Below are positions 1-37,676 of a stretch of 37,676 nucleotides of DNA, piece after piece. The notes under the pieces are model-generated. The model worked only from the letters and a program-made list of their open reading frames with translations. It searched no databases and was not told where the DNA came from. The position numbers and the translations under genes are program-made. This stretch comes from Chitinophagaceae bacterium (GTDB lineage Bacteria; Bacteroidota; Bacteroidia; Chitinophagales; Chitinophagaceae): NCBI GenBank assembly GCA_021299955.1, contig JAJTFQ010000023.1, positions 1 to 37,676 on the forward strand, read 5' to 3'. Position 1 is the first letter of the stretch. Every line of letters starts with the position of its first letter.

Positions 1-676
1 TGAAGATCACGTTCATCTCGACCGCAAGTCGTTCTGCCACATGGCTGAGCGGCAGGTAAGAGAACATATTCGGGTTGACGGGCACGTTCAGGATTGGAGC
101 GACCTGCCTGAACACCGTGTCAAAGGTGCAGGCATTGTGCATGACCCCTTTGGCGCGTCCCGTGGTTCCGGATGTGTACACAATGGTGAGGGTATCATCG
201 CATTTCCATGTATGTACCTGTGCCAATGGCGTGTGTTTGCGCTGAATCTCTTCCCAACTGTTTTGTTCCTGGGTTCCGTAGGTCGAACAACCAATGCGGA
301 TGACTGAGGAAGGAATACCTTGTCGTTGTTCTTCGTAATCGTCCAGCTTTCCGACAAAGATGGCGCGGGTATCGCTGTGCTCCAGGATGTTTCGGATCGT
401 TCCCGACGTGAGGGTTGGATAAATGGGGATGGATACGCAACCGGCCATCATGATGGCGATGTCTGCCATGATCCAGTGTGCGCAATTCTTGGACAGGATC
501 GCCACGTGGTCACCCGGCTCCAGGTTGCTTTCCGCGAGGGCGGCCGCTACCCGACGGCACTCCTGTCCGGCTTCAGCCCATGTCCAGGTCCTCCAGCGAC
601 CATTCAGGGGTTGTCGAAGAAAGATCCGATTCGGCTGTTGTTTTTCCCATTGGAGGAAATAATCAAGGGGGCTCAT
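1..676 (-). CDS. AMP-dependent synthetase / long-chain acyl-CoA ligase, N-terminal part (C-terminus runs off the window)
   Basis: Manual reverse-strand translation from ATG at 676: MSPLDYFLQWEKQQPNRIFLRQPLNGRWRTWTWAEAG...VAILSKNCAHWIMADIAIMMAGCVSIPIYPTL...TLTIVYTSGTTGRAKGVMHN...SYLPLSHVAERLAVEMNVIF. AMP-binding P-loop YTSGTTGxxKGV present. Absent from the ORF track because there is no stop in the window. Confidence 0.9.
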   Translation of the reverse strand, partial: MSPLDYFLQWEKQQPNRIFLRQPLNGRWRTWTWAEAGQECRRVAAALAESNLEPGDHVAILSKNCAHWIMADIAIMMAGCVSIPIYPTLTSGTIRNILEHSDTRAIFVGKLDDYEEQRQGIPSSVIRIGCSTYGTQEQNSWEEIQRKHTPLAQVHTWKCDDTLTIVYTSGTTGRAKGVMHNACTFDTVFRQVAPILNVPVNPNMFSYLPLSHVAERLAVEMNVIF

Positions 677-753
677 CGTGCAACGGAATTGAGTATTGAT
701 TTCGATGATAGGGTGTTGACATTGTTTTTACGTCGGCCTTTAAGTCCTGCCGG

Positions 754-1251
754 TCAGCAACCGCATCCGACTTCGCAATACCCGTACCCTCCTTCGAAGG
801 GCACCGGCGGCTCGTCATCATCAGTGGCCTCCCTGACATCGATCACCCTGACATGATAAAACAGGTCCTTGCCGGCCAGCGGGTGATTCGCATCCATAAC
901 GATCCCTTTATCCGTTACCGTCTTCACCACACCCTCCGTTCCGTCGAAGATACGGATATGATCACCCAGACGGATGAACTCCGGAGATTCGAGGTCTTCC
1001 CGGGAAACGAATAGCACGAGGCCGGGTTCATGCGGGCCGAAGGCTCGTTCGAAGGGTATACAGAATTCTGCTTCCTGATCGACCTGCATGCCGGCCAGAT
1101 ACTGTTCGAGGCGAGGCAATATCATTCCCGCTCCATGGCGGTAAACCTGGGGAGGCCCCTCCCGATTGTCTGCCAGGAGATCCCCGTGCTGGTCTTTCAA
1201 TAGCACGCTGAGGGAAACGATCCGCCCTGGTGTGATGTCTTTTAGGTTCAT
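754..1251 (-). CDS. SlyD-like FKBP-type peptidyl-prolyl isomerase with Cys-rich C-terminal tail
   Basis: 165 aa; SlyD-like region GIVMDANHPLAGKDLFYHVRVIDVREAT; C-terminus GGYGYCEVGCGC. Confidence 0.8.
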   Translation of the reverse strand: MNLKDITPGRIVSLSVLLKDQHGDLLADNREGPPQVYRHGAGMILPRLEQYLAGMQVDQEAEFCIPFERAFGPHEPGLVLFVSREDLESPEFIRLGDHIRIFDGTEGVVKTVTDKGIVMDANHPLAGKDLFYHVRVIDVREATDDDEPPVPFEGGYGYCEVGCGC

Positions 1252-1359
1252 GGGAACACGTATGGCTGGTGACGCCTGCTCCGCTTTTCGTACATTGTTT
1301 AAACGCAGAATGGGTCTACGAAAAGCGGAGCACTTGTCAGTACGCGGTCATGGGATGAA

Positions 1360-2643
1360 TCAGAGTTTCCAGCCTGACCGGAATCGTGGCTGAAGTAATT
1401 CGTTGGCCTCCCGGTCGCTTTTGAAGCGCTCACGTTTTGGATCCCAGGAGAGTGGCCTCCTGACCTCGTAAGCGATGTTCGCCAGGGCGCATACCGAGTT
1501 GGACCGGTGTCCGACCTCCGCATGGCAGATCGGTTTTGTGCCGTTCTTGCAGGCGTTCAGCCAATCCGCGTAATGGTCGTCGGATGTGTAGAGACGGGTT
1601 TCACCGGGTTGAAGGGTAGCCGTGGCAATGTTCGCAGGGTTGCTGTCAAAATAATTGCGGGCGATATCGATGCTGCCCTTCTCACCGATGAATCGCACCC
1701 CGAAACCGCGACCGAAATCAACATGTTTCATGATCACCCCGTTTGCGTATTCCATTTCCAGTCCGCGGATTGCCTTGGGGTCGGTCGGAGGCGTAAATCG
1801 AACAGGGCCCGACTCATCCATACCCAGGCCCCACTGCGCGATGTCGAACATATGTGCGCCCCAGTCAGACAGGATCCCCCCGGCATATTCCTTGTATTTT
1901 CTCCAGTTGGGGAAGATGTCCTTCTCCACCGGCGGTGAGAGTTCTGAATGGAAGGGGTGATAGGTGGCTGGTCCTACCCATCCTTCCCAGTTGAGGTGAT
2001 CGGGTTTGGTCTCGGAGCCGAGGGTGAAGGGGACGGCGGGATCTCCGACGTTTACCAGGACCTCCTTGATCTGTCCCAGATATCCGTTGCGGACCAGTTC
2101 GCAGGCTGTCCGAAAGTTCTTCCATGAACGCTGCATGCTGCCGGTCTGAAGCACGACTTTATACTTGTCAACGGCATCTACCAGTTGCCGGCCTTCGACG
2201 ACGGTGCGCGTCAGTGGCTTTTCCAGGTATATGTGCTTGCGGGCCTCCGCGGCACGGATCGCCTGGTAAGCATGCCAGTGGTCGGGTGTGGCGATGACCA
2301 CCCCGTCGATGCCCGGTTCCGCCAGCAGGGCGCGATAGTCTGCAAAAGATTTGAAACCGCCTGCGGGTGCCTTGCCAGAAGCTTCTGCATAAGCCTTTTC
2401 CGCCAGCGTCTTAAAGAGTTGGAGCTTGGTGGCATCCACATCAGAGCCTGCCAGGATCCTAACGGATTGTTTTTTGAACTGGTTTAGCAGTCCCCTGGCC
2501 TGTTTGCCGGTACCGATGAAACCGAGCCCGAACATATCGCTCGGAGCGGTAAAACCTTTACCAATGACATGTCTCGGAACAATGAAGAAGGCTGCCGCTG
2601 CTGCGGATTGTTGGATAAATTTCCTGCGGTCGTAACGGGTCAT
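1360..2643 (-). CDS. Gfo/Idh/MocA family oxidoreductase with Tat-like signal
   Basis: 427 aa; N-term MTRYDRRKFIQQSAAAAAFFIVPRHVIG (RR-x-F Tat-like); GFIGTGKQARGLL Rossmann start; EKPLTRTVVEG motif. Confidence 0.92.
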   Translation of the reverse strand: MTRYDRRKFIQQSAAAAAFFIVPRHVIGKGFTAPSDMFGLGFIGTGKQARGLLNQFKKQSVRILAGSDVDATKLQLFKTLAEKAYAEASGKAPAGGFKSFADYRALLAEPGIDGVVIATPDHWHAYQAIRAAEARKHIYLEKPLTRTVVEGRQLVDAVDKYKVVLQTGSMQRSWKNFRTACELVRNGYLGQIKEVLVNVGDPAVPFTLGSETKPDHLNWEGWVGPATYHPFHSELSPPVEKDIFPNWRKYKEYAGGILSDWGAHMFDIAQWGLGMDESGPVRFTPPTDPKAIRGLEMEYANGVIMKHVDFGRGFGVRFIGEKGSIDIARNYFDSNPANIATATLQPGETRLYTSDDHYADWLNACKNGTKPICHAEVGHRSNSVCALANIAYEVRRPLSWDPKRERFKSDREANELLQPRFRSGWKL

Positions 2644-2713
2644 GTGCTGTGCGTTTATGGTTGCCTGAATATACGATTTAGTGCGGTTCAGCCCTCTGGC
2701 TGTAATGCTTTTT

Positions 2714-3868
2714 TCAGAAACCGGGACCTAATTCGGTCAGTGCGTGAAATAATGCGTCCAGATCCTCCAGGGTGTTGAACCCGTTGAGGGAATACCTCAA
2801 ATAGACATCCGATCCCTGTCGCATGACGGGTACTTCGATCCTGTATTCGGTGAAGAGCCGCCGCTGCAGGATCTCGGGAGCGGTGGTGCGGATGGGGATG
2901 CTCACCATCTGTCCAAGCCATTCTTCATTGAGCGGACTGATCGGCGTGGTTCCCAGCAATTCATGAAATCTGGGGGCATTTTCCCGCACCATCGAACGGC
3001 AGCGGGCTGAAACGGCCTCCCAATCGTACTGCTGCATGAAATCAATGCAGTCAGGCACGGTCAGGAACGCGGAGAAGTCGCGCGTTCCGTTCATCTGGTG
3101 GTGATCCAGGAACATGGAATGTGAGGGCGTGGCGGCCTTATATCCCCAGCTGACCACCAGTGGAGCCAGCAGCGGCTGCATTTCCTTTTGGGTATACAGG
3201 AAAGAACAGCCCTTGGGGGCCATCATCCATTTGTGACAGGCACCGGTGTAGAAATCGGCGTCCAGTGCGTTCAGGTTGAGGGGTACATGTCCCGGAGCAT
3301 GCGCTCCGTCCACAAAAGTGATCAGCCCCATGGCCTTCGCCCGTTTGCATGCCTCCTCCACCGGCAGCCGAAGCGCGGTGGCGCTGGTGAGGTGGCTGAT
3401 GAAAAGCACACGGGTTCGATCATTCACACCGGCAAAAAGGTCGTCCAGGAAACTTTCCCGGTCGGTGACCGGTAGGCGGATATGCTGTTTCCTGTACACC
3501 GCTCCATGTCGTTCGCAATGAAAATCCCAGGCACGATCGCAGGCCCCGTATTCAATATCCGTGGCCAGTACTTCATCGCCCGGAGCCAGCTTCAGACTGG
3601 CCGCCACGGTATTGACCGCATAGGACGGATTGGTGACGTACACCAGGTCGTCCGGGTCATCGACATGCAGATAGGTGGCCAATGCCTTCCTGGAGGTGGC
3701 GAGGTAGCCGGCACCATCAAAGGCGATGAATTGCACGGGCTCCGCTTCAAGCAGCCGCTGCCAGGATTGATAACGATCAAATACGGGTATGGGCGTGGCT
3801 CCAAAGGAACCAAAGTTCAGGTAGTGGATGTCCGGCCGCAGCATGAATTGGGAACGCAATGGATTCAT
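2714..3868 (-). CDS. PLP-dependent aminotransferase class V (isopenicillin-N epimerase-like)
   Basis: 384 aa; YLNFGSFGATP start; FVDGAHAPGHVPLNLNALDADFYTGACHKWMMAPKGCSFLY (PLP-Lys context). Confidence 0.9.
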   Translation of the reverse strand: MNPLRSQFMLRPDIHYLNFGSFGATPIPVFDRYQSWQRLLEAEPVQFIAFDGAGYLATSRKALATYLHVDDPDDLVYVTNPSYAVNTVAASLKLAPGDEVLATDIEYGACDRAWDFHCERHGAVYRKQHIRLPVTDRESFLDDLFAGVNDRTRVLFISHLTSATALRLPVEEACKRAKAMGLITFVDGAHAPGHVPLNLNALDADFYTGACHKWMMAPKGCSFLYTQKEMQPLLAPLVVSWGYKAATPSHSMFLDHHQMNGTRDFSAFLTVPDCIDFMQQYDWEAVSARCRSMVRENAPRFHELLGTTPISPLNEEWLGQMVSIPIRTTAPEILQRRLFTEYRIEVPVMRQGSDVYLRYSLNGFNTLEDLDALFHALTELGPGF

Positions 3869-3966
3869 GGGCCCAATTTAATGAATTGGCGCTGTTTCTA
3901 AGACCGACAATGATGATGATGTTCGTTACATGGCATGCACATCAGAAGCCTTGACACCGATTGTAT

Positions 3967-3974
3967 TATCTTTG
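3967..3974 (+). promoter_or_regulatory. Bacteroidota-type -7 box TATCTTTG upstream of the GT39 gene
   Basis: TAnnTTTG consensus match 10 nt before ATG 3984; no -33 TTG at ideal spacing seen. Confidence 0.45.
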
Positions 3975-3983
3975 CATCTGAGT

Positions 3984-5627
3984 ATGCGATACAGAATTCC
4001 GATCATCATCATCCTGGTTTCTGCGTTCCTGTTTCTCCATTCGCTGGGGACCGTCAATCTGTTCGACTGGGATGAGATCAATTTTGCGGAGTCCGCCCGG
4101 GAGATGATCGTCTCCGGTGACTACATGCGGGTGCAGATCAATTTTGAACCTTTCTGGGAGAAACCGCCCGTGTTTTTCTGGATGCAAGTGGTGTCGATGA
4201 AGATCTTCGGCATCAATGAATTCGCCGCCCGCATTCCCAACGCAGTATGTGGCATACTCACGCTGCTCAGCCTGTTTCTGATCGGCCGGAGACTGCACGG
4301 AGAACGTTTTGGCATCTGGTGGAGCCTGCTCTATGCCGGTAGCTTCCTTCCGCATCTTTATTTCAAGAGCGGGATCATTGATCCATGGTTCAATTTCTTC
4401 ACCTTCCTTGGGATCGCTTTCCTGGCTGATTTTCTCCGGCAGGCGGATGCCGACCGTTTGCGGATCGGTCCACTGGCATTGTCGGCCATCTTCATCGGTC
4501 TGGCCGTATTGACCAAGGGACCCGTAGCGTTGCTGTTGTTCATGCTCACCTATGCAGGTTATATCATCATGAACCGGGGCAGAGGCTGGCTGGCATTCCG
4601 TTATTATCTGATCTGGGCGGGCGTATTCGCGGCCATCGTACTGGCGTGGTTCGGCCTTGAGATATGGCAGCATGGGTGGTGGTTCGTGGAAGAGTTCATC
4701 GTATATCAAATCAGGCTCGCACGTACTCAGGATGCGGGTTTCGCCGGCTTTCCGGGATATACCTACGTCGTGCTGCTGGTGGGATGCTTCCCTGCATCGG
4801 TCCTGATCTTCGGCCGCCGAAGGCATGTGGCCCTCGATGGATCCGGCGACAATGTTTTCCGTCGCCTGATGGTCTGTGCGCTCATGGCTACCGTTCTGGT
4901 GTTTTCGCTGGTCAGGACGAAGGTGCTGCACTATTCATCATTCGCCTATTTTCCGATCGGGTATCTCGGGGCCTATTCGCTCATCGGGGCACTGGATGGT
5001 TCCGTACAGATACGCAAATGGCAACAATGGCTCATCCTGTTCATTGGATTGGGATGGGGGGTAACCTTCACGCTGCTTCCCCTGATCGGAACACATATCG
5101 ACTGGTTGAAGCCGTTCCTGGCCCGAGACAAATTTGCCACGGCGAACCTGCAGGCAGATGTTACCTGGGGCCATGCATGGATGTTGCCCGGCCTGATCTT
5201 TCTGCTGGCGGTGGTCGTTGCATTCGTCAGGATGAGGAGAGAACGCTTCCGCGAAGCCTTTCTATGGCTGCTGCCGGCCTGCATTGGGATGCTGCAGGTG
5301 GTCATGACCTTCTTTGTGCCCAAGATAGAGATGTATTCGCAGCATGCCGCAATCGAATTCTTCAAGTCTGTTAGTCACGAAGACGCCTACGCCGAAACCG
5401 TCGGCTATAAGAGCTACGCACCTTATTACTATTTCACGGTCATGCCCGGCAACCGAAAGGAAACCAAGGATGAACAGTGGTTGCTCACGGCCGATGTCGA
5501 CAAACCGACCTACCTGGTATGCAGGGTGGACAAGAAGGACAGGATCCTGGCGGAACATGGCGCCCGGCTGGAGATCCTCTACGAAAAGAACGGATACGTT
5601 TTCATGCGGCGCAAGCCGCTCAGATGA
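3984..5627 (+). CDS. ArnT/GT39-like membrane glycosyltransferase
   Basis: Start moved to ATG 3984 (ORF track 3930); MRYRIPIIIILVSAFLFLHSLGTVNLFDWDEINFAESAREMIVSGDYMRVQINFEPFWEKPPVFFWMQ; multiple TM segments. Confidence 0.88.
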   Translation: MRYRIPIIIILVSAFLFLHSLGTVNLFDWDEINFAESAREMIVSGDYMRVQINFEPFWEKPPVFFWMQVVSMKIFGINEFAARIPNAVCGILTLLSLFLIGRRLHGERFGIWWSLLYAGSFLPHLYFKSGIIDPWFNFFTFLGIAFLADFLRQADADRLRIGPLALSAIFIGLAVLTKGPVALLLFMLTYAGYIIMNRGRGWLAFRYYLIWAGVFAAIVLAWFGLEIWQHGWWFVEEFIVYQIRLARTQDAGFAGFPGYTYVVLLVGCFPASVLIFGRRRHVALDGSGDNVFRRLMVCALMATVLVFSLVRTKVLHYSSFAYFPIGYLGAYSLIGALDGSVQIRKWQQWLILFIGLGWGVTFTLLPLIGTHIDWLKPFLARDKFATANLQADVTWGHAWMLPGLIFLLAVVVAFVRMRRERFREAFLWLLPACIGMLQVVMTFFVPKIEMYSQHAAIEFFKSVSHEDAYAETVGYKSYAPYYYFTVMPGNRKETKDEQWLLTADVDKPTYLVCRVDKKDRILAEHGARLEILYEKNGYVFMRRKPLR

Positions 5628-5633
5628 AACTGG

Positions 5634-6374
5634 TCAGCGGTATAACCGGCTTCTCATCAGCCCCCATTTGCAGAGGCGGTAGACGATGGACACCCTCAGG
5701 CAGCCGAGACCATAGGTTACACTTCTTCTGAAGTTGATACTGCTGGCTTCGTCAAAATACTTGGTAGGACAGGTAACTTCCGCGATCCGGAAACCATTGT
5801 AGAAAATTTGTGACACCATCTCGTTGTCGAAGATGAAATCGTCATGGCAGGCCTCCAGGTCTATGCCCTCTAGCACCTCACGGTTGAAGGCCCGGTAGCC
5901 GGTGTGATATTCCGACAGCTTTTCGCCGAGCAGGATATTTTGAATCAGAGTCAGCAGCCGGTTGGCGACATACTTATAAATTGGCATGCCCCCCTGCAAT
6001 GCACCATTGCCCAGGATCCTGCTTCCGAAAACGACAGGATACACATCATTGCCGATCACGCTGATCATCGCCGGCAGCAGTTTGGGGGTATATTGGTAGT
6101 CCGGATGCAGCATCACTACGATGTCCGCACCCAATTCCAGGGCTTTGCGGTAACAGGTCTTCTGATTCCCTCCATATCCCTTGTTCTGTTCGTGACGGAT
6201 CGCATGTCGTATACCCAGCGATTTTGCCAGGCCTACGGTATTGTCCCGGCTGGCGTCATCCACGAGCACGACATCATCCACCAGATCGAATGGGATCTCC
6301 CGGTAGGTTTGCTCCAGGGTCTTTTCCGCATTGTAGGCTGGAAGCACGACGATGACCTTTTTGCCGTTGAACAT
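5634..6374 (-). CDS. Glycosyltransferase family 2
   Basis: 246 aa; MFNGKKVIVVLPAYNAEKTLEQTYREIPFDLVDDVVLVDDASRDNT, ADIVVMLHPDYQY. Confidence 0.92.
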   Translation of the reverse strand: MFNGKKVIVVLPAYNAEKTLEQTYREIPFDLVDDVVLVDDASRDNTVGLAKSLGIRHAIRHEQNKGYGGNQKTCYRKALELGADIVVMLHPDYQYTPKLLPAMISVIGNDVYPVVFGSRILGNGALQGGMPIYKYVANRLLTLIQNILLGEKLSEYHTGYRAFNREVLEGIDLEACHDDFIFDNEMVSQIFYNGFRIAEVTCPTKYFDEASSINFRRSVTYGLGCLRVSIVYRLCKWGLMRSRLYR

Positions 6375-6470
6375 ATCCGGACTGAATTATGAGGCCGCAA
6401 AGATACCCAAAAAAGAACGACCTGCACCATGGATCATGGGCAGGCCGTCAGAGTCCGTTTGTTTACGAGA

Positions 6471-7289
6471 TCAGGCCGGGCTCAGTTCTCGGACCTGCTT
6501 TTCCTCTTTGAGTTGAATGGCCGGGGCGTCATATCTTCCGGCATCCGGTTTATTGAAGATGCCGCTACGCTTGAATCCCCATTTGCAGTGTCTGTATTCC
6601 AGCGCCATGTTCAGACAGCCCAGTCCATACAATAGACTCTTACGGAAGGTGATACTGCTGGCTTCGTCGAAATACTTGGTCGGACAGGTAACCTCCCCGA
6701 TCTCGAATCCGTGCCACAGGATCTGGGCGATTTCCTGGTTGTCGAACACCCAATCGTTGCTATTGTTCTCCCAGTTGATCGTCAACAGCACTTCCCGGCT
6801 GATGGCGCGGTATCCCGTATGATATTCCGACAGCCGCTCGTTCATCAGCAGATTCTGAATGGACGTTAGGAGGCGGTTGAACACGAATTTGTATCGGGGC
6901 ATGCCCCCTCTCAGGGTACCCTTGCCCAGCATACGGCTGCCCAATACCACGGGATACACACCATTGGCAATGAGACCTACCATCGAAGGGATCAGCAGGG
7001 GTGTGTATTGATAATCTGAATGCAGTACGATAACGATGTCTGCACCCAGTTCCAGGGCTTTTTTGAATCCGGCTTTGGCATTTCCGCCATATCCGGTGTT
7101 GTAAGGCTGGCGGATGATATGCTCGATACCGAGAGATTCTGCGATGATGAGTGTTTCATCCGTACTCGCATTGTCCATGAATACGATGTCATCGACGATA
7201 TCCCGGGGAATGAGGTGGAATTCCTTGGCTACGGTCCGGGCTGTATTGTAGGCTGGAATGATTACAATGACCTTCTTACCATTGAACAT
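6471..7289 (-). CDS. Glycosyltransferase family 2 (paralogue of the preceding GT2)
   Basis: MFNGKKVIVIIPAYNTARTVAKEFHLIPRDIVDDIVFMDNASTDET, ADIVIVLHSDYQYTP. ORF track start at 7307 is a TTG; the ATG at 7289 aligns with the paralogue start. Confidence 0.92.
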   Translation of the reverse strand: MFNGKKVIVIIPAYNTARTVAKEFHLIPRDIVDDIVFMDNASTDETLIIAESLGIEHIIRQPYNTGYGGNAKAGFKKALELGADIVIVLHSDYQYTPLLIPSMVGLIANGVYPVVLGSRMLGKGTLRGGMPRYKFVFNRLLTSIQNLLMNERLSEYHTGYRAISREVLLTINWENNSNDWVFDNQEIAQILWHGFEIGEVTCPTKYFDEASSITFRKSLLYGLGCLNMALEYRHCKWGFKRSGIFNKPDAGRYDAPAIQLKEEKQVRELSPA

Positions 7290-7304
7290 AGGGTGGGCTT
7301 TGTT

Positions 7305-7335
7305 CAAAAGTAGTAGTGTCTATTCAATATGTCAA
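7305..7335 (-). promoter_or_regulatory. Bacteroidota-type promoter TTG-N20-TACTTTTG for the upstream GT2 gene
   Basis: Reverse strand TTGACATATTGAATAGACACTACTACTTTTG, ending 15 nt before ATG 7289. Confidence 0.6.
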
Positions 7336-7415
7336 TAGGAGGAAACGATATTGTAAGAAACATATTGTGTGGACGGGAATTATTTTTTTTTGAGCGGTGG
7401 CCGCAGAAGGAAACA

Positions 7416-8447
7416 TTAGGAGATACTCCTCAGCAGGACCGCCATTTCGTGGCTGTGGGTACGCTGGTTGTCTTTCATGTCCAGTAAGGTGCCTGCGCTG
7501 ATCAGGGTTTTCATCCTCGTGATGTCTTTGTGGTTGTGGAGTGTATCCGAGGATGTGGCCACGATCAGGGTGGGGCTATCCAGTGCTTCAAGCTTGTCCC
7601 AGGCCTGATACCGGTGAACGGATCGCAGCGTCTGCCCCAGTTTGAATGGATCGGCATTGTCCAGCGCCCGTTCCACGATCTTCATCACTTCCGGATCCCG
7701 GCGGGTGTCGATCATGAAATTACGCATGTACCATTTGGCGAAGGGTTTTAGTGCGGGAAATATGTTTGGCGCCCAGCGGGCCAGGGGAAGGCTCCACACA
7801 GGGATGCGAAATTGAGGGACTGGCTCCGCCAGCACAACCTGGCTCGGTTTTACACTCAGTCGCCCGTATGCCTCCATGATGGCGGCTGCCCCCAGCGAAT
7901 AGCCGGCGAGGAGGTATCCGCGGTCTTCCAGACAACACATCGAAATGGCCGCTTCAACGTCCCTTCCGATCGACCTCATGTCAAACCCGCAGCCTACAGT
8001 GATCACGGAAGATGGCTTTTCCCTCGTCTCTACATAAATGACCACATGCGAGCGGGTGATCTCCTGTAATAGTCCCCTGAAACTTTCGATGACACTGCTG
8101 AGACCGGGTACCAGTACGATCGGCATATTCCCCGTCACCTCCCGTGGCTGGAAATGCAGTATCCTGATGGTCGCCTGTCCGTCTACATCACAACTTCGTT
8201 CATAGATGCGTGTGCCCGGGTGCGCAAATGACTCGAAGGCTGGTTGGTGTTGGTATGAGTCCATGCTGACCGATCTGCCGGTTCCCCGGTCGCGATAGGA
8301 TTCCAGACGGATAACGTCTCCTGAAGGCATGCCCGAAGTTACATCCGGTAGCACAACTCGTTGGTACATCATCATGTACGGGCATTCGTCTTCAGTTGGC
8401 AATCCTGGGGTACGCTGCAGCTCCGTTGATACATCAGCGGAACGCAC
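7416..8447 (-). CDS. Alpha/beta-fold hydrolase
   Basis: 343 aa; IVLVPGLSS oxyanion region, GYSLGAAA nucleophile elbow, C-terminal RTHSHE His region. Confidence 0.8.
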   Translation of the reverse strand: MRSADVSTELQRTPGLPTEDECPYMMMYQRVVLPDVTSGMPSGDVIRLESYRDRGTGRSVSMDSYQHQPAFESFAHPGTRIYERSCDVDGQATIRILHFQPREVTGNMPIVLVPGLSSVIESFRGLLQEITRSHVVIYVETREKPSSVITVGCGFDMRSIGRDVEAAISMCCLEDRGYLLAGYSLGAAAIMEAYGRLSVKPSQVVLAEPVPQFRIPVWSLPLARWAPNIFPALKPFAKWYMRNFMIDTRRDPEVMKIVERALDNADPFKLGQTLRSVHRYQAWDKLEALDSPTLIVATSSDTLHNHKDITRMKTLISAGTLLDMKDNQRTHSHEMAVLLRSIS

Positions 8448-8472
8448 TTGTCCGGCTGCACATTTAATGCAT

Positions 8473-11400
8473 TCAGGGCAACGATGACTCCCACATTATT
8501 TCTACAGGATGGCTGGACATCCGACCCGTTCCGTCCTTGATCTGGTGGCGGCAACTCGTGCCGGGGGCTGCTACGATCGTCTGCGCCGATGCATTGTTGA
8601 CCGTAGGGAACAGCACAAGTCCTCCTATGCGCTGAGAAATGTCATAGTGTTCAGATTCATAGCCGAAAGAGCCCGCCATGCCGCAGCAGCCGGAAGGGAT
8701 CGTCCGCACGTTGTGACCCGTCGGGAACGAAAGCATCTTCACCGTGGCGCCGGGGTCTCCCACCGATTTCTGCTGGCAGTGTCCATGGAAAAGGATTTCC
8801 CGCTGGTCTGCAGAGAATTGATCCGAACGGATCCGGCCCGCCGCCACTTCCTGCATGAAGAATTCATCGAACATCAAGGCCTGACGCGCCAGCTTTTGGG
8901 CATCCGGCAGTCGTTCGTCTGACGCCAGATCCGGATATTCGTCCCGAAAGGTGAGGATGGCGGAGGGCTCGATACCGATCAGGGGCGTCTCGTCTGTAAT
9001 GATCGGCGATAGCAATTCAATATTTCGATTAGCGATATCCTTGGCCTTTCTGACGAATCCCTTCGAAAGCCAGGTACGTCCGCTTTCTTCATGTGCAGGG
9101 ATCAGTACCTCGTATCCCAGACGTTCCAGCAACATGACGGCCTTCTCGCCGATATGCGTATCATTATAATTAGTGAATTCATCACAAAACAGATAGACCT
9201 TACCATTCGTAAGGGCTTTTCTGTTTCCCGATTTTTTCCGGTGTCGCAGATGCCATGATCTGAGCGAATAGCCATGTAAAAGCGGCAACGAACGATCCGG
9301 CGCAAAACCTGCGATCCGCTTGACGAGTCGACTCACGGATGGAGAGGACATCACAAAATTATACAGAGCGGGTGCGATGAGCCCCAGCCTCGATAGTTGA
9401 GTGAACCGCGCAATAAGATGCGCCCGCATCGGGGCCCCGTTGGCATCATAGTAATGCTGCAGAAATTCGGCCTTCAGTTTGGCGACATCCACGTTCGACG
9501 GGCATTCACTCTTGCAGGCCTTGCAGCTCAGGCAAAGGTCCATCACCTCGTAGATCTCGCGATTGTCGTAACGATTCGTTTTATCCGAACGGGTCAGAAA
9601 TTCTCTGAGGATATTGGCCCGGGCCCGGGTGGTATCCTGTTCGTTGCGGGTGGCCATGTATGAGGGACACATGGTGCCACCGGATAGATGAGATTTTCTG
9701 CAGTCTCCGGATCCGTTGCACTGTTCTGCATGCTGCAGGATGTCCTGGTTGTGAAAGCGAAAGATCGTATCGAAAGTCGGCGTCTGCTGTCCGGCATCAT
9801 ACCGCAGGTAGCTGTCCATCGGCGGAGTGTCCACGATCTTGCCGGGATTGAAGATGTGCTGTGGGTCCCAGTTCTCCTTGAGTTCGCACAGGAGTGCATA
9901 GTTCCTGTCGCCGATCATTTGTCGGATGAACTCGCCCCTCAGCCTGCCGTCCCCATGCTCGCCGCTGAGTGATCCTCCGTAATGCTTGACCAGGGTGGCG
10001 ATCTCCTCGGCGATGATGCGGAAAAGCCGGTGGCCATCTGTCGTTTTCAGGTTGATGATGGGTCGCAGGTGTATCTCACCCGACCCGGCATGGGCGTAGT
10101 GCACACTGTAGAGTCCGTGTTTCTTCAGGATCACGTTGAAGTCCCGGATGAAGTCGGGCAGATCGTTCACATCCACGGCAGTATCCTCGATCACTGCCAC
10201 GGCTTTTTCGTCGCCGGGCAGATTACTCAACAGACCAAGTCCGGCCTTTCTGAGTTTCCAGATCTTCTGAGTATCCTCGCCGAACAGCAGCGGAAAGTGA
10301 TAGCCTAAGCTTGCTGCCCGCATCTCTGCTTCCACAACCGCTGCGATCGCTGTGATCTCCTCGCGGGTATCCTTCTTGAATTCTATCACAAGGATTGCCC
10401 CGGGGTCTCCCTGCACGAAGAACCTGTTCTTGCGCTGCTCGGCATTATCTTTTGTACATTCCAGCACGTAGTGGTCGATCAGTTCGCTGGCCGTCGGGCC
10501 GTGTTTAAGGGCGATCAGGTTTGCCCTGAGCGATTCATCCACACTGTTGAAATGGACACACAATAGCCCCGTTTCCCTGGGCGGCAGGTCCACCAGGTTG
10601 AGTTTGATCTCGGTGAGGAAGGCCAGGGTGCCTTCAGACCCCGCGATCAACTTGCAGAAATTGAAATCGGGTTCTCCGGCGGTGAACGGGGCGGTGTCCA
10701 GGAGGAGGTCGATCGCATATCCTGTGTTTCGTCGCTCCACCGATTTCTTCGGAAACTCTTTCCGGATCTCGACCTGATTGCCGTAATCCGAGAGCATGCT
10801 GCGAATGGACCGGTAGATCTGACCTTCCAGGTCATCCTGTTCACATTTCGCATGGAAATCATCCGGACTGAGCGATCTGAACTCCACTTCAGAACCATCA
10901 CTCAACAAGGCCTTTGCTTGGAGCAGGTGTTCTCGGGTGCTGCGGTACACGACCGAATTGGAACCGCAGGAATTGTTACCGACCATGCCACCGATCATCG
11001 CACGGTTGGCAGTGGATGTCTCGGGTCCGAAGAAAAGTCCGTAAGGTTTGAGGTGAAGGTTCAATTCATCCCGCACGACGCCGGGTTCCACCCTGACCCA
11101 TTTCTCTTCCGCATTCACTTCCAGGATGCGGGTGAAATGATGGGAAACATCCACCACAATGCCGTTGCCCACCACCTGACCTGCCAGCGAAGTACCCGCA
11201 GTCCGTGGAATGAGCGAGGTGCCATTTGTACGGGCGAATGCGATCAGCTTGCAGATATCCTCCTTATCGCGCGGAATGGCTACGGCCAGGGGCATCTCCC
11301 GATATGCTGACGCGTCGGTCGCATACAGGATGCGCATTTTCCGGTCGGCATGCAGTTCTCCCTTTAGGCTGCGGGCGAGTTGTTCCAGTTTCTCTTTCAT
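8473..11400 (-). CDS. FAD-binding oxidase / FeS protein (GlcD-GlcF fused, YdiJ-like 2-hydroxyacid dehydrogenase)
   Basis: 975 aa; PRTAGTSLAGQVVGNGIVVDVS and GGMVGNNSCGSNS FAD_binding_4; CLSCKACKSECPSNVDV 4Fe-4S; C-terminal HGHCQQKS...PSGCCGMAGSFGYE CCG-type domain. Confidence 0.92.
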   Translation of the reverse strand: MKEKLEQLARSLKGELHADRKMRILYATDASAYREMPLAVAIPRDKEDICKLIAFARTNGTSLIPRTAGTSLAGQVVGNGIVVDVSHHFTRILEVNAEEKWVRVEPGVVRDELNLHLKPYGLFFGPETSTANRAMIGGMVGNNSCGSNSVVYRSTREHLLQAKALLSDGSEVEFRSLSPDDFHAKCEQDDLEGQIYRSIRSMLSDYGNQVEIRKEFPKKSVERRNTGYAIDLLLDTAPFTAGEPDFNFCKLIAGSEGTLAFLTEIKLNLVDLPPRETGLLCVHFNSVDESLRANLIALKHGPTASELIDHYVLECTKDNAEQRKNRFFVQGDPGAILVIEFKKDTREEITAIAAVVEAEMRAASLGYHFPLLFGEDTQKIWKLRKAGLGLLSNLPGDEKAVAVIEDTAVDVNDLPDFIRDFNVILKKHGLYSVHYAHAGSGEIHLRPIINLKTTDGHRLFRIIAEEIATLVKHYGGSLSGEHGDGRLRGEFIRQMIGDRNYALLCELKENWDPQHIFNPGKIVDTPPMDSYLRYDAGQQTPTFDTIFRFHNQDILQHAEQCNGSGDCRKSHLSGGTMCPSYMATRNEQDTTRARANILREFLTRSDKTNRYDNREIYEVMDLCLSCKACKSECPSNVDVAKLKAEFLQHYYDANGAPMRAHLIARFTQLSRLGLIAPALYNFVMSSPSVSRLVKRIAGFAPDRSLPLLHGYSLRSWHLRHRKKSGNRKALTNGKVYLFCDEFTNYNDTHIGEKAVMLLERLGYEVLIPAHEESGRTWLSKGFVRKAKDIANRNIELLSPIITDETPLIGIEPSAILTFRDEYPDLASDERLPDAQKLARQALMFDEFFMQEVAAGRIRSDQFSADQREILFHGHCQQKSVGDPGATVKMLSFPTGHNVRTIPSGCCGMAGSFGYESEHYDISQRIGGLVLFPTVNNASAQTIVAAPGTSCRHQIKDGTGRMSSHPVEIMWESSLP

Positions 11401-11428
11401 CGATGCTTAAGGCGTATCTTGAAAGTGG

Positions 11429-11459
11429 CAAAGGACGCTATGATGAGTAGCGTCCTTTG
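11429..11459. other. Perfect 12-bp hairpin between icd and the FAD/FeS oxidase
   Basis: CAAAGGACGCTA-TGATGAG-TAGCGTCCTTTG; no clear U-run on the transcribed (minus) strand. Confidence 0.7.
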
Positions 11460-11482
11460 TATTTACTCATGCACACAAACGA

Positions 11483-12712
11483 TTATCCCAGTTTCTTACG
11501 CAGGTTTTCGTCGATGGCATCCAGGAATTCTTCCGTGTATAGATAGTGTTCACCATGGTTGACCTTGTTACCGTGGATGCAAACGGCCAGATCCTTGGTC
11601 ATCTTGCCGCTTTCCACGGTCTCGATGCAGACAGCTTCGAGGGCGTCCGCGAAATCGATCAGCGCCTGGTTGCCATCAAGTTTTCCACGGAAGGCCAGAC
11701 CACGGGTCCATGCGAAGATAGATGCGATCGGATTGGTGCTGGTCGGCCGGCCCTTCTGATATTCGCGATAGTGGCGGGTCACGGTTCCATGCGCAGCCTC
11801 TGCCTCCATGGTTTGGCCGTCGGGCGTAACCAGCACGGATGTCATCAATCCCAGTGAACCATATCCCTGTGCTACGGAATCACTTTGTACATCTCCGTCA
11901 TAGTTCTTGCAGGCCCAAATGAATCCGCCGTTCCACTTCATCGCGCTGGCGACCATATCATCGATCAGGCGATGTTCGTAGGTGATACCGGCTGCGGCGA
12001 ATTGGGTTTTGAATTCAGCATCGAAGATGTCCTGGAAGATATCCTTGAATCGTCCGTCGTATTTTTTGAGGATGGTGTTTTTGGTGCTGAGGTAAAGCGG
12101 CCAACCCTTCTGCAGTGCCATGTTCATGCAGCTGCGGGCAAAGCCTTTGATACTATCCTCGGTGTTGTACATGGCCATGGCCACGCCGCCTCCCTTGAAC
12201 TGGTAAACTTCATGTTCGATGACCTGTCCGTCTTCTCCCTCAAATTTTACAGTGAGTTTTCCCTTGCCGGGTACCACAAAGTCCGTGGCGCGGTATTGAT
12301 CTCCAAAGGCATGACGACCTACGATGATCGGACGATCCCAGGTAGTGACAAGGCGGGGGATGTTTTTGATCACGATCGGCTCACGGAACACGGTTCCGTC
12401 GAGGATGTTACGGATGGTGCCGTTCGGGCTCTTCCACATCTGCTTCAGACCGAACTCCTGCACCCGCTGCTCGTCCGGGGTGATGGTGGCGCACTTGATA
12501 CCCACACCATATTGCCGGATGGCATTGGCGGCATCGATGGTCACCTGGTCGTTCGTCTGGTCGCGATACTCGACCCCCAGGTCGTAATATTTAATATCCA
12601 GTTCCAGGTAGGGGAGGATCAGTTTGTCCTTGATGAATTTCCAGATGATGCGTGTCATCTCATCGCCGTCCAACTCCACCACGGGGTTGGCCACCTTAAT
12701 CTTTTGTGCCAT
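11483..12712 (-). CDS. icd: NADP-dependent isocitrate dehydrogenase (eukaryote-like homodimeric type)
   Basis: 409 aa; [21 protein letters not shown]...[27 protein letters not shown]...[20 protein letters not shown]. Confidence 0.95.
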
Positions 12713-12756
12713 GTTGTTGATTCTTTGTTACGGGGCATGAAGTTACGACAAAACGC

Positions 12757-13497
12757 TCATTGGAACCGACCTGCCTTGTCTGATGCCTTCAGCCGGCCCT
12801 TCCATGTAAGGGTCATCCAGCAGATCTCGGCGGACTCCGCAGTATTACGTACGGATCTGTGACCATACTGATGATTGTAGAGCATGGCCACCATGAGACG
12901 GGGATTTATCCGCAATGCCGGGCCGACGATGAGGCGATTGTTATCCAGCGTGTTATGGATGATTTCCTTGCCTGTATTCACGAACAATTCATCTGCCACG
13001 GTCAGCATCAGGGCAGGTGACTCTTCTTTCTTACGACCAAGTCTGGCTACTGGGATGGATGCCTGCAGTCGGTAACGAAATCTCATGTTGAAGCTGTGGC
13101 CTCCGGGTTCAGATCCGCTCGGTGTCTGTTCAAAAAACCTTGCTTCTGCCCGAAGCCTATGCTGTAAGGTGATGGAACCCAACGGGTGGGACCTGTTCAG
13201 TTCCTGCCAGATCCTCCACTCCTGTCTGTTTGTCCGCCCGTCTTGTTGAAAACTGAACCGGGCAATGCCTGTCGCCCCCTGCCATCTGTAGGGTAAACGG
13301 TACCCAATGCCCGTTCTGATCAAACGCTGGGAAGGCCATTTCCCATTATGCGTCTGACGCATACCTGCATCCGCCAAGATCGAGAGTTTGCCGTTTATTT
13401 CTACTTGCGCGTAAACCTGGACCCACTGCTGAGAAGTATGGACAATGCTGCGTTTCTGTGCCTTCAGTACCAGCGTCCCGGTCAGCATGAACACCAT
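12757..13497 (-). CDS. DUF2490-family secreted protein
   Basis: HTSQQWVQVYAQVEINGKLSILADAGMR...RLIRTGIGYRLPYRW. Real start probably M57 at 13497 or M60 at 13488 (signal peptide MVFMLTGTLVLKAQ). The ORF-track start at 13665 includes the palindrome array. Confidence 0.8.
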   Translation of the reverse strand: MVFMLTGTLVLKAQKRSIVHTSQQWVQVYAQVEINGKLSILADAGMRQTHNGKWPSQRLIRTGIGYRLPYRWQGATGIARFSFQQDGRTNRQEWRIWQELNRSHPLGSITLQHRLRAEARFFEQTPSGSEPGGHSFNMRFRYRLQASIPVARLGRKKEESPALMLTVADELFVNTGKEIIHNTLDNNRLIVGPALRINPRLMVAMLYNHQYGHRSVRNTAESAEICWMTLTWKGRLKASDKAGRFQ

Positions 13498-13510
13498 CAG
13501 ATACGGAACG

Positions 13511-13604
13511 CCCCAACCCTTGGAGAGTCCCCCCACCCTTGGAGGGTTACCCCACGCTTGGAGCGTTGGCAACTCGTGGAGAGCTGGCAACGCTCCAAGC
13601 GTTG
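13511..13604. repeat. Array of five tandem 13-bp palindromes, period 18-19 bp
   Basis: ACCCTTGGAGAGT (13516), ACCCTTGGAGGGT (13535), ACGCTTGGAGCGT (13554), ACTCGTGGAGAGC (13572), ACGCTCCAAGCGT (13590). Confidence 0.85.
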
Positions 13605-13661
13605 ATGTGACCGCCGGTGCGGGCTTTTGGCTGGTCAAACGGCGCATGGGTAAGCTCAACT

Positions 13662-14489
13662 TCATCCGAGGGCGACGTCAAGGATCATCATGACCAGGAA
13701 TCCCCCGATAAAGCCAAGCACCGAGATGTCGGTGTATTGGTCGCGCTGTGTTTCGGGGATGACTTCCTCCACCACAACATAGATCATGGCCCCGGCCGCA
13801 AAAGCGAGCGCAAAAGGGAGGACGGGTTGCATATAAATTACGGCGATGGCCCCGATGACACCTGCCACAGGTTCCACGATGGCCGAGAGTTGCCCGTACC
13901 AGAAACTTTTGAAACGACTGACCCCGTTTCGGCGCAATGGAACAGCTACGGCCAGGCCCTCGGGAAAATTCTGTATCCCGATGCCGATCGCCAGGGCAAT
14001 CGCGCCGGGAATGGTCGCCTCTGCCATGCCATTGGCAGCGGCACCAAAGAGTACCCCCACCGCCAGTCCCTCGGGAATGTTATGCAGGGTGATGGCCAGT
14101 ATCAGCAGGGTCGTCTTCCTGAAATGAGTCTTCATCCCCTCCGTTTCCTGCTCCCCAAAATTGATGTGAAGGTGCGGCATATACTTGTCCAGAAAGAAGA
14201 TGAACATCGCACCCGCCAGAAAACCGACCGCTGCCGGTAACCATTTCAGGTCAGGCATCATCCGTTCCGACATTTCGATCGCAGGGTTCAGCAGCGACCA
14301 AAAGCTTGCCGCCACCATCACCCCACCCGTGAACCCCAGCATGACATCCAGTACGCTTCGCTTGATGTCCTTGAAGAAAAAGACAAGTGAGGCCCCTGCC
14401 GCTGTCACGAGCCATGTAAAACAGGTGGCCATCAGGGCCGCATATACCGGACCTATGTCCGTCATAAATCGCTCTATCTGCTGCATCAT
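13662..14489 (-). CDS. ZIP-family metal transporter
   Basis: MQQIERFMTDIGPVYAALMATCFTWLVTAAGASLVFFFK...HNIPEGLAVGVLFG...IGIQNFPEGLAVAVPLR...EEVIPE. ORF-track start at 14522 is a TTG; ATG at 14489/14486 preferred. Confidence 0.92.
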   Translation of the reverse strand: MMQQIERFMTDIGPVYAALMATCFTWLVTAAGASLVFFFKDIKRSVLDVMLGFTGGVMVAASFWSLLNPAIEMSERMMPDLKWLPAAVGFLAGAMFIFFLDKYMPHLHINFGEQETEGMKTHFRKTTLLILAITLHNIPEGLAVGVLFGAAANGMAEATIPGAIALAIGIGIQNFPEGLAVAVPLRRNGVSRFKSFWYGQLSAIVEPVAGVIGAIAVIYMQPVLPFALAFAAGAMIYVVVEEVIPETQRDQYTDISVLGFIGGFLVMMILDVALG

Positions 14490-14519
14490 GGCACTGAAGT
14501 TTATATTGTGTTTTCCGTG

Positions 14520-14659
14520 CAACCTGATAGGGGATCTCCCGCGGGTGCAATCCCCTCCGTCCCTCCGTTGACTACCTCAGCCTCAGTCGATGGCAGTTGG
14601 AAATACAATTCTGGGTCGACCAGGTTCAAAAAGTTAGACGAATCTAATTTTTTTTGAAC
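14520..14659 (+). ncRNA. Candidate structured RNA (stand-alone sRNA or leader/riboswitch-like) ending in an intrinsic terminator
   Basis: AACCTG 14521-14526 pairs CAGGTT 14621-14626; GGGGAT 14530-14535 pairs ATCCCC 14550-14555; GTCGA 14586-14590 pairs TCGAC 14616-14620; then AAAAAGTTAGA-CGAA-TCTAATTTTTTTT. No convincing ORF. Confidence 0.5.
14628..14655 (+). terminator. Rho-independent-like terminator (also terminator-like on the minus strand)
   Basis: AAAAAGTTAGA / CGAA / TCTAATTTTTTTT; optional extension GTTC 14624-14627 with GAAC 14656-14659. Confidence 0.6.
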
Positions 14660-14742
14660 GGTAAACCAAAAAGGCCGCCTGAAAAAATTCATGTCTGATA
14701 CCCGAAACCGCTTATCTTTCCGTTCTATTACAGAAAATCCCC

Positions 14743-15684
14743 ATGCGATCTCCCGTTTTCGTATGCATATGCCTGACCCTGCTTTTTTCCTGCGGGCAAA
14801 AGAAAGCGAACCTCGCAACGGATGAAACTGCCCCGCCTGACGCCTTCATTGCTTCGTTCCCTGAATTGACGCTGCCTTACGCACTGACCCAGACAGGACT
14901 CGCGAAATCTCCCGGAGACTCTTTTCTGATCAACCGGAAACTCATGTCCAGATTCGTTCCGGATAGTGTCTTCAAGCGGGATTTCCGCAAGAATGACAAG
15001 ATCCGATTCCATGCGCTCGGCCGGGTCAGCGTTAAAGAGAGAGAGACCTATCTTTTTGTGCGGGCTTCTGCCGCTGGCAAGGTCAAGGGATACCTGCTCG
15101 TTTATGATGCCGACGACCAATTCCGGGTGGCCATGCCTGTGATCAGGGGGAGCGACAGCCGTCGGTCAGATGAATTTGTTATGGACAAACGATATGGCCT
15201 CTCGCTCATTCATACCCGGAAGGGGAGGGAAGGTCAGCAATTGTTCACCAAGGAAGTGTTCGTTTATAATAATGCCGGGGTATTTACCCTCGTCATGACA
15301 GAAAGCAACGAAGAGGTCGAACCGGAAGATGTTTACGATCCGCTGGATACATTGCCTGCCAAACATCCGCTCAGCGGGAACTATGTTATCTCCCGAAACA
15401 ACTTCGTGACCGTGAGGGATGGGAAATCTCCCAACCGCTTGCAGTTCTTTATTCACATGGAGAAGGATGACGGAGATTGTACAGGTGAACTCCGTGGAGA
15501 AATGGACATCGTGAAGCCGGGCATTGCTCACTACAATAAGGCGGATGATCATTGTGCGCTCGAGTTTTCCTTCCGCGGAAACAACCTTCTACTGCGTGAA
15601 CTTGAGGCCTGTGGGAACCATCGGGGCGTTCGATGCCTCTTTTCCGGCACCTACCGCAGGAAGAAAACGGCTTCCGGCCGCTGA
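14743..15684 (+). CDS. Hypothetical lipoprotein
   Basis: 313 aa; MRSPVFVCICLTLLFSCGQKKANLATDE lipobox LLFSC; no family recognised. Confidence 0.75.
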   Translation: MRSPVFVCICLTLLFSCGQKKANLATDETAPPDAFIASFPELTLPYALTQTGLAKSPGDSFLINRKLMSRFVPDSVFKRDFRKNDKIRFHALGRVSVKERETYLFVRASAAGKVKGYLLVYDADDQFRVAMPVIRGSDSRRSDEFVMDKRYGLSLIHTRKGREGQQLFTKEVFVYNNAGVFTLVMTESNEEVEPEDVYDPLDTLPAKHPLSGNYVISRNNFVTVRDGKSPNRLQFFIHMEKDDGDCTGELRGEMDIVKPGIAHYNKADDHCALEFSFRGNNLLLRELEACGNHRGVRCLFSGTYRRKKTASGR

Positions 15685-15704
15685 CCTGTCGCAGTGTTCC
15701 GGGG

Positions 15705-15734
15705 TTGACTTCCAATTTTCTTGTCTTACATTTG
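15705..15734 (+). promoter_or_regulatory. Bacteroidota-type promoter TTG-N19-TACATTTG
   Basis: TTG 15705-15707, 19-nt spacer, TACATTTG 15727-15734; only 7 nt before ATG 15742. Confidence 0.65.
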
Positions 15735-15741
15735 CCCAGCT

Positions 15742-17409
15742 ATGACCAACTTTCGTCAGTTCTCGGTGCCGTATGCCGCAGAAGCTCCCTACAACAGGCG
15801 TGTCGCCTACTTTTCCATGGAATTCGCCGTGCACCAGCCGCTGAAGATCTATAGCGGAGGCCTCGGTTTTCTTTCCGGATCACATCTCCGCAGTGCCTTC
15901 GAGCTGCGCCAGCATCTGATAGGCATCGGGATCCTTTGGAAATACGGATACTACGATCAGGCCCGCAACCAGGACCAGACCCTTCAGGTGCAGTGGAATG
16001 AAAAGGTGTACAATTTTCTTAAGGATACGGGCATTCGTTACCAGATCATCATCCATGACGCGCCAGTATGGGTGAAAGTGTACTACCTGGCTCCGGAGAC
16101 CTTCCAGAGTGCGCCGCTGTTCCTGCTCAGTACGGATGTGCCCGAGAACGATTACGTTTCTCAGACCATTACCCACAGGCTCTACGATGCGAATGTCGCG
16201 ACCAAGGTGGCACAGTTCATTCTCCTCGGCATTGGCGGCGCTAAGCTGCTCGATGAGATCGGCTTCACCCCCGATGTCTATCATCTGAATGAGGCGCATG
16301 GCGTTTCCGCCGTGTTCCATCTCTATCAGAAATTCGGCCGCAACATCGAAGAGGTCCGTAAACGGCTCGTTTTTACGACGCATACCCCTGAAGAGGCCGG
16401 TAACGAGAAGCACGACATCCACCTCTGCAATAAGATGTCCTATTTTAACGGGATCCAACTGGATGAAGTTCGCCGCATCACAGGCATCCACGACGATCTG
16501 TTCAACCACTCGCTGGTAGCTCTCCGATTCGCCAGAAAAGCCAATGGCGTTTCAGAACTGCATGGTCATGTAAGCCGGAAAATGTGGGGCGGTATCGATG
16601 GCGTCTGTCCGATCATCCATATCACCAACGCACAGAACTGGCGCTATTGGGCCGATAAGCAGTTGTACTATGCGATGGATGAACAGAATGAAGAGCGTTT
16701 CCAGGACAGGAAATGGTATTTGAAGAAACGCGCATTCGACATCGTGGCAGATCAAACCGGTAAGTTGCTGGATCCAAAAGTATTTACCATAGTCTGGGCG
16801 AGGCGTTTCGCCGGGTACAAGCGGGCCGACATGCTCACCCGCGATAAGGCCCGTTTCGAGGCCCTGCTGTCCAATAAAAAACATCCTGTGCAGATCATCT
16901 GGGCAGGGAAGCCCTACCCGGTAGATTACCCGGCCATCAGCGACTTCAACCACCTCGTACATCTCAGCAAACACCATCGCAATATGGCCGTGTGCGCAGG
17001 TTACGAACTCGCACTCAGCAAACGACTTAAGCAGGCGGCCGACGTCTGGCTGAACAATCCCAGGGTGCCTCGTGAAGCCTCTGGCACCAGCGGCATGACC
17101 GCGGCCATGAACGGTGCCGTAAACTTCTCCACCAATGACGGATGGATCGTAGAATTCATCGATCACGGGAATAATGGCTTTGTGGTGCCTCCGGCTGATT
17201 ATGAACACATGAACGTGCATGAACAGGATGAATACGACCTCAACGCCATGTACGATATCCTGGAACAACAGATCCTGCCGGCCTACTACGAAACGCCCGA
17301 CACCTGGCGTCAGATCGTTCAGAACGGTATGCGGGATGTCCGTTTCCGATTCGAATCCAACAGGATGGCGCACGAATATTATGAGTTGATGTATAACGCA
17401 GCCTACTGA
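15742..17409 (+). CDS. Alpha-glucan phosphorylase-family protein (GT35-like), PLP-Lys position substituted by Thr
   Basis: MTNFRQFSVPYAAEAPYNRRVAYFSMEFAVHQPLKIYSGGLGFLSGSHLRSA...VYHLNEAHG...FTTHTPEEAG...WARRFAGYKRADML...AADVWLNNPRVPREASGTSGMTAAMNGAVNFSTNDGWIVEF. Start at ATG 15742 preferred over 15721. Confidence 0.88.
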   Translation: MTNFRQFSVPYAAEAPYNRRVAYFSMEFAVHQPLKIYSGGLGFLSGSHLRSAFELRQHLIGIGILWKYGYYDQARNQDQTLQVQWNEKVYNFLKDTGIRYQIIIHDAPVWVKVYYLAPETFQSAPLFLLSTDVPENDYVSQTITHRLYDANVATKVAQFILLGIGGAKLLDEIGFTPDVYHLNEAHGVSAVFHLYQKFGRNIEEVRKRLVFTTHTPEEAGNEKHDIHLCNKMSYFNGIQLDEVRRITGIHDDLFNHSLVALRFARKANGVSELHGHVSRKMWGGIDGVCPIIHITNAQNWRYWADKQLYYAMDEQNEERFQDRKWYLKKRAFDIVADQTGKLLDPKVFTIVWARRFAGYKRADMLTRDKARFEALLSNKKHPVQIIWAGKPYPVDYPAISDFNHLVHLSKHHRNMAVCAGYELALSKRLKQAADVWLNNPRVPREASGTSGMTAAMNGAVNFSTNDGWIVEFIDHGNNGFVVPPADYEHMNVHEQDEYDLNAMYDILEQQILPAYYETPDTWRQIVQNGMRDVRFRFESNRMAHEYYELMYNAAY

Positions 17410-17431
17410 TACGGTTACGACAGTCTGTATG

Positions 17432-17470
17432 AAAAAAAGTGGCGACCCCGAAAGAGGTCGCCACTTTTTT
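17432..17470. terminator. Bidirectional intrinsic terminator
   Basis: AAAAAAAGTGGCGACC-CCGAAAGA-GGTCGCCACTTTTTT between convergent genes. Confidence 0.9.
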
Positions 17471-17487
17471 ATGGATTCAAACGATCA

Positions 17488-18192
17488 TCAATCCTTCAGA
17501 AACACCCATTTTTCCCATGCTGCGGCATCCTTAACGCCCTGAAATCGCTTATGCTCCACGCCGTTATGATATAGTATAAAGGTCGGTAGCGCAGATACAC
17601 CTAGTGATTTCATCAGCGTTGTTTCAACACCGCCGTCCATCTTCACCAGTTTCACCACCGCATCAGATTTGTCTTTCATGAAAGCCGTCAGCACCGGCTC
17701 CATCTTTCGACAGGGGGGGCACCAGTCGGCACCAAAATCCACGATCACCGTAGGCGCCGATTTCGTGAGTCTGTCATATTCCGAACGCATAGTCTCAGGT
17801 TTCCCGGAGGCACCTTCCAACGGTTTTCCCGCCCGATTCCAGGCCGAAATGCCGCCAGACATATTGGTCACCTGAAATCCTTTCGATCTCAGATAATCGG
17901 CTGCGGCCGAACTCCTGCCTCCGCTCAGACAATACACGAATACCTGACGCTTTGGATCGAGATGGGATGTCCTGTCCATGAACTGACTACGATCCGTCCA
18001 GTCGGCCTGAAGGGCGCCTGTAAGATGCCCGGAACCGAATTCTCCCGCCGTTCTGACATCCAGCAGCTGGATGTTCTTGTCCGCCAATGCCTTTTCAAAG
18101 GCATTTACATCCAATTCTCCACCAGTCTGCGCCACATTGTTGCAGGAGGCCATGATAAAAACCAACAGGGGAAACAACATTCTTCTGCTCAT
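17488..18192 (-). CDS. Lipoprotein with rhodanese domain fused to thioredoxin domain
   Basis: 234 aa; lipobox IMASC; rhodanese LLDVRTAGEFGSGHLTGA...VYCLSGGRSSAAADYLRSKGF...SGGISAWNRAG; thioredoxin VDFGADWCPPCRKMEPVL. Confidence 0.92.
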   Translation of the reverse strand: MSRRMLFPLLVFIMASCNNVAQTGGELDVNAFEKALADKNIQLLDVRTAGEFGSGHLTGALQADWTDRSQFMDRTSHLDPKRQVFVYCLSGGRSSAAADYLRSKGFQVTNMSGGISAWNRAGKPLEGASGKPETMRSEYDRLTKSAPTVIVDFGADWCPPCRKMEPVLTAFMKDKSDAVVKLVKMDGGVETTLMKSLGVSALPTFILYHNGVEHKRFQGVKDAAAWEKWVFLKD

Positions 18193-18295
18193 GATCTGAT
18201 GTTTTCAGCTGCTAAATTAACCATTCCGCGACGTATGCTTCGTCGGATTTTCCGATAAGAAAGTACCACCGGGGATGATGCAAGAAATCACGGTC

Positions 18296-20839
18296 TCAGC
18301 GCAAGCTGGCATTCGCTTGTCTTCGTTTCATCCATTTGTATCCTTCAAACCAGACCACGCCGGCCATTCCTATGGTCATGGAGATTCCGGCCATGAGCCA
18401 CCCAGACCAGCCGAATCCGAAGAAATCTGAGAAGGCAGGGATGCTGATAAGCATCACCATCATGGCAATGGTCAAGGCCAGAATGCCCCGCATCAGCTTG
18501 TTTCTGTAGCGCAATGTTTCGATCATCGACAACAGGAAGGAACGGTTTACCAGGGTGAGGAATATGTTGGATGTTACGAGGCAGAGGAAGACCAGCGTCC
18601 TGGTTTGGGCCTCGTCGAAACCCTGTTTTACAGCGATCTGATACGTCACGAGCGTCCCGGCCGTGATGGCCAGTCCCTGCCAGAGGCTGACCGACAGCTC
18701 CCGCCATGAGAGGAAACTGTCCGTCATCTTCCGGGGGGGCATCTGCATGCTCAGGCGTTCCAGTGGCTCGTTTTCGTAGATGATGGAGCAGGTTGGTCCC
18801 ATGATCAGTTCCAGGAAGATGACATGCACGGGACTGAAGATATTCGGGTAGGCCCATCCAAGCACCAACGGCAGGAATACCGTCAGGATGATCGGGATAT
18901 GGATGGATATGATGTATTGTATCGCTTTTTTCAGATTCGAATAGATGCGTCTTCCCATGGCCACGGCGTCCACCATCCGTCCCAGGTCGTCATCCGTTAT
19001 GATGAGACTCGCCGTGCTTTTCGCCAGTTCTGAGCCGCGTTGTCCCATCGCGATGCCGATATGCGCAGCCTTCAGCGCCGGAGCATCGTTCACCCCGTCA
19101 CCTGTCATTGCCACGATCTCACCGCGACTTTTCAAAGCTTCGATGATACGGAGCTTGGCTTCCGGAAACATCCGGGTGAAAAGTCCATGGGTCGATACAT
19201 GTTCCTCCAGTGTATGGTCGTCCATCTCCAGCAAGCGGTCGCCGTTCACGCCGGCACCATCGCCCGGAAAACCTGCCTGGCGTGCGATCGCACGGGTTGT
19301 CTGCGGACTGTCGCCCGTGATCACCTTCAAATGGATGCCGGCCGCTGTAAATGCCTGAAAAACATCTCTTATTCCTTTTTTCGGAGGATCGAAAAATGCC
19401 AGTAGCCCGAGAAAATCCATGGGGATCTCCCGCTGATTTTTAGGGTATGCGTTACCGGTAGTTTGTAACAATGCTTCTTTGCCTTTGCCCACGGCTATGA
19501 TGCGAAACCCTTCCTGTGCCAATGCGTCTGCCATGTTCAATACCGTCGATCTGTAGGTGTCTGACAGTTCGCAGCAACTTAGTAATGCCTCAGGAGCACC
19601 TTTTGCAGCGATGATTCGTTCCCCATCATCGGAGGAGAATACATGCGTCATCATCGGCGGCTTGCCCTCCAGCGGATACTCATGGATCATTCTGAAAGAC
19701 AGCCGTTCGTCCTTCGGTGTATGGCCGGCATACACTTCATGGATCTCCTTTTCCATCGGATCAAAGGGCAGCGACTCGCTGGCGAACATGGCCGTCCTGA
19801 TCAATTCCTGAAATCCTCCTTTCTTGCCGAAAGCATCCCTGCCGGTGATCTCTTCATCTCCACCGATCAATACCCGATCCAGGGACATGCGGTTTTCTGT
19901 GATCGTTCCCGTCTTATCCACACAGATGACCGTCGCCGCCCCCAGGGTTTCCACCGTCCGCGTATTCTTGGCGATGATGCCGATCTTCATCAGCCGAAAT
20001 GCCCCCAGTGCCATGAAGGTGCTGAAGGCCACTGGGATCTCTTCCGGCAGGATCGACATGGCCAGGGTCAGTCCCTTCAGCAGGCTGTTGGCCAGCCGCT
20101 GCGGGTCCCCGGCAGATTGCAGGTAATTTATCAACCACACCAATGCAAATACGATCATTCCGAGTGCGGCCATGCGCTTCACAAACCGGTCGATCTGAAC
20201 CTGCAGGGGTGTTTTTTCGTCTTCGATCCTTAACAACGAACCGCTAATGCGGCCCAATTTCGTATCGTTGCCAATGGCCACCGCTTCAAGTACGGCCTGT
20301 CCACTCACCACCTGGGTACCCTGCCAGGCAAAAGGAGACTCATCACCGGCCGTGCGGAATACACTGAAGGATTCCCCCGTAAGCATCGATTCATTCAATG
20401 AAAAATCTGCGGATTGGATAATGCGGCCGTCTGCCGGCACCAGATGTCCTTCTTCCGCTACGATCAGATCCCCGATGACGATGTCCTCCGCGTCGATCTC
20501 GCGAACTTCGCCATTACGGATGACTTTTGCCCGGGGGGCGGTCAATTGTTGAAGGGCCTGCATGGCCACTCTGCTGCGATGATCCTGGAAAAAGGAGATG
20601 GCCGATACGATCAGGATCGCCACCGTCATGAAAATGGCCTCCGGCGTCTCCCGAAGGATGAAATAGATGGCTGCTGCCGACAAAAGCAGTAAGAACATGG
20701 GTTCGGTTACAATTCCGCGGATGCTTTCCCATACCGGATTGCGAACGTGCCAGGTCGTTCGGTTGCTGCCGTGATCCCGGCGGGATCGTAAAACCTGTTC
20801 TTCGTTCAGACCGCTCAGTCCAAATGGATTGGATGCCAT
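18296..20839 (-). CDS. Cation-translocating P-type ATPase
   Basis: 847 aa; LTGES, CVDKTGTITENRM, KGAPEALL, TGDSPQT, MTGDGVNDAPALKAAHIGIAMG motifs. Confidence 0.95.
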   Translation of the reverse strand: MASNPFGLSGLNEEQVLRSRRDHGSNRTTWHVRNPVWESIRGIVTEPMFLLLLSAAAIYFILRETPEAIFMTVAILIVSAISFFQDHRSRVAMQALQQLTAPRAKVIRNGEVREIDAEDIVIGDLIVAEEGHLVPADGRIIQSADFSLNESMLTGESFSVFRTAGDESPFAWQGTQVVSGQAVLEAVAIGNDTKLGRISGSLLRIEDEKTPLQVQIDRFVKRMAALGMIVFALVWLINYLQSAGDPQRLANSLLKGLTLAMSILPEEIPVAFSTFMALGAFRLMKIGIIAKNTRTVETLGAATVICVDKTGTITENRMSLDRVLIGGDEEITGRDAFGKKGGFQELIRTAMFASESLPFDPMEKEIHEVYAGHTPKDERLSFRMIHEYPLEGKPPMMTHVFSSDDGERIIAAKGAPEALLSCCELSDTYRSTVLNMADALAQEGFRIIAVGKGKEALLQTTGNAYPKNQREIPMDFLGLLAFFDPPKKGIRDVFQAFTAAGIHLKVITGDSPQTTRAIARQAGFPGDGAGVNGDRLLEMDDHTLEEHVSTHGLFTRMFPEAKLRIIEALKSRGEIVAMTGDGVNDAPALKAAHIGIAMGQRGSELAKSTASLIITDDDLGRMVDAVAMGRRIYSNLKKAIQYIISIHIPIILTVFLPLVLGWAYPNIFSPVHVIFLELIMGPTCSIIYENEPLERLSMQMPPRKMTDSFLSWRELSVSLWQGLAITAGTLVTYQIAVKQGFDEAQTRTLVFLCLVTSNIFLTLVNRSFLLSMIETLRYRNKLMRGILALTIAMMVMLISIPAFSDFFGFGWSGWLMAGISMTIGMAGVVWFEGYKWMKRRQANASLR

Positions 20840-20960
20840 TCCATAAAGTTAATCTGCCACTGGCGGATGCTGAAATCCCTTTTTCATGAGCTGAGTTATC
20901 TCCTTCTTCCGCCGATCCCGATTGATTTCCCGAACTTCGCGCTTCAATTTTACATCAAAC

Positions 20961-21890
20961 ATGGGGCTGCGCATCATTTTCATGGGTACTCCGGAATTCG
21001 CAGTGGCATCGCTGGAGGCCATCCTCTCGGCAGGCTTCAAGGTCGTGGCCGTTGTCACAGCGCCCGACCGCCCGGGTGGAAGAGGCATGAAACCCATGGA
21101 AAGCGCAGTGAAGAAATGCGCCAATAGTCACGGACTGCTAGTGCTACAACCTGAGAAACTCAAAGACACGGCATTTCTGTCGGAACTCAGCTCATTTCAG
21201 GCCGATCTTCAGGTGGTCGTTGCCTTCCGAATGCTTCCGGAATTGGTCTGGAACATGCCGCCCAGGGGCACCATCAACCTGCATGGCTCCCTGCTGCCGC
21301 AATACCGCGGAGCCGCCCCCATCAACCGCGCCATCATGGACGGTGCTACAGAAACCGGAGTAACGACCTTCCGACTCAAGCATGAAATCGATACCGGAGA
21401 TATCCTCATGCGCCAGACGATGCATATCGGTCAAGATGAAACAGCCGGAGAATTGCACGACCGGATGAAAATGATCGGTGCTGAACTGCTGGTGGAGACC
21501 CTACGAGCCATCGAATCCGAAGGAGAAGTGGAAACGCCACAGGATCAGATCCCCATTGGTGATCTCCGAAAAGCCCCCAAGATCTTTACCGAAGATTGCG
21601 CGATCGACTGGACCCATGGCGCAAAACAGATCCATGATCAGATCCGGGGATTGTCTCCGGTACCGGGTGCCTTCACGCGTTTTGAAGGCAAAATGTTCAA
21701 GATATTCCGTTCTTCATACGAATTGATTCAACATGGTCAGCCCGCTGGCAGTGTTGAGACCAGCGGTAACGCATACCTTAAATTCGCAACCTCCGACGGA
21801 TGGGTGTGTGCACACGAAATCCAGCTCGAAGGCAAGAAACGCATGCCTGTTACGGATTTTCTTCGCGGATACAAGCCTTTGGCACGCTAA
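20961..21890 (+). CDS. fmt: Methionyl-tRNA formyltransferase
   Basis: MGLRIIFMGTPEFAVASLEAIL...NLHGSLLPQYRGAAPINRAIMDGATETGVTTF...DTGDIL. Start at ATG 20961 (ORF track 20922). Confidence 0.95.
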   Translation: MGLRIIFMGTPEFAVASLEAILSAGFKVVAVVTAPDRPGGRGMKPMESAVKKCANSHGLLVLQPEKLKDTAFLSELSSFQADLQVVVAFRMLPELVWNMPPRGTINLHGSLLPQYRGAAPINRAIMDGATETGVTTFRLKHEIDTGDILMRQTMHIGQDETAGELHDRMKMIGAELLVETLRAIESEGEVETPQDQIPIGDLRKAPKIFTEDCAIDWTHGAKQIHDQIRGLSPVPGAFTRFEGKMFKIFRSSYELIQHGQPAGSVETSGNAYLKFATSDGWVCAHEIQLEGKKRMPVTDFLRGYKPLAR

Positions 21891-22128
21891 GCACTCATAT
21901 TTATCCGACGATCGCCTCCTTATTCAATTATTGAATATCCGAAAAACGCATGGCAACATTCGGTTCGCTCATGTGTAATTTTAGCGCCTGACCTCCAGGG
22001 CGGGAATTTGGTCCCCCCTCTCTGCTGATGACAGACCCAGACATATTGTTTCGGGATCTCGTTCATCTGGCGGACACCCTTGACCAGCCTGCCATACCAG
22101 TTTGTATCCATAACCAAAACCCCATAGA

Positions 22129-25100
22129 ATGAGAATCATCATTCCGCTTCTACTGGCGTTCTCCTGTCTGATGCCGGGAGCATTCGCCCAAAACAGATCC
22201 GTCACGGGAAAAGTGACGGATGCGGCCAATGGCCAGCCTTTATCAGGTGTTTCGATCACCATCAAGGGATCGAAGACCGGAACCACCACTGATGCCGAGG
22301 GTTCTTTCCGGCTGCAGCTCCCGTCGGGTGGGCGCTCACTGGTTGCGTCATTCCTCGGGTATGGTACCAAGGATGTAGTCATTGGCTCCGCTTCCGCCCT
22401 GGTGATAACCCTAGCCCGTCAGGAAAGTGACCTCGACGAAGTGGTTGTCGTGGCATACGGCACCGTAAAAAAAGGAGAGTACACCGGCTCTTCGGCTCAG
22501 GTATCCGCCAAGGACATCCAGAACCGTCCGATCACAAACGTCACCAATGCACTGGTGGGTTCCGCCCCCGGTATCCAGACGACGTCTTCCAGTGGTCAGC
22601 CAGGCTCAGGCCCTGCCATCCGGTTGCGAGGATTCGGTTCCATCACAGCTTCCAGCGCTCCACTGATCGTAGTTGATGGCTCTCCATATGCCGGCGGACT
22701 TGCTAACATCAACCCCGAAGATGTGGAATCCATCTCCACCCTGAAGGATGCATCTGCCGCTGCGCTGTACGGCAGCCGGGGTGGCAACGGGGTAATCATG
22801 GTGACCACCAAGAAGGGCCGGAAGAATCGCAACACGCTGCAGTTCAAGGTGACCCAGGGTTCCACCTCCCGTGCGGTTCCTGAGTACGACCAGGTCAATG
22901 CCTACGAATACTACCCGTTGATGTGGGAATCCTTCCGCAATGTGCTTCAATTCACCAATAATATCCCGAAGGCTGACGCCAGCGGATTAGCCTCCGGTAC
23001 CTATCCCCGTTTCACCAGCGGCGCGAATACCGGACGTCAGATCTATGGAACCGGCGCCTATGATGATATTTTTCGCCTGCTGGGTGGCTACAATCCATAC
23101 CGTGGCGTGGCTCCCAATCAGATCGTACTGCCGGATGGCACCCTGAATCCCTCGGCTTCTTCGCTGATCTATACGGCGGATGACCTCGATTGGTTCAAGG
23201 CATTCTATCGCAATGGCAGTCGAGCAGATTATACCCTTACTTACAGCGGTGGCAACGACAAGTCCGACTATTACGGGTCTTTCGGATACACCAACGAAAA
23301 GGGCTTCGTCACCCGTTCCGAGCTCGGACGATTCACAGGCCGCATGAACATCAATACGCAACCCACCAAATGGTTCCGTACCGGTACCAACCTCTCTGCC
23401 AGCGTAGTGAAAAGCAAGTTTCCTGCTGAAGGTGGTATCGTAAACCCCTTCTCCTTTGCGCGCGGTATGGGACCCATCTATCCGGTACATGCCATCAACC
23501 CGGCCACGGGAGAGCGTGTCAAGGATGCCCTGGGTAATACCTACGATTATGGCAACATCCCGGCCATCGGATTCCGTCCGGTGAACCAGGGACGTCATGC
23601 CATCTATGAGAACATGCTCAACCTGGCTCAGTGGAACCGCAACATCCTGAGCACCCGTTCCTATGCAGACATCATCTTCACCAAGGACCTGAAGTTCACC
23701 ACGAACATCCAGTATGATGTGCAGGACTATCAGGAGGAAGGATTTGAGAACCGTTTCATCGGCGATGGTGCGCCTTCCGGACGTGCCAGCCGCGATATCT
23801 CCAAGACACAATCCTACACCTTCAACCAGTTGTTGAGCTATAATAAAAAGTTCAATCGCCATAATGTCGGTGCCCTGGCAGGACATGAGAATTATTGGCT
23901 GCAGGTCAATGGTTTCTCCGGTTTTAAGGTGGATCAACTGTTCAATGACGGGAATACCGAATTCCCCAACTTTGCCACCATCTCTTCACTCTCGTCCCAA
24001 ACAGATTTTCATACCATCGAGAGCTATCTTTCAAAGTTGAACTACGACTACGACGGGAAGTACTTCGTCACCGGAGCTCTCCGCCGTGATGGTAACTCTC
24101 GTTTCTATAAGGACGTACGTTGGGCCGACTTTTGGTCTGTCGGTGCCGCATGGCGTCTTGATCGCGAAGCTTTCTTTAAGGTCTCATGGGTAGATGAACT
24201 GAAGCTCCGAGGATCATACGGCAGCACAGGTATTGAAGCTGGTATCGGATACTATCCATATCAGGGTCTGTATGCACTTGGTTTCAATAACAATACCGCA
24301 GGTGGTGTGCTGCAGTCAGCGCTCCCAAACTATGCGCTGACCTGGGAAGCTTCCAACAGCCTTGACCTGGGTGTCGATTTCTCCTTGTTCAAGAACCGAC
24401 TATCAGGTACCATCGAAGTATTCGATCGCCAGTCCAAGGATCTGATCTTCAACGTGCCTCAGCCGCTGTCCAACGGCGGTACCACCGGAGGTGGTTTTTC
24501 CGTGGCCCAGAACATCGGAAACATGTACAACAGGGGTATCGAATTGCAAATCACCGGAGAAATTGTCAGAAGCAAGGACTTCTCCTGGTCCACTACCCTG
24601 AACGCTACACATTTCCAGAACCAGGTCACCAAGATGCCGGCGCTGGTACCTGAGATCATCAGCTTCCCTCATCAATTGAAGGAAGGGCGCTCCCGTTATG
24701 ATTACTTCATGCGCGATTTCTATGGTGTTGATCCTACGGATGGTGCGGCCCTGTACCGCAACGTGCTGACCTACAACCCAACCAACTCTCGTATTTTCGA
24801 CAATTATCAGATCGGAGGTTATGCATTTGACAATGGTTATGCGGGCCTGATGAATGCCGGAAGCCAGTATGGGGGTTCCCTGCATAAAGACCAGCTGCTT
24901 CGCTGGAGGAATCCGGGCGACATCACCAATGTACCCCGTATGCAAAATGATCAGGGCACAAACTTCGCCGGTTCTTCCAGCCGGTTCCTGATCAGTGCAA
25001 ACCACAGTTGGCTGAACAACGTGAACCTGTCATACGACCTGCCAAAGTCGGTACTGGATAAGATCGGTTCCTCCGCCGCCCGCGTGTTCGTCAGCGGTGA

Positions 25101-25221
25101 GGGCCTGTGGCTGTTCGCCCAGCGCACGGGCATGCTGGTCAACCAGAGCTACGACGGCCAGAACTCCAACACCTATCCTCCGGCAAGAGTCGTGACTGCC
25201 GGTCTCAGTGTAAACTTCTAA
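22129..25221 (+). CDS. SusC/RagA-type TonB-linked outer-membrane protein
   Basis: 1030 aa; signal peptide, carboxypeptidase-D-regulatory-like domain VTGKVTDAANGQPLSGVSITIKG, DEVVVVAYGTVKK, plug LRGFGS...YGSRGGNGVIMVTTKKG, C-terminal VTAGLSVNF. Confidence 0.96.
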   Translation: MRIIIPLLLAFSCLMPGAFAQNRSVTGKVTDAANGQPLSGVSITIKGSKTGTTTDAEGSFRLQLPSGGRSLVASFLGYGTKDVVIGSASALVITLARQESDLDEVVVVAYGTVKKGEYTGSSAQVSAKDIQNRPITNVTNALVGSAPGIQTTSSSGQPGSGPAIRLRGFGSITASSAPLIVVDGSPYAGGLANINPEDVESISTLKDASAAALYGSRGGNGVIMVTTKKGRKNRNTLQFKVTQGSTSRAVPEYDQVNAYEYYPLMWESFRNVLQFTNNIPKADASGLASGTYPRFTSGANTGRQIYGTGAYDDIFRLLGGYNPYRGVAPNQIVLPDGTLNPSASSLIYTADDLDWFKAFYRNGSRADYTLTYSGGNDKSDYYGSFGYTNEKGFVTRSELGRFTGRMNINTQPTKWFRTGTNLSASVVKSKFPAEGGIVNPFSFARGMGPIYPVHAINPATGERVKDALGNTYDYGNIPAIGFRPVNQGRHAIYENMLNLAQWNRNILSTRSYADIIFTKDLKFTTNIQYDVQDYQEEGFENRFIGDGAPSGRASRDISKTQSYTFNQLLSYNKKFNRHNVGALAGHENYWLQVNGFSGFKVDQLFNDGNTEFPNFATISSLSSQTDFHTIESYLSKLNYDYDGKYFVTGALRRDGNSRFYKDVRWADFWSVGAAWRLDREAFFKVSWVDELKLRGSYGSTGIEAGIGYYPYQGLYALGFNNNTAGGVLQSALPNYALTWEASNSLDLGVDFSLFKNRLSGTIEVFDRQSKDLIFNVPQPLSNGGTTGGGFSVAQNIGNMYNRGIELQITGEIVRSKDFSWSTTLNATHFQNQVTKMPALVPEIISFPHQLKEGRSRYDYFMRDFYGVDPTDGAALYRNVLTYNPTNSRIFDNYQIGGYAFDNGYAGLMNAGSQYGGSLHKDQLLRWRNPGDITNVPRMQNDQGTNFAGSSSRFLISANHSWLNNVNLSYDLPKSVLDKIGSSAARVFVSGEGLWLFAQRTGMLVNQSYDGQNSNTYPPARVVTAGLSVNF

Positions 25222-25231
25222 TCTACCAGAT

Positions 25232-26707
25232 ATGAGAATCAAGATATCACTCCTCTTCGCCCTTTGGCTGGGCCTCGCATCCTGCGAGAAGGAATTCCTG
25301 GAGACGAAACCAACCAGTTCCGTATCAGACCAAGTTGTATTTACCACCACTACCGACGGCTGGAAGGCCATTGAGGGTATGCACCGTCTGCTGTATCGCC
25401 AGATGTACGGAAGTCAGGCACTCGGCGGCATCAGCGGCAACATGATCTTCATGGATGCCCTGGGTGAAGACCTTGTCATGACCGGTCAGTCCAATGGCTG
25501 GTTCATCAACGAGTACCGCTGGATCAATCACCGGCTGGTCACCAGCAACATCTGCTATTACAACTACCTGTACTTCTTTACCTTCATCTCCAACGCGAAC
25601 CAGATCCTGGCGCAGATCGACGCTGCCACCGGTTCCGATGCCGATAAGAAAGCCATCAAGGGCCAGGCGCTGGCGTACAGATCATGGGCATACTTCATGA
25701 TGATCCAGTTGTTTGGAGAGCGTTTCGACAAGACAAAGTCCAACAATGGACTGGGATTGCCGATGAAGATCGCACCTACCCTCGAGGCAACGCCCCGGGT
25801 ATCCGTAGCGGAGATCTATACCCAGATCAACAAGGACATTGACGATGCCATCGCACTGCTCGGGGCGACCCGCCGTGACCGTTCCCATATCAACGTCAAT
25901 GTGGCCAAGGGCTTCAAGGCACGCATTGCACTCGCCCAACAGAATTGGGCTGTGGCGGCGCAACAGGCATCCGAAGCACGTCAGGGTTTCACGCTGATGA
26001 GCACCACCCAGTACATGGAAGGGTTCAACAACTACACCAATCCGGAATGGATCTGGGGTTACCGCCAGCAGGAGGATCAGACCACTTACTTCTACTCCTT
26101 CTTCGCATATATGTCCTGCAACTTCAACTCCACCAATATTCGGACGAATCCCAAGGCCATCAACAGCAAACTTTTTAACCTGATATCCAATACGGATATC
26201 CGCAAGCAGCTGTGGGACCCTACGGGAACCAACACCCAGTTCCCCATTCCGCTGAATCCGAATGGATCTAGGTTCCCCTTCATGAACCGGAAATTCCGGG
26301 TAGCCAACGTGGCACTCAGCATCGGCGACGTGCCCCTGATGCGTGCGGCTGAGATGCTGCTCATCGAGGCGGAGGCCAATGCCCGCAACGCCCAGGAGGC
26401 CAACGCCCGTCAGGCACTGTTCACACTTGTTCGTCAGCGTGATCCGAACTATGTACTTTCGACCCGCAGTGGCCAGGCCCTGATCGATGAGATCATGATG
26501 CACCGCCGTGTGGAACTCTGGGGTGAAGGCTTCCGTTTCTATGACCTGAAGCGCCTGAACGAACCCCTGGATCGTACCGGAGCCAATCACAACGCTTCAC
26601 TGGTCGGTGTTTCAACCGTACCGGCAGGAGATATCCGCTGGCAGTTCCTGATCCCACAGTCGGAACTGAATAATACCAACGGCGTGGTTGTCCAGAATCC
26701 GCTCTGA
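25232..26707 (+). CDS. SusD/RagB-type outer-membrane lipoprotein
   Basis: 491 aa; lipobox GLASC, FLETKPTSSVSD, AYRSWAYFMMIQLFGE, LMRAAEMLLIEAEANAR, HRRVELWGEGFRFYDLKR. Confidence 0.96.
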   Translation: MRIKISLLFALWLGLASCEKEFLETKPTSSVSDQVVFTTTTDGWKAIEGMHRLLYRQMYGSQALGGISGNMIFMDALGEDLVMTGQSNGWFINEYRWINHRLVTSNICYYNYLYFFTFISNANQILAQIDAATGSDADKKAIKGQALAYRSWAYFMMIQLFGERFDKTKSNNGLGLPMKIAPTLEATPRVSVAEIYTQINKDIDDAIALLGATRRDRSHINVNVAKGFKARIALAQQNWAVAAQQASEARQGFTLMSTTQYMEGFNNYTNPEWIWGYRQQEDQTTYFYSFFAYMSCNFNSTNIRTNPKAINSKLFNLISNTDIRKQLWDPTGTNTQFPIPLNPNGSRFPFMNRKFRVANVALSIGDVPLMRAAEMLLIEAEANARNAQEANARQALFTLVRQRDPNYVLSTRSGQALIDEIMMHRRVELWGEGFRFYDLKRLNEPLDRTGANHNASLVGVSTVPAGDIRWQFLIPQSELNNTNGVVVQNPL

Positions 26708-26723
26708 TCAAGACGTCCACAGG

Positions 26724-26759
26724 AATAAAAAAGGGAGGCTTCGGCCTCCCTTTTTTATT
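26724..26759. terminator. Bidirectional intrinsic terminator after susD
   Basis: Perfect 16-bp inverted repeat AATAAAAAAGGGAGGC-TTCG-GCCTCCCTTTTTTATT. Confidence 0.93.
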
Positions 26760-26813
26760 GCGATAAATGATTTTCTGTCACTGTTATGATGATGCTGATC
26801 TGTTGATCGGTCA

Positions 26814-28046
26814 TCAGGGGTAGAGCAGATATTTTTTCCGAACGGCCCTGAAGGCCATCAGTCCGGGCTCCCAGCTCTTTCTGATCTCTGTTTCTGACAT
26901 CCCCTGCTGCATCTGACGCATCAATGTTTCATTGCCGGCCAGTTTATTGAAGAACGATGCTTTGGCATCTCCAGATTTCGGAAGGATGAAGAATTTCTCT
27001 TTCTCGGGGAACAATCGATAGGCTTCGAACAAATAGGAGAGTTGCAGTCGCCCGTCCACCTTCTTTCTGATCGATTCAGGTGCATCCGCCAGATTCCATC
27101 CATAACACAGCTGGTCTTTCAATTTCGGATTGGCGGCCCCTGGCATGGCAACAGGCGTGAACGCATACAAAATCGATGGAAGGGAAGGATGTCCGAACAC
27201 CTGGAATGGAGTCTTCGTGCCCCGACCTTCACTCAACACCGTACCCTCAAAGAAACAGGTGGAAGGATACCAATAGATCGAAGACATATCCGGCAGGTTC
27301 GGTGAAGGTGCCACCGGCAGCTTATAAATACTTTTATGCGTATAGCGGTCGCAAGGAATCACTTTCATGGGTTCGGAACCACCTGAGGAGCGCTCCCTGA
27401 GGGACTTCATCGCTGGCTCCGACAACCAGGCTTCGCCCACCAGCATGCGGGCATACTCTCCAATGGTCATCCCATAGACCACCGGAACAGGCTGCATGCC
27501 AATGAAGGATGCGAATGCGCGCTCCAGCACCGGGCCGTCCACATAGTGCCCATTCGGATTGGGGCGATCAAGGATCAGCAAAGGCCGCCCATGTATAAAG
27601 GCGGATTCCATGAACTCCTGGAGCGATGATATATACGTATAAAAGCGGGTGCCTACATCCTGTATGTCGAAGATGAGTACATCGATATCCTTCAGATCCT
27701 CGGCAGAAGGTCTGCGCTTGCTGCCATACAATGAAATGACCGGGATGCCCGTCTGCTCGTCCACATAGTTGCCCACCTTGGCACCGGCATCTGCCGTGCC
27801 CCGAAACCCATGCTCCGGACCAAAAATTGCCCGGATCTCGATCCCCAGACCCCTCAGCGTATCCACTACATGTGTGCCGTTGCTCAGCCTGGAAGTGTGA
27901 TTGGCGAAAATGCCTACACGCCTGCCCTTCAGCACAGGAAGATATAGATCTAAGCGGTCAGCTCCCGGCCCGGGTGACTGGCACCATGAAACATCTCCCA
28001 AAAACAAGATGGAGAGTAAGATCAAAATGACAGATTTCATTTTCAT
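26814..28046 (-). CDS. DUF1343 protein, NamZ-like exo-beta-N-acetylmuramidase (GH171)
   Basis: VGIFANHTSRLSNGTHVVDTL...IFGPEHGFRGTADAGAKVGNYVDEQTGIPVISLYG...DVLIFDIQDVGTRFYTYISSL...LDRPNPNG. Start moved to ATG 28046/28040 (signal peptide ILLSILFLGDVSWCQ). Confidence 0.9.
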   Translation of the reverse strand: MKMKSVILILLSILFLGDVSWCQSPGPGADRLDLYLPVLKGRRVGIFANHTSRLSNGTHVVDTLRGLGIEIRAIFGPEHGFRGTADAGAKVGNYVDEQTGIPVISLYGSKRRPSAEDLKDIDVLIFDIQDVGTRFYTYISSLQEFMESAFIHGRPLLILDRPNPNGHYVDGPVLERAFASFIGMQPVPVVYGMTIGEYARMLVGEAWLSEPAMKSLRERSSGGSEPMKVIPCDRYTHKSIYKLPVAPSPNLPDMSSIYWYPSTCFFEGTVLSEGRGTKTPFQVFGHPSLPSILYAFTPVAMPGAANPKLKDQLCYGWNLADAPESIRKKVDGRLQLSYLFEAYRLFPEKEKFFILPKSGDAKASFFNKLAGNETLMRQMQQGMSETEIRKSWEPGLMAFRAVRKKYLLYP

Positions 28047-28206
28047 GATTAAATTTTTTATGGTACAATCCCGTAGATTCAGGGTACCTTTGAAATGTAA
28101 ACAAACGCTATTTCTTTCGCACCTGCATCCGGTCAGTCGATTCCGTACCCCGGCAACGGCATACAGCGCCAAGGAATCGCATCAGCAAAGTAAAACAAAA
28201 TCAACC

Positions 28207-28659
28207 ATGGAAGTAAAAACCGGAGACAAGGTACGCGTGCACTATTCCGGACGGCTGCTTGACGGAACACTGTTCGACTCCTCCGAAGGGCGCGAACCCC
28301 TGGAGTTCACCGTTGGTGCAGGACAGATGATCAAGGGATTTGATGCAGGCGTGCAGGGGATGCGCGTCGGAGACCGCAAGACCATACAGATCCCACCGGA
28401 GGAAGCCTACGGCCACCGCGACGAGGAGGCCATCATCGAGTTTCCCGCCGAAAACGTGCCTTCAGACATGACCCTGGAGCCGGGTCTGCAACTCACCCTT
28501 CGCAACCAATACGGACAGCCCGTACCGGTCGTGGTCCTCGAAGTGAAATCCGATGTCATCATCATGGATGCGAACCATATGCTCGCCGGCCAGGAACTGG
28601 TCTTCGAGGTAGAACTCGTCGAGATCGTCGGAGGCAAGCCACTCATCATCACACCCTGA
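28207..28659 (+). CDS. FKBP-type peptidyl-prolyl cis-trans isomerase (SlyD-like)
   Basis: MEVKTGDKVRVHYSGRLLDGTLFDSSEGREPLEFTVGAGQMIKGFDAGVQGMRVGDRKTIQIPPEEAYG. Start ATG 28207 (ORF track 27901). Confidence 0.93.
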   Translation: MEVKTGDKVRVHYSGRLLDGTLFDSSEGREPLEFTVGAGQMIKGFDAGVQGMRVGDRKTIQIPPEEAYGHRDEEAIIEFPAENVPSDMTLEPGLQLTLRNQYGQPVPVVVLEVKSDVIIMDANHMLAGQELVFEVELVEIVGGKPLIITP

Positions 28660-28680
28660 TCCCATACTGGATATTCAGCG

Positions 28681-28725
28681 TTCGGCCGGTACCGGTTTCC
28701 TGTTGGGAACCGGCTACCGGCCGAA
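28681..28725. other. Long near-perfect hairpin between convergent genes
   Basis: TTCGGCCGGTACCGGTT-tcctgttggg-AACCGG(c)TACCGGCCGAA, 17 bp with one bulged C; no U-run. Confidence 0.8.
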
Positions 28726-28731
28726 ACACTT

Positions 28732-29286
28732 TCAGGGAGCTTGATGGCGTCTAAGCCACCACCCCAGCCAGATCCCCAGCCCCAGCCACATGACCAGCGC
28801 ATCGATCAGGTCGGCCCGAATATTGCCGGCAGGATACCAGATATGGGAAGTGTACGGGAAGTTCATGAACCCGGATAGTCCGATCACAAGACTCCCCAGT
28901 AATATGTCTGACCAACTCGCGCGGGACATTCTCCCCAGCAACCAGATCACCAGCGCCACCATCAGGATATTGGTCAGCAGCCCCCGGATCATGGGGGTAG
29001 TCATATCCCCCGAACGGGAGGCGTAATAGGAGAGCCTCGCCCAGGGTTTACCCTCGTTCGCCTCCGTAAAACTGGCGTAGTCACCCATCGTAGACCCTTC
29101 CGGTAACATGGGCAGCAGGTAGTGACCGGGGGCCAGGTCCTTCGACTGCAGATAGGCCAGGATGGAATCCTGTTTCGGGGTGTATTGCTCCGCCCCCTTA
29201 TGCAGGTTGAGCACCGTGTGCGACAGGAATTGCCAGAGAAAAATGATGATCCCACCTACAATGGAACCGATGATCGTTTTTTTCAT
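28732..29286 (-). CDS. Conserved hypothetical integral membrane protein
   Basis: 184 aa; MKKTIIGSIVGGIIIFLWQFLSHTVLN; further TM segments; no family recognised. Confidence 0.75.
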   Translation of the reverse strand: MKKTIIGSIVGGIIIFLWQFLSHTVLNLHKGAEQYTPKQDSILAYLQSKDLAPGHYLLPMLPEGSTMGDYASFTEANEGKPWARLSYYASRSGDMTTPMIRGLLTNILMVALVIWLLGRMSRASWSDILLGSLVIGLSGFMNFPYTSHIWYPAGNIRADLIDALVMWLGLGIWLGWWLRRHQAP

Positions 29287-29381
29287 GGTCGGGTTGTTTT
29301 ATTGAATATAAGAAAAATAGCACATATCTGCAATGATAATCCCCAGCCTGACAAACCTGCAATTTGTCGCATCTTTGTGCC

Positions 29382-30629
29382 ATGAATGATTTCCACTCAC
29401 CAGTTGCCGGGCGGTTCATGAAATATGTGACCATCGATACCCAGAGCGATCCGCACAGCCCGGCCCAGCCATCCACCGAAAAACAGAAAGATCTTTCACG
29501 CATACTTGTCGCGGAACTGCTGGACATGGGCGTCACAGACGCTGAATTGGACGAAGCAGGTTACGTATATGCAACCATCCCATCGACGGTTGCACATCCC
29601 GTTCCGGTCGTTTGTTTCTGCGCCCACGTTGATACCGCGCCCGACTGCAGCGGTACCGGCGTCAAGCCCCAACTGCATCGGAAATGGGACGGAAGCCCCA
29701 TCGTACTTCCGGATGATCCAACCCAGGTACTCACCACCGAGCGTCACCCCTATCTGGCGGAACGCATCGGAGATGACATCATCACCGCATCCGGCACCAC
29801 CTTGCTGGGGGCAGATGACAAGGCCGGTGTCGCCATCATCATGGAAGCCGCCGCCCGCTGGATGGCAGATCCTTCGATCCCGCATGGGAACATCAGACTG
29901 CTTTTTACCCCGGACGAAGAGATCGGCCGCGGAGTGGATAAGGTGGACATGCAACGCCTCGGCGCCGTGGCCGGCTATACCCTCGATGGCAGCGAACGCG
30001 GATCGCTGGAAGACGAGACCTTCTCCGCCGATGGGCTGGACGTTGTCATCCAGGGGATCAGCGCCCATCCGGGCTTTGCGAAAGGCCGGTTGGTGAACGC
30101 ACTGAAAGTGGCGGCCGCATTCATCGAGGCCTTGCCCAAGACCGGACTGAGTCCGGAAACGACTACCGGCCGCGAAGGGTTCGTTCATCCTGTACACATG
30201 CAGGGAACCGCCGAATCTGCCACCGTCAGTTTCATCCTGCGGGATTTCCGCACCGCCCGGCTTGATGAATACGAAGCCCTGATCAGGCATCTGCTCGATG
30301 AAGTAATGACCCGTTACCCGGGGGCGGTCTACCAGATCCGTCGGACGGAACAGTACAGGAATATGAAAGAAGTCCTCGACCAGCATCCCGAGGTGGTGAC
30401 AAAGGCCGAAGATGCCATCCGCCGGGCCGGCATGACGGTGCTCAAGCACCCGGTGCGCGGCGGAACCGACGGTTCCAGACTCTCGTTCATGGGATTGCCC
30501 TGCCCCAACATCTTCACCGGCGAAATGGCCTTCCACTCGCTCCAGGAATACGTGAGCGTGCAGGATATGGAGAAAGCAGTCGAGACGATCCTGCATCTGG
30601 CCACCATCTGGACAGAATCCGACAAATAG
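29382..30629 (+). CDS. pepT: Peptidase T (tripeptide aminopeptidase)
   Basis: RFMKYVTIDTQSDP, FCAHVDTAPDCSGTGVKPQ, LLGADDKAGVAIIMEAA, LLFTPDEEIGRGVDKVD, HPVRGGTDGSRLSFMGLPCPNIFTGE. Confidence 0.95.
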   Translation: MNDFHSPVAGRFMKYVTIDTQSDPHSPAQPSTEKQKDLSRILVAELLDMGVTDAELDEAGYVYATIPSTVAHPVPVVCFCAHVDTAPDCSGTGVKPQLHRKWDGSPIVLPDDPTQVLTTERHPYLAERIGDDIITASGTTLLGADDKAGVAIIMEAAARWMADPSIPHGNIRLLFTPDEEIGRGVDKVDMQRLGAVAGYTLDGSERGSLEDETFSADGLDVVIQGISAHPGFAKGRLVNALKVAAAFIEALPKTGLSPETTTGREGFVHPVHMQGTAESATVSFILRDFRTARLDEYEALIRHLLDEVMTRYPGAVYQIRRTEQYRNMKEVLDQHPEVVTKAEDAIRRAGMTVLKHPVRGGTDGSRLSFMGLPCPNIFTGEMAFHSLQEYVSVQDMEKAVETILHLATIWTESDK

Positions 30630-30694
30630 GATACAACCCCGGAGGCTTTCTGAACGTCTATCAGTAATATTACAAAGTCTAAACAATCATCAAC

Positions 30695-31633
30695 ATGGAT
30701 TTCCTCTTTTCCGCCACCTTTGTGTGGATCGTTATCATCCTCCTGCTGATTTTCTCGAGCCTCGTCACCGTAAAACAAGGCTTCATTGATGTCATCACGA
30801 TGTTCGGCAAGTATCGACGCGTGCTGCGTCCGGGCCTGAACTTCAAGATCCCCATCCTTGAAAAGGTATTCCGTTCCGTCAGCGTGCAGAACCGTTCCGT
30901 AGAACTGGAATTCCAGGCTGTCACCGCCGATCAGGCCAATGTCTATTTCAAGAGTATGCTGCTCTATTCCGTTCAGAATGATACGGAAGACACCGTAAAA
31001 AAAGTCGCCTTCAAGTTTTTCAGCGACCGCGACCTCATGCAGGCGCTTACCCGCACCATCGAGGGCACGATCCGGGCCTTCGTTGCCACCAAGCGGCAGT
31101 CGGAGATCCTGGGACTTCGCAGAGAGATCGTGGCCTTCGTGAAAGAAGAGATCGACCAGGCCCTGGAAGAGTGGGGATATCACCTGATCGACCTGCAGAT
31201 CAATGACATTACATTCGATCAACTGATCCTGGAGAGCATGAGCCGTGTGGTGGCCTCCAACAACCTGAAAGCCGCCGCGGAGAATGAAGGGCAGGCCCTC
31301 CTGATCACCAAGACCAAGGGCGCTGAAGCGGAAGGTAACGCCATTAAGATATCGGCCGAAGCGGAGCGGGAAGCTGCTCAACTGCGTGGTCAGGGCGTGG
31401 CACTCTTCCGTCAGGAAGTCGCCAAGGGTATGACAGAAGCCGCCGAACAATTAAAACAGGCGAACCTGGATACGAACGTGATCCTGTTCAGCATGTGGAC
31501 CGAAGCCATCAAGAACTTCGCCGAAGTTGGTAAGGGGAACGTGATCTTCCTTGACGGCAGCAGCGATAACATGCAGAAGACCATGCGACAGATCATGGCG
31601 CTGATGCAGATGGACGAAAAGAAAAAAGATTAA
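30695..31633 (+). CDS. SPFH / band 7 domain membrane protein
   Basis: 312 aa; N-terminal TM, VKQGFIDVITMFGKYRRVLRPGLNFKIPI, C-terminal coiled coil with EAEGNAIKISAEAEREAAQLRGQG. Confidence 0.92.
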   Translation: MDFLFSATFVWIVIILLLIFSSLVTVKQGFIDVITMFGKYRRVLRPGLNFKIPILEKVFRSVSVQNRSVELEFQAVTADQANVYFKSMLLYSVQNDTEDTVKKVAFKFFSDRDLMQALTRTIEGTIRAFVATKRQSEILGLRREIVAFVKEEIDQALEEWGYHLIDLQINDITFDQLILESMSRVVASNNLKAAAENEGQALLITKTKGAEAEGNAIKISAEAEREAAQLRGQGVALFRQEVAKGMTEAAEQLKQANLDTNVILFSMWTEAIKNFAEVGKGNVIFLDGSSDNMQKTMRQIMALMQMDEKKKD

Positions 31634-31639
31634 TACCCG

Positions 31640-31673
31640 GCGGCCCTTCCCCTTTGGAAGGGCCGCTTTTTTT
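31640..31673 (+). terminator. Intrinsic terminator after the SPFH gene
   Basis: GCGGCCCTTCC-CCTTT-GGAAGGGCCGC-TTTTTTT. Confidence 0.93.
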
Positions 31674-31765
31674 AATTCTGCGGCTGACTGCGCACAAAAT
31701 TTTGTTAAGCCGGCAGGCGGGTGCGATTTTTGAGGCATCTTTGGGGAAGTCAAACATCATCGCCT

Positions 31766-32452
31766 ATGTTCGGTTGGTTGTTACAGGTGACAGACACGGT
31801 TTCCCGTGCAGCAGACATCGTCGCCGCACCTAAGAAGGTGCATCTCTGGGATATCCTCGCCTCCGGTGGTCCGCTGATGATCCCGCTGGCCCTGCTCTTC
31901 GTTCTGGCCCTCTTCTTCTTCATCGAACGAAATATTGCCATCAGAAGAGCTTTATCGCTGGATGACAGCTTCATGCCCATGGTGCGCGACCATATCACAT
32001 CGGGTAACATTTCCGCCGCCCGTTCCGTGGCCCGGAACACACCGAATCCCGTTGCCAGGGTGATCGACAAAGGAATCCAGCGCATCGGAAAACCCATCGA
32101 TGCCATCGAACGGAGCATGGAAAGCGTCGCCCAGCTCGAGATGTATAACCTGGAAAGAAACATTAGTGTGCTGAGCGTCATCTCCCGCGCCGCGCCCATC
32201 TTCGGATTCATTGGCACGCTGGCTGGACTCATGCAGTTGTTCTTCGATATCAATACCACCGGAGAGTTCGTGCTCAACACCATCGCCGGCGGTTTGTATG
32301 TGAAACTCGTGACCTCCATTTCCGGCCTGTTGATCGGTCTGATCTCGTTCCTGGGGCATAGTTATCTCCACGTACAGATCGACAAGACCGCCAATAAGAT
32401 GGAAGTCGCCGCCGCTGATTTTCTTGACATCCTTCAGGAGCCCACCAAGTAA
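31766..32452 (+). CDS. MotA/TolQ/ExbB proton channel family protein
   Basis: MFGWLLQVTD...FIERNIAIRRAL...ISRAAPIFGFIGTLAGLMQLFFDI...TIAGGLYVKLVTSISGLLIGLISFLGHSYL. Start ATG 31766 preferred. Confidence 0.92.
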   Translation: MFGWLLQVTDTVSRAADIVAAPKKVHLWDILASGGPLMIPLALLFVLALFFFIERNIAIRRALSLDDSFMPMVRDHITSGNISAARSVARNTPNPVARVIDKGIQRIGKPIDAIERSMESVAQLEMYNLERNISVLSVISRAAPIFGFIGTLAGLMQLFFDINTTGEFVLNTIAGGLYVKLVTSISGLLIGLISFLGHSYLHVQIDKTANKMEVAAADFLDILQEPTK

Positions 32453-32460
32453 GGAAACCC

Positions 32461-32859
32461 ATGAGACTCAGAAAGAAAGCCCAGGGCGAAGCAGAAGTGT
32501 TTACGGATGCATTGAATGACATCCTGTTCATCCTGCTCATGTTCTTCCTGATCGTGTCCACCCTGGCCAACCCCAATGTCATCAAGCTCTCCCAGCCCAA
32601 GTCTAAGAGTGATACCAAGGCCAAGCAGAACGTCGTGGTATCTATTGATGCCGAGAAGCAATACTATGTCGGGCAGACAAAAGTGTCGGTCGACCAGTTG
32701 AAGGAAGCCCTGCAACCCGCCATTGACAAGGAAAAGACCGAGATCCCGACCATTGTGATCAATGCAGACCGCACTGTTCCGATCGATGATGTCGTCGCCG
32801 TCATGCGCATTGCCCGAGAACTGGGCGCCCGTACCGTCCTCTCCGTGGACAAGAACTGA
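32461..32859 (+). CDS. ExbD/TolR-family biopolymer transport protein
   Basis: 132 aa; LNDILFILLMFFLIVSTLANPNVIKLSQPKS; Asp in TM; VVINADRTVPIDDVVAVMRIARELGARTVLSVDK. Confidence 0.92.
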   Translation: MRLRKKAQGEAEVFTDALNDILFILLMFFLIVSTLANPNVIKLSQPKSKSDTKAKQNVVVSIDAEKQYYVGQTKVSVDQLKEALQPAIDKEKTEIPTIVINADRTVPIDDVVAVMRIARELGARTVLSVDKN

Positions 32860-32862
32860 CCC

Positions 32863-33744
32863 ATGTCTTCCCCCATCACGCTTCGTGCCGCCCGACAGCG
32901 GCTTCGTCAGTTGTTGACCCCTCTTTATGGCGAACGCGAATCCACCTTCATCGCCGACTGGGTGCTGGAGCAGGTCACCGGCTGGTCTAAGGAATACGCT
33001 CGTATGCAGCCCGATGCCGAACTTTCTCCCACGATGGCCGAATACATCGATCTTCATCTGAAGGATCTGCTTCGTTGGCGCCCCGTGCAATATGTCCTCG
33101 GAGAGGCCTGGTTCATGAACATGCGATTCAAGGTCGATGAGCGCGTGCTGATCCCCCGGCCGGAAACCGAAGAACTGGTGGAATGGGTGACTTCTTCAGT
33201 AAAGGATGAAAAGCTGGGAAAGATAGGTCAACGCCGGATCCTTGACATCGGTACAGGAAGCGGATGCATTCCCATCGCGCTGAAAGCGAATTTACCTGAA
33301 GCATCGATTTGGAGCCTGGATGCCAGTGAGGGCGCCCTCGCATTGGCCCGGGAAAATGCCCGGATATTGAGTGCAGACGTCCATTTTCTGCATCTCGATG
33401 TGCTGAAGGACGACTCCCTGCCCGCTATCCCGGAGGCAGATATCATCGTTAGCAATCCGCCTTATGTGCTCGAGGAAGATCGTGCAGACATGCGTCGCAA
33501 CGTCATTGACTGGGAGCCGCACATGGCCCTGTTTGTTGAAGGATCGGACCCTTTGCTGTTTTATCACCGAATCGCAGATCTGGGCCTGCTGAAACTATCC
33601 GAAGGGGGACAGGTGTTTGTGGAGATCCAGGAAACCATGTCGGATGCGGTTGTCTCGCTGTTCCGCGCCCGGGGTTATCGGGAGATCGAAGCCAGGCGTG
33701 ACCTTTCCGGCCGCGACCGGATGGTCAAAGCCAGAAAGGCCTGA
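32863..33744 (+). CDS. prmC: Peptide chain release factor N5-glutamine methyltransferase
   Basis: VLIPRPETEELVEWV, ILDIGTGSGCIPIALK, ADIIVSNPPYVLEED. Confidence 0.95.
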   Translation: MSSPITLRAARQRLRQLLTPLYGERESTFIADWVLEQVTGWSKEYARMQPDAELSPTMAEYIDLHLKDLLRWRPVQYVLGEAWFMNMRFKVDERVLIPRPETEELVEWVTSSVKDEKLGKIGQRRILDIGTGSGCIPIALKANLPEASIWSLDASEGALALARENARILSADVHFLHLDVLKDDSLPAIPEADIIVSNPPYVLEEDRADMRRNVIDWEPHMALFVEGSDPLLFYHRIADLGLLKLSEGGQVFVEIQETMSDAVVSLFRARGYREIEARRDLSGRDRMVKARKA

Positions 33745-33769
33745 GCCTTTTGCTATCTTTACAGTCCCC

Positions 33770-34819
33770 ATGCAGTTATCCATTGATGAACGATACATGT
33801 TCCGCTGTCTGGAACTCGCCCGCCTCGGGCTGGGTCATACCGCGCCCAATCCGATGGTGGGGGCGGTGCTGGTGCATGAAGACCGGATCATAGGCGAAGG
33901 ATATCATCAAAGATGCGGAGGTCCGCATGCCGAAGTGAACTGCCTGGACAATGTCCGGCCCGAGGATCGACATTTGATCCCGGCCTCCACCCTGTATGTA
34001 TCCCTTGAGCCTTGCGCACATCATGGTCGCACCCCGCCCTGTGCGGCACGAATCATACGCGAAGGGATCCGGGAAGTGGTCGTGGCCATCCGGGACCCCT
34101 TTCCCTTAGTGGACGGAAAAGGCATTGAATTGATGGAAGCGGCCGGCATCCGGGTGCGCCTTGGATTGATGGGGAAGGAAGCGGAATGGCTAAATCAAAG
34201 GTTCCTCACTTTTCATACCAAAGGGCGCCCCTACATCATCCTGAAATGGGCCCGTTCGGCAGACGGGATGATTGCCGGTCCCGGACCGAGCCGGACATCG
34301 ATCTCCGGACAAGCCACCCGTGCACTTGTCCATCAGTGGCGGTATCAGGAGGCGGCCATCATGGTGGGGGCTGGTACTGTTGAAGTTGATGATCCCCGGC
34401 TCACGGTCAGACCATCACCGTCACCCCGCCAGCCGGTTCGCATCATCCTGGATCCACGCCTGCGATTGTACGCCGGACATCGGGTTTTCGACCCGGAAGG
34501 ATCTGTCGTCATCTGCAATGTGTTGAAAGAGGGAACAGAAGGTCACCTTCGTTATCTTCGCCTGCCGCCGACTGAAGACCTGCTGCCAGGGATGCTGCAA
34601 CGACTCCATGACCTTGGCATCCAGAGCGTGTTCGTAGAAGGTGGCCAAAAGCTGCTGGAAGCTTTTCTTAAGGCGGATGCCTGGGATGAGATCCGCAGGA
34701 TCACCGCCAGGGATAAGCGAATTCCGGGTGGCTATCCGGAACCCGCCTGGGCAGGTATGCAGCCCCTCCGGCGGGACATCATCGAACAGGATATGATCGA
34801 AACATTCATACATGGATAA
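33770..34819 (+). CDS. ribD: Bifunctional riboflavin deaminase/reductase
   Basis: MQLSIDERYMFRCLELARLGLGHTAPNPMVGAVLV, GGPHAEVNCL, LEPCAHHGRTPPCA zinc motif, C-terminal reductase ILKWARSADGMIA. Start ATG 33770. Confidence 0.95.
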   Translation: MQLSIDERYMFRCLELARLGLGHTAPNPMVGAVLVHEDRIIGEGYHQRCGGPHAEVNCLDNVRPEDRHLIPASTLYVSLEPCAHHGRTPPCAARIIREGIREVVVAIRDPFPLVDGKGIELMEAAGIRVRLGLMGKEAEWLNQRFLTFHTKGRPYIILKWARSADGMIAGPGPSRTSISGQATRALVHQWRYQEAAIMVGAGTVEVDDPRLTVRPSPSPRQPVRIILDPRLRLYAGHRVFDPEGSVVICNVLKEGTEGHLRYLRLPPTEDLLPGMLQRLHDLGIQSVFVEGGQKLLEAFLKADAWDEIRRITARDKRIPGGYPEPAWAGMQPLRRDIIEQDMIETFIHG

Positions 34820-35468
34820 CCCTTATGGAAAAGATGCGCTCAGCTTTCTGACCCTCGGTCAGGAATCCTCTGCTGAGTACAGCGACCGGGGTAGTCGATT
34901 CATCGGATATGCCTTTCCGGTGTTGGATGAAGAGGCGTTCAAGGAGCGGTTGAAAGAACTGAAGAAGGAGCATCCCAAGGCCGTTCATCATTGTTTCGCT
35001 TACCGCATCGGGCTTGATGGCAACCGCTTCAGGGCCTCGGATGACGGAGAACCCTCAGGATCCGCCGGCCGCCCCATCCTGGGTCAGATCGATAGCCGAA
35101 AACTCATCAATACCGCCGTGGTAGTGGTCAGATATTTTGGCGGCACCCTGTTAGGCGTGCCCGGACTCATCAACGCTTACAAAACAGCGGCCACCTTTGC
35201 ACTTCAGGTAGGCCCCAGCGTGGAGCGCCCCATCGAAGATGAATATGAAGTTGAATTCGATTACACCCTGATGAACGAGGTGATGACCGTGGTGAAGCGT
35301 CATAGCTGCAGCGTCATCCGGCAGGAGATGCAATTGTTTTGTCTAGAACATCCGCGGCGTCGAATGCCGGCCCGCTCGTGTGGGATCCTGATTTTTCTAT
35401 CTTACCATCTTCCTGTCCTCACCTCAGGATCGGGCTATCCGGTCAAGGTTCTGCCAGCACCCATGTGA
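34812..35468 (+). CDS. yigZ: YigZ/IMPACT family protein, C-terminus apparently frameshifted
   Basis: SRFIGYAFPVLDEEAFKERLKELKKEHPKAVHHCFAYRIG, ASDDGEPSGSAGRPILGQID, VVVVRYFGGTLLGVPGLINAY; the tail after EMQLFC is atypical. Confidence 0.88.
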   Translation: MDNPYGKDALSFLTLGQESSAEYSDRGSRFIGYAFPVLDEEAFKERLKELKKEHPKAVHHCFAYRIGLDGNRFRASDDGEPSGSAGRPILGQIDSRKLINTAVVVVRYFGGTLLGVPGLINAYKTAATFALQVGPSVERPIEDEYEVEFDYTLMNEVMTVVKRHSCSVIRQEMQLFCLEHPRRRMPARSCGILIFLSYHLPVLTSGSGYPVKVLPAPM

Positions 35469-36198
35469 CCACAAAATCCGTCGTGAGCAGATGGCCGGTG
35501 CGATGCCCCGGGGTCGCTTCCGGTAATGCTTTCAACCTGTTGATGATCAATCCTGCCGGTCCTTCTTCTACCCTGACGTCGAGGAAATCCAGGAACCTGC
35601 GGGTGAGGGGGTGCTGCATCTTGTAATAGGATTCCTTCAACGAAAAGTACAGGGTTGCCATATCCACCGGTGAGGCCGCTGCTGATATTCGCTCCTGTTC
35701 CTGCCGGTCGAAAATGATGTCCCAGAGGGTGGCGTCCACCGCCCGCCGGTGTTCAATATCCATTCCGATCGATGGATGATGTGTTGTAGCGCAGACCAAT
35801 GCTCCCGCCAGTCCTGCGCTGTGGCTGATCGAGCCTGCCACGCCGGCCGGCCATACCGGTGCACGGTCCGCCCCGGTGGGGATGGCCAGGTCCTGAAGAC
35901 CCATCCCCGAAAGGGCCTGACGTGCACAATATCTCCCCGCCGAGAACGTCGCGAGACGTGCGGCGCTAAATCCCTCCGTGCAGGCCCTTTCCGCCGGCCG
36001 GAGCACGTCGGAGGATACGGCTTCGTCCGTGAAAAATGAAAAGATATTTGGGATTCGGAGTGGATCATCGCCATTTCGTTGACAAGATGTGTATAACAAA
36101 AAAGATTCCAAGGTACATCGTATTTCTACGATTTTCGGATTCAGGTGAAGCTTAATTTTATCATCCATCCCTGAAATCATAAAAAAGAGAGGTCGCAT
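35443..36198 (-). CDS. 4'-phosphopantetheinyl transferase (Sfp/EntD-like)
   Basis: 251 aa; GSISHSAGLAGALV, SIGMDIEHRRAVD, LYFSLKESYYKMQHPLTRRFLDF. Exact start uncertain. Confidence 0.9.
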   Translation of the reverse strand: MRPLFFMISGMDDKIKLHLNPKIVEIRCTLESFLLYTSCQRNGDDPLRIPNIFSFFTDEAVSSDVLRPAERACTEGFSAARLATFSAGRYCARQALSGMGLQDLAIPTGADRAPVWPAGVAGSISHSAGLAGALVCATTHHPSIGMDIEHRRAVDATLWDIIFDRQEQERISAAASPVDMATLYFSLKESYYKMQHPLTRRFLDFLDVRVEEGPAGLIINRLKALPEATPGHRTGHLLTTDFVVTWVLAEP

Positions 36199-36398
36199 TC
36201 CACTCCCCGGAATGGCACCTTATCCGTCCGATCCGTACCCCCCAGAGAACGCTCGTTCCTTCGAGTCATCACCATTGCATACAAGCCCGCTCATGCTGCG
36301 TGCACCCTCGTACAGGTGCATGCCTGCCAGCGGCTTGCCATGACATCGGAGGATGCCCGACGGTCAAAACCAATGAGTTTCACCCATCAAGCCAGCGG

Positions 36399-37676
36399 AT
36401 GAATCAGGGAAGTCAGGATCACGGATCCGACATGGGATCGACGCAGCACCCGGTCGCATTGATCGCCGGAGTGCCTCATCGTGGGCGTGGCGAACTATTC
36501 CCCGCCACCGACGGGCAGCGGCAGCTTTGGTATTTGTACCGGCTGGATCCTGCAGATGACAGATATCACAAGCCCATATCCCTGATCCTGCGTGGGCAGC
36601 TGGATACATCATCGCTTGAGACCGCGCTGAACGAAATCATTGATAAACATGCTCCGCTCCATTCCGTGTTCATGGAACTGGATGGGGAACTATACCAGCA
36701 GGAGGACGATCCAAAGGGCTTTATCCTTGAAAAACGGGATCTGAGTGGTTTACCCACCGATCTCGGGGATATGGCGGCCGGCGAAGCAACCCGCGCATTC
36801 CTGAAGCGACCATTCGACCTCGAACGGGAGCTACCCATCAGGGGAATGCTGATCAAGCTGTCAGCCGAAAGTCATATCCTCCTGCTGGTATTACATCACA
36901 TACAGACCGACGGGGGATCCTATCGACTATTGGTCCGGGAATTGTCGGACCGGTATTCAATGAAGCTGAACCGGAAGCCCGCCGGGGATGCACCCCTTAC
37001 GACCAGCGCGCTTCATTGGGGGGCGGCCGAGCGATTCTACCTGAAAACGCCGGATGCACAGGCCGACATTGTGTACTGGAAGGAGCATCTCCGGGATGCT
37101 GTGCCCGGCCTCAGGTGGCCGCATATGGCCCGTCCGGCAGGCGTGGAAAACCATCCATCGCTCGGTGTTCTGCAACAGGCCATTCCGGCTAAATTCAGAG
37201 AAGCGATCCGCGCATATGCAGATGCAGGTTCCGGCGCCCTGCTCAGGCTGTTTCTATCTACCTATGCCATCCTCCTGCATCGGCTCACCGGACAGGAAGA
37301 GGTCCTGATCGGTCTGCCCGTGCATGACCGACGCAGCGCCAGGGATCGTACGCTCATCGGTTTCCGGATGAAGACCCTGCCTGTTTGTCTGCGGATATCC
37401 GGGCGGATGTCCTATCGCGACATTGTCCGACAACTGAACGCAACCCTCCGGATGGCTTACCGGCATTCGAGGCTTCCTTCGGGTGCGCTGAATGCCCTCA
37501 TCCCGACCGGCGATCAGCGTTCGCCGGGCAGACTCTTTCATTCCCTGTTCAACCAGCGGGAGGATATGCTCGAGGATGTGGACTTTTCGGGGTTGACCAC
37601 CGATGTGTTTCCCCTGCATGTCAGCACCCCGAAGGCCGACCTTTCGGTGATCCTTACTTCCAGGCCCGGTGTCGAG
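36399..37676 (+). CDS. Non-ribosomal peptide synthetase, N-terminal condensation domain (truncated by window end)
   Basis: Manual translation from ATG 36399: ...LFPATDGQRQLWYLYRLDPADDRYHKPISLILRGQLDTSSLETALNEIIDKHAPLHSVF...LLLVLHHIQTDGGSYRLLVRELSDRY...; HHxxxDG catalytic motif present. Not in the ORF track (no stop). Confidence 0.92.
   Translation, partial: MNQGSQDHGSDMGSTQHPVALIAGVPHRGRGELFPATDGQRQLWYLYRLDPADDRYHKPISLILRGQLDTSSLETALNEIIDKHAPLHSVFMELDGELYQQEDDPKGFILEKRDLSGLPTDLGDMAAGEATRAFLKRPFDLERELPIRGMLIKLSAESHILLLVLHHIQTDGGSYRLLVRELSDRYSMKLNRKPAGDAPLTTSALHWGAAERFYLKTPDAQADIVYWKEHLRDAVPGLRWPHMARPAGVENHPSLGVLQQAIPAKFREAIRAYADAGSGALLRLFLSTYAILLHRLTGQEEVLIGLPVHDRRSARDRTLIGFRMKTLPVCLRISGRMSYRDIVRQLNATLRMAYRHSRLPSGALNALIPTGDQRSPGRLFHSLFNQREDMLEDVDFSGLTTDVFPLHVSTPKADLSVILTSRPGVE

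Follow-up and report, generated by a model that had tools for sequence, protein, structure and literature searches.

Introduction

Glycogen phosphorylase is the textbook PLP enzyme. GT35 is described as the sole phosphorylase family that requires PLP, with phosphorylases as its only members (PMC4336185). Its short members that carry the PLP lysine (K-types, TIGR02094), such as those of Criblamydia (WP_176454802) and Indioceanicola (WP_119681822), are about 550-570 aa long and have both GT-B domains, an R-x4-K phosphate site, an EASGTSG motif, and phosphoketolase and stress genes in their neighbourhoods. The GlgA (GT5) and GT3 synthases likewise belong to the retaining GT-B enzymes and have a phosphate site of the R-x4-K type. 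In fungi, the GT4 trehalose phosphorylase is a retaining phosphorylase with an active-site R-x4-K motif (PMC12018205); since GT4 works with R-x4-K and GT35 is described as alone in needing PLP, it provides a precedent for PLP-free phosphorolysis.

We describe here a GT35-type gene in which the PLP lysine is replaced by threonine, found in a 37,676-nucleotide stretch of a Chitinophagaceae genome (the whole of the DNA analysed, called the window below). The protein and its relatives (Thr forms) resemble the short K-types in length, domains, phosphate site and motif and, in part, in gene neighbourhood, whereas the K-types keep the PLP lysine and the pocket residues D54, V305, H399, A/G433 and V/T437. 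The best solved relative is the glycogen phosphorylase of Segatella copri (PDB 9l6i and 20yr; 852 aa; 1.8e-67 by sequence and 1.1e-35 by fold), which differs in its motif lysine (EASGTSGEKAEMNG), in extra N- and C-terminal parts and in sharing 27% identity with the window protein. The match to the GlgA model TIGR02095 is full-length but weak, far under the curated cut-off, and a real GT5 or GT3 enzyme coexists in most Thr-form genomes. The likeness to the GT4 enzyme, as the literature describes it, lies in the R-x4-K motif, while family and substrate differ. We found no paper describing the Lys-less clade in the open-licence literature.

Results

The gene lies on the forward strand at 15742-17409 and encodes about 555 aa, the ATG at 15742 being assigned as the true start by alignment with the initiator Met of the relatives. 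An intact frame of 562 aa opens at a TTG upstream (15721-17409, forward strand), and residues are numbered from this TTG, hence Thr460. Both PF00343 (Pfam Phosphorylase; 57.5 bits, cut-off 27) and TIGR02094 (NCBIfam; 434 bits, cut-off 191.7) place the product in GT35, as the initial annotation had proposed, and its relatives elsewhere are labelled glgP or alpha-glucan family phosphorylase. The AlphaFold model (pLDDT 82.6) predicts a two-domain GT-B fold of the phosphorylase type; its top 50 PDB fold matches are all GT35 glycogen or maltodextrin phosphorylases, led by the S. copri enzyme (E 1.1e-35).

The PLP Schiff-base lysine of the GT35 signature EASGT-x-x-M-K is absent. The motif EASGTSGMTAAMNG (17074-17115, forward strand; gaa gcc tct ggc acc agc ggc atg acc gcg gcc atg aac ggt) has an ACC codon at 17098-17100 (forward strand), which places Thr460 where the E. 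coli GlgP reference has Lys662. Re-reading the bases confirmed this codon within an intact frame. The motif aligns with the relatives without gaps and Thr460 faces the lysine column, which bears out the earlier judgement that misalignment was unlikely. The last lysine of the protein is residue 437 and none lies beyond it, so that a shift of the anchor to a site within or downstream of the motif is impossible.

Profiles of other families gave lower scores. TIGR02095 (GlgA) matched the window protein at 46.6 bits, below its cut-off of 328.45, and a search of the window genome with PF05693 for GT3 returned no match. The classical phosphorylase model TIGR02093 scored 40-58 bits in six Thr forms against 65-113 in five K-types, and TIGR02095 scored 0-41 bits in the five K-types and 23-50 bits in all but one of the Thr forms; the remaining Thr form had no TIGR02095 hit and matched a related GlgA model at 28 bits. 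The shift from the classical phosphorylase towards GlgA is thus mild, with all GlgA scores far below the cut-off.

Genome contigs, plasmids and genomes belonging to the same class and phylum supplied the relatives; a search of viral contigs yielded none. The initial annotation had asked whether the threonine defines a clade, and it does: in a maximum-likelihood tree, the Thr forms make up a single clade (support 100) whose stem measures 1.34 changes per site, and the sister of this clade (L158) bears the lysine. The anchor site holds Thr in 127, Ser in two and Lys in none of 129 distinct clade loci, whereas all 37 K-type relatives have Lys, which establishes the proposed absence of the Schiff-base residue for the clade as a whole. 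Among these K-types are 12 short proteins that match the Thr forms in size; they come from Cyanobacteria, Proteobacteria, Chlamydiae and other Bacteroidota. In a set of 127 of the clade loci (Thr 126, Ser 1; the two further loci have one Thr and one Ser), all four threonine codons are used (ACG 44, ACT 34, ACC 24, ACA 24). Within the samples taken, the phylum sample included, Thr forms are limited to Bacteroidia, the class of the window genome. Pairwise dN against dS in the clade was 0.0038 against 0.77, 0.0073 against 0.56 and 0.13 against 0.77. The clade is under strong purifying selection, and the loss of the lysine is old, of single origin and strongly conserved.

Much of the active site is common to both forms. 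The alignment shows Y30, GGLG (46-49), H188, H221, N303, W310, R361, R362, K367, Y428, E452 and S454 to S457, including T456, in Thr and Lys forms alike; R361 of the window protein corresponds to Lys in E. coli. By established GT35 biochemistry and the correspondence with rabbit numbering, the kept residues comprise, among others, those that contact the sugar and the phosphates of substrate and PLP. Those expected to bind the phosphates of PLP and substrate and the sugar are R361, R362, K367, T456, E452, H221, N303 and GGLG. The segment RRFAGYK, with R361, R362 and K367 (16801-16821, forward strand), keeps the phosphate-binding R-x4-K signature, and Y428 is presumably the tyrosine that packs on the cofactor.

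Along the stem on which the lysine was lost (K460 to T/S), further active-site positions changed as well: D54 to S, V305 to Q, T309 to Y, H399 to Y, D429 to E, A/G433 to S and V/T/I437 to K. Three of these fall in the segment YELALSKRLK (Y428-K437; 17002-17031, forward strand), where E429, S433 and K437 are clade-specific. K437 (17029-17031, forward strand) is the sole lysine peculiar to the clade on the helix that adjoins the cofactor pocket; it is Lys in 132 of 132 aligned Thr-clade rows, and nearly all K-types have a hydrophobic residue or Thr there (Val, Thr or Ile). It sits on the helix that follows Y428, which is predicted to line the pocket, one helical turn from S433. The latter aligns with Ala653 of the rabbit enzyme, a residue that touches PLP. 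As judged from the model, K437 could touch the cofactor pocket and is a candidate for a relocated anchor or an anion contact. K331 is equally invariant in the clade.

Thr forms and other GT35 proteins do not coexist in the genomes sampled. A Thr form is present in 26 of 295 Bacteroidia genomes, and a K-type GT35 or classical GlgP in 28, with an overlap of zero, and none of the 26 has a second GT35. A glycogen-synthesis route is present in 23 of the 26 against 48 of the 269 others (Fisher 4e-13, uncorrected for shared ancestry), by way of GlgC and GT5 in 13 and of GT3 in 10. This association with either route suggests that the Thr-form protein acts on glucan and does not substitute for a synthase. 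As a general role, the replacement of a missing glycogen synthase was rejected on the same count, 23 of the 26 genomes having GT5/GlgC or GT3. GT3 occurs without GlgC in 10 of the 26, which makes ADP-glucose unlikely as a universal donor.

The window genome encodes GlgC, GlgB and a full GlgA together on a single contig. Its GlgB (G000:C196:433-2213), flanked by the intact GlgC and GlgA, is split into two overlapping frames of 343 and 403 aa, by either a frameshift or an assembly error. A protein of about 260-400 aa with only the GT5 N-domain occurs in most of the 26 genomes (for example G014:C11:642174-642839), several of which have this protein without any full GlgA. Bacteroidetes are described as keeping a GlgA-GT5 fragment (review PMC11046441).

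The neighbourhoods of the gene differ among families. In the window, it follows a putative lipoprotein gene without a Pfam match (14743-15684, forward strand); this gene adjoins the Lys-less gene in 59 loci, mostly of Chitinophagaceae. A rhodanese-thioredoxin fusion, itself a putative lipoprotein, lies on the other side (17488-18192, reverse strand). The only recurrent neighbours in Chitinophagaceae are the lipoprotein, an Nramp-type transporter and a DtxR/MntR-type regulator, the last two named by eye, and no conserved glucan-gene partner was found beside the Lys-less gene in that family. Other families have unlike neighbours. One places the Thr-form gene near cyclomaltodextrinase and alpha-amylase genes. 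At L183, the gene stands beside phosphoketolase, acetate kinase and Usp, and at L182 beside phosphoketolase, Usp and a P-type ATPase; this phosphoketolase neighbourhood comes from two genomes of one family, which is not Chitinophagaceae. These two islands are similar to K-type islands of other phyla, where the neighbours are a P-type ATPase and phosphoketolase in Criblamydia, transketolase and acetate kinase in Methylophaga, and type II GAPDH and phosphoglucomutase in Indioceanicola. More broadly, stress or fermentation islands, often plasmid-borne, are a recurrent setting for short GT35 genes across many phyla (L182, L183, L198, L200, L202-L204, L207-L212), together with genes for phosphoketolase, acetate kinase, type II GAPDH, DUF1622, universal stress proteins, CBS proteins and P-type ATPases.

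Discussion

What can be said most safely is that these proteins form a family with the GT35 fold and a link to glycogen that is unable to anchor PLP in the canonical way. As the sole GT35 of many glycogen-making soil and freshwater bacteria, the Lys-less clade offers a natural test of the need of phosphorylase for PLP. Automatic glgP labels in Bacteroidia, and the pathway models that rest on them, may be wrong, and the bacteria with Thr forms appear to handle glycogen by an undescribed route.

We tentatively favour, as the leading possibility rather than a probable conclusion, a glucan phosphorylase linked to glycogen that operates with no canonical PLP Schiff base. The ancestor of a Bacteroidia clade exchanged the Schiff-base lysine, in a single event, for a residue with a hydroxyl group, mostly Thr and rarely Ser. 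The enzyme would most likely still break, or build, alpha-1,4-glucan chains using phosphate and glucose 1-phosphate, and the catalytic phosphate beside the substrate may come from PLP that lacks its usual covalent link or from another anion in the same pocket, rather than from covalently anchored PLP. Catalysis itself, phosphate as the co-substrate and what fills the place of the cofactor are the parts that we infer. We rank this reading first because the Thr form shares its slot and its neighbourhoods with the K-types and its phosphate and sugar residues are intact. In islands with phosphoketolase and acetate kinase, a phosphorylase would supply hexose phosphate to both; a functional glucan phosphorylase is rather favoured by the link to glycogen-making genomes, together with the presence of these genes beside the Thr form in two genomes of a single family.

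Several observations count against this reading. The pocket was remodelled with the loss of the lysine (D54S, V305Q, T309Y, H399Y, A/G433S, V437K), beyond what a simple loosening of PLP would need, and the profile scores of Thr forms move from TIGR02093 towards TIGR02095. Moreover, all characterised GT35 enzymes require PLP (PMC4336185). It is possible, if doubtful, that PLP was abandoned altogether in this GT35 lineage, either by a phosphorylase that uses another anion or by a reversion to nucleotide-sugar donors, the latter being how the ancestor of all glycogen phosphorylases has been suggested to work.

The main rival to the favoured phosphorylase, and in our view a rather unlikely one, is a nucleotide-sugar-dependent alpha-glucosyltransferase, acting as a glucan synthase or a primer-making enzyme, in which UDP-glucose or another NDP-glucose would fill the old PLP pocket with its nucleoside phosphate, as in the GT5 and GT3 synthases. 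PLP has been suggested to have replaced a nucleoside monophosphate in an NDP-sugar-dependent GT35 ancestor (2024 review, PMC11046441), and under that scenario the reverse change is mechanistically simple and conceivable. The clade-fixed pocket changes, which include the gain of K437 and the loss of D54, and the relatively higher GlgA-model scores of Thr forms point the same way. However, the score of the window protein is 46.6 bits against a cut-off of 328. Thr-form genomes also miss no synthase, a dedicated GT5 or GT3 enzyme being present in 23 of 26; GT3 without GlgC in 10 of the 26 argues against ADP-glucose as a universal donor, and the phosphoketolase and acetate kinase neighbourhood, seen in two genomes, suggests breakdown.

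We consider it distinctly improbable that the protein is a non-catalytic pseudoenzyme of phosphorylase descent with a glucan-binding or regulatory role. A cofactor residue considered essential was lost clade-wide on a long stem branch, as such a role would allow, but E452, R362, K367, H221, N303 and GGLG are invariant in the clade, and the restriction of site 460 to Thr or Ser and the very low dN/dS speak against decay.

Still less probable is an ordinary covalent PLP phosphorylase in which K437, not residue 460, forms the Schiff base. The initial annotation had named another lysine in the PLP site as the alternative to a missing anchor; that alternative falls for the region within and after the motif and is left with K437, clade-invariant on the pocket-lining helix of the model. 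Its presence in all 132 rows, against Val, Thr or Ile in K-types, indicates a gain on the stem on which K460 was lost, and its distance of one turn from S433, aligned to rabbit Ala653, suits such a role. Binding of phosphate or a nucleotide would explain K437 equally well, and K331 is just as invariant. Finally, although the window genome is a draft (76% complete, 219 contigs), a sequencing or assembly error or a misalignment is refuted by the relatives, the same residue recurring in more than 120 independent assemblies, with complete genomes and annotated plasmids among them; the base-call error considered earlier is excluded with it.

Four genomes (G114, G242, G556 and G643) carry two copies of the Lys-less gene, and the two copies in G114 differ at the anchor site, with Ser in one and Thr in the other.
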